NCBI GenBank assembly: GCA_913009205.1
Contig: CAJVYC010000007.1
Location: 62,001 to 126,000 of the forward strand
Direction: 5' to 3'
From: an uncultured Fluviicola sp.
Lineage (GTDB): Bacteria; Bacteroidota; Bacteroidia; Flavobacteriales_D; Crocinitomicaceae
Length of the DNA: 64,000 bases
Part shown: positions 1 to 64,000 of the stretch, piece by piece
Layout: the number at the start of each line of letters is the position of its first letter
Position numbering within the stretch: position 1 is the first letter of the stretch
Translations under genes and position numbers: made by a program
The notes under the pieces: generated by a model
Seen by the model: only the letters and a program-made list of their open reading frames with translations
Told to the model about the DNA's origin: nothing
The model's database searches: none

Positions 1-1812
1 GAGCTAAACCAATCGAATGTAATCAAATTGACTAAAATCCTTGAGTCATTGTCTGACAAGAAAACACACGGTAATCATGTCAATCAACTTTTGGGCGATT
101 ACTATGTTTCTTTTAAGGACATGGTCACTAGAAATGCACTTGGACTTAAACCTATTCAAAGCCAACTAGATGCGATTAATAAAATCAATTCAAAAGAACA
201 AATTGTAGGGATTGTCGCCGAACAACACAAAAATGGAATCGAATCTTTGTTTCGTTTCAGAGTTGGGCAGGACATGAAAAATGTTGACAATAATATTGCT
301 CAATTTGCACAGGGCGGCCTTGGATTACCGAATAAAGAATACTATTTCAAAGACGATAAGGAAGATATTAGAACTGCGTATCAGAATTACATAGCATCCA
401 TTATGACGATGCTTGACAAAAGTGATCCAGACAAAATTGCTGTGAAAATTATCGAATTCGAGACTTCTTTGGCGAATTTAATGCTATCTCCTTCTGAAAT
501 GAGAATTCCAGAAAACAGGTATCACATTTCAGAGCGTGCCGACGTAATTAAAAGTTTTGGAGAATTTGATTTTGAAGCCTACCTCTCTATGACTGGCATT
601 GCATCATTCGAAACAATGAATATAGCAAGCCCGAGACACATATTATCTATCAATAAAATGATTGAAGAAGTTGGTTTAGAGGATTGGAAGAATTATTTAC
701 TTTGGAAAACAATCAACCACTACGCAGGCCATTTGGACCACAATTTTGTTGAATTGAATTTTGATTTCTATGCTCGCTCGCTTCGAGGAAAAAAGAAAAT
801 GAAACCTTTCAATGAAAGAGCAATTGAAGAAATCACAAGTATGGAACTTGGAGAAATGCTTGGAAAGGCATTTGTTGAAAAACATTATTCTGATACCGCA
901 AAAGCCAGAGTTAATGAACTGGTTGACAACTTACTTATCGTTTTTCAAGAAAGAATTGAGAACCTTGAATGGATGTCTCAAGAAACGAAAAAGCAAGCCT
1001 TGAATAAATTAAATTCTATTGGTCGCAAACTTGGTTTCCCTGATAAATGGACAAACTTTGATAATTTAAAAATCAGTAGAAACGGGTATTGTGAAAATTA
1101 CACCCGCTCTGAACAATTAAGCTTTGAAAGAAACATTTTAAAATTAGGCAAGCCCGTAGATAAGGAAGAATGGGGAATGCCTGCCCATATGGTGAACGCT
1201 TATTACCACCCATTGCTGAATGAAATTGCTTTCCCCGCTGGAATTATGCAACCTCCATTTTTCGATGCGAATTATGAAGACGCCGTAAACTATGGTAGAA
1301 TTGGAATGGTAATCGGTCACGAGTTTACACATGGATTTGATGACATGGGATCTAAATTCGCTGCTGATGGTTCGTTTACGAATTGGTGGACAGAAAACGA
1401 TAGATCATTGTTTGAGGAAAGAACAGCTAAACTTGGGAATACCTTTGCGAATTTCTGCCCAATTGAAGGTCATTGTGTAAACCCACAATTAACAATGGGA
1501 GAAAACATTGCTGACCTTGGTGGATTGACATTGGCGTACCATGCATATGCTAGAACAGAGGAATTTAAAGCTGGAATCAAGAGAAAGGGGTATTCTCCCG
1601 CTCAGCGTTTCTTTATTGCTTACGCTCAATTGTGGAAGATTAATTTCACAGATGCTGAAATGAAAAGAAGAATTGCTACTGATTCGCATTCTCCAGGGAT
1701 GTATCGCGTTAATGGACCATTGATGAATTGTCCTGAATTCTTTGAAGCCTTTGGCGTTCAAGAAAGTGATACTATGCGTAAATCTGAAGAGGAGATTTCG
1801 AAGATTTGGTAA
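1..1812 (+). CDS. M13 family metallopeptidase (neprilysin/PepO-like), 5' end outside the window
   Basis: ORF 28-1812 with HEFTHGFDD zinc motif and ENIADLGG motif; open upstream, so probably 5'-truncated by the window edge. Confidence 0.93.
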   Translation, partial: ELNQSNVIKLTKILESLSDKKTHGNHVNQLLGDYYVSFKDMVTRNALGLKPIQSQLDAINKINSKEQIVGIVAEQHKNGIESLFRFRVGQDMKNVDNNIAQFAQGGLGLPNKEYYFKDDKEDIRTAYQNYIASIMTMLDKSDPDKIAVKIIEFETSLANLMLSPSEMRIPENRYHISERADVIKSFGEFDFEAYLSMTGIASFETMNIASPRHILSINKMIEEVGLEDWKNYLLWKTINHYAGHLDHNFVELNFDFYARSLRGKKKMKPFNERAIEEITSMELGEMLGKAFVEKHYSDTAKARVNELVDNLLIVFQERIENLEWMSQETKKQALNKLNSIGRKLGFPDKWTNFDNLKISRNGYCENYTRSEQLSFERNILKLGKPVDKEEWGMPAHMVNAYYHPLLNEIAFPAGIMQPPFFDANYEDAVNYGRIGMVIGHEFTHGFDDMGSKFAADGSFTNWWTENDRSLFEERTAKLGNTFANFCPIEGHCVNPQLTMGENIADLGGLTLAYHAYARTEEFKAGIKRKGYSPAQRFFIAYAQLWKINFTDAEMKRRIATDSHSPGMYRVNGPLMNCPEFFEAFGVQESDTMRKSEEEISKIW

Positions 1813-1830
1813 GAAAATCTTAATGCATTA

Positions 1831-1866
1831 AAAAAGGCGTCTCGATAATTCGAGAAGCCTTTTTTA
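1831..1866 (+). terminator. Rho-independent terminator after M13 peptidase
   Basis: AAAAAGGCGTCTCGATAATTCGAGAAGCCTTTTTT hairpin plus T-run. Confidence 0.8.
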
Positions 1867-2125
1867 TTTAGTTTAAATGGATTATAATTCTATTGCTTTT
1901 GGGTTGCTTAACTTCAAGGGATTTACTGTAATTGAGTATCGCATTGATTGTTAAACTGTCCGGGGCACATTTTACGTCCGTGCTAGGAGCGACAGAGTAT
2001 TTTTTTAACATAGGCACTATCAATAAGTTGTTTCATAATTAATAACGCACTGTTTTATGAAATATTATATGCGATTCAAAAAAAAATAACATTTCTTATT
2101 TGGAAGTTAACAAAAAGTCTTTTGT

Positions 2126-2304
2126 CTATTCCTTGTCCTGTATTTCGGGCTTGTCCCAATAGATACTCCAGTCGTTAACATAATTGCAAAGTTTTCAATT
2201 CTACGCACCCAATCATGGTTGTAAAATTCATGAATAAAGTCCCAATACAGATTAAAATCTTCACTTTTCGGTCCATAAATATGTTCGGAATAATCATGAA
2301 TGAT
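2126..2304 (-). pseudogene. Frameshifted remnant of an unidentified gene
   Basis: Minus strand reads IIHDYSEHIYGPKSEDFNLYWDFIHEFYNHDWVRRIEN then, after a frame change, CNYVNDWSIYWDKPEIQDKE*; not in the supplied ORF list. Confidence 0.45.
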
Positions 2305-2623
2305 TCAAAACAAAAGAAAAAAGGAATAAGCAAACGTAATTAACGTAACTTGTTAATATTATTGATAATCCATTTTCCAGCGAAATTGGCAATTATTAAA
2401 CAAATAAAATATTTCAAGAGGAAAATCATCCAATAATGAAGATGGTTTGTAAGGCACTAATCATAGAAACAATACTCAACAGATAAAAGCGTTGGTTCAG
2501 CGCATAACAATCCGTTATAAAACAGAATACAAATTAGAACAAAAACAATAGGTTTTGTAAACTCGCCTTGATTAAGATTGATTTCATCTAAAGTATCAGA
2601 AATATAACTGGAGTCTGTATTGA

Positions 2624-4702
2624 TTAATAACTCCCAGAATAACGACGGATAAACCATTCTGTAGTAAGAAATACGATAACGAGGAGGCAAAGCCATTTCC
2701 AGTCAATTAAATCGCTGTAATCCGTTTCATCATAAGAGATGTTAACGATGTCTTTGCGGTTTCCAATATCCGCTAACAATTGATCCATCAATCCAATTTT
2801 GTAGAATTTACCGTTCGAATTTGAAGCAATCGTTTTCAATAAATTATGGTCCGCCGATGTTGACAATGCCTCAAGAGAAACATCCTCGACAATAAATACT
2901 CCTTCTTTCTTATGTACATTTCCATCAAACTTTGTGTCTGCGCTCCATTTGTATTTCCCTGCTTTCAGCTTACCCAGCGGAAGACGGTAATCTTTGGCAT
3001 TCTTCGCAAACACATACGGGATATTTCTTTCGTTATCGTCTTCTAAGTTGAAATTGATGTCGGGAGTTGTAATTTGCTCTAATGTTGAGTTATAGAACTC
3101 AGCATTAATGAAAATTTCATTGTTAATATTGAACCGTTTCGGTAGATTAATTCGAAGCGGGTCTGAATTCTTCTTAACAACTAAATATTGAATCGATTTT
3201 TGAATGATCTCGTTGAATCCATTGTTGTTTTTTGTACTTCTAAATTCAGAAAACTTCCATTTCCAAAGGCCTTCACCAACAAAGACACCAAACTTCGACT
3301 TTGTATTTTTCCCAAAAACCAAAATAGGATCTTTCTTCTGAACTGGGCCTAATCGTTGTGCGATTAATACACTTCCACCTTCAATTTTGACATCTCCAAA
3401 CTTCACATGAATTGGAGGCGCTTTCTCCAATAGTTTCTGCGCTTTTTCAGACAATTCGAACAACTGAAATCCTTCTGAAAAATAACCTTGTACTTGATCC
3501 ATTCTTCGATCGTTTGGGATACTCAATCCGATATTTAATTTGTCCACATTACTTCTAGACGAAGCCGCAGTAACAAAATAGAAGATTGGTAAATTAATAG
3601 CATTCGCTTGGCGGATCAACTCAGCGTCAGAACTTATTCCTGCTCCATGCAAAATAAGAAGCTCAACATCTTTAAAACTTCCGTCCCATTTAGAGATTAG
3701 TTTTGACTCGACCTCCAGATTTTCATCCGTTTCAATGACGCTTTTGATCACAGGAACATCTGGATGCGGTGCTTTTGATAGAATCAACACCTTACTTCTA
3801 GAATCTATTACTTCAATGTAAACACTTTGTTCGTTGTTTTCATAAGAAGATTCATCATCCAAATGACGCAGTTTAACTGTGTAATTCACAAATCCAATTT
3901 GATTTGCTTCAACTAAAAAAGTAACGTGTCGAAAATCAAAATTCTTTCCTGTGTACCTCAGTTTTTCTGATGCAATTACCTTGTCGTTCTGATACAACTC
4001 CAATTCGCAAGATGAAGCCGCCATCTTATTCGCTTCAATATCAATTTCAATTGGGAATTGATTCTTGAAGAATGCAATGTCATTTGCCGCTACGTTTCGA
4101 ATAAGCTGATCGCGTTTTTGTATTGTATCCCCCACTCCTACCGAGAATATTGGCGTCAAGCTTATCTTCTCAGCAACGTATTTCGGTGAATTTCCTTTGT
4201 TGTAGTTTCCATCACTTACAAAACAAATCCCGCCAATATTACGGTTGAAGAATTGATTATAAATATGGTTGAACCCAAGATTTAAATTAGTGACAGAACC
4301 ACTAAAATCGTATTGATCGTTATCCTTTAAATCACCGTCAACAACATAAGTCTTAAAGTCAAAACGTTTCCCATATTTGGTTTTCAATCCCTTTTGAAAT
4401 GAATCAATTTTTGATTTCACAGAGCTACTATCGCTGTAATTCAGCATGGAAGATGAGTTATCTACCAGTGTTATGAAGACAGGTTTCTCTGTTTTCGACT
4501 CAGTTGTCTCTAAAAGAATACCGTAAAGTAGGATTCCCAAAAGAATTAGAGCACTTGACCTTAAGGAAATTAAGATTCCTTTTTTCCAGCTCGGAGCTCC
4601 TTCCATTTGTTTCTGTTTTCTGTAATACCAAATAGAAAGTACAACTGAAACTAAAATCAAGGGAATCAACCACCACAGCGATATATCTGAAAAAATCTTC
4701 AT
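2624..4702 (-). CDS. VWA-domain-like membrane protein (BatA/vWA type of Bacteroidota)
   Basis: 692 aa, N-terminal TM helices, VDNSSSM MIDAS-like motif, C-terminal TM. Confidence 0.75.
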   Translation of the reverse strand: MKIFSDISLWWLIPLILVSVVLSIWYYRKQKQMEGAPSWKKGILISLRSSALILLGILLYGILLETTESKTEKPVFITLVDNSSSMLNYSDSSSVKSKIDSFQKGLKTKYGKRFDFKTYVVDGDLKDNDQYDFSGSVTNLNLGFNHIYNQFFNRNIGGICFVSDGNYNKGNSPKYVAEKISLTPIFSVGVGDTIQKRDQLIRNVAANDIAFFKNQFPIEIDIEANKMAASSCELELYQNDKVIASEKLRYTGKNFDFRHVTFLVEANQIGFVNYTVKLRHLDDESSYENNEQSVYIEVIDSRSKVLILSKAPHPDVPVIKSVIETDENLEVESKLISKWDGSFKDVELLILHGAGISSDAELIRQANAINLPIFYFVTAASSRSNVDKLNIGLSIPNDRRMDQVQGYFSEGFQLFELSEKAQKLLEKAPPIHVKFGDVKIEGGSVLIAQRLGPVQKKDPILVFGKNTKSKFGVFVGEGLWKWKFSEFRSTKNNNGFNEIIQKSIQYLVVKKNSDPLRINLPKRFNINNEIFINAEFYNSTLEQITTPDINFNLEDDNERNIPYVFAKNAKDYRLPLGKLKAGKYKWSADTKFDGNVHKKEGVFIVEDVSLEALSTSADHNLLKTIASNSNGKFYKIGLMDQLLADIGNRKDIVNISYDETDYSDLIDWKWLCLLVIVFLTTEWFIRRYSGSY

Positions 4703-4777
4703 TGAGTTACGAAAATAACAATCTAAAGCATATCAAAAGACAGAACTATGTTAAATAGTGTTTGGAAAATTGTCCTA

Positions 4778-5761
4778 TTACTTCTTCTTCGGAGGATCAA
4801 CGAAATTCTTCATTGTATACGAGACTCCCAGACCAAGAACAGATTTGAATTGCGTTCTAGGTCCAAACCCACCATCGATCGATTGAATATTGATATCATG
4901 ATCGTAAATAACTGTCCAGTTCAGTGAAGCTGAAAACCATTTGTTTACTTTAAAAGTAAAAAGAACATCTCCGTTAATATCAATATTTTCAGGGTTCTCC
5001 AAATAGTTAGAGAACAATTCCAATGTCGATTTCATTTCAATGTTTTTGACAATCTCTTTGTTGTATTTCATTTTGAAATAAGCACCAAATTCAGATCTAT
5101 ATAAACTTCCAGGAATAAGCACTCCATCAACAATCGCTGCTGGATCAACACCAAAAGAACCCGCATCGGCTAATACTTGATCATTAACAACCGTCCATTT
5201 CATAGCGGCAGGAGAAATGAATAGCGTTAAGTTTTTATTCGGTGAATAATCCAATCCTAAGGCAAGGTTAAAATAACCAGGAGCCATAAATGATGAAACG
5301 CGGTCCAAAGTGTTTGGATAAACAAAACCATCTAAGAATTGAGTTCTAAATCCAGTAATTAGAGAAAAATATAGTTGTTTCTTTTCAATACTCTTGTCAA
5401 AACTATAGCCAAAGGTCGATGATAATTCAATTCTATCATCTGTTTTTTGAAGTCCTTCTCCTCCATTTCCCTTACCTATATATTGTAAACCTCCTAAAGC
5501 AAGGCTCAAATTGTTCTCCCATTTCCATTGATGCTGAAGATAATTAGCTGATGCGCTGACATATCCCATCAAAGAAATACTATTTCGTCCACCAGCGTTC
5601 CAGTTTACAAACGATGACTGAGTTCCATTTGAACCGTATAATGCCTTTAGCTTCCATGGTTTAACGACAGTGTCTGCTTTTTGAGTTGTTGTATCCGTTT
5701 GGGCTTGAGTGAAAGTGACACCAATGATTGTCAAAGCGATAAGCAATATTAATTTATTCAT
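4778..5761 (-). CDS. DUF3078-like outer membrane beta-barrel protein
   Basis: Signal peptide, W-K-x-x-G(N)xxS/NWxAGGxNS pattern, aromatic beta-strand alternation. Confidence 0.75.
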   Translation of the reverse strand: MNKLILLIALTIIGVTFTQAQTDTTTQKADTVVKPWKLKALYGSNGTQSSFVNWNAGGRNSISLMGYVSASANYLQHQWKWENNLSLALGGLQYIGKGNGGEGLQKTDDRIELSSTFGYSFDKSIEKKQLYFSLITGFRTQFLDGFVYPNTLDRVSSFMAPGYFNLALGLDYSPNKNLTLFISPAAMKWTVVNDQVLADAGSFGVDPAAIVDGVLIPGSLYRSEFGAYFKMKYNKEIVKNIEMKSTLELFSNYLENPENIDINGDVLFTFKVNKWFSASLNWTVIYDHDINIQSIDGGFGPRTQFKSVLGLGVSYTMKNFVDPPKKK

Positions 5762-5927
5762 AAAAAATTTTGTTGGCGCAAAAATAGATATAAGTTCAAT
5801 AATGATCTAATACTTTGATAGTTTATGTATCAAAAAAGGTTATACATTGATGTGAAATGATCGCGGTGTCAAATGGTTTAAGTCTTAAGAATTTTGTAAA
5901 TTTGCGTGGAATAAAAACGACCAAACA

Positions 5928-7106
5928 ATGAGTAAAGAAGTTTATATAGTAGCAGCAGTTAGAACTCCAATGGGAAGTTTCGGAGGAGCATTATCAACTG
6001 TACCCGCCACAAAATTAGGAGCAACAGCAATAAAAGGTGCCCTCGAAAAAGCAGGTGTATCGGCTGATAAGGTAGGCGAAGTTTTTATGGGGAATGTTCT
6101 TCAGGCAAACTTAGGTCAAGCACCGGCTCGTCAAGCAGCAATTTTTGCTGGAATCCCTGATACCGTTCCTTGTACTACAATAAATAAGGTTTGTGCATCA
6201 GGAATGAAGGCGCTTTCATTAGCAACTCAATCTATTTTATGTGGTGACAATGATATCGTTATTGCGGGTGGAATGGAAAATATGAGCAGCGTACCTCATT
6301 ATTATAATGCAAGAACAGCAACGAAATTAGGTGATGTAACAATGATCGATGGAATGGTGAAAGATGGACTTACGGATATCTACAATGCTGTCCACATGGG
6401 AGTTTGTGCTGATAAATGTGCGGCGGAAAATAATGTTTCAAGAGAAGATCAAGATCAATTCGCAATAGAATCATATAACAAAGCTTCTGCTGCTTGGGAT
6501 GCTGGAAAGTTCAATGATGAAATTGTTCCTGTAGAAGTTCCTCAGCGTCGTGGTGATGCTATTATCGTTGATAGAGACGAAGAGTACACGAACGTTAAAA
6601 TGGAAAAGATTCCTCAATTAAGAGCAGTCTTTACAAAAGATGGTACTGTTACTGCAGCAAACGCTTCAACTTTAAATGATGGTGCTTCTGCCCTTTTGCT
6701 GATGAGTAAGGAAAAAGCAAATGAAATGGGAATAACACCTATTGCTAAAATTGTTGGATATGGCGATGCAGCTCACGAACCAGAATGGTTTACAACAGCT
6801 CCTTCAAAAGCAGTTCCTGTTGCATTAGCAAAAGCTGGATTATCAGTTGACGATATTGATTACTGGGAATTAAATGAAGCCTTTTCTGTTGTTGGAATTG
6901 TGAATACTCAGAAATTAGAACTTGATCCTTCGAAAGTTGATGTGAATGGAGGTGCAGTTGCACTTGGACATCCTCTTGGAAGCAGCGGATCGAGAATTAT
7001 TGTCACTTTAATCAACGTTTTAAAACAAAACGGAGGTAAATACGGTGCTGCTGGAATTTGTAACGGTGGTGGTGGTGCTTCGGCAATGGTTATTGAAAAC
7101 GTATAA
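5928..7106 (+). CDS. Acetyl-CoA C-acetyltransferase (thiolase)
   Basis: NKVCASGMKAL active-site Cys, GGMENMS, NGGAVALGHPLGSSGSRI, C-terminal CNGGGGASAMVIE. Confidence 0.95.
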   Translation: MSKEVYIVAAVRTPMGSFGGALSTVPATKLGATAIKGALEKAGVSADKVGEVFMGNVLQANLGQAPARQAAIFAGIPDTVPCTTINKVCASGMKALSLATQSILCGDNDIVIAGGMENMSSVPHYYNARTATKLGDVTMIDGMVKDGLTDIYNAVHMGVCADKCAAENNVSREDQDQFAIESYNKASAAWDAGKFNDEIVPVEVPQRRGDAIIVDRDEEYTNVKMEKIPQLRAVFTKDGTVTAANASTLNDGASALLLMSKEKANEMGITPIAKIVGYGDAAHEPEWFTTAPSKAVPVALAKAGLSVDDIDYWELNEAFSVVGIVNTQKLELDPSKVDVNGGAVALGHPLGSSGSRIIVTLINVLKQNGGKYGAAGICNGGGGASAMVIENV

Positions 7107-7128
7107 TAGAATTTCAAAATAGTATGTG

Positions 7129-7165
7129 AAAAGCGCCTCTCGTTAAATCGAGATGCGCTTTTTTA
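7129..7165 (+). terminator. Rho-independent terminator after thiolase
   Basis: AAAAGCGCCTCTCGTTAAATCGAGATGCGCTTTTTT. Confidence 0.8.
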
Positions 7166-7207
7166 GTTTAATACTTACATTAGATGTTACAACCTCAAAA
7201 TTCACAC

Positions 7208-8185
7208 ATGAAATTAATCTACTTCCTTCTTTTTTGTTTGATACTTTCTTCATGTAATACCGCAGAATCTGAGAAGATTAAAACCTCTATCCCTGAGACT
7301 AAAAAACTAGTCGATGACAAAGATCGAGTATCATTAATTATACTTGGAACCGTTCAAGATGCGGGTTCACCGCAAATCGCCTGCACAAAAAGCTGTTGTA
7401 AAGATTTGTTTTCAAATCCAGATCCAACACGAAAGGTTGTCTCCATCGGAGTGGCTGATTACAAATCTCAAAGAAAATATTTGTTTGAAGCGACTCCTGA
7501 TATGCCTAGCCAAGTCAAACGTTTAAGTCGTTTTGCATTCGATAATGGAGAAGAAATACCGCACGCCACCTTCCTGACACATGCGCACATAGGCCACTAC
7601 ACTGGGCTGATGTATTATGGCAAAGAAGCAATGAACGCGGACAAGGCTCGAGTATTTGCTTTGCCAAAAATGAGAAGCTTCCTTATTAAAAATGGACCAT
7701 GGAGTCAATTGATTGATAGTAACATCAGTTTACAACCTATTGAGGAAGGTAGATGGAATCCAATATCTGAGAACTTTAGGGTAATGGCATTTACCGTTCC
7801 CCATAGAGACGAGTTCTCCGAAACTGCTGGTTACGTTTTTTATGGAAAAAAGAAAAGTGCACTTTTCATTCCGGACATTGACAAATGGAGCAAATGGGAC
7901 AAAGATATCATTAAGGAAATGACTAAAGTTGATTATGCCTTTATTGACGCTACATTCTATGATGCTGAAGAGATAAACAACCGAGATATTTCAGAAATCC
8001 CACATCCATTTATTATAGAAAGTATGGAACTTTTCAAAGATTTGTCCAAAAGTGAGAAGCGTAAAATCTATTTCATTCATATGAACCATACCAATCCGGC
8101 TTTAAATGCCGACAGTCCACAATCCAAGAAAATAATTGAAAATGGATTTAACATTGCTAGGTATAACGATGTTTTTGAATTGTAA
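7208..8185 (+). CDS. PqqB-like MBL-fold hydrolase, lipoprotein
   Basis: MKLIYFLLFCLILSSC lipobox; LGTVQDAGSPQ; LTHAHIGHYTGL; ATG at 7208 preferred over 7184. Confidence 0.75.
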   Translation: MKLIYFLLFCLILSSCNTAESEKIKTSIPETKKLVDDKDRVSLIILGTVQDAGSPQIACTKSCCKDLFSNPDPTRKVVSIGVADYKSQRKYLFEATPDMPSQVKRLSRFAFDNGEEIPHATFLTHAHIGHYTGLMYYGKEAMNADKARVFALPKMRSFLIKNGPWSQLIDSNISLQPIEEGRWNPISENFRVMAFTVPHRDEFSETAGYVFYGKKKSALFIPDIDKWSKWDKDIIKEMTKVDYAFIDATFYDAEEINNRDISEIPHPFIIESMELFKDLSKSEKRKIYFIHMNHTNPALNADSPQSKKIIENGFNIARYNDVFEL

Positions 8186-8211
8186 ATTTCGATTTGGAAA
8201 TCTTAGGGTTC

Positions 8212-9330
8212 TTAAATTAACGTCTTATACAAATCCTCATACTGACAAACAACGGTATCAATGTCAAATATTTTAGAACGAGCAAGTGCGTTTTCACCAA
8301 AGTTTTTTTTACGGTCTTCGTCTTCTAAAATATAGATTGCGTTTTTGGCCATATCTTCAACGTCTCCTACGTCAGACATAAAACCAGTTTCTCCATTGAT
8401 ATTTACTTCTGGAATGCCACCGGTATTAGATGAAATCACAGGAACTCCCATCGCCATTGCTTCTAAAGCCGCCAACCCAAAACTCTCCGTTTCTGAAGGT
8501 AGAACGAACAGATCTGAGATTTCAAGAACTTCTTGCGTTTCTCTCACTTTACCAATAAAAACAACCCTATCGCATAATCCTAGTTGAGCACATAACTCTT
8601 CAAGGCCGTAGCGCTCAGGCCCATCACCAACCATTAACAATTTTGATGGTATTTTCTGATTGACTTTATCAAACATTTTCAGAACATCATCAACGCGTTT
8701 CACTTTTCTAAAATTCGAAATATGACACATAATTGGCTCATTATCAATAGCATACCGTCTTCTTATTTCTTGAATATTATGAATTGTTTTAGACCTTGGG
8801 TGTACAAAATTTGGAATCACTAAAATATCCTTCGTTGCATTAAAATGCTTATACGTATCTTCTCTAAGACTTTCAGAAACTGCTGTGATAGCATCGGATT
8901 CATTCATGCAAAACGTAATAACAGGCTCGAATGAAGGATCTCTTCCAACTAGTGTAATGTCTGTTCCATGAAGAGTTGTGACATAAGGAATATGAACTCC
9001 CTGTGCAGCCAAAATTTGCTTTGCCATAAAGGCCGCAGAAGCATGTGGAATTGCATAGTGTACATGCAAAACATCAAGTTCTTCCCGCTTTACAACGTCA
9101 ACCATTTTACTGGCCAAAACAGTTTCATAAGGTGTGTAGTCAAACAACGGGTAATCCGAAACTGCTACCTCGTGGTAAAATATATTTGATCGGAAACCTC
9201 CAAGTCGAACAGGTTGAGAATAAGTGATAAAATGAATCTCATGACCTTTCTTTGCCAATGATTTTCCCAATTCAGTTGCCATTACTCCACTTCCCCCATA
9301 AGTTGGGTACAAAACAATTCCTATTTTCAT
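8212..9330 (-). CDS. bshA: N-acetyl-alpha-D-glucosaminyl L-malate synthase (bacillithiol synthesis)
   Basis: MKIGIVLYPTYGGSGVMATELGKSLAKKGHEIHF; GT4 C-terminal ESFGLAALEAMAMGVPVISSNTGGIPEV. Confidence 0.93.
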   Translation of the reverse strand: MKIGIVLYPTYGGSGVMATELGKSLAKKGHEIHFITYSQPVRLGGFRSNIFYHEVAVSDYPLFDYTPYETVLASKMVDVVKREELDVLHVHYAIPHASAAFMAKQILAAQGVHIPYVTTLHGTDITLVGRDPSFEPVITFCMNESDAITAVSESLREDTYKHFNATKDILVIPNFVHPRSKTIHNIQEIRRRYAIDNEPIMCHISNFRKVKRVDDVLKMFDKVNQKIPSKLLMVGDGPERYGLEELCAQLGLCDRVVFIGKVRETQEVLEISDLFVLPSETESFGLAALEAMAMGVPVISSNTGGIPEVNINGETGFMSDVGDVEDMAKNAIYILEDEDRKKNFGENALARSKIFDIDTVVCQYEDLYKTLI

Positions 9331-9436
9331 CCTAATTTTTCTTTGTAATAAGTCACTTTACATTTCAAAAGTATACAATATAACATCAATGTTTCCTCAA
9401 CAAAACCCTTATTCTATTAAGCCTATGGATCAATAT

Positions 9437-10036
9437 TTAGCTATTCTCTAATCCACATTTCTTAAACATCCAAGTTACTGACTTGGCTATCAGGAATGCA
9501 AATGGAATTGCCGCTGCAATATCGATAGAATAATGAACGCGTTGCATCATTAAAAGAGCTCCAACTCCTATTCCTAAAATGAGGAATATGTATTTTTTTG
9601 ATAGAAAAAACATCACAAAAACAAAAGCAGTATGTCCGCTGTAAAATAAATCGGCAGTTATTTCACCATCAAAAATCATGTTATATAATATAGGGTCGTT
9701 AAGACTTACAAGTCCTATCGGTTCTCGTAAAGGAACCAATGACAATGTTATAATTCGCGTCAACAAAATTAGACCATAAGCTAAAGCAAACTTCGACAGC
9801 TCATTGATTTTTGCACAGCGAAGTAAGATGTAAATGATAAGTGATGAATACGTAATTCCAAAGATATAGATTGAAAAATCGCCTCTTGGAAACAAATTCA
9901 AAACGGAATCGTTAAACGCGTATCCCGACTTATTGATATTGTCTTGATGATAAAGTAAAAACCAAATGAACAACTGCCCACTAACAGCTAAGAACAGCAG
10001 TGATGCAAGAAGCGCTAGTATCTTCTTTCTTTTCAT
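9437..10036 (-). CDS. PAP2-like phosphatase family membrane protein
   Basis: Multi-TM, LFYSGHTAFVFVMFF and VHYSIDIAAAIPFAF motifs. Confidence 0.75.
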   Translation of the reverse strand: MKRKKILALLASLLFLAVSGQLFIWFLLYHQDNINKSGYAFNDSVLNLFPRGDFSIYIFGITYSSLIIYILLRCAKINELSKFALAYGLILLTRIITLSLVPLREPIGLVSLNDPILYNMIFDGEITADLFYSGHTAFVFVMFFLSKKYIFLILGIGVGALLMMQRVHYSIDIAAAIPFAFLIAKSVTWMFKKCGLENS

Positions 10037-12981
10037 TTGGCGTTTTCTAAAGCATTGTAAATAACATCTTGAATTTCTGTTCGAATACTCATTTTGACAA
10101 TTTTCCAGTTTTCAGCATCCGGATAAACCCGGTTGGAAAGGAAAATATAATTCACTTTATACTCAGGATCAGCCCAAGCCAAAGTTCCAGTAAATCCAGA
10201 GTGACCAAAGCTTTTGAGACTAACCTTATTCGAAGATGGCCCTCCCTTTTTGTTCCTCATTGGTTTGTCAAAACCGGCACCTCGTCTACTCGTTGCGCAA
10301 AATTGGCAGTCTGTATACTCTTCAATTACTTGCTCTTTGATATAACGCTCACCACCATACATTCCGTTGTTTAAGAACATTTGCATCAAGCCGGCCAGAT
10401 CACCAGCATTCGTAAACAATCCTGCGTGGCCGCCAATTCCACCCATCATTGCCGCTCCTTGATCGTGAACGTAACCATGAACCAATTGCTTTCTAAAGAT
10501 TTGATCATCTTCAGTCGGCGGAATTCTGTCTTTCGAAAAATAATCAAGTGGATTGTAACGCATATTACTCAAACCCATTGGCTCATAGAAATTAGTTGTG
10601 GCGTAATCATCCAAAGTTGTTCCCGATTTTTTTTCCACAATTTTTTTGATCAAATAATACCCCAAATCTGAGTATTTGTATCGCTTGGCTTCCAATGTAC
10701 TCGTTAAAATCTCATTGTACATATCGCTTTCATACGTTTTGTCAATCCATAAATCTTCAGCAACTTTCACACTAAAAGAATCCGATTTTACAGTTCTGTA
10801 GTATTGCTCGGATAAACTCCCATTCAATAAGGTCTTCGTATAAAATGGAATCCATGGCGTTAACCCTGCTTGATGTGCCAACATGTCTCGAAGTCGAATA
10901 TCCTTCAACGCACTAGTCCCCATGAATTCTGGCAATTTATCCCCGAGTTTCTCTTCCAGATTGAACTTGTCTTCAGAATTCAACTTCATAATCGATACGG
11001 TAGACGCGGCAATTTTTGTTATCGATGCTATATCGTAGATATCGTCATTTTTAACTTCAATTATCTTTCCATACGTGTGGTATCCAAACGACCTCCGGTA
11101 AATCACTTTCCCATCAACAGCGACAAGGATTTGGCATCCTGGGAATGCCTTAGCTGCAATACTGCTGTTCGCAATTTCATCAATTCGCTCAAACTTATTT
11201 GGATCAATTCCAACTTCTTCGGGTTGCGATTCTTTCAATCTTCCCATCCATTTAATTGACAATCCATCTCCGCCTTTGTAGGTTTCGTTGATCGTTTGTG
11301 GCAATTTCCCATTTGTCGCGAAAGAACCAACCAGAAACTGCCCCATTCTATCCACCATCAAATGATGATTCTCGTAACCTATAACTATTGAATTAATTCC
11401 AGACAAATCAATATTATCCTTTAAAGCAAGTGGATTACCGAACAATACCAATGCGCTTTCTTCTGAATTTGAAACAACTTTCAACCAAGCTCTCCATCCT
11501 TTTGGCATACTAAAATCTTTGTACGGTCGAACAGAACCTGCATGAACTGTTGTAATAACCATATCGTAGTTTGCCATCTTACTTTTAAACTTTTGGAGCG
11601 CTTCAGTCCCTGAGTAATAATGAAAATGGTCAACCGACGCGACAAGATCCATTGAAGGCTTCAATCCTTCTGCGTGTGAACCAACGCTGACAACCGCGAT
11701 CCTTTTATCGAAACGTTTAATCGGTAACACTTCATTCTCATTTTTAATGACTGTAATCGCTTTTTCAAAGAGTTGTTTTCTCGCCAGTATCTGCTCGCCT
11801 TTCGTATAACTCTTTAGTTTCCCTGGCTTGATAATACTTTTGTACTTAGCTAGCAATACGCGTTTGCATCTAAGGTTAATATCTTCTTCAGAAATCTCTC
11901 CATCCAAAACTTTCTTTTCAATAGCGTCAATTGCATCAACTACGCTCTTCGGAAAGAGTAAAATATCACATCCCGCTTCAAATGCCTTTACAACCACTTC
12001 CGTTTTTCCATATCGGTCAGCAACGGCTTTCATTCCCAAAGCATCACTCACTACAAGCCCTTGGAAACCAAGCTCTCCTTTTAAATATTCATGTATCGTC
12101 TTTTTGGAGAGACTACTTGGCGTTCCCGATGGATCCAACGCAGGAATATTCAAATGACCAATCATTACCGAAGACGCGCCAGCGTTAATCCCTGCTCTAA
12201 AAGGATAGAAATCGACCGCTTCTATATGTGTTAGTGTATTATTTACGATTGGAAGCTCCTTGTGCGAATCAACATCTGTGTCTCCATGTCCTGGAAAATG
12301 CTTGATACTTGTCAAAACACTTTGCCCCTCCATTCCTTTAACGGCAGATGCAACTTGATCTGCGACACGTTTGGAGTTTTCTCCATACGATCTGAATCCA
12401 ATCACAGGATTGTTTGGATTACTATTCACATCAGCAACAGGTGCAAAGTTGATATGAATTCCGAGTTCCCTGCATTCTTGCCCCATCATTGCTCCAATCT
12501 TTTCTGTTAATTCAGGATCGTTTGCCGCACCAATCGTGTAATTATAAGGAAAACGCTCTTCACCAAACAAACGCATACTCACTCCCCATTCAGCATCCAT
12601 ACCGACTAATAAAGGAACTTCTGCTTGATCTTGAAAACGACTTATCGCGACTTTTAAATTATCCCGTTCTCCTTGAAAAAAGATTAAGCCACCAATTTTA
12701 TGCTTACTTACGAGAGAATCAATATTGGAAAAATGCGCTTCTCCTTTGTTTGAATAAGCCGCAATCATAAAAAACTGACCGATTTTCTCTCTGAGTGTCA
12801 TTGCTTCTAAGGTCTCATTAACCCAAGGATTTTCAACCGTATTGATAACTTCAGGAAGTTGAATATCCTTTTTCAAAACAGGATAAGAAAGTGGAGTAAT
12901 CGAAGCAAACACAAACACCGATACTAAAATGGGTGCAAAAAGGAGAAACTTGAAGGAGAGTAATTGTTTCATATCTATCAA
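10033..12981 (-). CDS. Fused GH3 (NagZ-like) glycosidase and serine beta-lactamase-family protein
   Basis: KHFPGHGDTDVDSHKELP (NagZ), VSDALGMKA; C-terminal half with SxxK (ASITKIAAS). Confidence 0.92.
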   Translation of the reverse strand: MIDMKQLLSFKFLLFAPILVSVFVFASITPLSYPVLKKDIQLPEVINTVENPWVNETLEAMTLREKIGQFFMIAAYSNKGEAHFSNIDSLVSKHKIGGLIFFQGERDNLKVAISRFQDQAEVPLLVGMDAEWGVSMRLFGEERFPYNYTIGAANDPELTEKIGAMMGQECRELGIHINFAPVADVNSNPNNPVIGFRSYGENSKRVADQVASAVKGMEGQSVLTSIKHFPGHGDTDVDSHKELPIVNNTLTHIEAVDFYPFRAGINAGASSVMIGHLNIPALDPSGTPSSLSKKTIHEYLKGELGFQGLVVSDALGMKAVADRYGKTEVVVKAFEAGCDILLFPKSVVDAIDAIEKKVLDGEISEEDINLRCKRVLLAKYKSIIKPGKLKSYTKGEQILARKQLFEKAITVIKNENEVLPIKRFDKRIAVVSVGSHAEGLKPSMDLVASVDHFHYYSGTEALQKFKSKMANYDMVITTVHAGSVRPYKDFSMPKGWRAWLKVVSNSEESALVLFGNPLALKDNIDLSGINSIVIGYENHHLMVDRMGQFLVGSFATNGKLPQTINETYKGGDGLSIKWMGRLKESQPEEVGIDPNKFERIDEIANSSIAAKAFPGCQILVAVDGKVIYRRSFGYHTYGKIIEVKNDDIYDIASITKIAASTVSIMKLNSEDKFNLEEKLGDKLPEFMGTSALKDIRLRDMLAHQAGLTPWIPFYTKTLLNGSLSEQYYRTVKSDSFSVKVAEDLWIDKTYESDMYNEILTSTLEAKRYKYSDLGYYLIKKIVEKKSGTTLDDYATTNFYEPMGLSNMRYNPLDYFSKDRIPPTEDDQIFRKQLVHGYVHDQGAAMMGGIGGHAGLFTNAGDLAGLMQMFLNNGMYGGERYIKEQVIEEYTDCQFCATSRRGAGFDKPMRNKKGGPSSNKVSLKSFGHSGFTGTLAWADPEYKVNYIFLSNRVYPDAENWKIVKMSIRTEIQDVIYNALENAK

Positions 12982-13164
12982 AAATACAATTTGAAATCCG
13001 CCTGACAGAGCTGCATTTCATTAGTTATAAACATTTAACGGGAAAAAACTTATCCAAAGTATATTCTGACTCTTTGTCAGTTCAATTTCAAGGGCACAGT
13101 TTTTGACATAATTTGGCTGAATCCGACTCTATAATTTTGTTAAATTTGTTTACTTTAGATTCAC

Positions 13165-13488
13165 ATGAAATTTCGATTTTTAACCAAGACATATAAGAAC
13201 CGCCAATTCGATTATAATCCTATGTATTATGACGAACGTAAGGAACGTCTTGAAGTGAAAAAGCGGCAATATGAAAAGATGGAGAATGGCGAACTATCAG
13301 CGGAAGAACGTACTTCTATTCTCAGAGAAAACATTCGAGGCGAGTGGTCTAGAACTGAGATTCGAAAAAATGCAAAATCCTCATCGAACATTCGTGTATT
13401 TGTTTTAATTGTGATTATTATCGCATTGGGATACCTCGTTTTTAATGGCGTCGATCAAGTAGAAACGGTTGTAACAAGGCTTTGGTAG
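13165..13488 (+). CDS. Small hypothetical protein with C-terminal TM helix
   Basis: 107 aa ORF directly upstream of mutL, same strand. Confidence 0.75.
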   Translation: MKFRFLTKTYKNRQFDYNPMYYDERKERLEVKKRQYEKMENGELSAEERTSILRENIRGEWSRTEIRKNAKSSSNIRVFVLIVIIIALGYLVFNGVDQVETVVTRLW

Positions 13489-13495
13489 ATATTTT

Positions 13496-15340
13496 ATGAG
13501 GAATTTAATTAAATTATTACCAGACAATATTGCGAATCAAATAGCCGCTGGGGAGGTTATTCAACGTCCCGCTTCTGTGGTGAAAGAAATTGTTGAAAAT
13601 TCTATTGATGCCGGCGCAACGAAGATTGACGTCAATATAAAAGATGCTGGAAAAACGCTCATTCAAATTGTAGACAACGGTCAAGGAATGGGACCTGAGG
13701 ACGCTGAGATTTGTTTTCAGCGCCATGCGACGAGTAAAGTTAGTAAAGCCGAAGATTTATTCGCTTTAATAACAAAAGGATTTAGGGGTGAAGCTCTGGC
13801 ATCTGTGGCCGCTATCGCTCACGTTGAATTAAAAACAAGAGAAAGAGGAAAGGACATTGGAACTTCAGTCACAATGGAAGGGAGTTCAATTAAAGAATCA
13901 ACTGAAACAACATGCCCAGAGGGCACAAGCTTCGAAATAAAGAACCTTTTTTACAACGTTCCAGCCAGAAGAAATTTCTTAAAATCTGACAAGGTAGAGT
14001 TTGGACATATCACGGATGAGTTTGAACGCGTAGCCCTATCACATCCTGAGATTCATTTCACGTTACATCACAATGACAATGAACTTTACAACCTTCAAGA
14101 CACGATTTTAAAGAAACGAATCATTGATGTCCTAGGAAAAAAATCAAGCGATCGATTGGTTCCAATTGAGGAAAGCACTGAAATCGTTGAAATGAAGGGA
14201 TTCGTTCTCAAACCAGAGTTTTCTCGAAAAACACGCGGTGATCAATTCTTATTTGTAAACAACAGATATTTCAAAAGCCATTACTTCAATCACGCTGTTA
14301 ACAAGGCATTTGAGGGACTTATCAAAGAAAGAACCTTTCCAGGATTCTTCTTGTATTTGGATGTTGATCCCAAACGAATTGATGTTAACGTTCATCCAAC
14401 GAAAACGGAAATTAAATTCGAAGAAGAAAAATACATTTACTCCATCATATTGAGTAGCATTCGCCTAGCACTTGGTAAATACAACATTGCTCCAACACTG
14501 GACTTTGAAAGAGAAATGGGATTTGACATTCCGCACAAAATGCATTCTCAGCCCGCAACAGAGCCCACAATAAATATCAACAAGGACTTTAATCCTTTTC
14601 AAACGACATCGAATACGGCGAGTTCTTCTAGCGGAAAAACAACTGAAAACTTCTCTAAGGCGATTGTCAACAATGGCTTTGGAACAAAGGAGGCGAAACA
14701 AGAGGATTGGGAGAACTTTTACACAGTTGAAGATCAAAAGGAAGAAGAGGTTCAAGAGCTTGTAGAAGTTGAGTCAATTGATGAAAATATTACGAGTTTT
14801 ATTGTAAAAGGAAACTACATTTTATCTCCAAGTAAGTCTGGATTAATGGTGATTCATTCAAAAAGAGCAGTTGAACAAATAGTTTACTCAGGAATAATTA
14901 AATCATTTATTTCCAGCCCCATAGAATCTCAAAAAATGCTATTTCCAATCGAAAAAGAACTTTCAAAAAAGGAAATCATTAATTGGGAAATGAATGCGTC
15001 AATGCTAAAGCAATTGGGCTTTGACGGAACAGTTGAAAGCGACATATTGTCTGTCAGCGCGGTTCCAAATGTACTCGAAGAAGAAACACTGTCAAGCACT
15101 TTAGATTCTATCCTAGAAACGCTTGGACACAAGGATATTGAAAAGGGCGATATTGCGCATTCATTGGTGGCTTCTATTGCAAGATCAGCTGCAATGAAAC
15201 AATTGAATCTTAATTCAAATGAAGCGATTCAAGGTTTGATCAATCAACTGTTCCAATGTGAAAATCACATTTACACGCCTTCGAACAAAAAAATTATAGA
15301 TACCATCGATTTAGAGTCGATTGAAACAAAATTTAAATAA
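13496..15340 (+). CDS. mutL: DNA mismatch repair endonuclease MutL
   Basis: LLPDNIANQIAAGEVIQRPASVVKEIVENSIDAGA; GFRGEALASVAAIAHVE; FVNNRYFKS. Confidence 0.98.
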   Translation: MRNLIKLLPDNIANQIAAGEVIQRPASVVKEIVENSIDAGATKIDVNIKDAGKTLIQIVDNGQGMGPEDAEICFQRHATSKVSKAEDLFALITKGFRGEALASVAAIAHVELKTRERGKDIGTSVTMEGSSIKESTETTCPEGTSFEIKNLFYNVPARRNFLKSDKVEFGHITDEFERVALSHPEIHFTLHHNDNELYNLQDTILKKRIIDVLGKKSSDRLVPIEESTEIVEMKGFVLKPEFSRKTRGDQFLFVNNRYFKSHYFNHAVNKAFEGLIKERTFPGFFLYLDVDPKRIDVNVHPTKTEIKFEEEKYIYSIILSSIRLALGKYNIAPTLDFEREMGFDIPHKMHSQPATEPTININKDFNPFQTTSNTASSSSGKTTENFSKAIVNNGFGTKEAKQEDWENFYTVEDQKEEEVQELVEVESIDENITSFIVKGNYILSPSKSGLMVIHSKRAVEQIVYSGIIKSFISSPIESQKMLFPIEKELSKKEIINWEMNASMLKQLGFDGTVESDILSVSAVPNVLEEETLSSTLDSILETLGHKDIEKGDIAHSLVASIARSAAMKQLNLNSNEAIQGLINQLFQCENHIYTPSNKKIIDTIDLESIETKFK

Positions 15341-16149
15341 TGTTTAGACAAATCTTTTCAAATATACCTGACGTTACAAAGAATCTTTTGCTAATAAACA
15401 TTCTCTTATTTATAGTGTCTTTGTTTCTTGCTCAATCTGGCTCTGGATTAGAAAACATACTTGAAGCGCATTATATCAACTCAACTTTTTTCCAACCCTA
15501 TCAGGCAGTTACTCATATGTTCATGCATAGTTTAACGGATCCGTTTCATATCATATTCAATATGTTTCTACTTGTTTCTTTTGGTAGTCATCTAGAGAGA
15601 ATCTGGGGAAGCAAAAGATATTTCATTTACTACATATCTTGTGGACTTGGGGCCTTCATTCTGTATAATGTAATCGGCGTATGGGAAATCTGGGAACTTC
15701 AAACTGAACTTAAAGCAGCCGGAAACGACATTCAATACATTAATCGTTTAATCCATGATGGTAAACTTGTTTCTGGCTCACAATTAAACCTAAAAGTTAT
15801 AAATGAATTAATCAATGCTGGGGAACTGAAACTTCCAAATGAGGTACACGATTCATTTAGAAAATATATTGCATATAACTATAGTAGTTTGGTTGGTGCA
15901 TCTGGCGCAGTCTTTGGTCTTTTAGCAGGTTTTGCAATGCTTTTCCCAAATACTGAATTAAATTTGATGTTCATTCCCGTTCCTATAAAAGCAAAATACT
16001 TAATTGGTGCCTACTTAGCATTTGAAGTCTACAGCAGTATTTATAATTCCAATGATCAGATTGCTCATTTGGCCCATGTAGGAGGGGCGATTGTAGGGAT
16101 AATATTTATTTTGTTTTGGCGCAGAAAAGACAGAGCTAACTTTTATTAA
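15340..16149 (+). CDS. Rhomboid family intramembrane serine protease
   Basis: GASGAVFGLLAGF, IAHLAHVGGAIVGI. Confidence 0.92.
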   Translation: MFRQIFSNIPDVTKNLLLINILLFIVSLFLAQSGSGLENILEAHYINSTFFQPYQAVTHMFMHSLTDPFHIIFNMFLLVSFGSHLERIWGSKRYFIYYISCGLGAFILYNVIGVWEIWELQTELKAAGNDIQYINRLIHDGKLVSGSQLNLKVINELINAGELKLPNEVHDSFRKYIAYNYSSLVGASGAVFGLLAGFAMLFPNTELNLMFIPVPIKAKYLIGAYLAFEVYSSIYNSNDQIAHLAHVGGAIVGIIFILFWRRKDRANFY

Positions 16150-16155
16150 CCGAGA

Positions 16156-17052
16156 ATGCAGACACAAAGAACATTTATAGACGATTTAAAGCACCGCTAT
16201 AAGCATGGCGGAGCGCACATGAAGCTAATCTTCATTAATGTCATTCTATTTTTATTAATAAGAGTTGCATTAGTATTTGGCAAACTTTTGGAGGACGACG
16301 CGAACACAGAAATAGTTCTTCAATACATTTTTGGACTTTTCACCAGACCTTCTGAATTCATAACACATCCATGGGGAATATTCACATCGATGTTCGCACA
16401 TTTTGGGGCAATGCACTTATTGTTCAATATGATCTTCCTGTATTTTGCAGGAAAGCACTTTGAGCAACTATTCGGAGCTTCAAGATTGATTTACACTTAT
16501 TTAATGGCTGGTATTGCAGGCGGTTTGTTAGAGTTTTTAGCACATTTGGCATTCCCTGGCCTTCAAGACGTAGTAGTCATGGGTGCATCCGGCTCAATCA
16601 TGGGAATCTTCGTCGCAATTGCCTTCTATCAGCCAAATTTAGAAATCAGCTTTTTTGGATTTTTCAAACTTCGAATCATTTGGATTGCAGCAGCCTACAT
16701 TGTTTTGGATGTCATCAATTTAACAACAAATGATGGCACAGCTCATTTCGCTCATTTAGGCGGTGCAATTATAGGTGCGTTGTCCATTCAAAACATCCAC
16801 AGTACAAGTAACCTTATTACTGCCTCTCAAAGAATGATCGAATTTATAAGACAAATGTTTTCAAGACACAAACGTCCAAAACTAAAAATCGTCAGAGGTG
16901 AGCAAGTGCGTAAAATGACGGATGAAGAATACAATGAGAATGCTAAAGAGCGGCAAAAAGAGACGGATAGAATTTTAGATAAAATTTCGAAGTCCGGATA
17001 TGATTCTTTGAGTAAAAGGGAAAAAGATTTTCTGTTCAATCAAAGCAAATAA
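16156..17052 (+). CDS. Rhomboid family intramembrane serine protease (second copy)
   Basis: MGASGSIMGIFVAIAF, AHFAHLGGAIIGAL. Confidence 0.92.
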   Translation: MQTQRTFIDDLKHRYKHGGAHMKLIFINVILFLLIRVALVFGKLLEDDANTEIVLQYIFGLFTRPSEFITHPWGIFTSMFAHFGAMHLLFNMIFLYFAGKHFEQLFGASRLIYTYLMAGIAGGLLEFLAHLAFPGLQDVVVMGASGSIMGIFVAIAFYQPNLEISFFGFFKLRIIWIAAAYIVLDVINLTTNDGTAHFAHLGGAIIGALSIQNIHSTSNLITASQRMIEFIRQMFSRHKRPKLKIVRGEQVRKMTDEEYNENAKERQKETDRILDKISKSGYDSLSKREKDFLFNQSK

Positions 17053-18167
17053 TGAAACGGCTTAAGAAGATATTTACACTTAAAAATATCCTTAAAGGGA
17101 TTACTATCATTATTTCATTAAACCTACTCCTCTCCTACCTATGCCCATTTATACGGCCTGATTCTTGGGAAATCATTGCGCTTTTCGGATTGGCATATCC
17201 CGTTATTATTGTTTGCCACCTAATCATTACAATTATTTGGATATTCATCAATAAGAAATGGGCCCTAGGACTCGGAATTATTATTCTACTCGGAGGAAAC
17301 CTACATTTCCGAACCTTTACGATAGGCGGAGGGGATGATTCAAATGGAGCTGCCGAAGTAAAAATCATGAGTTACAACGTCCACCTGTTTGACCTTTACA
17401 ACTCCGATCCAGAACAAGCGCACCGAAACAAGGATAAAATAATACAATATGTAGCGAATGAAAATCCAGACATCGTTTGTTTTCAAGAGTTCTTTCATCA
17501 AGACCGACCCAGTGATTTTGTAACGAAGGACACACTCATTCAATTGTTAGAAACAAAAGATTATCACGAGCGCTACACGCAATACAAAAAAGGAAAAAGG
17601 AATTTTGGAATTAGCATTTTTTCGAAATATGAGATCATTGAAAAAGGAGACATTGTTTTTCCCGACAACCAACCGACATTCAATTATTGCATCTACGCCG
17701 ATATTGTAACTCCTAAGGATACGGTTAGAGTATACAACATCCATTTGCAGTCCATTCGATTGCAGAAAATGGACTATGCTATCTTCGATGACAAAACTAA
17801 AAAGAAAAATTCTTCAGGTTTCTTTTTGGTTTTAGGAAAAGTAAAAAAAGCATTTCCTGTTCGAGCAAATCAAACCGACAAGCTCGTTGAGCACATCAAT
17901 AACTCTCCGCACCCGGTTGTCGTTTGCGGCGATTTCAATGACACTCCGATGTCATACACATACAATCAATTCAATTCTGTATTAACGGATGCGTTCAGAA
18001 ATTCCAGTTTTGGAATTGGAAAAACCTACGCAGGGAAAATTCCAGCAGGAAGAATCGACTATATCTTCCATTCTGATCAAATTGGGTCAAATAACTTTGT
18101 GATTCAAGACGAGAACTTAAGCGATCACTACGCGATTAGTTGTTCAATCTTCAAAAAAACAGAATAA
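17052..18167 (+). CDS. Endonuclease/exonuclease/phosphatase family protein, membrane-anchored
   Basis: MSYNVHLFDLY, VCFQEF, VVCGDFNDTPMS, GRIDYIFHS, SDHYAI. Confidence 0.9.
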   Translation: MKRLKKIFTLKNILKGITIIISLNLLLSYLCPFIRPDSWEIIALFGLAYPVIIVCHLIITIIWIFINKKWALGLGIIILLGGNLHFRTFTIGGGDDSNGAAEVKIMSYNVHLFDLYNSDPEQAHRNKDKIIQYVANENPDIVCFQEFFHQDRPSDFVTKDTLIQLLETKDYHERYTQYKKGKRNFGISIFSKYEIIEKGDIVFPDNQPTFNYCIYADIVTPKDTVRVYNIHLQSIRLQKMDYAIFDDKTKKKNSSGFFLVLGKVKKAFPVRANQTDKLVEHINNSPHPVVVCGDFNDTPMSYTYNQFNSVLTDAFRNSSFGIGKTYAGKIPAGRIDYIFHSDQIGSNNFVIQDENLSDHYAISCSIFKKTE

Positions 18168-18184
18168 ACACTATCTTCGCCGCT

Positions 18185-18802
18185 ATGTTAGTCGAAATTA
18201 ACGATGCAAATATAAACCAGCGGTTTATTGATCAAGCGGTGAAAGCACTGAAAAAAGGAGGAGTAATAATATTCCCTACCGATTCGGTTTACGCTATGGG
18301 GTGTAGTTTAAATGATAAGAAAGCACTGAATAAATTGGCGGCACTCAAAGGGGTTAAGCTCAAGAAAACAAATTTCTCAATAATTTGTTCGGACATCAGC
18401 AATTTATCTGATTACGTTAAACACATAGACCGTCCTACTTTCAAGATGTTGAACAGATCGTTACCAGGACCATTTACATTCATTCTAACGGCCACAAACG
18501 AAATCCCTAAGATCTTCGATACAAATCGAAAAGAAATAGGAATTAGAATCCCTGACAACAATACAATCCGAACAATCGTTGAACAATTAGGAAACCCTAT
18601 TGCGACAACCTCTTTGCACGATAATGAAGATGAAATTTTGGACTACTTCATTGATCCATACGAGATTTACGAACGCTACGATAGCAAAGTCGATTTGATT
18701 ATTGACGGCGGGTTCGGAAGTTTGGAACCCTCAACCGTTGTGAAATGCACCGAAGGATATTGCGAAATAATCCGTCAAGGCGCAGGAGAAATTGATCTAT
18801 GA
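18185..18802 (+). CDS. L-threonylcarbamoyladenylate synthase (Sua5/YciO/YrdC)
   Basis: GGVIIFPTDSVYAMGCSLND, LPGPFTFILTAT, EIGIRIPDN; ATG at 18185 preferred. Confidence 0.92.
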   Translation: MLVEINDANINQRFIDQAVKALKKGGVIIFPTDSVYAMGCSLNDKKALNKLAALKGVKLKKTNFSIICSDISNLSDYVKHIDRPTFKMLNRSLPGPFTFILTATNEIPKIFDTNRKEIGIRIPDNNTIRTIVEQLGNPIATTSLHDNEDEILDYFIDPYEIYERYDSKVDLIIDGGFGSLEPSTVVKCTEGYCEIIRQGAGEIDL

Positions 18803-19371
18803 TACTTTTAATCGATTGCGGATCTGACACAACAACTAACATCGCTCACATCATTTATGATTACTGCGATGTCAAGACAATTCCCCTACTCGATCTCAAC
18901 AAAGACAAGGACCTCGAAGAAATTCAAGGCATCATTCTTTCAAGTGGATCATTATTGTTAACTGAAATTGACCCTGACAAATACTTAGATCAACTCGAAT
19001 GGGTTACGGAAACCGAACTCCCCGTTTTAGGAATTAATTTGGGACACGTTCTCATAGGTCTGTTGTTTGGAGGGTACGTTTCTCGCGCTCGCGATAACGT
19101 TGACTGGCAAACCATTGAAGCCTACGAAGATTGCATTCTTTTCAACCGTCTTCCCAATGAAATTGAAATGAGAGAAAACAGCAGCGAAACTGTTTCTATC
19201 GCTCCTGGATTTCAACTTGTAGCTTCGTCAGATGGCTGCGTCAACGAAATCATGCAGCACAAAGAAAAAGCAATATTCGGAGTTCAATTCCACCCAGAAA
19301 TTTCAGGCAACCATGGAAGTATTCTCATTGAGAACTTTGTAAATCATTGTATTCGCCCTTCTTATCATTAG
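18799..19371 (+). CDS. Class I glutamine amidotransferase-like protein lacking the nucleophilic Cys
   Basis: VLGINLGHVLIG in place of G-x-C-x-G-H-Q; FGVQFHPEIS retained; ATGA overlap with the upstream gene. Confidence 0.8.
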   Translation: MILLIDCGSDTTTNIAHIIYDYCDVKTIPLLDLNKDKDLEEIQGIILSSGSLLLTEIDPDKYLDQLEWVTETELPVLGINLGHVLIGLLFGGYVSRARDNVDWQTIEAYEDCILFNRLPNEIEMRENSSETVSIAPGFQLVASSDGCVNEIMQHKEKAIFGVQFHPEISGNHGSILIENFVNHCIRPSYH

Positions 19372-19436
19372 AAGACTGTTAATATTTCGTTCTTTTTTCA
19401 TCATTTATGTGTTCTATTAATGTTGATATTTGAAAT

Positions 19437-20714
19437 ATGGTTTTAAATCGCATTTGGATCGGAATGTTTTTAGTCTCAGGAGTCGTTGCGCTTTGTAAAT
19501 TGATTTTTTGGCAGGATACATTCATTTTTGATGATATGGTCAAAAGCTTATTCGATTCCTCGGTTGTAGGTTTTGAAGTAGCAATTGGACTTACAGGTAT
19601 GCTTTGCCTTTGGATCGGAATCTTACGCATTGGCGAACATGGCGGGGCAGTAAAGTCAATGACTAAAGCAGTTTCTCCTTTATTCTCTCGCCTGTTTCCA
19701 GGAGTACCAAAAGACCATCCGGCAGTTGGTTCGATGATGATGAACTTTAGCGCAAACATGCTAGGACTGGATAATGCGGCAACTCCAATGGGACTGAAAG
19801 CAATGGCAGAACTGCAAACATTAAACCCTGAAAAGAACAAAGCCACTGATGCTCAAATAATGTTCCTTGTTCTTAACACTTCGGGATTAACATTAATTCC
19901 AGTATCTGTATTCGGACTATTGACAACCAACAGTTTTGAAGATCCAACAGTAATTTTCTTACCGATTCTAATCTCAACGTATATAGCATCACTCATTGGA
20001 CTAATTGTCGTTTCCATTAAACAAAAAATAAATCTATTCAATCCAGTAGTCCTCGCCTACCTAGGTACGGCTACCCTCTTTGTATGTGGACTTTTGGTTT
20101 ATGTTATTTACAACCCTTCGCATGCAGAAGTTATTGCGAGAGTTGGTGGCCCGCTGATTATTTTTACGATAATCATCACATTTATTATGATGGCGATTAA
20201 GAAGCGTGTGAATGTATACGATTCATTTGTGGATGGCGCTAAAGAAGGATTTCAAGTTGCAATTTCTATAATCCCTTATTTGATTGTGATTCTTGCAGCA
20301 ATAGCAGTGCTTAGAGGCTCAGGAACCTTGGATGCAATCTTAGATGGAATTCGAGCAACAGCTGAGTTTATAGGCATAGCAGCCACGCACTGGGTTGATG
20401 CTATGCCAGTTGGCTTAATGAAACCGCTCAGTGGCGGTGGTGCTCGTGGTGCTTTACAAGACATAATTACCCAACATGACCACCATGGTCCATATCAAGA
20501 GCTTTATGAATCTGGAAAAAAGATTCCAATGTCATTTGTAACAAAAATTGGATCTACAATGCAAGGCAGCACAGAAACGACCTTCTTTGTTTTAGCTGTT
20601 TATTTTGGATCGGTTGGAATAACAAAAACAAGATATGCTGTGACTGCAGGACTATTGGCTGATTTGGGTGGAATCATAGCTGCAATTATTGTTTCATATA
20701 TATTCTTTGGGTAA
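19437..20714 (+). CDS. Nucleoside-recognition domain protein (fused SpmA/SpmB-like)
   Basis: FSANMLGLDNAATPMGLKAM (SpmA) and QGSTETTFFVLAVYFGSVGITKTRYAV (SpmB). Confidence 0.88.
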   Translation: MVLNRIWIGMFLVSGVVALCKLIFWQDTFIFDDMVKSLFDSSVVGFEVAIGLTGMLCLWIGILRIGEHGGAVKSMTKAVSPLFSRLFPGVPKDHPAVGSMMMNFSANMLGLDNAATPMGLKAMAELQTLNPEKNKATDAQIMFLVLNTSGLTLIPVSVFGLLTTNSFEDPTVIFLPILISTYIASLIGLIVVSIKQKINLFNPVVLAYLGTATLFVCGLLVYVIYNPSHAEVIARVGGPLIIFTIIITFIMMAIKKRVNVYDSFVDGAKEGFQVAISIIPYLIVILAAIAVLRGSGTLDAILDGIRATAEFIGIAATHWVDAMPVGLMKPLSGGGARGALQDIITQHDHHGPYQELYESGKKIPMSFVTKIGSTMQGSTETTFFVLAVYFGSVGITKTRYAVTAGLLADLGGIIAAIIVSYIFFG

Positions 20715-21196
20715 TGGCAAACTGGTTCAAAAAAAAGAAAAGAGAAATCATCGCGAAAGACTTGTCAAAAACAGCTCTAAAGCGAATTGATTACCCGCCG
20801 AAAATCATCTTGGCTTGGAGTAAAGCGATTGAGGGCAATGATGAACTCATGCTTTGGCTCAAGGAAAATGGGTATGAAGAATTGACGATGGCCACTTTTG
20901 CAATCTACTTAAAAGAAGATGCAAGAAACTGGCTTCAAGACAATGGTTACGCACATTTATTGGCAATGATAAACGCCGCAGAAGGAAACGAAAGCGCGCA
21001 GCAATGGCTTAAAGTTCATGATTTCGAAATCCTCTATCACGTAGCTTTGGCAGTGGAAGAAGAACAAAGTAGCTGGGACTGGTTAGGGAAAAATGCACCT
21101 ATAGATTTGTTCCTGTTGGCCAAGTCTATAAAGAGAATCAAAGATCAAATCGAAGAAAATCACAATGATATTCATACTTTCAGACAGGATATTTAA
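20714..21196 (+). CDS. Hypothetical alpha-helical repeat protein
   Basis: 160 aa; TAATG overlap with the SpmAB-like gene; degenerate WL-x3-GY repeats. Confidence 0.8.
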   Translation: MANWFKKKKREIIAKDLSKTALKRIDYPPKIILAWSKAIEGNDELMLWLKENGYEELTMATFAIYLKEDARNWLQDNGYAHLLAMINAAEGNESAQQWLKVHDFEILYHVALAVEEEQSSWDWLGKNAPIDLFLLAKSIKRIKDQIEENHNDIHTFRQDI

Positions 21197-21234
21197 AGAA
21201 AGATTATCTTTGCCCAATCAATTTCAGACTAACG

Positions 21235-21981
21235 ATGATTAAAGGAAAAAAACTGGTTGTAATATTGCCTGCGTATAACGCGGAAAAGACCCTTAAGAAA
21301 ACGTATGACGAAATTCCTTTCGACATTGTTGACGACGTTGTTCTTGTGGACGACAAAAGTAGCGACAACACAGCTGCACTTGCGCGTGAAATAGGAATCA
21401 ATCACGTTATCGTTCACGAAAAGAACAAAGGCTATGGTGGAAATCAGAAGTCATGTTACAATAAAGCACTCGAATTGGATGCTGACATTGTTGTGATGCT
21501 TCATCCTGATTACCAATACACACCGATGTTAATTGAAAGCATGGCGCATTTAATTGCAAACGACCTCTACCCTGTTGTTATCGGATCTAGAATCCTTGGT
21601 AAAGGCGCTCGAAAAGGTGGAATGCCGCTTTACAAATATATAGCGAATCGTTTTTTAACGTTAAGTCAGAACATTCTAATGAAGCAAAAGCTTTCTGAAT
21701 ACCATACTGGTTTTAGAATGTTCTCAAAAGAAGTACTGACTGATATCAATTACAATATCAATTCTGACGATTTCATTTTCGATAATCAAATGCTCGCACA
21801 AATATTCTACGCAGGTCATGAAATTGCTGAAATCACATGCCCAACGAAATACTTCGAAGAAGCATCATCCATTAATTTGTCAAGAAGTACAACGTATGGA
21901 CTTGGAGTTCTTGGTGTTTCTTGGAAATACTTCTTCAATAAAATTGGATTGGTAAAATCTGACATCTTCCACAAGAAGTAA
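21235..21981 (+). CDS. Glycosyltransferase family 2
   Basis: VVILPAYNAEKTLKKTYDEIP, VVLVDDKSSDNT, DIVVMLHPDYQY. Confidence 0.93.
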   Translation: MIKGKKLVVILPAYNAEKTLKKTYDEIPFDIVDDVVLVDDKSSDNTAALAREIGINHVIVHEKNKGYGGNQKSCYNKALELDADIVVMLHPDYQYTPMLIESMAHLIANDLYPVVIGSRILGKGARKGGMPLYKYIANRFLTLSQNILMKQKLSEYHTGFRMFSKEVLTDINYNINSDDFIFDNQMLAQIFYAGHEIAEITCPTKYFEEASSINLSRSTTYGLGVLGVSWKYFFNKIGLVKSDIFHKK

Positions 21982-22208
21982 CGCTAACTAATGAAAGGGA
22001 ATCATCAGATGACCTGCTATGAACGGTCTATGTACCTTCTAAGTCTCTTCTGCAGACCTTTCACGAGATAAAGTCAGTAATATAGAAGTCAAATAAACCA
22101 CCAAATTGGTTGAATCCACACAACACCTTCTTAAAAACCAGAACCGATAGACAATAAACTTCTCTATAATTCGATTAACTTTATCGACCTAAAAGGAGCC
22201 AATAATTA

Positions 22209-23867
22209 ATGTCAAAATTCGAACAGTTAGCGAACAATCCCAAAAAGAGTATTCTATTCCTTTTTTTGTTGTCAGCTATTTTATTTATTGGTCTTGGGAA
22301 CACGCACTTATTTGATTGGGACGAAATAAATTTTGCTGAATCAGCGAGAGAAATGATGGCCAGCGGCGATTATTTAAGAGTTCAAATCAATTTCGAACCT
22401 TTCTGGGAAAAACCACCGTTGTTTTTTTGGTTTCAAGTGGCCTCAATGAAATTATTTGGTGTGAATGAGTTCGCAGCACGTTTCCCAAATGCAGTTTTCG
22501 GCTTCATTTATTTAATCTCGTTCTATTTTATTGGAAAGAAACACTTCTCTGCTAAATTTGGATTGATGTGGTCCTTGATTTTCTTTGCCACTATTCTGCC
22601 TCATATTTATTTCAAATCAGGAATTATTGACCCTGTTTTCAATTACTTCATTTTCATGTCCATTTACTTCATGATACTAGTCATTAGTGGAGATCATGAG
22701 AATAAGATGCATCTCGCGTTTATCGCAGGATTATTCAGCGGCTTGAGCGTCATCACCAAAGGTCCTGTTGGCCTCTTACTCCTAGGCCTGACCTTACTCG
22801 TTTATTTGATCATCAAAAAATTCAAACCTTTCCCTAAAGTTAAATTCATTGCTGGCTTCTTTTTCGGACTGCTTGTGATCATTTTTACGTGGTTGGGAGT
22901 CGAGTTTTACAACAACGGTACAGCGATCATTCAAAAATTCATTGAATACCAAGCCGAGTTGTTTAGCTCCGATGTTGCAGGACATGCACAACCGTTTTAC
23001 TACCATTTTGTTGTTGTCTTCTTCGGATGTTTTCCTATTTCAATATTGGCACTCCCATTACTTTTCAAACGACGATGGAATGTCTCTTTTGACTTTCACA
23101 CTTGGATGCTTTGTTTGTTTTGGGTTGTTCTCATCTTGTTCAGTATTGTCACAACGAAGATTATCCATTACTCTTCTATGACATGGATTCCGCTATCGTT
23201 TATGGCTGCTTTAACAGTTTACGAGGTAAGTTTGGGTGAATATTATTTTAAAAAGTCAATTCGAATTGCATTCATAACTTTGGGAGTTTTAATTGGAACC
23301 GCAATTCTAGCAGTCCCTATAATACTCATGAATAAGGAAATCTTAACTTCTAGAATGGAAGGTGGCTTTGCTCTGGATTCATTGAGTCAAAGCATTCCAT
23401 GGAGCGGATTTGAAATTAGCTCAGGACTCATCTTTATTGCAGGAATCATTCTTGCAGCAGTCTATTTGAAGAAAAATAAAATTGTTCACTTTGTAATGAC
23501 AATGACTGGAACGACGACAATTGCTCTGCTTCTTGCTCAATTCATGATTATCCCGAAGGTTGAACAGATTACTCAAGGCGCTGCAATTTCCTATTACAAG
23601 GATTTAAAAGGCAAAGATTGCTACGTGGAGTGCTATGGCTTCAAAAGCTATGCGCAATACTTCTACAAAGAGCAAAAACCAGGCTTGAGACCCATTCAAA
23701 AAACGTCTGCATGGTTCTTAGAAGGAAAGATTGACAAACCTCTTTATTTAATTACGAAGTCTGATTATTTAGCGCTGGATGAATGGAATAATTTCAAATT
23801 GATTAAAAATAAAGGCGGATTTAGACTTTACAAAAGAGAGGTTGGCGCTTTTAAGGAAGTTGAGTAA
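22209..23867 (+). CDS. ArnT/GT39-like membrane glycosyltransferase
   Basis: DWDEINFAESAREMMASGDYLRVQINFEPFWEKPPLFFW, multi-TM. Confidence 0.88.
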   Translation: MSKFEQLANNPKKSILFLFLLSAILFIGLGNTHLFDWDEINFAESAREMMASGDYLRVQINFEPFWEKPPLFFWFQVASMKLFGVNEFAARFPNAVFGFIYLISFYFIGKKHFSAKFGLMWSLIFFATILPHIYFKSGIIDPVFNYFIFMSIYFMILVISGDHENKMHLAFIAGLFSGLSVITKGPVGLLLLGLTLLVYLIIKKFKPFPKVKFIAGFFFGLLVIIFTWLGVEFYNNGTAIIQKFIEYQAELFSSDVAGHAQPFYYHFVVVFFGCFPISILALPLLFKRRWNVSFDFHTWMLCLFWVVLILFSIVTTKIIHYSSMTWIPLSFMAALTVYEVSLGEYYFKKSIRIAFITLGVLIGTAILAVPIILMNKEILTSRMEGGFALDSLSQSIPWSGFEISSGLIFIAGIILAAVYLKKNKIVHFVMTMTGTTTIALLLAQFMIIPKVEQITQGAAISYYKDLKGKDCYVECYGFKSYAQYFYKEQKPGLRPIQKTSAWFLEGKIDKPLYLITKSDYLALDEWNNFKLIKNKGGFRLYKREVGAFKEVE

Positions 23868-23959
23868 AAGCTCCAATTCAAACTTACGCCGCTTTGGATT
23901 GGCCATGAGGATTTCCTTACCAAAACCCAACAAGGACAAATATCATCTTAATTAAACAA

Positions 23960-24517
23960 TTATTGGCTAGAATAACTAACTTCTACAGCAGTAGCGCCTT
24001 TTCCATACTCCCTAAAGTCTGCGTCGTAAACTTCAAGACCTTCAAAATTCCTGAAAAACGAGCGCACCTCTTCTTTAAGAACTCCTAAACCGACACCATG
24101 AATAATGACAATCTTACGAATTCGTCTGCCTCTAACCTTTTTAAAGAAGGTTTTCAATTCATTCATTTGAGCACGAAGTATATCCGTGTTCGACCAGCCC
24201 GAATGTGTTTCTGTAATCTCTTCAATATGAAGGTCCAACTCCCAAACTTCAACGGGTTTTCTAGAACCAGTTAAGACACCTTTTGTGATTTGATGTTTTG
24301 CCCGTGAAAATGATTCATCCTCATTTAGCCCACGAATATCTTCGGCGTCGACATTGTACTCCTCGCTATACACAGCAGCAATTTCTGACTGCAGAAATTC
24401 TCTTTCAAATCCATCCGAATCGTCAATAACATAAAGACCTTGATTAGAAATTGATTGTATTATTCCACCTCCTGATTCGTTCAGGAACACGATTTTTTGA
24501 CCTACTTTAAATTTCAT
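23960..24517 (-). CDS. DUF2027/Smr domain-containing protein
   Basis: ELDLHIEEI, IRKIVIIHGVGLGVLKEEVR, VEVSY; ATG at 24517 preferred. Confidence 0.85.
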   Translation of the reverse strand: MKFKVGQKIVFLNESGGGIIQSISNQGLYVIDDSDGFEREFLQSEIAAVYSEEYNVDAEDIRGLNEDESFSRAKHQITKGVLTGSRKPVEVWELDLHIEEITETHSGWSNTDILRAQMNELKTFFKKVRGRRIRKIVIIHGVGLGVLKEEVRSFFRNFEGLEVYDADFREYGKGATAVEVSYSSQ

Positions 24518-25473
24518 TACATATAGAAAACGGACCAGATCCAAGGCCAATCAAGGACGAAATAAAGTCCAATGGGAATTAAAAAAGAACCGATCCAAGA
24601 AAAGAGGATCATAAATTTGAAAAATACCGAAGCATCTCTTTCAAGTGGCGCTATCAAGACACTGTTCACTTGACTTGCTATGAGAGGATCAGTTTGATCT
24701 TCAGACAAATGATCGATGTATTTTTGAAGTTGAGGTGTATTTTTAATAATCACCTCTTTGATCTTCGCATAATCTTTATTGCTTAAAAGGTTGTATGAAG
24801 TTGCATAATCGACATTTACCTGCTTCAATTCTTTGTGCATTTGATATTGCTTTTGAAGAGCGCGAACTCTGAATCCCATAAAGAATCCAAAAATAATTAA
24901 TAGATAACCATAGTGAGGAATATAGAACCCTACGGCAATAATTGCAACAGACGAAATAAAAGCGAAAACCATTAAGAACATCTCATGATTTCTTGTTGCG
25001 AATAATTTAAGCATCTGTCCACCGTCCAATGGATCTAAAGGCACTAAATTAATGAGGTTTAAAAGGATAAACAACGCACCAAAAGGAAGCATCCAATCGG
25101 TGTGAAAAAAGCTCCCATACCACATGATAATACCTCCAATTATAACTCCAGGTAATGGTCCTGCAAGGATCACTAAAAAACTCTGTTTCTGCGAGAAATT
25201 ATTTTTCTTCCCTTGGACGAAAGCCCCCATCAAAGGTACAAACAGCATTCTAACATTTTCATATTTGAAATACTTCATTGCTACGAAGTGCCCCAATTCA
25301 TGAACAATTAATACACCCATTAAATATACGATAAAATTAATTTCATCACTCCCGAAAAACAAGACAAACACAAGAACAAATAAAACCAACGAAAATACAG
25401 TCAAAGAGAGACTACTCTTCTGTTTACTTTCCAATAAATCAGGTTTTTGTGGATAAAAATCAAAATCTTCCAT
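24517..25473 (-). CDS. Site-2 protease family (M50) membrane metalloprotease
   Basis: VHELGHFVAMKYF; NLVPLDPLDGGQM. Confidence 0.9.
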   Translation of the reverse strand: MEDFDFYPQKPDLLESKQKSSLSLTVFSLVLFVLVFVLFFGSDEINFIVYLMGVLIVHELGHFVAMKYFKYENVRMLFVPLMGAFVQGKKNNFSQKQSFLVILAGPLPGVIIGGIIMWYGSFFHTDWMLPFGALFILLNLINLVPLDPLDGGQMLKLFATRNHEMFLMVFAFISSVAIIAVGFYIPHYGYLLIIFGFFMGFRVRALQKQYQMHKELKQVNVDYATSYNLLSNKDYAKIKEVIIKNTPQLQKYIDHLSEDQTDPLIASQVNSVLIAPLERDASVFFKFMILFSWIGSFLIPIGLYFVLDWPWIWSVFYM

Positions 25474-25523
25474 AACGCTTAAAGTTATTTAGAAAAATTG
25501 AAATAGGAGTAAATCTCTTCAGA

Positions 25524-26492
25524 TTACTTTGTCAAGGCAGCAAAATCTTTTGCAAAATAGGTCAGAATTCCATCCGCACCAGCACGACGAATACTTAAAA
25601 GCATTTCACTCATGGCCGAATCATAATCCAACCAACCATTTTGACATGCAGCGTGGATCATAGCATATTCACCACTTACATTGTATGCCGTAATTGGAAT
25701 ATTAAACCTCTCTTTTAGTATGTGAATGATATCCAAATAACATGTCGCAGGTTTCACCATTATAATATCTGCACCTTCTTCAAAGTCAAGTTGTGCTTCA
25801 AGAAGTGCTTCTCGTTTGTTTCTCGGATTCATTTGATACGTTTTCTTATCCCCACCTTTTGGAGCCGAATCCAATGCCTCTCTAAATGGACCGTAAAAAG
25901 CACTTGCATATTTAGCCGAGTAGGACATAATGCTCACGTCTGTGAAGTCATTGTCGTCCAGAACCGATCGAATGTAACCGATTCGACCATCCATCATGTC
26001 GCTTGGGCCAATGATATCAATTCCAGCCTGTGCCTGCGCCAAAGACATCTTCGCCAAAATAGGAAGAGTTTTATCGTTTAAGATTTCTCCATTTTCAACA
26101 AAACCATCGTGTCCATCGCTCGAATAGGGATCCATTGCGACATCACTCATCAAAACTAAATTTGGAAATTCGGCCTTAATTTTTTGAATTGCGTCCAAAT
26201 AAAAATTATCGTCGGCATAACTGTAAGAAGCGATTTTGTCCTTTTTAGACTCATTTACTGCTGGAAAGAGAACATATTTATCAATACCCAAAGAAACACA
26301 ATGCTCAATTTCTGGAAGCAAGGTATCTAAAGACCACCTGAAATTATTGGGTAATGACTTAATTTCTGATTTAATTCCATTACCATCTTCAATAAATAGA
26401 GGGTAAATCAAATTCTGAACTCCTAATTGAGTTTCTTCAATCATACTTCTTATTGCATGATTTTTTCGATTTCTTCTTGGTCTAATATTCAT
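25524..26492 (-). CDS. hemB: Porphobilinogen synthase
   Basis: RPRRNRKN..LIYPLFIEDG; DIIGPSDMMDGRI; MVKPATCYLDII; YNVSGEYAMI. Confidence 0.97.
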   Translation of the reverse strand: MNIRPRRNRKNHAIRSMIEETQLGVQNLIYPLFIEDGNGIKSEIKSLPNNFRWSLDTLLPEIEHCVSLGIDKYVLFPAVNESKKDKIASYSYADDNFYLDAIQKIKAEFPNLVLMSDVAMDPYSSDGHDGFVENGEILNDKTLPILAKMSLAQAQAGIDIIGPSDMMDGRIGYIRSVLDDNDFTDVSIMSYSAKYASAFYGPFREALDSAPKGGDKKTYQMNPRNKREALLEAQLDFEEGADIIMVKPATCYLDIIHILKERFNIPITAYNVSGEYAMIHAACQNGWLDYDSAMSEMLLSIRRAGADGILTYFAKDFAALTK

Positions 26493-26636
26493 ATAAAACT
26501 TGATCTAAACAAAATTAACATTTCGCTCGTAATATCTTGATTGTGCTACTTTTACCTTTCAGGATTAGACCCAATAAAAAGCCCATGCTGCCGATTAATC
26601 TGATAACAAGAGCTCAATATTTATATCGTTTTCTTC

Positions 26637-27383
26637 TTACATCAACATACCACCACAAACGTTAATTGTTTGTCCAGTAATATAGCTTGACATATCTGAT
26701 CCCAAGAAAACTACTAAGTCTGCAACATCTTTAGGTGTCCCTCCTCTTTTCAAAGGAATTGACTTTCTCCATTCCGCAACAACAGCTTCGTCTAATTCAG
26801 CAGTCATTTCAGTTTCGATAAATCCAGGAGCAATAGCATTGCAACGAATACTTCTAGATCCCAACTCCTGAGCGATAGATTTTGAGAATCCTATCAATCC
26901 AGCTTTAGAAGCCGCATAGTTTGATTGACCAGCGTTTCCGCTAACTCCAACAACTGAAGACATATTAATTATTGAACCCTTTCTAGCCTTTAGCATTGGA
27001 CGCATAACGGCTTTGGTCAAGTTGAATGCCGATTTTAAATTCGTATTCATTACTTCATCCCATTGTTCCTCGCTCATTCGCATTAACAATGTATCTCTCG
27101 TAATTCCTGCGTTGTTTACAAGAATATCAATAGCTCCGAATGTTTCAACTACTTGATCAACTACCTCTTGCGCTGCGTCGAATTTGGATGCATCAGATTT
27201 AAAACCTTTTACTGTTCCTCCGCTAGATGATAATTCTGCTTCTAAAGCTTTGGTTCTGTCAACAGAAGAAAGATATGTAAAGGCAACTTTTGCTCCATGT
27301 TTAATACATTCTTTTGCAATCGACTTACCAATTCCTCTTGAGGCTCCAGTAATTAAAACAACTTTATCTTCCAATAATTTCAT
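26637..27383 (-). CDS. fabG: 3-oxoacyl-[ACP] reductase
   Basis: TGASRGIGKSIA, NNAGITRDTLLMRM, YAASKAGLIGFSKS, CGGMLM. Confidence 0.95.
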   Translation of the reverse strand: MKLLEDKVVLITGASRGIGKSIAKECIKHGAKVAFTYLSSVDRTKALEAELSSSGGTVKGFKSDASKFDAAQEVVDQVVETFGAIDILVNNAGITRDTLLMRMSEEQWDEVMNTNLKSAFNLTKAVMRPMLKARKGSIINMSSVVGVSGNAGQSNYAASKAGLIGFSKSIAQELGSRSIRCNAIAPGFIETEMTAELDEAVVAEWRKSIPLKRGGTPKDVADLVVFLGSDMSSYITGQTINVCGGMLM

Positions 27384-27709
27384 ACTTCTGATTTTTGCCG
27401 CTAAGTTAATAAAAAGAGTCCGTTTTTTATATTATTCATCCTTCGACTTCAATAAATCTGAATCTAAATTATTAATCGATGATTCACCCAAAATTGGATT
27501 CTTCAAAGATTGAAAATGAACGATCCATCAAAGAAATTAAATTCTCTTCCTCTGACAAAATAGATTGGATGAAACATTGGAAATATTCAACTAGTAGTTT
27601 GATTAACGGTACTAAACAGATTTATTGCACAAATTAAGCACAGATTTTGTTGTAAAAGATAGGAATGAAAGCAGTAAAGTTTGGCTTTGCTGCTTCCCTT
27701 TTTAAAGAC

Positions 27710-29461
27710 TTAATTAAAGAAATCCCAAGTCAAGCCAACACGAAGACGAGTTGATGAAATTGGAAATCCAAATTGCTCATTGGTCCTTCTATCGCTCCAA
27801 AAGTAACCAATGTTTTCATACCTAACATAGAATCTAAACTCCTCTATTCCAAAGGTTGCAAAAGCATGAAGGTTCAAAAGTGAATTGGTTTGATTCTCGC
27901 CTGGAGCAAAGAACATGTTGTATGAATCCATCGCTGGCACATACACGCGATTGTTAAATTTGGTGGTGTACGATGCGTCGACTCCTAACACAGCTTCGAG
28001 CTTCTTCGCCTCAAACAGCCTTGCTTTAAAGTAAACTCTAGTGTAGGCTTGAAAAGATGGTAAATATCCATTGTTATCGAATGAATAAACCAACGTTGGC
28101 ATAATATTGAAATTACCAAGTGCCAAATGCGCCTTCGCTTTAACAGAACCAAATGAGAATGAATTCAAAGAATCATTGCGCCACAGATCTCCATCAAAAA
28201 TATAAGCAGATGAAAGCGAATTAAAATCTCCACTCACAACAAAATTGAAAACAGAATCTTTCACATTCCAATTCAAGTTCCCACCTACTTTCAGTGCTGT
28301 TTGTTTCTCAATGCTCGTTAAGACATAAGAAAAATTATTAGCAAAATAAGATCGTTGAAATGGATCTGGAGCAGAATTCTTCAAAACCAACCCTGCGACC
28401 ACTTTAAGCTTTCCGTTCTTGTATTTCAATTTAGCCTCTTCGCTCCATTCATTAAAGCCACCAATTAAATTTAAGCGAGTTTCGTTCGTAAGAACTAAGT
28501 CTTTAATTCTAATTCGAGCGTTTGTAGTGAAACTAATTTCATTCGTATCTCTGTTGACACCTAAATTCTGGAAATTCCAATAGCCATGTTCTATTAGGGC
28601 ATCTAAATACAATTGCGATTTACGATTGGAATAGTATGCTCCACCGGCATTTCGAATCCTTGCCCAATTGAATTGATCTCTCGTTTTAGAAGAGTCAATG
28701 TTAATTGAACTATAAATTGCGGAAAGGTTATCTATTTCTAGGTATTCACGGTTCGTGATCGTATAATGGTGATGTGTTGTTAAACCAAAATGATTGAGTG
28801 AGTCTGGACTAAAATTGAAATAATTTTTAAGAAAAGCGGAACCCAATTTCACTGAGCTGCTTGCATCCGTTTTATTTATAGCGGCAAATTCTAATCCCAA
28901 GGTGTCGATTACATCATAATTCGAAGTAGAATTTACTACCCCACCTGAATGCGCTAAATCCCAAGATTGAAAACTAGCTTTTAATTGAAAGCTGTATCCC
29001 TTGGCATCACGTTGCAATTGAGTCCTAAGATTGTTCTCACTATACCCCGAATTTTGAATGTATCCAAGTCCAGCATTCCGGTCGTATTTTAAATTAAAGA
29101 GAAAATGCTCAGAAAATGCTTGACTATAATCCAAACGAACGAATTGCGATCCTTGCCCACCGAATGAATATGCAAAGCCTAAATGAGGAATCGCTGAAAA
29201 CCTTAAAGGATCAAATTTTGTGAATCGTTGAAACTTGCGGGAGCTTAAATCTTGATAAAGACTATTGGTTGATAATCCATTTAAGCTAAGCGTTGATATT
29301 CCACCTTCGAAGGTTGAAGGAAGATCTGCAATACTTATATCGAACGTATCAATTGCACCTCCAGTCTTCTGCTGATATCGCACTGTATCAGGATCCAAGT
29401 CAATTTGACCGAACACTGATAACGAGCTAAGAAACATAAAAACGAAGCTTATTTTTTTCAT
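27710..29461 (-). CDS. Putative porin
   Basis: Signal peptide; beta-barrel-like aromatic periodicity; C-terminal RVGLTWDFFN; ATG at 29461 preferred. Confidence 0.7.
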   Translation of the reverse strand: MKKISFVFMFLSSLSVFGQIDLDPDTVRYQQKTGGAIDTFDISIADLPSTFEGGISTLSLNGLSTNSLYQDLSSRKFQRFTKFDPLRFSAIPHLGFAYSFGGQGSQFVRLDYSQAFSEHFLFNLKYDRNAGLGYIQNSGYSENNLRTQLQRDAKGYSFQLKASFQSWDLAHSGGVVNSTSNYDVIDTLGLEFAAINKTDASSSVKLGSAFLKNYFNFSPDSLNHFGLTTHHHYTITNREYLEIDNLSAIYSSINIDSSKTRDQFNWARIRNAGGAYYSNRKSQLYLDALIEHGYWNFQNLGVNRDTNEISFTTNARIRIKDLVLTNETRLNLIGGFNEWSEEAKLKYKNGKLKVVAGLVLKNSAPDPFQRSYFANNFSYVLTSIEKQTALKVGGNLNWNVKDSVFNFVVSGDFNSLSSAYIFDGDLWRNDSLNSFSFGSVKAKAHLALGNFNIMPTLVYSFDNNGYLPSFQAYTRVYFKARLFEAKKLEAVLGVDASYTTKFNNRVYVPAMDSYNMFFAPGENQTNSLLNLHAFATFGIEEFRFYVRYENIGYFWSDRRTNEQFGFPISSTRLRVGLTWDFFN

Positions 29462-29490
29462 ACGCTTTCCTTGGAACGTAAATTTATACA

Positions 29491-29527
29491 AAAAAAGGGG
29501 CAGCCCGACATAATCAGGAGCCCCTTG
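29491..29527 (-). terminator. Terminator of rpsT
   Basis: Minus strand AAGGGGCTCC...GGGCTGCCCCTTTTTTT hairpin plus T-run. Confidence 0.65.
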
Positions 29528-29548
29528 TAAGGTCTTTAAAAAGTTAGA

Positions 29549-29800
29549 CTAAAGGTTATTTACCTTAACTTGAAGTCCAGATTTTAAATTAGCTGCTTTG
29601 TTATCGTGAATAACATTCGTTTTAGCCAATTTATCAATCATTGTAACAACAGACGGTAACATTGCCTCAGCTTCTTTCTTGCTAGTCAATTCTCTTAACG
29701 TACGAATTGCGTTACGTGTTGTTTTGTGTTGATACTTGTTACGAAGTCTTTTAGATTCGTTCGATCTGATTCTTTTCAGTGCTGACTTATGATTCGCCAT
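29549..29800 (-). CDS. rpsT: 30S ribosomal protein S20
   Basis: [35 protein letters not shown]. Confidence 0.98.
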
Positions 29801-29833
29801 ATTTTCTCTTTTTTTTTAAACTCTTAATAACTG

Positions 29834-29905
29834 TAGCCCATAGGAGAATCGAACTCCTGTTTCCAGGATGAAAACCTGGCGTCCTAACCACTAGACGAAT
29901 GGGCC
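29834..29905 (-). tRNA. tRNA-Glu (TTC anticodon)
   Basis: GGCCCATTCGTCTAGTGGTTAGGACGCCAGGTTTTCATCCTGGAAACAGGAGTTCGATTCTCCTATGGGCTA; cloverleaf drawn by eye. Confidence 0.95.
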
Positions 29906-29989
29906 AAAATTTATTTCAACATCCCCGTTTTTGGGAGTGCAAATATATAGTGAAATTCTTTAATGACAAACGGTTTGAATGATTTTTTC

Positions 29990-30676
29990 TTAAAAATTAT
30001 CGCCTCTTTCTTTAGAGAACTTGAATCCTAGTCTTTTACCTGTTGCAATTTGAAGGTCTGAACTGATTTCTTGAATCTGCATTACTGTAACTTCTTGGAT
30101 CAATTCATAAGGTGGAGTAATCAAGTCAAACTCAATGGCAAAATCTATTGCAGCCTGTACAATGTCACGAATCAACTTAGCAGTTAGCTTACTGTTTTCT
30201 AAATCCTTAAACATCCCTCCGAGATCCCCTTTTCCCTCTACCATGCATTTTTCATCATGGTTCATAAAAACGCGTCCAATCAAATAACCTGAATCATTAA
30301 AGCGATTTTTCTCGTAAGATTCGGCCAAAAAATTATAGATATTAATGATTCCAAAATAACCATTTGCACCATTTCTTTTCAAATAATCAGTTTCCCATAA
30401 AGGATTGTCATCTTCAAGTCTAAAAATATTTTGGTGCAATTGAAAGACCAAAACATCACTCCCGATATAAGCAATAAACTCATGATCCCCCTTGTCATCA
30501 AACTTTAAACGGACTCGATCATCATTAACTTCCTTTCTATAAGCAGCAATTTCATTTTTAACGGCTTTTTTAAAAAGTTCAAGAATACCTTCAGAAAAAT
30601 CTGCAACATCTTGTTTTACGGCAGCTTTATTGATTAATAAATCAATAATTTTTGAACGAACATTTGTCTTTCCCAT
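29990..30676 (-). CDS. Conserved-looking hypothetical protein
   Basis: Long ORF immediately downstream of proS on the same strand; ATG at 30676 preferred. Confidence 0.8.
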   Translation of the reverse strand: MGKTNVRSKIIDLLINKAAVKQDVADFSEGILELFKKAVKNEIAAYRKEVNDDRVRLKFDDKGDHEFIAYIGSDVLVFQLHQNIFRLEDDNPLWETDYLKRNGANGYFGIINIYNFLAESYEKNRFNDSGYLIGRVFMNHDEKCMVEGKGDLGGMFKDLENSKLTAKLIRDIVQAAIDFAIEFDLITPPYELIQEVTVMQIQEISSDLQIATGKRLGFKFSKERGDNF

Positions 30677-30677
30677 T

Positions 30678-32156
30678 CTAGTATGCTTTTGCAAATATAA
30701 CGCGCCCAGCGGATGGTTTTCCAGTCACTATGCATTCTCCTGTCTCCTCTTCTCTGTCGAAAGGAATACAACGAATTGTCGCTTTAGTTTCTTCTTTAAT
30801 TTGTTTCTCTGTTTCTTCAGTTCCATCCCAATGTGCCAAAAAGAATCCTCCTTCAGATTCAATTTTCACCTTAAATTCATCGTAAGAATCGATTGGGCGA
30901 ATATTGTTCTTTCTAAACTCTAACGCTCTATTGTATAAGTTCGATTGAATATCCTCTAGCAATGACTCAATGTGAGCATCAACACCATCAAATGGCAGAA
31001 CTTCTTTTGTCTTATTGTCTCTTCTGGCAACCTCAATATTTCCATTTTCGAGGTCTCTCATTCCCATTGCCAATCGAACTGGAACTCCTTTTGCTTCATA
31101 CTCAGCAAATTTCCATCCTGGACGACGGTTATCATCATCATCAAATTTGAATGAAATTCCTTTCGCTTTCAACTTAGCACTAAGCTCATCAATCTTTTCA
31201 GTAATTGCAGCCAAATCCTCATCTTTCTTATAGATAGGAATAGCAACTACTTGAATTGGCGCAATTGCAGGAGGTAAAACCAATCCTTCATCATCTGAAT
31301 GCGTCATAATTAAAGCACCCATTAAACGCGTTGAAACACCCCAAGAGGTAGCCCAAACATATTCTTGCTTTCCTTCTTTATCTGCAAACTTCACATCAAA
31401 TGCTTTCGCAAAGTTCTGACCTAAGAAATGTGATGTCCCAGCCTGCAAAGCCTTTCCGTCTTGCATCATAGCCTCAATGGTATAGGTAGCATCTGCTCCA
31501 GCAAATCGCTCACTGTCTGACTTCTCACCTTTAATAACAGGCATCGCCATTGATTTCTCAGCGAATTCAGCATACACATTGTTCATTAACTCAGTTTCGG
31601 CTAACGCTTCGGCTTTCGTTTGATGAGCAGTGTGCCCTTCTTGCCATAAAAACTCAGCAGTTCTTAAAAAGATACGTGTACGCATCTCCCAACGAACAAC
31701 ATTTGCCCATTGATTAATAAGAATAGGTAAATCACGATACGATTGAATCCACTTTTTATATGTACTCCAGATTATCGCCTCACTTGTAGGACGTACAATC
31801 AATTCCTCTGTTAATTTAGCTTTTGGATCAACGATCAACTTCCCTTTATTGTCAGGATCGTCAATAAGTCTGTGATGCGTCACTACAGCGCACTCCTTAG
31901 CAAATCCTTCAGCATTTTTTTCTTCTGCTTCAAATAAACTTTTAGGAATAAATATTGGAAAGTAAGCGTTTGAATGTCCAGTTTCCTTGAATTTTGCATC
32001 CAAGATATCTCTCATTTTTTCCCAGATAGCATAGCCATATGGCTTAATCACCATACAACCTCTTACTCCTGAATCTTCAGCAAGATCAGCTCTTTGAACT
32101 ATTTCATTGTACCATTTGGAATAATCCTCTTCTCTTGTAGTATACTTTTGCGCCAT
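30678..32156 (-). CDS. proS: Prolyl-tRNA synthetase
   Basis: [47 protein letters not shown] at 32156 ([12 protein letters not shown]). Confidence 0.97.
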
Positions 32157-32229
32157 ATTTAATAGGAAATGCGTGAGTTTAAGAGGTAAAAATAGGAAAA
32201 TCAAAGAGAACAGCCCTAGCAATAAACAA

Positions 32230-32262
32230 AAAAGGGGAAGCTTTTGCCTCCCCTTTCGATTT
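32230..32262 (-). terminator. Terminator of the PKD-domain gene
   Basis: Minus strand AAAGGGGAGGCAAAAGCTTCCCCTTTTTT. Confidence 0.75.
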
Positions 32263-32276
32263 TAAACTTTTTAAAC

Positions 32277-34223
32277 TTAATGGAGTACCGAAATTCTTCG
32301 AACTTCGTTTTGTCCATTTGATAAATTCACTTTTAACAAATACTCTCCGTTCGCCATTGATTGAGTTGACAATACTGCTGCATTTGCACCAGTAAACTGA
32401 GTCAAAACAGATCTTCCTGCTAAATCAAGTACTTCTACATTAAAAATAACTTCTGATGATTCAACTGTAATCTGATCAGATGCCGGAACTGGATAAACTG
32501 AAATTGATGTTGCTCCCAATTCTTCAATACCGATGATAGAAACAGTGATATCCTGTGTTAATGAATCAACACCACAAGAATCTGTTACAATTAATGTTAC
32601 TGTATATGTTGCATTTGCAGTATATGTATGACTTGCATCTTCGGTTGTGTAAGTAGTCATATCGCCCATATCCCAACTATAAGTTGTTGTACCGTTAGTT
32701 GCTGATGTATTTGTGAAATCATATGATGGCTCATTATCCGTTACCGTAAAAGAAGTAACCGGATCCGTACAGACAAATACGTAAATGTCGTATGAAATTG
32801 AACTTGTACCACAATCATCAGTAACAACAAGTGTTACAGTATACGTTCCTGTTGTAGCATATGTATTCGAAGGGTTTTGCATACTTGATACATTTCCATC
32901 ACCGAAATCCCAAGCCCAAGTCGTAGAGGTACCTGTAACAGTACTACCGTCAGTGAAATCGCCTTGATCTCCAGTAATTATAGAGCTAAAATCTACAATT
33001 GGATTATTACACGCAACAACAGTCACAGATTGACAACTAGAATCCATTGAACCACATCCATTAACAGTTACCAAGCAAACTGTGTATGTTCCTGCCATAG
33101 TATAAACATGCGTTGGGTTTTGCAATGTCGATGTGTTACCATCGCCTAAGTCCCAAAGTAATGTTGCTACAGCTGAAGGTGAATAAGTTAGATCTGTAAA
33201 ATCAACACTTAAACCATTCACAGCAGAAGCCCAAACAGTATTAATTGAATCACCAACAGGAATTACGATATCTGTAACACAATTTGATGTCCAACCAAAA
33301 ATTGTATCCGTCAGCATTACGTCTGCATTGTACCCAATACTTGGGAATGTATGCGAAGGACTAATGGCATTCTCCGTAGCACTTCCATCACCATAATCCC
33401 ATGTATACGAAAGTTCAGGTGAACCAATTGTATCCGCTAAATTATACATTCGATCAGAATTTATCGGCGAAGAATTATTTGTAAACGTAGTTGTACCAGT
33501 TGTTAAACAATAGTCAGCTGCCATGAAGTCGGCATCCAAAGTGTATTTAACGTAAGGTCCTCCAATCATATCGCAATTAACAGGAACCCCTCCAATAGCA
33601 ATATCGTATGAATTTGACCAAACACCACCGATATTAACTCCGGCAAGCCATTCATCGGCTCCATCAGCTGCGTTGTAATCAGAAAACAACAATCCAATTC
33701 CGTTAGGATCGTCATTTGTTACAACGATAACATAAGGCTGTGTTACAACAGTTGGGAAAAATGCTACAGTTTTCTTTAGTAAAGCCAAGTTTCCAGCATA
33801 GAAGTTCGTATCAACACTAACGGTAGCCGTTGTTATTGGTAGACCTGTTGGAAGAGAATCCGCTCCAGCAAGAAACATTTGTACAGTAACAGTTTGCGTG
33901 ATACCTCCTACAGCATCTAATTTATATCCGTGAAATTCGTAACCTGAAATGGTCAATGCTTGAGGAGCGTTATAATATTGACTAATCCCTAATGCAGAAG
34001 TTGCATTATTAATACTCAATGCACTGAGGCCAGTAGCCTTAGAAAGTGTGTATTGATTTGTGTCAAGATTACAAGAAGCTAATTTCTGCGACGAATTGTA
34101 ATTTGTTATCGATGCGCCTGAAGCACTCGAAGTGTTTACAAGCTCAACATCAATAGCTTGAAGGGTTTGAGAATGGCCAATAGTTGCTACAAAGCAACAA
34201 GCCAACAGTAGTGTTTTTTTCAT
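32277..34223 (-). CDS. PKD-domain protein with T9SS type A sorting domain
   Basis: Repeated YxWDFGDGxxSxxxNPxHxY PKD units; C-terminal VYPVPASDQITVESSE...GEYLLKV. Confidence 0.9.
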   Translation of the reverse strand: MKKTLLLACCFVATIGHSQTLQAIDVELVNTSSASGASITNYNSSQKLASCNLDTNQYTLSKATGLSALSINNATSALGISQYYNAPQALTISGYEFHGYKLDAVGGITQTVTVQMFLAGADSLPTGLPITTATVSVDTNFYAGNLALLKKTVAFFPTVVTQPYVIVVTNDDPNGIGLLFSDYNAADGADEWLAGVNIGGVWSNSYDIAIGGVPVNCDMIGGPYVKYTLDADFMAADYCLTTGTTTFTNNSSPINSDRMYNLADTIGSPELSYTWDYGDGSATENAISPSHTFPSIGYNADVMLTDTIFGWTSNCVTDIVIPVGDSINTVWASAVNGLSVDFTDLTYSPSAVATLLWDLGDGNTSTLQNPTHVYTMAGTYTVCLVTVNGCGSMDSSCQSVTVVACNNPIVDFSSIITGDQGDFTDGSTVTGTSTTWAWDFGDGNVSSMQNPSNTYATTGTYTVTLVVTDDCGTSSISYDIYVFVCTDPVTSFTVTDNEPSYDFTNTSATNGTTTYSWDMGDMTTYTTEDASHTYTANATYTVTLIVTDSCGVDSLTQDITVSIIGIEELGATSISVYPVPASDQITVESSEVIFNVEVLDLAGRSVLTQFTGANAAVLSTQSMANGEYLLKVNLSNGQNEVRRISVLH

Positions 34224-34273
34224 AGTGGTAAGTTCGTTTACCGCAAAGATAACACTAAAATTTCAGTCAGAAA

Positions 34274-35806
34274 TTATTTTTTCAACCCTTCCCTAATCTC
34301 GTCTTCGAAAGAAATCTTTTTTATTTTACTTCGGACCCATGAAGAAATATCAAAATACTCCAAAACAACTCGCTCATTGTGATCTTTCAATAATTCAGAA
34401 ATTTCTTTCTCCATCTTTTCAAAAATCTCAATACGATTCACAGATTCAACTGTCTTTGCGAGTTTACGGATGCTCTTAATACAAACGTTCTCAACCTGAT
34501 AATCACGCTCTTGTTTACTTAAATACCTGTTTGTTGACTTAACAACATATTCCAAGAAGTCATAATTCTCTAATTCATAATGAATTACAATATTAAACAA
34601 CCTTGAGAAGCTGTAAATATCTTGACGTAAATTTTGCTCGTTATCATTAAGAACTTCATTGATATATTGAAGTGCCTTTTTATAATCTCTAGTCCCGAAA
34701 TAACTGTAGGCTTTATTATATGTCAAAAGCACTTCCATTTCTTTACTGATTTTACCTTCGTAAAACGCTTGTTGTTTTTCGATTTCAGTAATAAGCTGAA
34801 CGCTTTTATCAAATTCTCCCATTGCGTGAAGCAGCAACAATTCTTGATTGTAAGTGTTCGAGAAAATTCGAACGGAAATATCAATAGAGTTAAATCCTTT
34901 CTTTCCGTGCAGACTCCTTATCATAAGAATTAGCTCTTGCGCTTCATTAAAGTCTTTATTATCAATGTGACATCTCAAAAGGTGGAAAAGAGTATTTACA
35001 TAGCGTTGACCCGTATCCAATTTGATATATGGATTATTGTCTAGAATTTCTTGCGTTCTATTGAAAAACTGGAAACTATCTCTATAATTTCTATTCGTGG
35101 CCGCACAAAGCCCCTTTATGTAGTAACAAATAGATGCCGCTTTTGTCGACACAGCGGTGTTCTTGCCTTTAATCAAATGGTAATCGGCGATATCCTCTAC
35201 AACTTGTCTTTCCCTCTCATTTCTCGTGAAACCACCGGATCTAAAGATCAAGTTGATTTTAGAGTAGATAACTGTGTATTCAGCAAGATTACGGAGCTTT
35301 GCAATTACCATCTCTTCTTCTTCGACCAATTTATCAAGATCGGTTGAGAACTCACCTGATTCATAGGCAGATTCAAGCAATTTCTTTTCCCAACCTATCA
35401 ATTCAAACCAATAATAGAATTTCTCATACCGTTTCGCCGTTTGTTTTGCTCGACCAACAAACTTCTCACATTCTTTGTACAAGGCCTTATTGTAAAGGAT
35501 TTCAACATTTTTAATTTCTTGCTTAAGAGAACTACTGATACTTTGCTCACTATAGTAGGATCTTAAACTTTTCAGAATCAATTTATACAGGTGATTCTTT
35601 TCCGATGGAAGGTGCTTAATAAAAGTTTGATTTTCGAATTCTTCTTTTAAAGCATTTTCATCATAAGATGATTGGCGCTCGATATAATCGAAGATCTTCA
35701 AGTAATTCTTCTCACCAGATTGCAGAGAAGAAGACAGCTTAAAAAATCGTTTCTCTGACTTGGTCAAAGATTTAACGAGCTTAAACAGTTCCGTTGACGG
35801 CTTCAT
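34274..35806 (-). CDS. Hypothetical TPR/helical-repeat-like protein
   Basis: 510 aa helical, lysine/glutamate-rich, no recognised catalytic motif. Confidence 0.75.
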   Translation of the reverse strand: MKPSTELFKLVKSLTKSEKRFFKLSSSLQSGEKNYLKIFDYIERQSSYDENALKEEFENQTFIKHLPSEKNHLYKLILKSLRSYYSEQSISSSLKQEIKNVEILYNKALYKECEKFVGRAKQTAKRYEKFYYWFELIGWEKKLLESAYESGEFSTDLDKLVEEEEMVIAKLRNLAEYTVIYSKINLIFRSGGFTRNERERQVVEDIADYHLIKGKNTAVSTKAASICYYIKGLCAATNRNYRDSFQFFNRTQEILDNNPYIKLDTGQRYVNTLFHLLRCHIDNKDFNEAQELILMIRSLHGKKGFNSIDISVRIFSNTYNQELLLLHAMGEFDKSVQLITEIEKQQAFYEGKISKEMEVLLTYNKAYSYFGTRDYKKALQYINEVLNDNEQNLRQDIYSFSRLFNIVIHYELENYDFLEYVVKSTNRYLSKQERDYQVENVCIKSIRKLAKTVESVNRIEIFEKMEKEISELLKDHNERVVLEYFDISSWVRSKIKKISFEDEIREGLKK

Positions 35807-35988
35807 AGTTTAACTTTTAAATGAGATATAACGCCACAATTTAAGAATAAGATTTAAACAATAAAAGTCCGATTCAAATTTAAATTTGGAAACATAAAAA
35901 TTAAAACCACTGTGAAAACAGGTGTTATGGTGCTTATAGCTTAACCCCTAATCAATACTCTGCCAATTCCATAGACTATAAGAATACA

Positions 35989-36020
35989 AGAAAGGCCTTG
36001 GATTCCCAAGACCTTTCTTT
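35989..36020 (-). terminator. Terminator of glucosaminidase/LysM gene
   Basis: AAGAAAGGCCTTGGATTCCCAAGACCTTTCTTT. Confidence 0.7.
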
Positions 36021-36059
36021 AACAACAACAAACTAAAAAACTTCAATACGGATTCGAAC

Positions 36060-36965
36060 CTATCTGAGGTTAACAGATTCACCTTTTGATGCAGTTGTAC
36101 CATCAGTGAAATTATTTAATTTTTTAAATGACTTAACATTAGTAGCATACATTTGAGACAATTCTTCGACTCTCATATCTGTTTTAGCTACAATTTCTTT
36201 ATTCTTGAATATAATTCCTCTTCTTTTTGGCTGAATGTAAATGATATCGCCTTCTTCCAACACATCTTTGTTTCCATCAAAGTTATTATATCTGTAAAGC
36301 TGTGATAAATTCAATCCAAATTCTTTTGAGATTTTATAAAACGTATCTCCTTTTTGGGCCAAAACATATTTTACCTTACTCTCATGCAAAACAACATTGT
36401 GATTGTTCGAATACACATCAGTTGAAGCAATCAATTCGGACTTATAACCTTCTGAAAGCAATCCATTTCTGTCGTACTGATCCAAATTCAAATCTTCGAT
36501 AATTCCAATAAGTAAATCTGGATATTTAGGATTCGTTGCATACCCAGCTTTCTTCAAACCCTTTGCCCAAGACTTATAATCAGTTACATCGTATGTAAAT
36601 AAAAAAGCATATCGGCTGTATCCCATTAAAAATTCAGAATGATCTTTATATGATTGATCCGCTGTTTTATACACACGGAAACATTCGTTATCCTTATCAT
36701 CGTCCAGATACATTTTCTTTCCTGTCCATCCGTGGCATTTAATTCCAAAGTGATTGTTACCCGAAATTGCTAATGCAGAATTACCACTTCCACTCTCAAG
36801 AATACCTTGGGCTAAAGTGATACTCGCTGGAATATTGTTGTCGATCATTTGTTGAATCGCAGTTGCTTTCCAATGATCTACATACTCCGATTTGGTAATA
36901 CGTACATCATTAGCGAAGCTTGTGCCGGCCAATAACAATGCTGATAATGTAATTACTCTTTTCAT
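36060..36965 (-). CDS. Glucosaminidase domain and LysM peptidoglycan hydrolase
   Basis: ASITLAQGILESGSGNSALAISGNNHFGIKCH; LysM YVLAQKGDTFYKISKEFGLNLSQL. Confidence 0.92.
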   Translation of the reverse strand: MKRVITLSALLLAGTSFANDVRITKSEYVDHWKATAIQQMIDNNIPASITLAQGILESGSGNSALAISGNNHFGIKCHGWTGKKMYLDDDKDNECFRVYKTADQSYKDHSEFLMGYSRYAFLFTYDVTDYKSWAKGLKKAGYATNPKYPDLLIGIIEDLNLDQYDRNGLLSEGYKSELIASTDVYSNNHNVVLHESKVKYVLAQKGDTFYKISKEFGLNLSQLYRYNNFDGNKDVLEEGDIIYIQPKRRGIIFKNKEIVAKTDMRVEELSQMYATNVKSFKKLNNFTDGTTASKGESVNLR

Positions 36966-36995
36966 GTTGTTTGTTGTTGTGATCTATTATTACGG

Positions 36996-37190
36996 TTGAT
37001 TGTGCTTTTTGTTACAAAAATTATTGAAAACAAACGGGTCATTCAAAAGAATGTGATTAATGCATTATCCAAATCAATTCTATCCGATTCCATCGATACC
37101 AGTAAGAATGTCATACTCGATATTTTCGATGACCAAATCGTGTTTCGAAAACCAATAAATGAGGAAGAAGAAGTAGTAATAGCAATTTAA
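36996..37190 (+). CDS. Possible small protein (TTG start)
   Basis: 64-codon ORF followed by a terminator hairpin; coding-like C-terminus. Confidence 0.4.
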   Translation: MIVLFVTKIIENKRVIQKNVINALSKSILSDSIDTSKNVILDIFDDQIVFRKPINEEEEVVIAI

Positions 37191-37210
37191 TAATAGATTT
37201 AAATTCTAAG

Positions 37211-37243
37211 AAAGGCGTCTAAGTTAAAACTAGACGTCTTTTT
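37211..37243 (+). terminator. Terminator after the small ORF
   Basis: AAAGGCGTCTAAGTTAAAACTAGACGTCTTTTT. Confidence 0.75.
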
Positions 37244-37276
37244 CGATGGAGAATTTTCCTTATTTTTATACTTCGA

Positions 37277-37789
37277 ATGAAACTATTTAAATACGTCATT
37301 TCCGCAATTACTTTGATCGCATTGTTCTTCGTTATTTACGCGATTGTGAGTATTGACAATGAATCAGGTATAATTAATACGCTAATCTTTTCAACCTATA
37401 TAACCTTTACATTCGCAGTGATACTAACATATAGAGTTTCACTTATCGGAAAGGAAAAAATCAATTGGGCCACCCTTGGATTGGCTGGCGCGATAGTTCT
37501 CAGTTTGTACTTTATGGAAAGTGATAAAGGTTTGGTTTACACGCTTTGGGATTTTACACTTGTTGGATTCATTTTACTTTGTGGAAAGGCAATCTTTCAA
37601 ATTACCCCTAAAAAGAAGCCGCTTTCCCTACCAACTAAGGCTTTAACGATTTCAATGGTAGCTCTTTTCACATCTATCGTCATCTTCCAAATAGGATCTC
37701 CCACTCTATTTTACATTACTGAATGGCTGATGATTGTACTAAGCTTAATGCTCATTGTCAACTTCTTCTTAAAAACAAAAGAAGTTTAG
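37277..37789 (+). CDS. Hypothetical integral membrane protein
   Basis: 170 aa, about six hydrophobic segments. Confidence 0.75.
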   Translation: MKLFKYVISAITLIALFFVIYAIVSIDNESGIINTLIFSTYITFTFAVILTYRVSLIGKEKINWATLGLAGAIVLSLYFMESDKGLVYTLWDFTLVGFILLCGKAIFQITPKKKPLSLPTKALTISMVALFTSIVIFQIGSPTLFYITEWLMIVLSLMLIVNFFLKTKEV

Positions 37790-38673
37790 TCTACATAAGT
37801 TCCAAAGCCCTTTAATCTTTTTGTCCAATACGCTGACTTAGTAACATCAGTGACAATTACGCCTTTACTTGAACTTGAGTGGATCATCATTAAAGGACTG
37901 CCCTTTTCAGAAATGACAATTCCAACGTGTGAGACACCAGAACCATTATCGAAAAAAACCAAATCTCCTTTTTGAGCGTTCTTGACTTTAACCTTTGGCG
38001 CATCATTGAATTGATCCACAGCTCTTCTCGGTAACTTCGAACCATTTTTCGACATCACATAACTTGTAAACCCACTGCAATCAAATCCATCCGGTGAACT
38101 TCCCGCCCAAACGTATGGAGTTCCCAATTGCTTCTTGGCAGTTATCAATATTTGATCTCTTAACCCAGGGTTTTCGACAACTATTGTCGAATCCAAAATA
38201 TTTGAATCCAATGGTGTCACATCAATTTCTGGTAGTTCCTCAAAGAGAACATCGATCAACTCTTGAACTTCTTCAAATTCTTTTTGTTTTCCTAAACGCT
38301 TAAGATCGGCAGCCCAAGAAATCATATCATTCTTTAGCCAAGCCAATTCATACATGTGGGAATTCATTATTTTCTCTCCATCATTTGAATTTTTCACAAT
38401 CAAAAACAAAGCCTTTGCTTCATCAAGTGCTTTAGGATGCGTCAAAAGCCAATATTCATTTTGGGCAAGTTGAAACAAACTAATACTCTTGTAATAGGCC
38501 GGTAGCATTGAGAAATCATATTCGGGATCATCCAGCAATCGACTTGATCTCCGCCTCACCTTCTTATAGTGACCTTGATCAAAAAACATTTCCAGTTTAT
38601 CCAACCGCGGATTCTGAGCATCAGCAATAAAACTGATTAAAAATGTAATCAATAAAATACCTATTCCTTTCAT
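37786..38673 (-). CDS. NlpC/P60 family (C40) peptidase
   Basis: LGTPYVWAGSSPDGFDCSGFTSYVM; GDLVFFDNGSGVSHVGIV. Confidence 0.92.
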   Translation of the reverse strand: MKGIGILLITFLISFIADAQNPRLDKLEMFFDQGHYKKVRRRSSRLLDDPEYDFSMLPAYYKSISLFQLAQNEYWLLTHPKALDEAKALFLIVKNSNDGEKIMNSHMYELAWLKNDMISWAADLKRLGKQKEFEEVQELIDVLFEELPEIDVTPLDSNILDSTIVVENPGLRDQILITAKKQLGTPYVWAGSSPDGFDCSGFTSYVMSKNGSKLPRRAVDQFNDAPKVKVKNAQKGDLVFFDNGSGVSHVGIVISEKGSPLMMIHSSSSKGVIVTDVTKSAYWTKRLKGFGTYVD

Positions 38674-38833
38674 AGACTAATTTGTATATGTAAATAACGA
38701 GAATTAATTCTTTCCTTTCACCGTTTGTACGAATTTCATTCCACAACGTCATGTTTATTCAGTACCTTCTATGGAATTAACATAATTTATATCCGCAATC
38801 TGTTACTAAACCGGCGTATTTTGCGTTATTTAA

Positions 38834-40459
38834 ATGAAACCCGAGTTTAATCCAGATTTCACATCATCTATGAGAATAGCCCCCTTAGTTATAGCACTTA
38901 TTCTGACAAGCATTTCCTACGGTCAGAAAGACAGAAACAAGGTTTCTACAACACAAAAATTTGACGAAGTTCTCACTTACGTTTCGAAACTATACGTCGA
39001 TAATGTAAATAGTGAAGCACTTACAGACGCAGCGATTATCGGTTTGCTTGAAAAATTAGATCCTCACTCTACTTATATTTCGAAAGAAGAAGTGAATGAG
39101 GCGAATGAAAGAATCAATGGAAATTTTGTTGGAATTGGAATTCGGTTTCAAATACTAAAAGACACTTTAATAGTTGTTGCGACAATTCCAGGTGGACCTT
39201 CAGAAAAACTCGGTCTGATGCCTGGAGACAAAATCATTACGATTGAAAACGAATCGGTTGCAGGAACGGGATTAAAAAACAGTCAGGTTCGAGAAAAACT
39301 ACTAGGAGATCGAGGAACTAAGGTAAAAGTTGAAATCCAAAGAAAGAAGACTAAGGATCTTATTCCCTTTGTGATTACGCGAGATATCATTCCTGTAAAC
39401 TCTGTTGACGCATCATACATGATAAATGATAGAACAGGATACATTAAACTAAACTCATTCTCAAGAACATCATTGAATGAAGTTCAAGACGGCATTCGAG
39501 ATTTGAAAAAACAAGGAATGGAAAACTTGATTTTTGACTTGCAAGGAAACGGAGGTGGACTTCTATACACTGCCAAGTATCTTGCTGACGAATTTTTAAG
39601 TGGAGATAAATTGATTGTTTATTCTGAAGGTCGCGCTCAACCAAGATCAGATTTGAGATCTGGACTCGCAGGTTTATGGGAAGGCGGAAAGCTTGTTTTA
39701 TTAACGGATGAGTATTCAGCATCGGCAAGTGAAATTTTATCTGGAGCAATACAGGATTGGGACAGAGGACTTATTGTTGGAAGAAGAACTTACGGTAAAG
39801 GTTTGGTTCAACGTCCGATTGACTTAACAGATGGTTCTCAAATGAGATTGACAATTGCGCGTTATTTCACGCCTAGTGGAAGGTTTATCCAGAAATCATA
39901 TGAAGACAAAAACGCCTACAGAAGTGACCTTCTTGATCGTTATGAAAACGGCGAGTTCATGCACCAAGACTCAATTAAAATGCCGGATTCATTAATGTTT
40001 GAAACAATACTCAAGCGTAGAAATGTTTACGGTGGCGGAGGAATTATGCCTGACTATTTTGTTCCATTGGACACTATGGAAGTGACGGATTACTTTTCTG
40101 ATCTAATTCGTTCAGGACATGTTAATTCGTTTGCCCTGATTTATATCGATGACAATCGCGAAGCAATGCTTGCGTCGTATCCTGAATTCAAGGACTTTAA
40201 AAATGGATTTTCAACAGATAAAAAATTCATGGATGAGTTTTTTGAATATGTCGATAAAGAGGACGATGAACTTGAATTTAATCAAGAAGAATATAACATT
40301 AGTGCGGAATTATTGAAACTGAGAATAAAAGCCATTTTAGCAAGAAATCTTTGGGGATACAGCGAATTCTATCAGATTTACAATGAATCCAATGAAATCT
40401 TACAAAAAGCTATCGAAGTTATAGAGTCTGACCTTTACGACCAAGCTGGTTTAGAATAA
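38834..40459 (+). CDS. S41 family C-terminal processing peptidase with PDZ domain
   Basis: GIGIRFQILKDTLIVVATIPGGPSEKLGLMPGDKI; TDEYSASASEILSGAIQDWDRG. Confidence 0.95.
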   Translation: MKPEFNPDFTSSMRIAPLVIALILTSISYGQKDRNKVSTTQKFDEVLTYVSKLYVDNVNSEALTDAAIIGLLEKLDPHSTYISKEEVNEANERINGNFVGIGIRFQILKDTLIVVATIPGGPSEKLGLMPGDKIITIENESVAGTGLKNSQVREKLLGDRGTKVKVEIQRKKTKDLIPFVITRDIIPVNSVDASYMINDRTGYIKLNSFSRTSLNEVQDGIRDLKKQGMENLIFDLQGNGGGLLYTAKYLADEFLSGDKLIVYSEGRAQPRSDLRSGLAGLWEGGKLVLLTDEYSASASEILSGAIQDWDRGLIVGRRTYGKGLVQRPIDLTDGSQMRLTIARYFTPSGRFIQKSYEDKNAYRSDLLDRYENGEFMHQDSIKMPDSLMFETILKRRNVYGGGGIMPDYFVPLDTMEVTDYFSDLIRSGHVNSFALIYIDDNREAMLASYPEFKDFKNGFSTDKKFMDEFFEYVDKEDDELEFNQEEYNISAELLKLRIKAILARNLWGYSEFYQIYNESNEILQKAIEVIESDLYDQAGLE

Positions 40460-40566
40460 GAATTGAATATTGAGTCTTAAACCCAAAAAATTGAACATTA
40501 AAAAAAGCAGTCTTGGCTCAGTTAAAACCGCTTTTTCTGTATCTTCGTTATTCTAATTTACACACT

Positions 40567-41079
40567 ATGAAAAAACTTTTAATTCCATTTTTTGCAATTT
40601 CTATTCTCGTTTCATGCGGTGAAGAAAAAGATCAAGTAACAGCTCAAGACAGAGACGCAGTGTCCAATATTAGTGCTGATGGCGATCTAACTCCCGCTCA
40701 GAGAAAAAAGATGAAGGAAGACTTCGAGAAAGAGACCAAAGCACAAGCTGACCTAGAAGCCTCTTTTACTTCTATGGAATTTGATAAATTGGTTCACGAT
40801 TTCGGAACGGTTAAAGCAGACACTGATAATTTCGTTGAAGTAATTGTAACAAACACAGGAAACAGACCGTTGATCATTTCAGAAGTATCTGCAAGTTGTG
40901 GATGCACAATGCCTAAGGAGCCAGAGGCTCCAATTCCTCCTGGTCAAACGGATATTATTGAAGTTAAATTCCATTCTAAACCAGGCCAGCTCGGTGAAGT
41001 ATCTAAAACTGTATCTGTTACAGCAAATACTGAAGAGGTAATCTCGAAATTTCAAATTAAAGCTTTCGTTAAAGAATAA
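40567..41079 (+). CDS. DUF1573 domain lipoprotein
   Basis: Lipobox ISILVSC; DFGTVKADT...NTGNRPLIISEVSASCGCTMPKEPEAPI; ATG at 40567 preferred. Confidence 0.88.
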   Translation: MKKLLIPFFAISILVSCGEEKDQVTAQDRDAVSNISADGDLTPAQRKKMKEDFEKETKAQADLEASFTSMEFDKLVHDFGTVKADTDNFVEVIVTNTGNRPLIISEVSASCGCTMPKEPEAPIPPGQTDIIEVKFHSKPGQLGEVSKTVSVTANTEEVISKFQIKAFVKE

Positions 41080-41100
41080 CAAAGGCTTAAACAACTAGTA

Positions 41101-41135
41101 AAAGGCGTCCAGGTTAAACCCAGACGCCTTTTTAA
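41101..41135 (+). terminator. Terminator after DUF1573 gene
   Basis: AAAGGCGTCCAGGTTAAACCCAGACGCCTTTTT. Confidence 0.85.
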
Positions 41136-41179
41136 TATCTCTTTTTTTGAGGTATTGAATCTTTTTCGAAATAGGTGTG

Positions 41180-41443
41180 TTACTCTACTTCTTCAAAGTC
41201 CACATCTTGAATATCATTCTGATTTGAAGCATCCTTTCCTATAACTCTTATTTTACCAAGAGACTGTCTTTTAAGATGTTTTTCTTTTTCGAATCGTTTT
41301 CTAGAATCCTTTTCTTGTTTTTTTTGAACGTGAATATTCTTGTTGTTGCTCCACTGAGCAAAAATGCGAATAACAACAAATGCTCCCAATAAAATTAGGA
41401 GCATTTTAAATAAACCCGTTACACTGGCTTCAGCGATATTCAT
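41180..41443 (-). CDS. Small hypothetical membrane protein
   Basis: 87 aa with one TM helix, directly downstream of carB. Confidence 0.75.
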   Translation of the reverse strand: MNIAEASVTGLFKMLLILLGAFVVIRIFAQWSNNKNIHVQKKQEKDSRKRFEKEKHLKRQSLGKIRVIGKDASNQNDIQDVDFEEVE

Positions 41444-44259
41444 TATTTTGACAGATGCATATTTCGTTCAGAATAGATTTTCAAAAAGAATGGATCTTTC
41501 AAAGTCTCGATGAATCGAATTGCTTCACCCGTTGATTTCATCTCAGGTCCAAGTTCCTTCTTAACATCAGGGAATTTTTCGTAAGAGAATACAGGGATTT
41601 TAATTGCATAACCACTTTTCTTAGGCTGGAAATTGAAATCCTTAACCTTATTCTCTCCAAGCATTACTTTCGTTGCAAAGTTCACGTAAGGTTCATCATA
41701 AGCTTTCGCAATAAATGGAACCGTTCTAGAAGCTCGTGGATTGGCTTCAATCACATAGACAATATCATCCTTGATCGCAAATTGAATATTCATCAATCCA
41801 ACAGTCTTTAGTTCTACCGCAATTTTTCTTGTGATATCGTCAATCTGTTGCATAACGAAATCTCCAAGGTTGTAAGGAGGAAGAAGTGCATAAGAATCAC
41901 CAGAATGAATTCCCGCAGGCTCAATATGCTGCATAACACCAATGATGTACACATCTTCTCCATCACAGATCGCATCTGCCTCCGCCTCAATGGCTCCGCC
42001 CAAGAAATGGTCCAAAAGAATCTGATTGCCGGGCATTTCATTTAATATATCTACAACATGATGCTCTAGTTCATCTCTGTTGATCACAATTTTCATTTTT
42101 TGACCACCCAAAACGTAAGATGGACGAACCAACAATGGGAATCCAAGATCATCAGATAACACCAATGCTTGTTCTGCACTTTCTACAATTCCGTACTTAG
42201 GGAACGGAATGTTATTATCTTCCAAAACCTTTGAGAAACGACCACGATCTTCAGCCAGATCCAACGCATCAAAGCTGGTTCCAAAAATATTGATTCCGTA
42301 TCGCTCTAACTTCTCTGCTAATTTAAGAGCCGTTTGACCTCCTAATTGCACAATAACACCTTCCGGCTTTTCATGCTTAATAATTTCATAAATATGTTCC
42401 CAGAAAACAGGCTCGAAGTACAACTTATCTGCCGTATCGAAATCCGTTGATACCGTCTCAGGATTACAGTTAATCATGATTGTCTCATAACCACATTCTT
42501 TTGCCGCTAAAACTCCATGCACACAACTGTAATCAAATTCGATTCCTTGTCCAATTCTATTCGGACCAGAACCCAACACGATTACTTTCTTCTTATTCGA
42601 AACAATGCTTTCGTTCTCGTATTCAAATGTTGAATAGTAATAAGGTGTTTGCGCTTCAAACTCTGCAGCACATGTATCTACAACCTTGTAAACACGATTG
42701 ATTCCAAATTCTTCACGCTTTGAATACACTTGAGATTCAAGGCATTTCAATAAGTGAGCAACCTGACGGTCTGCATATCCTTTTTGCTTAGCTTCAAACA
42801 TTAAATCCTTTGGAAGGTCTTCCAAGCGGAATTTTTCAATTCTTTTTTCAAGGCCGATCAAATCTTCAATCTGTCTCAAGAACCATGGATCTATCCTCGT
42901 TTTTTCATGAATAGTCTTGAATGGAATCCCAAGCTTCATAGCGTCATAAATATGGAACAATCTATTCCAACTCGGATGTTCTAAACTGTGTAGAATCTCA
43001 TTTTGATTTGTCAATTCTTTACCGTCAGCGCCTAGTCCGTTTCGACCAATTTCCAAAGATTGACATGCCTTCTGCAAGGCTTCCTGGAACGAGCGACCAA
43101 TAGCCATTACTTCTCCAACCGATTTCATTTGAATTCCCAATTCACGATTTGTACCAGGAAATTTATTAAAGTTCCAACGAGGAATTTTTACAATTACGTA
43201 ATCTAACGTCGGCTCAAATAAAGCTGAAGTTGTTCCAGTAATTTGATTGCTTAATTCGTCAAGGTTATATCCTATCGCCAATTTGGCCGCGATCTTCGCA
43301 ATTGGATATCCAGTTGCTTTCGATGCTAATGCCGAAGAACGAGAAACCCGTGGGTTAATTTCAATAGCGATTATATCTTCATTTTCATCAGGAGAAACCG
43401 CAAACTGTACGTTACATCCTCCAGCGAAGTTACCAATAGAGCGCATCATTTTGATCGCCATATTCCTCATCTTTTGGAATGCTGTATCTGAAAGTGTCAT
43501 TGCTGGTGCAACCGTAATGGAATCACCAGTATGTACCCCCATAGGATCAAAGTTCTCAATTGAACAAATGATTACTACGTTATCATTATTATCTCTAAGA
43601 AGTTCTAATTCGTATTCTTTCCATCCTAAAAGCGCCTTGTCAATCATCACCTCATGAATAGGAGATAATTGCAAACCTCTCTCTAATAAAGTATCGAATT
43701 CTTCCGCCTCATGAACAATTGAAGCACCCGCCCCACCAAGCGTATAAGATGCTCTCACACACAAAGGGAACCCGAACTCTTGTGCAATTTCCTTTCCTTG
43801 AAGAAATGATTTCGCAGCTTCCTGAGGAGCCATTGGAACATCAATCGACAGCATAAGATTACGAAAAGCCTCACGGTTTTCAGTAATCTCAATTGCATTA
43901 ATATCTACACCTATAATATCTACACCGTGATCTTCCCAGATTCCAAGTTCATCACATTTGATGCAAAGATTTAATCCTGTTTGTCCACCCATCGTTGGCA
44001 GAACAGCATCAATATCGTGTTTTTCAAGAATTTCCACGATACTTTCTGGCTCAAGAGGCTTCAAGTAGATATTGTCGGCTACAACTTTATCAGTCATAAT
44101 CGTCGCGGGATTGGAGTTAATCAACGTAACTTCAATTCCTTCTTCTCTCAATGATCTTGATGCTTGTGATCCAGCATAATCAAACTCGCAAGCTTGACCT
44201 ATCACAATCGGTCCGCTTCCGATAATCAGTATGGACTTAATTGACTTATCTTTTGGCAT
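41443..44259 (-). CDS. carB: Carbamoyl-phosphate synthase large subunit
   Basis: KSILIIGSGPIVIGQACEFDYAGSQA; duplicated ATP-grasp halves; 938 aa. Confidence 0.97.
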   Translation of the reverse strand: MPKDKSIKSILIIGSGPIVIGQACEFDYAGSQASRSLREEGIEVTLINSNPATIMTDKVVADNIYLKPLEPESIVEILEKHDIDAVLPTMGGQTGLNLCIKCDELGIWEDHGVDIIGVDINAIEITENREAFRNLMLSIDVPMAPQEAAKSFLQGKEIAQEFGFPLCVRASYTLGGAGASIVHEAEEFDTLLERGLQLSPIHEVMIDKALLGWKEYELELLRDNNDNVVIICSIENFDPMGVHTGDSITVAPAMTLSDTAFQKMRNMAIKMMRSIGNFAGGCNVQFAVSPDENEDIIAIEINPRVSRSSALASKATGYPIAKIAAKLAIGYNLDELSNQITGTTSALFEPTLDYVIVKIPRWNFNKFPGTNRELGIQMKSVGEVMAIGRSFQEALQKACQSLEIGRNGLGADGKELTNQNEILHSLEHPSWNRLFHIYDAMKLGIPFKTIHEKTRIDPWFLRQIEDLIGLEKRIEKFRLEDLPKDLMFEAKQKGYADRQVAHLLKCLESQVYSKREEFGINRVYKVVDTCAAEFEAQTPYYYSTFEYENESIVSNKKKVIVLGSGPNRIGQGIEFDYSCVHGVLAAKECGYETIMINCNPETVSTDFDTADKLYFEPVFWEHIYEIIKHEKPEGVIVQLGGQTALKLAEKLERYGINIFGTSFDALDLAEDRGRFSKVLEDNNIPFPKYGIVESAEQALVLSDDLGFPLLVRPSYVLGGQKMKIVINRDELEHHVVDILNEMPGNQILLDHFLGGAIEAEADAICDGEDVYIIGVMQHIEPAGIHSGDSYALLPPYNLGDFVMQQIDDITRKIAVELKTVGLMNIQFAIKDDIVYVIEANPRASRTVPFIAKAYDEPYVNFATKVMLGENKVKDFNFQPKKSGYAIKIPVFSYEKFPDVKKELGPEMKSTGEAIRFIETLKDPFFLKIYSERNMHLSK

Positions 44260-44473
44260 TATATGCGCTAATTAAAGGGTTCAACTTTCGCGCTTAAAAA
44301 CGCGTCAAATCGAAGGCAAAATTAGCACATTATCTACAAGAGCTAAAGGGTTTTATTAGATGTTTTCGATATGTTTTGAACAATCAACGTGAATAACTTT
44401 AGAAAGCCCTTTATTAGTGGTGATTAAGGTGGGTTAAATCAATGTTATTAATTTTTATCAGCACTAGTATTAA

Positions 44474-45387
44474 ATGAAAAAAGGTCAATCTTTACCCTGG
44501 TTTAATATTTTGATTGCATTTTTGTGCGTCTGAATATATTTCTGGCAGCTCTATTTAGCAACAATAGGTCACTTCTTTGTAGACATTTACAACCAACTTG
44601 GTGCCTCGAAGGCTTTTAAACTCTAACAAGGTCAGTATTGGGGTGTTTGCTTTAACAGTTTTATACACTGCGCTTGGCAATTACTTATTTTAAATTCTAT
44701 ATCTCGGAGCGTATATCGAACGCAGAAAAAATCTTCTTACTCCGGGCATACTTGGCTTGCTTCAATAATAACATAGTTAGTAAAGTTCACATTAACGAAC
44801 AATGCTAGAATTGGAATGACAGACGTCAATTACTTCCTTCTGAGCTATATCTATAGTCGATCTTTCAAGGATGCAACCTTTACAATCGAATTTCGAAACT
44901 CGATAACGCAATTAGGACTAGCTTTTATCGTGCTTTTCATTTTCACCTACTCCATGACTTGGATAAACTTCGGAATCAGATCTATGATTGCAGGCCTAGT
45001 CTTTGGCTCAATTACCTTCACCCTTGCAGGGTTTCGAAACAAAATTGCTAGCTATTCTTTTGTATTCCTTTCATTAATTGGATTTAGCACTGCTCTATTC
45101 TACGCGCTTTGGTCGATAGAATGGAACCTTTACAAGGCACAAGAACACATCAATAACGACAATTTCGAAAAGGCTAAACATTATTACAGCCAGATCCTAT
45201 TAATAGAACCAAACTATTATTCTTCACACAAAATTTACTGATAATTGATATCGAGGAACTTAGCGATAAGACTTTCGGTTTGCATCAAAACGGAGAATAC
45301 ATTCAAGCGCATAAGATTTACGATGAGATTTTAAAGCTAGACCCTAATAATTATTGGGCAAAAGAACAAATAGATATACTGCCATAA
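44474..45387 (+). pseudogene. Decayed multi-TM membrane protein with C-terminal TPR-like region
   Basis: MKKGQSLPWFNILIAFLCV*IYFWQLYLATIGHFFVDIYNQLGASKAFKL*; SIGVFALTVLYTALGNYLF*ILYLGAYIERRKNLLTPGILGLLQ; IIT*LVKFTLTNNARIGMTDVNYFLLSYI...SSHKIY; LIIDIEELSDKTFGLHQNGEYIQAHKIYDEILKLDPNNYWAKEQIDILP*. Confidence 0.75.
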
Positions 45388-45429
45388 AACTTGAGGATTA
45401 TTATCTTTGTTTCAACGACACTCTAAACT

Positions 45430-45924
45430 ATGCAAGAAATATTATCACATTTACAAATTGAACAGAAGATCAATCGATTGGCACATCAATTATTAGAAAA
45501 CTGTTTTGAAGAAAAAGAAATATTCATTGGAGGTATTCAAGGAAACGGATATATTCTCGCTGAGCGCTTGTCAAATATAATAGTCGCCAATTCGGACTTA
45601 AAAACTAACCTTTTTGAGGTAAAACTAAACAAGTCAGAACCATGGTCAAAGGACATCACACTTTCGATGGACCAAAAAAAAATGGAGAACGGCTATATCG
45701 TTCTCGTGGATGATGTTTTAAACTCAGGAAAGACAATGCAATATGCATTGGTTGAAATCCTTCAATTCCGGACGAAAGCAATTAAAACATTAACACTTGT
45801 TGATAGAAAACACAGACGTTTCCCTATAAAAGCGAATTTTGTCGGCATGAGTCTTTCAACAACTCTGAAACAACATGTAGAAGTTGATTTAAAAAGTAAA
45901 AAAAATAAAGCTTATTTGGTATGA
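45430..45924 (+). CDS. Phosphoribosyltransferase family protein
   Basis: VLVDDVLNSGKTMQYAL PRPP-binding motif. Confidence 0.85.
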   Translation: MQEILSHLQIEQKINRLAHQLLENCFEEKEIFIGGIQGNGYILAERLSNIIVANSDLKTNLFEVKLNKSEPWSKDITLSMDQKKMENGYIVLVDDVLNSGKTMQYALVEILQFRTKAIKTLTLVDRKHRRFPIKANFVGMSLSTTLKQHVEVDLKSKKNKAYLV

Positions 45925-46730
45925 TCAATCGCGTAACGGAGTCCTCTTCAAACCACGACAATCTAGAAAAGATGTCAACGCATGAAATTCTAGAAGGAAT
46001 TAATTCGGAAGATCAAAAAGTCGCATCGTGCGTCCACGCTATTCTACCTGAAATAGAAGCTTTCGTTAATGAATGCACAGCTCGCATGAAACAAGGTGGA
46101 CGGCTATTCTACATTGGCGCAGGAACGAGTGGACGGCTAGGAATCGTCGATGCAAGCGAGTGCCCTCCGACTTTTGGGGTCGATCACAATACCGTTATCG
46201 GAATTATGGCAGGTGGTGACTCGGCCATTCGAAAAGCTGTAGAATTTGCAGAAGATGATATTGAACAAGGCTGGATTGATTTGGGAGAATTCAATATCAC
46301 AGAACTTGACACATTAATAGGAATAGCAGCGTCTGGAACAACTCCATACGTTTTAGGAGCATTGAAAACTGCAAATGAAAAAGGACTTTTAACAGGTTCT
46401 ATTTCTTGTAATCCAGGCTCTCCACTTGAACAACTCGCACAAAAACCGATGACAGCTGTGGTCGGACCTGAATTCGTTACGGGAAGTACTCGAATGAAAT
46501 CCGGTACTGCTCAAAAACTGATCCTCAACATGGTTAGCACGGCGCTGATGATTAAATTAGGTAAAGTCAAAGGAAATAGAATGGTCGACATGCATCTGAG
46601 CAATGATAAATTGGTGGACCGCGGAACAAAAATGGTTCAAGAAGAACTAAACATTTCATACAGTGATGCGGAAAGCTTGTTAAAAGAACACGGAAGTGTC
46701 CGAGAGGCCGTTAACGTATTCAATAGTTAA
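45921..46730 (+). CDS. murQ: N-acetylmuramic acid 6-phosphate etherase
   Basis: RLFYIGAGTSGRLGIVDASECPPTFG; GSTRMKSGTAQKLILNM. Confidence 0.95.
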   Translation: MINRVTESSSNHDNLEKMSTHEILEGINSEDQKVASCVHAILPEIEAFVNECTARMKQGGRLFYIGAGTSGRLGIVDASECPPTFGVDHNTVIGIMAGGDSAIRKAVEFAEDDIEQGWIDLGEFNITELDTLIGIAASGTTPYVLGALKTANEKGLLTGSISCNPGSPLEQLAQKPMTAVVGPEFVTGSTRMKSGTAQKLILNMVSTALMIKLGKVKGNRMVDMHLSNDKLVDRGTKMVQEELNISYSDAESLLKEHGSVREAVNVFNS

Positions 46731-46748
46731 TTTATTATTGCTTAGATC

Positions 46749-47075
46749 ATGAATTCTTCAAAAGACCTTTTGAACAAAGAAAACGACTCAGAATAAAGAC
46801 GATTTAAACGAAGGTAAACGTTTGGATAACGTTTGGATAACGACAAAATGATTTTTTTTGGAATTCTCTCCATCTTCTTATTCATACCAATAGGTACTAT
46901 AATCGCTATAATTATTGCTATTCGCGCGAAGGAAGAACTAGATGAGTTCAAAATTAGCCCAGAAGAATTCAATCGAGAATCTTTTGAATTTGTCTGACGT
47001 GGCTGGATTCTTGGAATTATTGCGCTTACGATTCACGCAGTCAGCGTTTTGCTTCTATTAGCTTTGTATTTTTAA
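46749..47075 (+). pseudogene. Degraded small membrane protein gene (DUF4190/CCC-motif-like)
   Basis: MNSSKDLLNKENDSE*..., then MIFFGILSIFLFIPIGTIIAIIIAIRAKEELDEFKISPEEFNRESFEFV(TGA)RGWILGIIALTIHAVSVLLLLALYF*; 11-bp tandem duplication upstream. Confidence 0.6.
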
Positions 47076-47084
47076 CAGAAACAA

Positions 47085-47118
47085 AAAACTCGCCTCATTT
47101 GAACTGAGACGAGTTTAA
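47085..47118 (-). terminator. Terminator of clpC
   Basis: Minus strand AAACTCGTCTCAGTTCAAATGAGGCGAGTTTTTT. Confidence 0.8.
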
Positions 47119-47156
47119 AATTTAAGTAGACATCTACTCTATTTCTTTAAAAGATT

Positions 47157-49703
47157 TTACTCACCTTCCTTTTTGGGTTTCGGCTTCGCAACTTTTGCCT
47201 TTTCGATTTTAATATCGAGCTCCGTAGCATCTTTCTTTATATCCATTTTAATTGTATCTCCAGCTTGCAAGTTTGATTGAACAATCTGCTCTGCTAATGG
47301 ATCCTCAATGTACTTTTGGATCGCTCTTTTCAATGGACGTGCTCCAAATTTCTCATCGTATCCTTTTTCAACGATGAAATCTTTAGCTCCTTCAGTAACC
47401 GCTATCGTATAACCAAGATCATTGATTCTTCCATACAATTTCTCCAATTCGATATCAATAATAACATGGATATCTTCACGTCTCAAAGAGTTGAACATGA
47501 TCATGTCATCAATTCTATTTAAGAACTCAGGAGCAAATGCTTTTCTCAAAGCATTTTGAATTACCGCTTTCGCGCTATCGTCTTTTTGTTCTGTTTTAGC
47601 CTTCGTTCCAAACCCAACTCCTGAACCAAAGTCAGACAATTGTCTAGCTCCAATATTTGAAGTCATGATTAAGATAGTGTTCTTGAAATCGATTTTTCTT
47701 CCTAAACCATCCGTCATGTGACCATCGTCTAACGCTTGAAGCAACAAGTTAAACACATCTGGATGCGCTTTCTCGATTTCATCCAAAAGAATAATTGAAT
47801 ACGGCTTTCTTCTAACCTTCTCAGTCAATTGACCGCCTTCTTCATAACCAACGTAACCCGGAGGTGCTCCAACCAATCTCGAGATTGAAAACTTCTCCAT
47901 GTACTCAGACATATCAATTCGAATCAATGCATCTTGAGAGTCAAACAAGTAGTTCGCAAGTACCTTCGCCAATTGCGTTTTACCAACACCTGTTGGGCCT
48001 AAGAAGAAAAACGATCCGATTGGCTTATTAGGATCTTTCAATCCCGCTCTGTTACGTTGAATTGCCTTAACAACCTTTGCAACCGCCTCATCTTGACCAA
48101 TTACTTTACTTTTTATATCTTCCGCCATTGTTGCCAAGCGCCCAGTTTCAGATTCTGAAATTCGTGTTACTGGAACTCCTGACATCATTGAAACAACTTC
48201 TGCAACGTGCTCTTCTGTAACTTTAATCTTATTGCTCTTAGACTCCTCTTCCCATTTGGTTTTTGCAGCCTCTAAACTCTCTTGAAGTTTACGCTCATTG
48301 TCACGAAGCTCTGCAGCTTTCTCGTATTGTTGCGATTTAATAACCTCATTCTTTTCATCCTTTAAAGCCTCAATTTTCGCTTCAATCACCAAAATTTCAT
48401 TTGGCACATTGATGTTTGTTAAGTGAACCCTAGAGCCAACTTCATCTAAAGCATCAATAGCCTTGTCTGGCAAGTGACGGTCTGTAATGTAGCGCTCCGT
48501 TAATCTCACACATGCCTCAATAGCCTCTGGAGTATAATTAACAGAGTGATGATCTTCGTATCTATCCTTAATATTATTCAAAATTTGAATTGTCTCACTT
48601 GAAGACGTTGGTTCAATAATTACTTTTTGAAACCTTCTTTCCAAAGCACCATCTTTTTCGATGTGCTGTCTAAACTCATCCAAAGTTGTTGCTCCAATCG
48701 CTTGCATTTCGCCTCTCGCTAAAGCCGGTTTAAGCATATTAGAAGCATCCAATGAGCCTGATGCACCTCCAGCACCAATAATCGTATGGATCTCGTCAAT
48801 GAAGAGAATTACATCAGGATTTTTCTCAATCTCCTGCATAACAGCTTTCATTCTTTCTTCAAACTGACCGCGGTATTTCGTTCCAGCTACTAAAGAAGCA
48901 AGGTCCAATGAGACGATTCTCTTATTAAACAGCACTCGAGAAATTTTACGTTGAACAATTCTCAATGCTAAACCTTCTGCAATTGCACTTTTCCCAACCC
49001 CAGGTTCACCAATAAGAATTGGATTGTTCTTTTTTCTACGTGATAAGATCTGACTTACCCTTTCAATTTCTTTTTCACGACCAACAATCGGATCCAATCG
49101 GCCCGCTTCAGCCATTTTAGTTAGGTCCCTACCGAAATTATCCAATACTGGTGTTTTCGATTTTGGATCGCCTTTTCTTTGTGAAGAATACGATTCTTCA
49201 CCACCTCCTGAGCCTCCGTCTTCTTCAGCCCCACCAGGGAATTCAGAACGAGGTGTAATTGCATCATCTTTCATCGATTCTAATTCGTCTTTTACGTTTT
49301 CGTATATAACTCCGTACTTATTTAATATGCTGCAAGCAACACTGTCTTCATTTTTTAATATTGAAAGCAATAAATGCTCTGTCCCAATCATTGGACTTTT
49401 GTAAAGCTTTGCCTCCAAATACGTCAACTTCAATACCCTTTCCGCTTGCTTAACCAAAGGGATATTCGCAAGACTTTTAGTCCCAACAGCAGATGAGCGC
49501 GTCAGATTCTGTTCAATCTCTTTTCGAATCAATTTTAAATCCAGATGAAACTCTTGCAATACTACAATTGCTTTTCCATCACCTTCACGAATAAGCCCCA
49601 GCAATAAATGCTCAACTCCAATGAAATCATTTCCCAATCGTAAAGCTTCTTCACGACTAAAACTGATCACATCTTTTACCCTTTGCGAAAATTTTGCTTC
49701 CAT
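47157..49703 (-). CDS. clpC: ATP-dependent Clp protease ATP-binding subunit
   Basis: Two AAA modules (GEPGVGKSAIAEGLA, GPTGVGKTQLAKVLA), UVR-like linker, N-terminal Clp repeats. Confidence 0.95.
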   Translation of the reverse strand: MEAKFSQRVKDVISFSREEALRLGNDFIGVEHLLLGLIREGDGKAIVVLQEFHLDLKLIRKEIEQNLTRSSAVGTKSLANIPLVKQAERVLKLTYLEAKLYKSPMIGTEHLLLSILKNEDSVACSILNKYGVIYENVKDELESMKDDAITPRSEFPGGAEEDGGSGGGEESYSSQRKGDPKSKTPVLDNFGRDLTKMAEAGRLDPIVGREKEIERVSQILSRRKKNNPILIGEPGVGKSAIAEGLALRIVQRKISRVLFNKRIVSLDLASLVAGTKYRGQFEERMKAVMQEIEKNPDVILFIDEIHTIIGAGGASGSLDASNMLKPALARGEMQAIGATTLDEFRQHIEKDGALERRFQKVIIEPTSSSETIQILNNIKDRYEDHHSVNYTPEAIEACVRLTERYITDRHLPDKAIDALDEVGSRVHLTNINVPNEILVIEAKIEALKDEKNEVIKSQQYEKAAELRDNERKLQESLEAAKTKWEEESKSNKIKVTEEHVAEVVSMMSGVPVTRISESETGRLATMAEDIKSKVIGQDEAVAKVVKAIQRNRAGLKDPNKPIGSFFFLGPTGVGKTQLAKVLANYLFDSQDALIRIDMSEYMEKFSISRLVGAPPGYVGYEEGGQLTEKVRRKPYSIILLDEIEKAHPDVFNLLLQALDDGHMTDGLGRKIDFKNTILIMTSNIGARQLSDFGSGVGFGTKAKTEQKDDSAKAVIQNALRKAFAPEFLNRIDDMIMFNSLRREDIHVIIDIELEKLYGRINDLGYTIAVTEGAKDFIVEKGYDEKFGARPLKRAIQKYIEDPLAEQIVQSNLQAGDTIKMDIKKDATELDIKIEKAKVAKPKPKKEGE

Positions 49704-49932
49704 ATTAAATGATATATTTCTATTGTTAGAGACGGTATAAAAATGGACATTTTACACCACTTACAAATATATAACGAATAAAATTGTTAATAAGTAACCG
49801 TAAACAGCAATTTTCCACAGATTTTTGTTAGTAAATACCCTATTTAAAACCAACTTTTTCTCCACGAAATAACTAATTTCGAACTTGCTTTTTAACGTGC
49901 ACAAATCGTGCTAAAACAAAACTAGTGACAAC

Positions 49933-52524
49933 ATGGCAGATGGAGAAAGAATAATCCAAATAAAGATTGAGGATGAAATGAAGTCAGCGTACATTGATTA
50001 TTCAATGTCCGTTATTGTATCTAGAGCACTTCCAGATGTGAGAGATGGCTTCAAACCAGTTCACAGAAGAGTTCTCTATGGAATGCAAGACCTAGGTGTT
50101 TACTCAAACAGACCTTACAAAAAGAGTGCTAGAATTGTCGGTGAGGTACTAGGTAAGTACCACCCACACGGTGACAGCTCAGTATATGACACAATGGTAC
50201 GTATGGCTCAGCCATGGTCGCTACGTTACCCGTTAGTGGACGGACAAGGTAACTACGGCTCTATCGATGGCGATAGTCCTGCAGCAATGCGTTATACTGA
50301 GGCAAGACTTCGAAAGATTGCTGAAGATATGCTCGGTGACCTTGAAAAAGAGACTGTCGACTTCGCACCAAACTTTGATGATAGTTTAGTGGAACCAACT
50401 GTTCTACCCTCTAAAATACCTAACCTGCTTTGTAATGGAGCTAGTGGTATTGCAGTTGGTATGGCAACAAATATGGCGCCGCACAACTTAACGGAGGTTG
50501 TTAATGGAACAATTGCATACGTTGATAATAATGAGATTGACGATGAGGAGTTGCTGCAACATGTTAAAGCACCTGACTTTCCAACAGGAGGTATTATTTA
50601 CGGCTACGAGGGTGTGCGAGATGCATTACTGACTGGTAAAGGTCGTATTGTAATGCGTGGTAAGGCAGAAATTGAAGTGACGAAATCTGGAAAAGAAGTT
50701 ATTATTGTATCTGAAATTCCTTACCAAGTAAATAAAGCCGACATGATTCGCAAAACTGCGGATCTGGTCAACGATAAAAAGATTGATGGGATCTCTGATT
50801 TAAGAGATGAATCGGATAGAAATGGAATGCGCATCGTTTATGAATTAAAGCGAGATGCAATCCCAAATGTTGTGCTCAATAAATTATTTAAGTTTACAGC
50901 GCTACAAAGCTCATTTTCAGTAAATAATATCTGTCTCGTCAAGGGACGCCCTCAGTTATTGAACTTGCGTCAAATCATCGAGAACTTTGTTGAATTCAGA
51001 CATGAAGTTATCGTAAGAAGAACAAAATTTGAACTAAGAAAAGCAGAAGAAAGAGCACACATTCTAGAAGGCTTAATTATTGCATCTGATAATATTGACG
51101 AAGTAATCAAATTAATCAGAGCATCTAAAAGCCCAGAAGAAGCAAGAGACAAATTGATTGCACGTTTTGATTTAAGTGACATTCAATCGAGAGCTATTGT
51201 TGAGATGAGGCTGCGTCAACTTACTGGACTGGAGCAAGACAAGCTTCGTGGTGAGTACGACGAATTAATGATTACTATCGCCGATTTGAAAGATATTCTT
51301 GCTAATGAAAGCAGAAGAAAACAAATCATTAAAGATGAGCTTGAGTACGTTAAAGAAAAATACGGTGATAAAAGAAGATCTCTTATTGAATATTCAGCGA
51401 GCGAAATGCGAATTGAGGATTTAATTCCAGATGAAGAAGTTGTTGTCACCATTTCTCACGCAGGCTATATCAAAAGAACAAGCTTAGTTGAATACAAGGT
51501 TCAGAACAGAGGTGGAATGGGATCTAAAGGATCCACGACCAGAGACAAGGATTTCTTAGAAGAATTATTCGTTGCAACCAACCACAACTACCTTCTCATA
51601 TTTACTGAGAAAGGGAAATGTTTCTGGATGCGTGTTTTCGAAATTCCAGAAGGGTCTAAAATTGCAAAAGGAAGAGCAATTCAAAATCTATTGAATATCA
51701 GTCAAGATGATATGATCAAGGCTTATGTCAAGGTAACTGACCTTACTGATAAAGATTATCTGGAGAACAATTTCGTTGTTATGGCAACTAAGAAAGGTGT
51801 CATCAAGAAAACATCGCTTGAAGCATACTCTCGTCCAAGATCGAATGGTATTAATGCAATTACGATTCGTGAAGGAGATGAATTATTAGAAGCTAAATTA
51901 ACGAATGGGTCTAACGAAATTGTTTTAGCAACAACGAATGGACGTGCAATTCGATTCAACGAAGAAAAAGTTAGATCGATGGGTAGAAACGCGGCAGGTG
52001 TTCGCGGCGTTACTTTAAATGGTGATAACGATGAAGTTGTGGGCATGATATGCGTTGAGGACATCTACTCTACTGTTTTAGTAGTTTCTGAAAACGGATA
52101 CGGCAAACGAACTTACCTGAACGATCCTGAAGACCATGAACCGGTTTATAGAATCACAAATAGAGGTGGAAAAGGTGTTAAAACCCTGAACGTCACGGAA
52201 AAAACCGGTAAATTACTTTCTATCAAAAATGTAACTGATGAGGAAGACCTAATGATCATTACGAAATCTGGTGTTGCTATTCGAATGCACATTGATTCGA
52301 TTCGTACGATGGGAAGAGCCGCTCAAGGAGTTAAATTAATCAACTTGAAAGGTAAATCTGCCATTGCTGCTGTCGCTAGAGTGCCGCGCAGTGAGGATGA
52401 AGAAGACGTTACTCTGCTGGATGAGGATGGAAACATTATTGAACGACCAGAGATTGAAGAGGAAGATTCTTCTGATGAAACAGAAAACGGCACGGATATT
52501 GAAAACAATAATTCTGTGGAATAA
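49933..52524 (+). CDS. gyrA: DNA gyrase subunit A
   Basis: [48 protein letters not shown]; GyrA-box [10 protein letters not shown]. Confidence 0.98.
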
Positions 52525-52555
52525 ATGCACATTTTGCATCTAAAGAAAAAAAAAT

Positions 52556-53761
52556 ATGAATATGTTAATGAAAAAATTGAATTTGACGTTAGGGATCATT
52601 GCCTTGAGTGCGGTTTCATTTGGACAGAAAAGCAACATTACCAACGCAGCATTAGAGTACAAAAAGCTAAAACCAATGCTTTATGCGGGACAAGATATCC
52701 AAGGAGCTAAGAAATCTGTGGTTTTGGCCAAAGGTTATATTGACGATGCTGCAGCTCACCCAGACACTAAAGAAAGCCAAAAGATGTTCCTTTATAAAGG
52801 AGAAATCTACTTTGCACTTTCAATGGTTCTGGAAATCGATTCTAGTCTTGCTACGATCTCAGCTGATGACGCCCTCGATGCTTGTTTGATGGCTTGGGAA
52901 AAGGGGTTGAATCTTGGTAAAAAGTACAACTTTGCCATTAAAGAAGCTGCAAACGAGAAGCGTTCACTTGCTTATTTAGTAGCAGAAACAATGTGGAAAG
53001 AAGAAAAATTCGCTGAAGCGGGTGAAGCTTATGAAGCATGTGCACTACTGTCTAAATCTATTGGCGTTTTAGATACAATGATGATCTACAATGCTGGTCT
53101 TGGATATGACAATGCTCAAAATCTAGATGAAGCAATTAGAATGTATGATCAACTTGCGGCTGTCAACTATAGAGGAGCGAAAGGTGCTCAACTATCAGGA
53201 GGAGCTAATTTACGAGCTAAGAATTACGAAGAAGCAATTATAATTCTTTCAAAAGCACGCAAAGATTTCCCTTCAGACAAAGAAGTTCTTTTGGGATTGG
53301 TAAATGCAAACATTGCAGCTGGAAACACAGAAGGTGCTGAAAAAGCTTTGAAAGATGCTATTGCTGATGACCCTTCCAATCCAAAATTACATTATGCAAA
53401 CGGTACGATCTATTTGGAGCTAAAGAAAAACCAGCAAGCAGAAGATGCGCTTAGAAAAGCAATTGAACTGGATCCTTCTTACACTTTAGCACATTATCAG
53501 TTAGGAGCGCATTTAGTTAACTGGGCTTTCGAATTAAAAACGGAAGTTGGATTGCTTGGAATGAATGATCCTAAAGAAAATGAATTGAAGGCAAAAGCAA
53601 ACGAAAAGATGAACGGTGCAATTGAGGCATTGGAAAAATATTTAGAGTTAGCTGGAGACAAAGACAACGGTGCCGTTTTAAAAATCCTTAAAAAAGCTTA
53701 TAGTAAGCAAAGAGACGATACTAAGGCTTCTGAAATCCAAGTGCGCATAGACGCACTATAA
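52556..53761 (+). CDS. TPR repeat protein
   Basis: Signal peptide; NPKLHYANGTIYLELKKNQQAEDALRKAIELDPSYTLAHYQLG. Confidence 0.85.
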   Translation: MNMLMKKLNLTLGIIALSAVSFGQKSNITNAALEYKKLKPMLYAGQDIQGAKKSVVLAKGYIDDAAAHPDTKESQKMFLYKGEIYFALSMVLEIDSSLATISADDALDACLMAWEKGLNLGKKYNFAIKEAANEKRSLAYLVAETMWKEEKFAEAGEAYEACALLSKSIGVLDTMMIYNAGLGYDNAQNLDEAIRMYDQLAAVNYRGAKGAQLSGGANLRAKNYEEAIIILSKARKDFPSDKEVLLGLVNANIAAGNTEGAEKALKDAIADDPSNPKLHYANGTIYLELKKNQQAEDALRKAIELDPSYTLAHYQLGAHLVNWAFELKTEVGLLGMNDPKENELKAKANEKMNGAIEALEKYLELAGDKDNGAVLKILKKAYSKQRDDTKASEIQVRIDAL

Positions 53762-53786
53762 GATAGAAGTTTCGTAATAAATATTA

Positions 53787-53825
53787 AAACCCTGATACCC
53801 ATTTTTGGATGTCAGGGTTTCTTTT
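53787..53825 (+). terminator. Terminator after TPR gene
   Basis: AAAACCCTGATACCCATTTTTGGATGTCAGGGTTTCTTTT. Confidence 0.75.
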
Positions 53826-53829
53826 GCGA

Positions 53830-53864
53830 TTGACTTTAATAATCAAATAATTTCCATATCTTTG
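53830..53864 (+). promoter_or_regulatory. Bacteroidota-type promoter of rpsA
   Basis: TTGAC at 53830 and TATCTTTG (TAnnTTTG) at 53857-53864. Confidence 0.55.
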
Positions 53865-53869
53865 CACTC

Positions 53870-53981
53870 CTGAATGCATAGTGTATTCAGGCAAAATTTG
53901 CCGCAAACCTATTAAGACCGTGGCATTATTAATTCTTTCGAGATTAAATAGGTTACTCGAAATACAATTATTACAGCCACC
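53870..53981 (+). promoter_or_regulatory. Structured rpsA mRNA leader (candidate cis-regulatory RNA)
   Basis: CCTGAAT/ATTCAGG hairpin, GGCAAA/TTTGCC hairpin, TTTCGAG/CTCGAAA hairpin whose loop AATAGGTT is complementary to upstream AACCTATT; GTGGC/GCCAC abutting ATG. Confidence 0.55.
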
Positions 53982-55775
53982 ATGGCATTAGAAAAAGTAA
54001 CTCAGGGAGATCCTGATTTTGACTGGGATGCATTAGCATTAGACGGTTATTCATTAACGGAAAGATCAGAATTATCTGATAAGTACGAAGGAACTCTTAA
54101 TACAGTTGCGGAAAGAGAAGTGATTGAAGGGACAGTTATCTCTTTAAATAAAAAAGAAGTTGTTATTAATATCGGATCTAAGTCTGAAGGTATTATTCCA
54201 ACGAGCGAATTCCGTTACAATCCAGAATTAAAAGTTGGAGACACTGTAGACATCTTTGTTGAAACACAAGAGGACAAGAACGGACAATTAGTGATTTCTC
54301 ACAGAGTTGCTCGTGTACACAGCGCTTGGAAGAAAGTAAATGAGGTTCTGGCAACAGGAGAAATCATTACTGGATTTGTTAAGTGTAGAACAAAAGGAGG
54401 ATTGATTGTAGACGTATTTGGTCTTGAAGCATTCTTACCTGGTTCTCAAATTGACGTTAAGCCTATTCGTGATTACGATATGTACGTTGGAAAGAACATG
54501 GAATTCAAAGTTGTTAAAATCAACCAAGAATTTAAAAACGTTGTTGTTTCTCACAAAGCACTTATCGAAGCAGAGCTTGAAGAACAAAAGAAACTTATTA
54601 TTTCTGGTCTTGAAAAAGGTCAAGTACTGGAAGGAACAGTTAAGAACATTACTTCATACGGGGTATTTATTGACCTTGGAGGTGTTGATGGACTTGTTCA
54701 CATTACTGATTTATCTTGGGGTCGTGTTAACCACCCAGAAGAAATCGTTCAATTAGATCAAAAAATTAACGTTGTAATCCTTGACTTCGATGATGAGAAG
54801 AAAAGAATTGCACTAGGATTGAAGCAATTGGAATCTCATCCTTGGGATGCTCTTAATGCTGAAATGAACGTTGGAGATAAAGTAAAAGGAAAAGTTGTTG
54901 TTATGGCTGATTACGGTGCATTCGTTGAGATTGCTACTGGAGTTGAAGGTCTTATCCACGTTTCTGAAATGAGCTGGTCTCAACACCTACGTTCTGCACA
55001 AGATTTCTTGAATGTAGGAGATGAGGTTGAAGCCGTAATTCTTACTTTAGATAGAGAAGAAAGAAAAATGTCTCTTGGTATCAAGCAATTAATGCCGGAT
55101 CCATGGGAAGCAATCGAAGGGAAATATGCAGTACAAACTAAGCACAATGCTAAAGTTCGTAACTTCACTAACTTTGGTGTATTTGTTGAGTTAGAAGAGG
55201 GAGTTGATGGATTAATTCACATTTCTGACCTTTCTTGGCAAAAGAAAATCAAGCACCCATCTGAATTCTGTAAAGTTGATGACATGATGGATGTTGTTGT
55301 ATTGGAAATCGATAGAGAAAGTCGTCGTATTTCTCTAGGTCATAAACAACTTGAAGAGAACCCATGGGATGTATTTCAATCAACATTCGTTGAAGGATCA
55401 ACACACCAAGGAACGATTATCGAAAACAAAGATAAATCTGGAATCGTATCATTGCCTTACGGACTTGAAGGAATCTGTCCTGCTCGTCACATGAGAAAAG
55501 AGGATGGTTCGAATGCGAAGATTGAAGAAACTTTGGATTTCGTAGTTATCGAATTCAATAAAGATGCACGTAAAATTGTTGTTTCACACACTAGAACCTT
55601 CGAAGAAGGTGATGATAGCAGACCAGCTCCTAAAGGAAAAAGTAGTGCTAGCAAAGGTGGTGGAGGTAATAAGTCTGGTGCTGTTTCTAAAGTAAATCAA
55701 AATACTGAGAAATCAACTCTTGGTGATTTAGATGCTTTAGCAGCGTTAAAAGAAAAAATGGACGGAGGAAAGTAA
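53982..55775 (+). CDS. rpsA: 30S ribosomal protein S1
   Basis: Multiple S1 domains (VLEGTVKNITSYGVFIDLGGVDGLVHITDLSWGRV etc.). Confidence 0.97.
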   Translation: MALEKVTQGDPDFDWDALALDGYSLTERSELSDKYEGTLNTVAEREVIEGTVISLNKKEVVINIGSKSEGIIPTSEFRYNPELKVGDTVDIFVETQEDKNGQLVISHRVARVHSAWKKVNEVLATGEIITGFVKCRTKGGLIVDVFGLEAFLPGSQIDVKPIRDYDMYVGKNMEFKVVKINQEFKNVVVSHKALIEAELEEQKKLIISGLEKGQVLEGTVKNITSYGVFIDLGGVDGLVHITDLSWGRVNHPEEIVQLDQKINVVILDFDDEKKRIALGLKQLESHPWDALNAEMNVGDKVKGKVVVMADYGAFVEIATGVEGLIHVSEMSWSQHLRSAQDFLNVGDEVEAVILTLDREERKMSLGIKQLMPDPWEAIEGKYAVQTKHNAKVRNFTNFGVFVELEEGVDGLIHISDLSWQKKIKHPSEFCKVDDMMDVVVLEIDRESRRISLGHKQLEENPWDVFQSTFVEGSTHQGTIIENKDKSGIVSLPYGLEGICPARHMRKEDGSNAKIEETLDFVVIEFNKDARKIVVSHTRTFEEGDDSRPAPKGKSSASKGGGGNKSGAVSKVNQNTEKSTLGDLDALAALKEKMDGGK

Positions 55776-55801
55776 CTTTCTAAATCCTTAAAATACGAAA
55801 G

Positions 55802-55833
55802 TCTCCTCGGTTGAACCGAGGAGGCTTTTTTTG
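55802..55833 (+). terminator. Terminator of rpsA
   Basis: TCTCCTCGGTTGAACCGAGGAGGCTTTTTTT. Confidence 0.9.
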
Positions 55834-55891
55834 TACTACAGAATTATAGGAATGAAATTTGAATTACTAAGTTTACATAGCAATTCAAACA

Positions 55892-56728
55892 ATGGAAGGA
55901 AAAAAAGTTCTTATTCTAGAAGGTGGCGGATTCCGTACTGGCTTTACAGCCGGTGTTATGGATGCATTTCATGACAACAATCATCGGGACTTTGATGGAT
56001 ACATTGGCGTATCGGGTGGAACAGTAGCCATGTCTTACTTTCTGAGTGAGCAGCGTCATAAATACATTGATGCTCTCTGTCATCTGGTTAATGACAATCA
56101 TTTCATAAAAATGACGAGAGCTTTTAACAAAAAGGGAATCATGGACATTGACTATTTCCATGAAGTTTCAGGTACTATAATTCCTCTTGATTTTGACCTA
56201 GCCTTAAAAAACATCGAGGATAAAGAACTCATATTCGTGTTAACACATCGCAAAACCGGAGCGCCTTATTATTTTAGCCCTAGTCGAGATAATTGGATCA
56301 GTTCATCTATTGCATCTTGCACACTTCCCGTTTTAACGAAGGGAAAACATCACTTTGATGGTGATGACTATTTTGACGGTGGCTGGAGCGATGCCATTCC
56401 GGTAAAGTGGGCTTATGAAAATGGAGCCAAAGAAATCACTGTGGTACGAACGAAGCAAGTCAGTTATTTACAATCCAAATCAATTCTCAATAAACTAGCT
56501 GCTTTTGGCAGTCGAAAAAATGACGTTTTACGCGAAGTTTTCAATACAAATCATGAGCGGTATAATCAAACATTGGAATTCATGAACAATCCGCCCAAAG
56601 ATTTAATAATTCATCAAATAGCTCCTGATGAACCCCTTGCGTCAGGTGCATTGGCTAAAACGACTGATGAATTGTTAAACGATCACTCTATGGGTGTTAG
56701 GTTGGGAAATGCGTTTTTCGATAGGTAA
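55892..56728 (+). CDS. Patatin-like phospholipase family protein (copy 1)
   Basis: LEGGGFRTGFTAGVMDAF, GVSGG nucleophile elbow, YFDGGW Asp motif. Confidence 0.9.
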   Translation: MEGKKVLILEGGGFRTGFTAGVMDAFHDNNHRDFDGYIGVSGGTVAMSYFLSEQRHKYIDALCHLVNDNHFIKMTRAFNKKGIMDIDYFHEVSGTIIPLDFDLALKNIEDKELIFVLTHRKTGAPYYFSPSRDNWISSSIASCTLPVLTKGKHHFDGDDYFDGGWSDAIPVKWAYENGAKEITVVRTKQVSYLQSKSILNKLAAFGSRKNDVLREVFNTNHERYNQTLEFMNNPPKDLIIHQIAPDEPLASGALAKTTDELLNDHSMGVRLGNAFFDR

Positions 56729-56892
56729 AGTATAAGACTAAAGAAGTTAGATTAAATACGATTGTTCATATTGATTTATAGCACTAGATAAAGCTAATCA
56801 ACTTAATATTTATATTTTCCATTTTAGGAATGAAATTTGAATGTTAATACTGTAAATTTGTCAAATCAACCGAATACCCACTTCACTCATAA

Positions 56893-57735
56893 ATGAAAAG
56901 GAAAAAAACTCTAATTATCCAAGGCGGTGGATTCAGAACAGGATTTAGCACTGGAGTTCTGGACGCGTTTCAAAAAGAAAATTACAATGATTTTGATGTG
57001 TATCTCGGCATCTCTGGCGGTGCTATTGCACTCTCCTACTTTCTCAGCGAACAACGAGAAAAATGCTTCGAAGCAATGCGCATACTCGCTGTTGACAAAA
57101 ACTTTATCAGCTACTCTGGAATAATTAGCGCAAAAGGAATAATGAACATTGATTATTTTCATAAAGTTGCGGAGGAGTTGGTTCCATTCGATTTAGAGAA
57201 AGCGCTTTCTAATTCTGAAAACAAGAAATTGGGGATTGTTTTAACGAATCGATCAAATGGAATACCCAATTATTACCACCCAACAAAAGACAATTGGATG
57301 AATGTAGTTATTGCTTCTTGCACCTTGCCTTTTGTAACGAAAGGCCAACACGAAATCGATGGAGTCAATTACTTTGACGGCGGATGGGGCGACCCGTTAC
57401 CTGCTAGGTGGGCACATGAACTTGGCGCACGAGACATTACCATTATTCGTACAGCTCCAAAAGACATGAAGTTTACACAGTCTTGGCCTGATTATCTGGC
57501 ATCTTTTTACAATCGTAATGATCCGAAAATCAAAGATGTTTTTGAATCCAATCACCAGAGATACAATGACGCCATTAATTTTATCAATAACCCGCCAAAA
57601 GGATTGATAATTTCGCAAATTGCCCCAGAATCACCTTTAAGAGCTGGAACGTATTCGAATTCTATTGCGGCTATAACTGCAGACTACAAGTACGGATTGA
57701 AATGCGGAAAAGAATTTCTAAAAACCCTCATGTAA
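56893..57735 (+). CDS. Patatin-like phospholipase family protein (copy 2)
   Basis: IQGGGFRTGFSTGVLDAF, GISGG, YFDGGWGD; clear paralog of copy 1. Confidence 0.9.
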   Translation: MKRKKTLIIQGGGFRTGFSTGVLDAFQKENYNDFDVYLGISGGAIALSYFLSEQREKCFEAMRILAVDKNFISYSGIISAKGIMNIDYFHKVAEELVPFDLEKALSNSENKKLGIVLTNRSNGIPNYYHPTKDNWMNVVIASCTLPFVTKGQHEIDGVNYFDGGWGDPLPARWAHELGARDITIIRTAPKDMKFTQSWPDYLASFYNRNDPKIKDVFESNHQRYNDAINFINNPPKGLIISQIAPESPLRAGTYSNSIAAITADYKYGLKCGKEFLKTLM

Positions 57736-57776
57736 AAAAAACGCCTTGCTCGGATAAACCAAACAAGGCGACACTC
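57734..57776. terminator. Bidirectional terminator between convergent genes
   Basis: AAAAAAAACGCCTTGCTCGG...CAAGGCG; T-run on the minus strand. Confidence 0.7.
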
Positions 57777-57791
57777 AAATTTTTATTATTC

Positions 57792-58295
57792 TTAAAGAAC
57801 AGAGTTCGCTAACGCTAGCAATTGATCTTTCGATTTCATTCCAATCGTTTGCTTAACAACTTTTCCAGTTCCATCAATAATGATTAACGTTGGATAAGCC
57901 TTAACTCCATATTTTCTTGCAATACCTGGTCCTTCTGGATTTTTTTCCATTTCAATTTTCAAATTAATGAAGTTTGCATTGAATAATTCTCCTACGGCCG
58001 GATCTTTGAAAGACGTTGCTGCCATTCTCTTACACGGCCCGCACCAATCGGTGTAAGCATCTATGAAAATTAACTTTCCTGACTTCATTGCTTCTTTTTG
58101 TGCTTTCTCCAAAGTCATTGATTTAAAAGTAATTCCAGGACCCCCAGTAACAGATGTAGTTATTACTGAAGCCTCACTGGGTGCTTCTTTCGTGCTATCG
58201 ACATCCGAAGCCGCACTTCCTTCTGTTGAAAATGTAGAACTCATTGCAAAGACTGCAATAGCTCCAAATCCTATTAATCCTATTATTTTTTTCAT
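57792..58295 (-). CDS. Thioredoxin-fold protein
   Basis: IDAYTDWCGPCKRMAATSF; YGVKAYPTLIIIDGTG; ATG at 58295 preferred. Confidence 0.9.
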   Translation of the reverse strand: MKKIIGLIGFGAIAVFAMSSTFSTEGSAASDVDSTKEAPSEASVITTSVTGGPGITFKSMTLEKAQKEAMKSGKLIFIDAYTDWCGPCKRMAATSFKDPAVGELFNANFINLKIEMEKNPEGPGIARKYGVKAYPTLIIIDGTGKVVKQTIGMKSKDQLLALANSVL

Positions 58296-58402
58296 CTTTT
58301 GTAATTTTCTATCTAAACACAAACCAAGAGAACCCGGGTTAGTATTAGAACGTTAATTTAGGTATATGCTTACACTTTCACAAGGCGGCTTTTCACTTAA
58401 TC

Positions 58403-59464
58403 TTGTACTTCAAAGTTGTTACCTTTGAATCAAATTCCATTCCAAAAGAGAATATGCGAGTTAATTTCTTTACAGAAAATAAAAATACGATTGATGAAGT
58501 AAACCAATTCATAGAGGAATGGTATTCTGAGACTGAATACATGACTGTTAGAACATCGGGCTCAACGGGCACTCCCAAGGAAATCCAGCTGTATAAAAAA
58601 CACCTCGTGACTTCTGCAGAAATGACACGTGACCATTTAGGATTAAAAAAAAATGGCACTGCACTGCTCTGCTTATCTCCAAAAACAATTGCAGGTAAAA
58701 TGATGATTGTTAGAAGTATTATCATTGGAATGAACTTGACAATAACAGACGTTTCAGGGAATCCGTTGGAAGGAATCAATGAAGGATTTGATTTTACTGC
58801 AATGGTTCCTATACAATTGGAAAACTCTATTCATTCCAAGCTCTCAACACTTCAAAAGATGAAAACGATTCTGGTTGGCGGAGGATCTGTTTCAAATGGT
58901 TTAATCGATCGAATTGCAGAACTCTCATGCCAAGTGCATCATACTTTTGGAATGACAGAGACGATTTCTCACATTGCCATGCGGAATTTATCAAAAAAAG
59001 AAAACGAATTCAAGGCGTTACCTAATGTTCACTTTAGTCTTCAAAATGAATGTCTCTTAATCCATGCACCCGAACTCGGCGTTTTCGATTTAAAAACAAC
59101 AGACACCGTTGAACTCACCTCTCCTACTTCCTTTATTTGGAAAGGTAGAAAGGACTTTGTGATTAATAGTGGTGGAATAAAAATTCATCCAGAAGAAATT
59201 GAACAAATACTTTCACAAATGATTGCCGCGCCCTTTTTCATAATCGGACTTGAGGATTCAAAACTTGGAAATAAGGTTGTTATGTGCATTGAATCAAAAG
59301 AAACGAATGCCTATTCCAAATCAACATTTACGAATTTGCTTGATATTTATCAAATCCCAAAAGAAATCTATTTCTTTAACACGTTTTGTAGAACTGAAAG
59401 CAACAAAATCAATAAATTAGAAACTATAACTGTTATTTCAGATGCCAAAAAGCAGGTATTATAA
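58403..59464 (+). CDS. AMP-binding enzyme, o-succinylbenzoate-CoA ligase-like
   Basis: [50 protein letters not shown]. Confidence 0.85.
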
Positions 59465-60308
59465 AATTCTTGGCTTGCCAAATGATGCATCACACACCGA
59501 AATTCGAAAGAAGTATAGGAAGCTTGTGATGCAATACCATCCTGATCGAAATGATTCTCCAGCGGCAAAGGAAAAATTCATTCTACTCAAGGATGCTTAT
59601 GAAATCTTGATGGACAAAAGGCCTGCTCCCGTTCTTAGAGGAAAGAGGCCCGTAAAAAGCAATCCAAAACAAAAGGAAGCTGAAGAGCAATTCCAAAAAG
59701 ATCAGCGAGCAAGAGAAGCGCAAGTTCGCTATGAGCATCAGAAACAAAAGGAATTCCTTGAAAATGAACGCTATTATCAAATGATGACCAAAGGCGTGAA
59801 ATGGAAAACAATTCGCATTTCTGCAATTGTAGGAGCTCTATTATCGATAATGATTTTAAGCGATTATTATTTACCACGCCATTACAATGAAGACAGGATG
59901 TCTGGTTATAGCATCAACTATGCCCGTGGACTGAACGGAATACCTATTAGCCTTATCAAAACAGAAAGGGAGGAAGTGTATTGGGTAGAGCGTTTAACGT
60001 ATGATTTATACGGAAATAATCGGAAAATACTGATTGAATCCAGTTGGTTTTTTCACAATCCAATACGGATCATATCGAAGGGAAAACTCAAAAACACTTA
60101 TTACGATGTCAATTTCAACTTATTCATGATTGGTTGGATACTTGTTGTTTTGTTCCTCATTCCTGCCTTCACAGTGTATTACAAACGAAAGACAATTGGC
60201 TTCACAGTATTGTATCATTTCAGTTATTACGGTATAAATTCTTTGATGCTAATCTATTTGATTTCAGGTAACAGATGGGCGCACATACTGACTTTCGGTT
60301 TTCTCTAA
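59442..60308 (+). CDS. DnaJ-domain membrane protein
   Basis: [33 protein letters not shown]-terminal TM helices. Confidence 0.92.
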
Positions 60309-60396
60309 ACACCAAAACGATCCGTTTGGTATGTGATTCAAAGGCCTCAAACACTCTTTTGTGGGCAGTATTTTTTTTGAATAAGCGAAACGCTGA

Positions 60397-60855
60397 TTAT
60401 TTAATTCCTTTTAGAACTCTATCCACATCTCGCTTATCTGCCTTTTCCTTAAGATCTTGTCGCTTATCGTGAAGCTTTTTACCTTGAGCAGTGGCAATTT
60501 CAATTTTTACCCAACCTTTGTCTGAGAGAAACATTTTAACTGGGACGATTGTATTTCCCTTCACTTTTAGAAATTTCTCGATCTTGTCAATCTCTTTTCG
60601 ATTCAACAAAAGTTTTCGATCTCCTCTTGGCTTGTGAAATCGGAAAGAACTATTCTCGTAGGCTCCAATGTACATATTACGAATCCAAACTTCATTCGAT
60701 TCAAATACACAGTAAGCCTCAGCGATACTCGCTTTGTTGTCGCGAATACTTTTCACCTCTGTCCCCGCGAGCTGCATTCCTGCAACAAATTTGTCGAGTA
60801 AATGATACTCAAAACGTGCTTTTTTATTCTTTATGTTTAATTTGCTCTTCTCCAT
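60397..60855 (-). CDS. smpB: SsrA-binding protein
   Basis: NKKARFEYHLLDKFVAGMQLAGTEVKSIRDNKASI; GKKLHDKRQDLKEK. Confidence 0.97.
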   Translation of the reverse strand: MEKSKLNIKNKKARFEYHLLDKFVAGMQLAGTEVKSIRDNKASIAEAYCVFESNEVWIRNMYIGAYENSSFRFHKPRGDRKLLLNRKEIDKIEKFLKVKGNTIVPVKMFLSDKGWVKIEIATAQGKKLHDKRQDLKEKADKRDVDRVLKGIK

Positions 60856-60955
60856 TTATAATTCGATTTGTAAAAGTACGACTTCTCTGCAAATGAGTAA
60901 TTATAAAATTAGTTTAATGAGCCAAAGATTGTGAATTAAGAATTATCTTTGGTAC

Positions 60956-61561
60956 GTGAAAATTCCATCAAAACATATTGAAAACGCAGTTGATCAAATT
61001 GCATCCTTACCGGGAATTGGTCGCAGGACTGCTTTGCGGTTGGTTTTAAACTTAATGAATCGGAGCACGGAAGAAATAACGGACTTTTCTGAAGCCTTTT
61101 TGCAGATGAAGGAACATGTAAAAAATTGCATTACATGCGGCAATATTTCTGATGAAGAAACGTGTGAAATTTGCTGTAATGCGCGTCGTGACCAATCATT
61201 AATTTGTGTTGTTGAAGATATTAGGGATGTACTGGCAATTGAATCAACAGAATCTTACAAGGGCGTTTATCATGTTCTCGGTGGGATAATTTCACCAATG
61301 GATGGCGTTGGCCCTTCTGATTTAAATATTGCTTCTCTTGTTGAAAGAATTACGAATGGTGAAGTTAACGAAGTCATTTTTGCCTTAAGTGCAACGATGG
61401 AGGGTGATACAACAAATTTTTTCATTTACAAGAAACTGAGAGATTTCAATATAGAAGTTTCTACACTATCTCGTGGAGTGGCAGTAGGATCAGAACTTCA
61501 ATATGCGGATGAAGTAACTTTAAGTCGTTCTCTTTTAAACCGACAACCATTTGAAATTTAG
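60956..61561 (+). CDS. recR: Recombination protein RecR (GTG start)
   Basis: LPGIGRRTALRLVL; CxxC zinc motif; Toprim ICVVEDIRDVLAIE; SRGVAVGSELQYADEVTL. Confidence 0.96.
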   Translation: MKIPSKHIENAVDQIASLPGIGRRTALRLVLNLMNRSTEEITDFSEAFLQMKEHVKNCITCGNISDEETCEICCNARRDQSLICVVEDIRDVLAIESTESYKGVYHVLGGIISPMDGVGPSDLNIASLVERITNGEVNEVIFALSATMEGDTTNFFIYKKLRDFNIEVSTLSRGVAVGSELQYADEVTLSRSLLNRQPFEI

Positions 61562-61661
61562 ATATTTCAATATTCACCTGTGGATAATATTTTATTGCAA
61601 GTTTATATAATTCTCACTTATATTTTAATTTCGGCCATTATTACGAACTAACCGAACAAAA

Positions 61662-62078
61662 ATGTTCAAAGAATATAAGAAGTTTATAATGACAGGAAAT
61701 GTCATTGCGGTAATACTAGTTGGAACAATTGGAGCCGTAATCAAAGGATTTGTAAGCTTTATTATTACACGAATAATAGGAATGTTCATCGGAGGGGCAA
61801 GTTTTGCAGAAAAATTTATAGAGTTATCTCCTAAAGTACCCGCAGTTCTTAATGACGCAGGTTAGGTAATTGAAAAAGCTATTCATGCAAATAATTTAAT
61901 GTTTGGGGCTTGGATTGATTCAATAATTAGTTTAATTATTGTAGGATTTCTTTTATTCTTAATTGTTAAGGCCTATAATAAAACTAAAAAGAAAGTTGAA
62001 GAGGCGCCAAAAGCGACACCTGTGAATACATTAGACCAAAATTTGCTCCTTGAGATCAGAGATTTACTGAAAAAATAG
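61662..62078 (+). pseudogene. mscL: mscL interrupted by in-frame TAG
   Basis: MFKEYKKFIMTGNVIAVILVGTIGAVIKGFVSFII...VLNDAG(TAG)VIEKAIHANNLMFGAWIDSIISLIIVGFLLFLIVKAYNKTKKKVEEAPKATPVNTLDQNLLLEIRDLLKK*. Confidence 0.8.
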
Positions 62079-62192
62079 TATTCGTAGCAATTATTTAAAG
62101 AATGTTATTTGTTCTGAATAAGATTCTTTACTATTTTTGGGGACGAATTAACATTTAATAACATATAATAAACCCTTCACCGTCAAAACAAT

Positions 62193-62789
62193 ATGCCTAG
62201 TATCTTTGTAGCCAAATTAGATTTCGGAGTTTCGGATGAGGAACTTACTTCTCTTTTTGAAGAATATGGAACAGTATCCAAAGCGCATATTGCGAAGGAT
62301 CGTGAAACAGGAAAGCCACGTGGTTTTGCTTTTGTCGAAATGTCGAATGATGAAGAGACAGATGCCGCAGTTAAAGGGCTGGATGGTCACACAATCAACG
62401 GAAGAGAAATTGTTGTCAAAATTGCCGAGGACAGAAGTAGTGGAAAACCAGCTCCAAGATCATCAGGTGATCGCCCGGTAAGATCAGATTCTAAACCTAG
62501 TTTTGCACCTCCTGCTCCTAAAAGTGACTCCCCTTTCGCAAACGATGTCGATGATTCATCTTCTTCTGATGCACCAAAACCAACAAAACGTGGAAAAGGA
62601 GTTGGAAAGAAAAAATCTGGAAGTGGTGGTGCTGATCGTCCTGATACTCGTGAGAACAAGATGTCTGCCTATAAGAAAAGTGGAAAAAACAATCGCGTTG
62701 AATTTGACGATGATGATGATTGGGAATTGGAATTCAAAAAAAGCCAAAAAGATGGCTGGAACGATGAAGAAGAAGAAGAAGAATTCTAG
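62193..62789 (+). CDS. RRM-domain RNA-binding protein with acidic C-terminal tail
   Basis: PSIFVAKLDFGVSDEELTSLFEEYGTVSKAHIAKDRETGKPRGFAFVEM; EEEEEEF tail. Confidence 0.92.
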   Translation: MPSIFVAKLDFGVSDEELTSLFEEYGTVSKAHIAKDRETGKPRGFAFVEMSNDEETDAAVKGLDGHTINGREIVVKIAEDRSSGKPAPRSSGDRPVRSDSKPSFAPPAPKSDSPFANDVDDSSSSDAPKPTKRGKGVGKKKSGSGGADRPDTRENKMSAYKKSGKNNRVEFDDDDDWELEFKKSQKDGWNDEEEEEEF

Positions 62790-63156
62790 AATTCTTTATG
62801 TTGATTCTGCTTATCAGAAAATTATTTCATTCAAAATATCTAAACGGCAAAATCATCGATTTCTCCCGTTATTCGTTTCATTGATTATTCCCTTAATTAA
62901 ACAAAATCATTTAAGAGTGTAACCATTCCAAAGAATTTTATTAGACCATAGATAATTGATTGTATTGAGTATCACTTCTTATGCGTTAAAATGGCGCAAT
63001 AACAAGGGCATTGAATTCGTGCCATTCAACGTTGAAGACCACGAAGCAGCAAAGGAGGTAATCAAAAACGATTTACCGATTATTAGACATCTCGATTTTT
63101 CGAAGTATAACTATGTGAAATAGATTTTTTAATCATTAGCTTTGTAACAGTTCTTT

Positions 63157-63556
63157 GGGGTCGTATTGGATTTGACAGCGATAGCGTTGTTAGGTGTAAG
63201 CATGTCGAGCAATGTGGTGAGTCTCGTTAAAAATTAGTCACAAACTATAATTGACAACACGTCATACAGACTTGCTGCCTAATTTGACTCAGTCGAATAA
63301 GGCTTAATCTCGTGGAATAATAGTACACAGACAAGTTCCCTCTCCTACCTTTCCGCCTGTTAATAGTAGGAACTAGAGGGACCAATCATTTCAGGATAGT
63401 GTTAGTGATACTTCTAAGCTAATGTGAAACTCAGAAGATAAGTTTAATTATTGGGTGTCTTTATCCGAGGTTAAATCGAAAATTAATTAAAGAATAAACA
63501 TGTAGAAAGCTTGATTATTCGTCGTTTGGACGAGGGTTCGAAACCCTCCGACTCCA
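63157..63556 (+). ncRNA. ssrA: tmRNA (ssrA)
   Basis: GGGGTCG...CGACTCCA acceptor pairing; ATTGGATTTGACAGCG; tag ORF ...GAC AAC ACG TCA TAC AGA CTT GCT GCC TAA; AAACATGTAGAAAGCT; T-arm GGACGAGGGTTCGAAACCCTCCGACTCCA. Confidence 0.96.
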
Positions 63557-63559
63557 CTG

Positions 63560-63602
63560 AAAGGGAGAGCTCTAAATTTTTAAAGAGTTCTCCCTTTTTT
63601 AT
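63560..63602 (+). terminator. Terminator of ssrA
   Basis: AAAGGGAGAGCTCTAAATTTTTAAAGAGTTCTCCCTTTTTT. Confidence 0.85.
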
Positions 63603-63709
63603 TTCCCCAGAATCCCCGTCAATACTAAGTACTAGACTAAGCACCTCATTGATTCGCGGGGTTCGACATTTTTCATTTACGATTTCGAAGTCAAAGGGAA
63701 AGATTGCTT

Positions 63710-63907
63710 TCAGAATCTGCTGCTTCCCCAGTACTGATGAGGCTTTGTAATCGTTTTCTTTTTTGAATTCGCGACATATTCAATTAAAACATCACCAAGG
63801 GGAGCCTCCGTTTTCTCATCGATAATCTTACCAAAAAGTGATATTTGAGCAAAAAATGCAGCTGGCGAAAATATGATTCCAACAAAAAGTAAAAACCTTC
63901 TACCCAT
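63710..63907 (-). pseudogene. N-terminal fragment of a secreted carboxypeptidase-regulatory-like domain protein
   Basis: MGRRFLLFVGIIFSPAAFFAQISLFGKIIDEKTEAPLGDVLIEYVANSKKKTITK then early stop. Confidence 0.5.
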
Positions 63908-64000
63908 AACCTTATTTAGAATTAATAATATCATCCTCAATCCCAATTATATATAGTTTTGGTCACTGAAAATCCGAAAGTCATAAATGATTTAAATAAC

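Follow-up and report, generated by a model that had tools for sequence, protein, structure and literature searches.

The window analysed here, a 64,000-nucleotide stretch of an uncultured Fluviicola sp. genome (contig CAJVYC010000007.1), carries a short class I GATase gene between yciO and a gene for a Gate-domain membrane protein. The features of the locus are:

17052..18167, + strand: endonuclease/exonuclease/phosphatase (EEP)-family protein, upstream neighbour in many relatives (Pfam, locus comparison)
18185..18802, + strand: yciO, 205 aa, PF01300, YciO-type and not TsaC/Sua5 (Pfam, E. coli YciO match, motif)
18799..18802, + strand: ATGA start/stop overlap of 4 bases between yciO and the GATase gene
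18799..19371, + strand: GuaA-type class I GATase homologue without the catalytic Cys, 190 aa (Pfam, solved relatives, fold search)
18940..18951, + strand: S48-S49-G50-S51, degenerate oxyanion loop (family: SGAP)
19036..19038, + strand: Asn80, codon AAT, at the nucleophile position (GINLGH, family GICFGHQ)
19174..19188, + strand: E126-N-S-S-E130, degenerate pocket loop (family: EDHCE)
19288..19299, + strand: F164-H165-P166-E167, His and Glu retained (sequence, alignment)
19437..20714, + strand: Gate-domain membrane protein (nucleoside-recognition / SpmA-SpmB-like), conserved downstream neighbour (Pfam, locus comparison)

Further upstream, at 15340-17052, mutL and the EEP-family gene are separated by two adjacent membrane protein genes, an arrangement that recurs in relatives; both are apparently rhomboid-like, as judged by reading the sequence alone.

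By sequence and by predicted fold, the window protein is a genuine class I GATase, with a match far beyond chance. Its reading frame starts with ATG and has no internal stop, residues 3-182 match the whole PF00117 domain (8.7e-24), and its best solved relatives are archaeal GMP synthase subunits A (4e-23). The fold predicted from four sequences (pLDDT 72.5, pTM 0.78), a moderate model in which pocket loops 94-105 and 121-131 are unreliable, is most similar, among PDB entries, to the M. jannaschii GMP synthetase GATase subunit (TM 0.78, Foldseek 1.7e-13). The protein scores 97.7 bits against the GMP synthase subunit A model NF001975, far under the cut-off of 198, and, given that the same genome carries a separate full-length GuaA of 518 aa, it is unlikely to be the genome's GMP synthase GATase. 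No second family member or active replacement paralogue was found in the genome; its other GATase matches, which share only 27-28% identity with the window protein, are a TrpG/PabA-like protein and the full-length GuaA.

The active site is where the protein departs from its relatives. As the first-pass annotation had read them, the Cys of the G-x-C-x-G elbow is replaced by Asn80, the oxyanion segment is SSGS and the His-Glu pair (H165, E167) is intact, with the minor correction that the family motif at the oxyanion segment is SGAP and not SGGP. That annotation had also asked whether a nearby Cys could substitute for the nucleophile. This can be ruled out, since each Cys in the window protein has a counterpart at the corresponding position of L005, a sister that still bears the catalytic Cys. 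With the nucleophile lost and no replacement Cys, ordinary glutaminase activity would not be expected of this sequence, in agreement with the initial prediction.

The upstream gene had been taken for a Sua5-family member, an assignment that does not hold. Its product (P0002) matches E. coli YciO over residues 6-203 with 151 bits (2.8e-43), as opposed to 39 bits for E. coli TsaC, and reads TTSLHDNE in place of STSAN, without the SxN motif of TsaC/Sua5; the genome's real TsaC, bearing STSANISG, is encoded on another contig (G000:C1). The neighbour is YciO, of the same family as the E. coli protein, and a TsaC/Sua5 identity is ruled out. YciO is an unsolved paralogue of TsaC/Sua5 with an in vitro TC-AMP activity more than four orders of magnitude under that of TsaC, and it has been proposed that a partner is missing or that the substrate is another one (PMC12506659). 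A link between the YciO family and a GATase was not found in the literature searched, and searches for Sua5 with a GATase in Bacteroidetes and for Crocinitomicaceae GATases returned nothing.

Orthologues of the GATase are found in 31 of the 34 genomes of the genus and in 116 of the 299 genomes of the order, a distribution that covers part of one order (Crocinitomicaceae and some other related families). Outside the window's own family, a phylum-wide profile search retrieved only full-length GuaA-sized frames, and 29 further yciO loci from other parts of the phylum have no adjacent GATase. Among 133 aligned orthologues, 115 keep Cys, His and Glu and represent the free-standing GuaA-type GATase with a complete site; the remaining 18 are dead. 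Their nucleophile and His positions hold Asn and His in the window and G003 (two species), Ser and Gln in G025, G020 and G017, Gly and Leu or Ile in 12 species of at least three genera, and Tyr and His in one species, with Glu167 retained in all 18. The GINLGH motif itself, whose conservation the first-pass annotation had singled out as a check, is limited to the two species with Asn. The lone Tyr species, L105 (G160), belongs to a Cys-bearing genus and keeps the rest of the pocket intact, and its Tyr may reflect either an inactivation that happened very recently or a fault in the assembly.

For the window gene, a sequencing or assembly error, or a mutation private to one strain, might be suspected because the genomes are drafts, probably metagenome-assembled. 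However, Asn at this position, likewise encoded by AAT, recurs together with the pocket substitutions in an independent assembly of another species, whose protein is 84% identical, and the Asn shared by L004 and L033 rules this explanation out for practical purposes.

The family tree has four nucleophile changes, with long stem branches for the Ser and Gly lineages. A MutL tree, taken to approximate the species tree, places the Cys-bearing G026 (63% identity) as the sister of the window pair with support 100/99.9 and rejects a joint Asn+Ser clade (p = 0.00075). The GATase tree by itself has too little power to settle the matter, and a single origin of Asn and Ser is not rejected there (p = 0.21). 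By the MutL result, and given vertical inheritance and no regain of Cys, the Asn and Ser losses are independent. A close relative with the Cys does exist, as the initial refuting scenario had envisaged, but the loss is not strain-specific as that scenario supposed, having been repeated in other lineages; judged from these alignments and trees, it is not ancestral either.

The dead copies are under strong constraint. Pairwise maximum-likelihood omega, a rough value here with dS near saturation in the dead pairs, is 0.029 between the window gene and L004 (dN 0.08, dS about 2.8; LRT 188 against omega = 1; no stop or frameshift), 0.02-0.04 in pairs of the Ser lineage, 0.009-0.018 in the Gly pairs tested and 0.03 between the Tyr member and its Cys relatives. 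Omega = 1 is excluded by wide margins in the dead pairs (LRT 170-264), whose omega is on a par with that of most Cys-bearing pairs. One could still imagine a gene decaying toward loss and open by chance, since several genera have no GATase between yciO and the Gate gene, showing that genomes can do without it, and since the Ser and Gly stems are long. Set against the divergence of the window pair with an undamaged frame, and against a Gly clade of 12 species with still lower omega in the pairs tested, decay appears very improbable. The earlier view of an intact gene, overlapping its upstream neighbour by ATGA, arranged for co-expression and not decaying, is upheld, and the window GATase combines the loss of a catalytic residue, common to species, with purifying selection, as pseudoenzymes do.

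Which positions changed is informative. Beside Cys80 to Asn, the pocket of the window lineage has changed at K11, G49, P51, F81, Q84, R101, D127 and H128. Of 38 positions near-invariant in Cys members, 10 are lost in the Asn, 9 in the Ser and 15 in the Gly lineage; the losses are enriched at the active site, and seven of them, K11, G49, P51, C80, F81, R101 and D127 (the last only partly in Gly), are common to all three, an overlap reached in none of 200,000 random draws. At the same time, 22 positions have been preserved throughout the four dead lineages. This pattern points to a glutamine pocket that is relaxed in a GATase otherwise held by selection. It also bears on the idea that the window protein has kept an enzymatic activity of an altered kind, for instance using His165, Glu167 and water on another substrate. 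The retention of both residues in the window lineage, and of Glu167 in every dead member, would fit such an activity, but the other two older dead lineages lost the His as well, and the pocket residues differ between dead lineages, a pattern suggestive of a relaxed pocket rather than of a new active site. We consider this improbable.

The typical gene order in the family is yciO, GATase, Gate-domain membrane protein. The yciO gene lies directly upstream in 78 of the 133 loci, with the exact 4-base overlap in 47 of these, and a Gate-domain gene lies near the GATase in 82, including 16 of the 18 dead loci; the downstream gene is a neighbour as conserved as yciO. The proposed coupling to the upstream gene persists across much of the family but is not exclusive, the Gate gene being linked as often. 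About 25 genomes of genus g24 (e.g. G060, G079, G084) carry a Cys-intact GATase and no YciO-level gene, the YciO search there giving no match or only matches of 1e-13 to 1e-16, taken to be TsaC; 28 Cys loci have neither neighbour within the stretch examined. Neither partner is obligatory, given these genomes and loci. Almost all other genomes of the order do have YciO, unlike these GATase-bearing g24 genomes. Of 20 loci lacking this GATase, 10 have yciO adjoining the Gate gene, and nothing in the space between the two genes matches a GATase. YciO from GATase-bearing genomes is hardly distinguishable in sequence from YciO of genomes that lack the GATase, and a search for YciO residues marking GATase-positive genomes found only trivial differences. 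YciO is thus not visibly dependent on the GATase, and its role as an obligate partner is not supported. In two genomes of genus g26 (L189, L190), the gene immediately after yciO is a full-length guaA, the family most closely related to this GATase; distant GATase copies had been suspected in that genus and turned out to be these guaA genes.

Could the partner then be the Gate-domain protein and not YciO, with the GATase fold as a cytosolic regulatory or substrate-handling subunit of a transporter-like protein? Its proximity to the GATase, above all beside the dead copies, speaks for this, as does its presence where yciO is elsewhere, in all but one locus of the dead Gly-type clade and in several loci of another family. 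On the other hand, a group of related genera keeps yciO-GATase with no Gate gene nearby, a gap of 65 bases and no overlap separates the two genes in the window, and yciO and the Gate gene remain adjacent where the GATase is absent. The Gate-gene tree within the genus moreover conflicts strongly with MutL, as if the gene had been horizontally replaced inside an otherwise conserved operon. In that tree, which this conflict made unsuitable as a species tree, the three Ser-lineage species fall in three places. We regard a partnership with the Gate protein instead of YciO as a serious minority possibility.

A further reading, which we hold to be rather unlikely, makes the GATase family the missing YciO partner. 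Active members would supply glutamine-derived ammonia to a YrdC-domain reaction giving a carbamoyl-adenylate-type product, or regulate it, and dead members would only scaffold or regulate, with free ammonia as the nitrogen source. If true, the CPS II to CPS I transition would have been replayed several times on a different enzyme.

Taken together, these results favour, with a probability of about 0.68, a window gene that encodes a selectively maintained, recurrently inactivated pseudo-glutaminase with a non-catalytic role, most likely as a subunit, regulatory, structural or scaffolding, of a partner encoded in the operon (YciO or the Gate membrane protein). Where most family members have a complete Cys-His-Glu site, the window lineage has exchanged Cys80 for Asn and altered the surrounding pocket while its other conserved positions stayed under strong purifying selection, and at least three other lineages have undergone the same inactivation. 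From recurrent loss under strong selection, we infer that a second family function is kept, needing neither glutamine hydrolysis nor, probably, glutamine binding. The GATase fold would dock on its partner, whose identity we infer from operon context, and this partner would use free ammonia or need none, much as in the case of the dead CPS1 GATase domain on an ammonia-using synthetase.

A single-copy protein that is under selection and has lost its catalytic site again and again, in parallel, amounts to a natural experiment, showing that the family has a function separable from glutamine hydrolysis. The operon with YciO makes this GATase family a concrete candidate for the suggested missing partner (PMC12506659), and the occurrence of active and dead versions in close relatives offers a ready-made comparison.

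Among known systems, the GATase of GMP synthase (archaeal GMPS subunit A or the GuaA N-terminal domain) resembles the window protein in fold, length, closest sequence relatives and His/Glu, and differs from it in having the catalytic Cys; the window protein falls below the subunit A cut-off, is linked to yciO and the Gate gene, and coexists with a separate GuaA. Inactive GATases are already known, and the closest working analogue is the GATase domain (S2) of human CPS1, a class I GATase in which Ser294 replaces the nucleophile Cys and which is retained on an ammonia-using enzyme (PMC4655335). By contrast with CPS1, a single fused polypeptide, the window GATase is free-standing, has a putative partner, and belongs to a family with four parallel losses; a single-copy, free-standing family inactivated four times, with a link to the YciO puzzle, is what appears unusual here.
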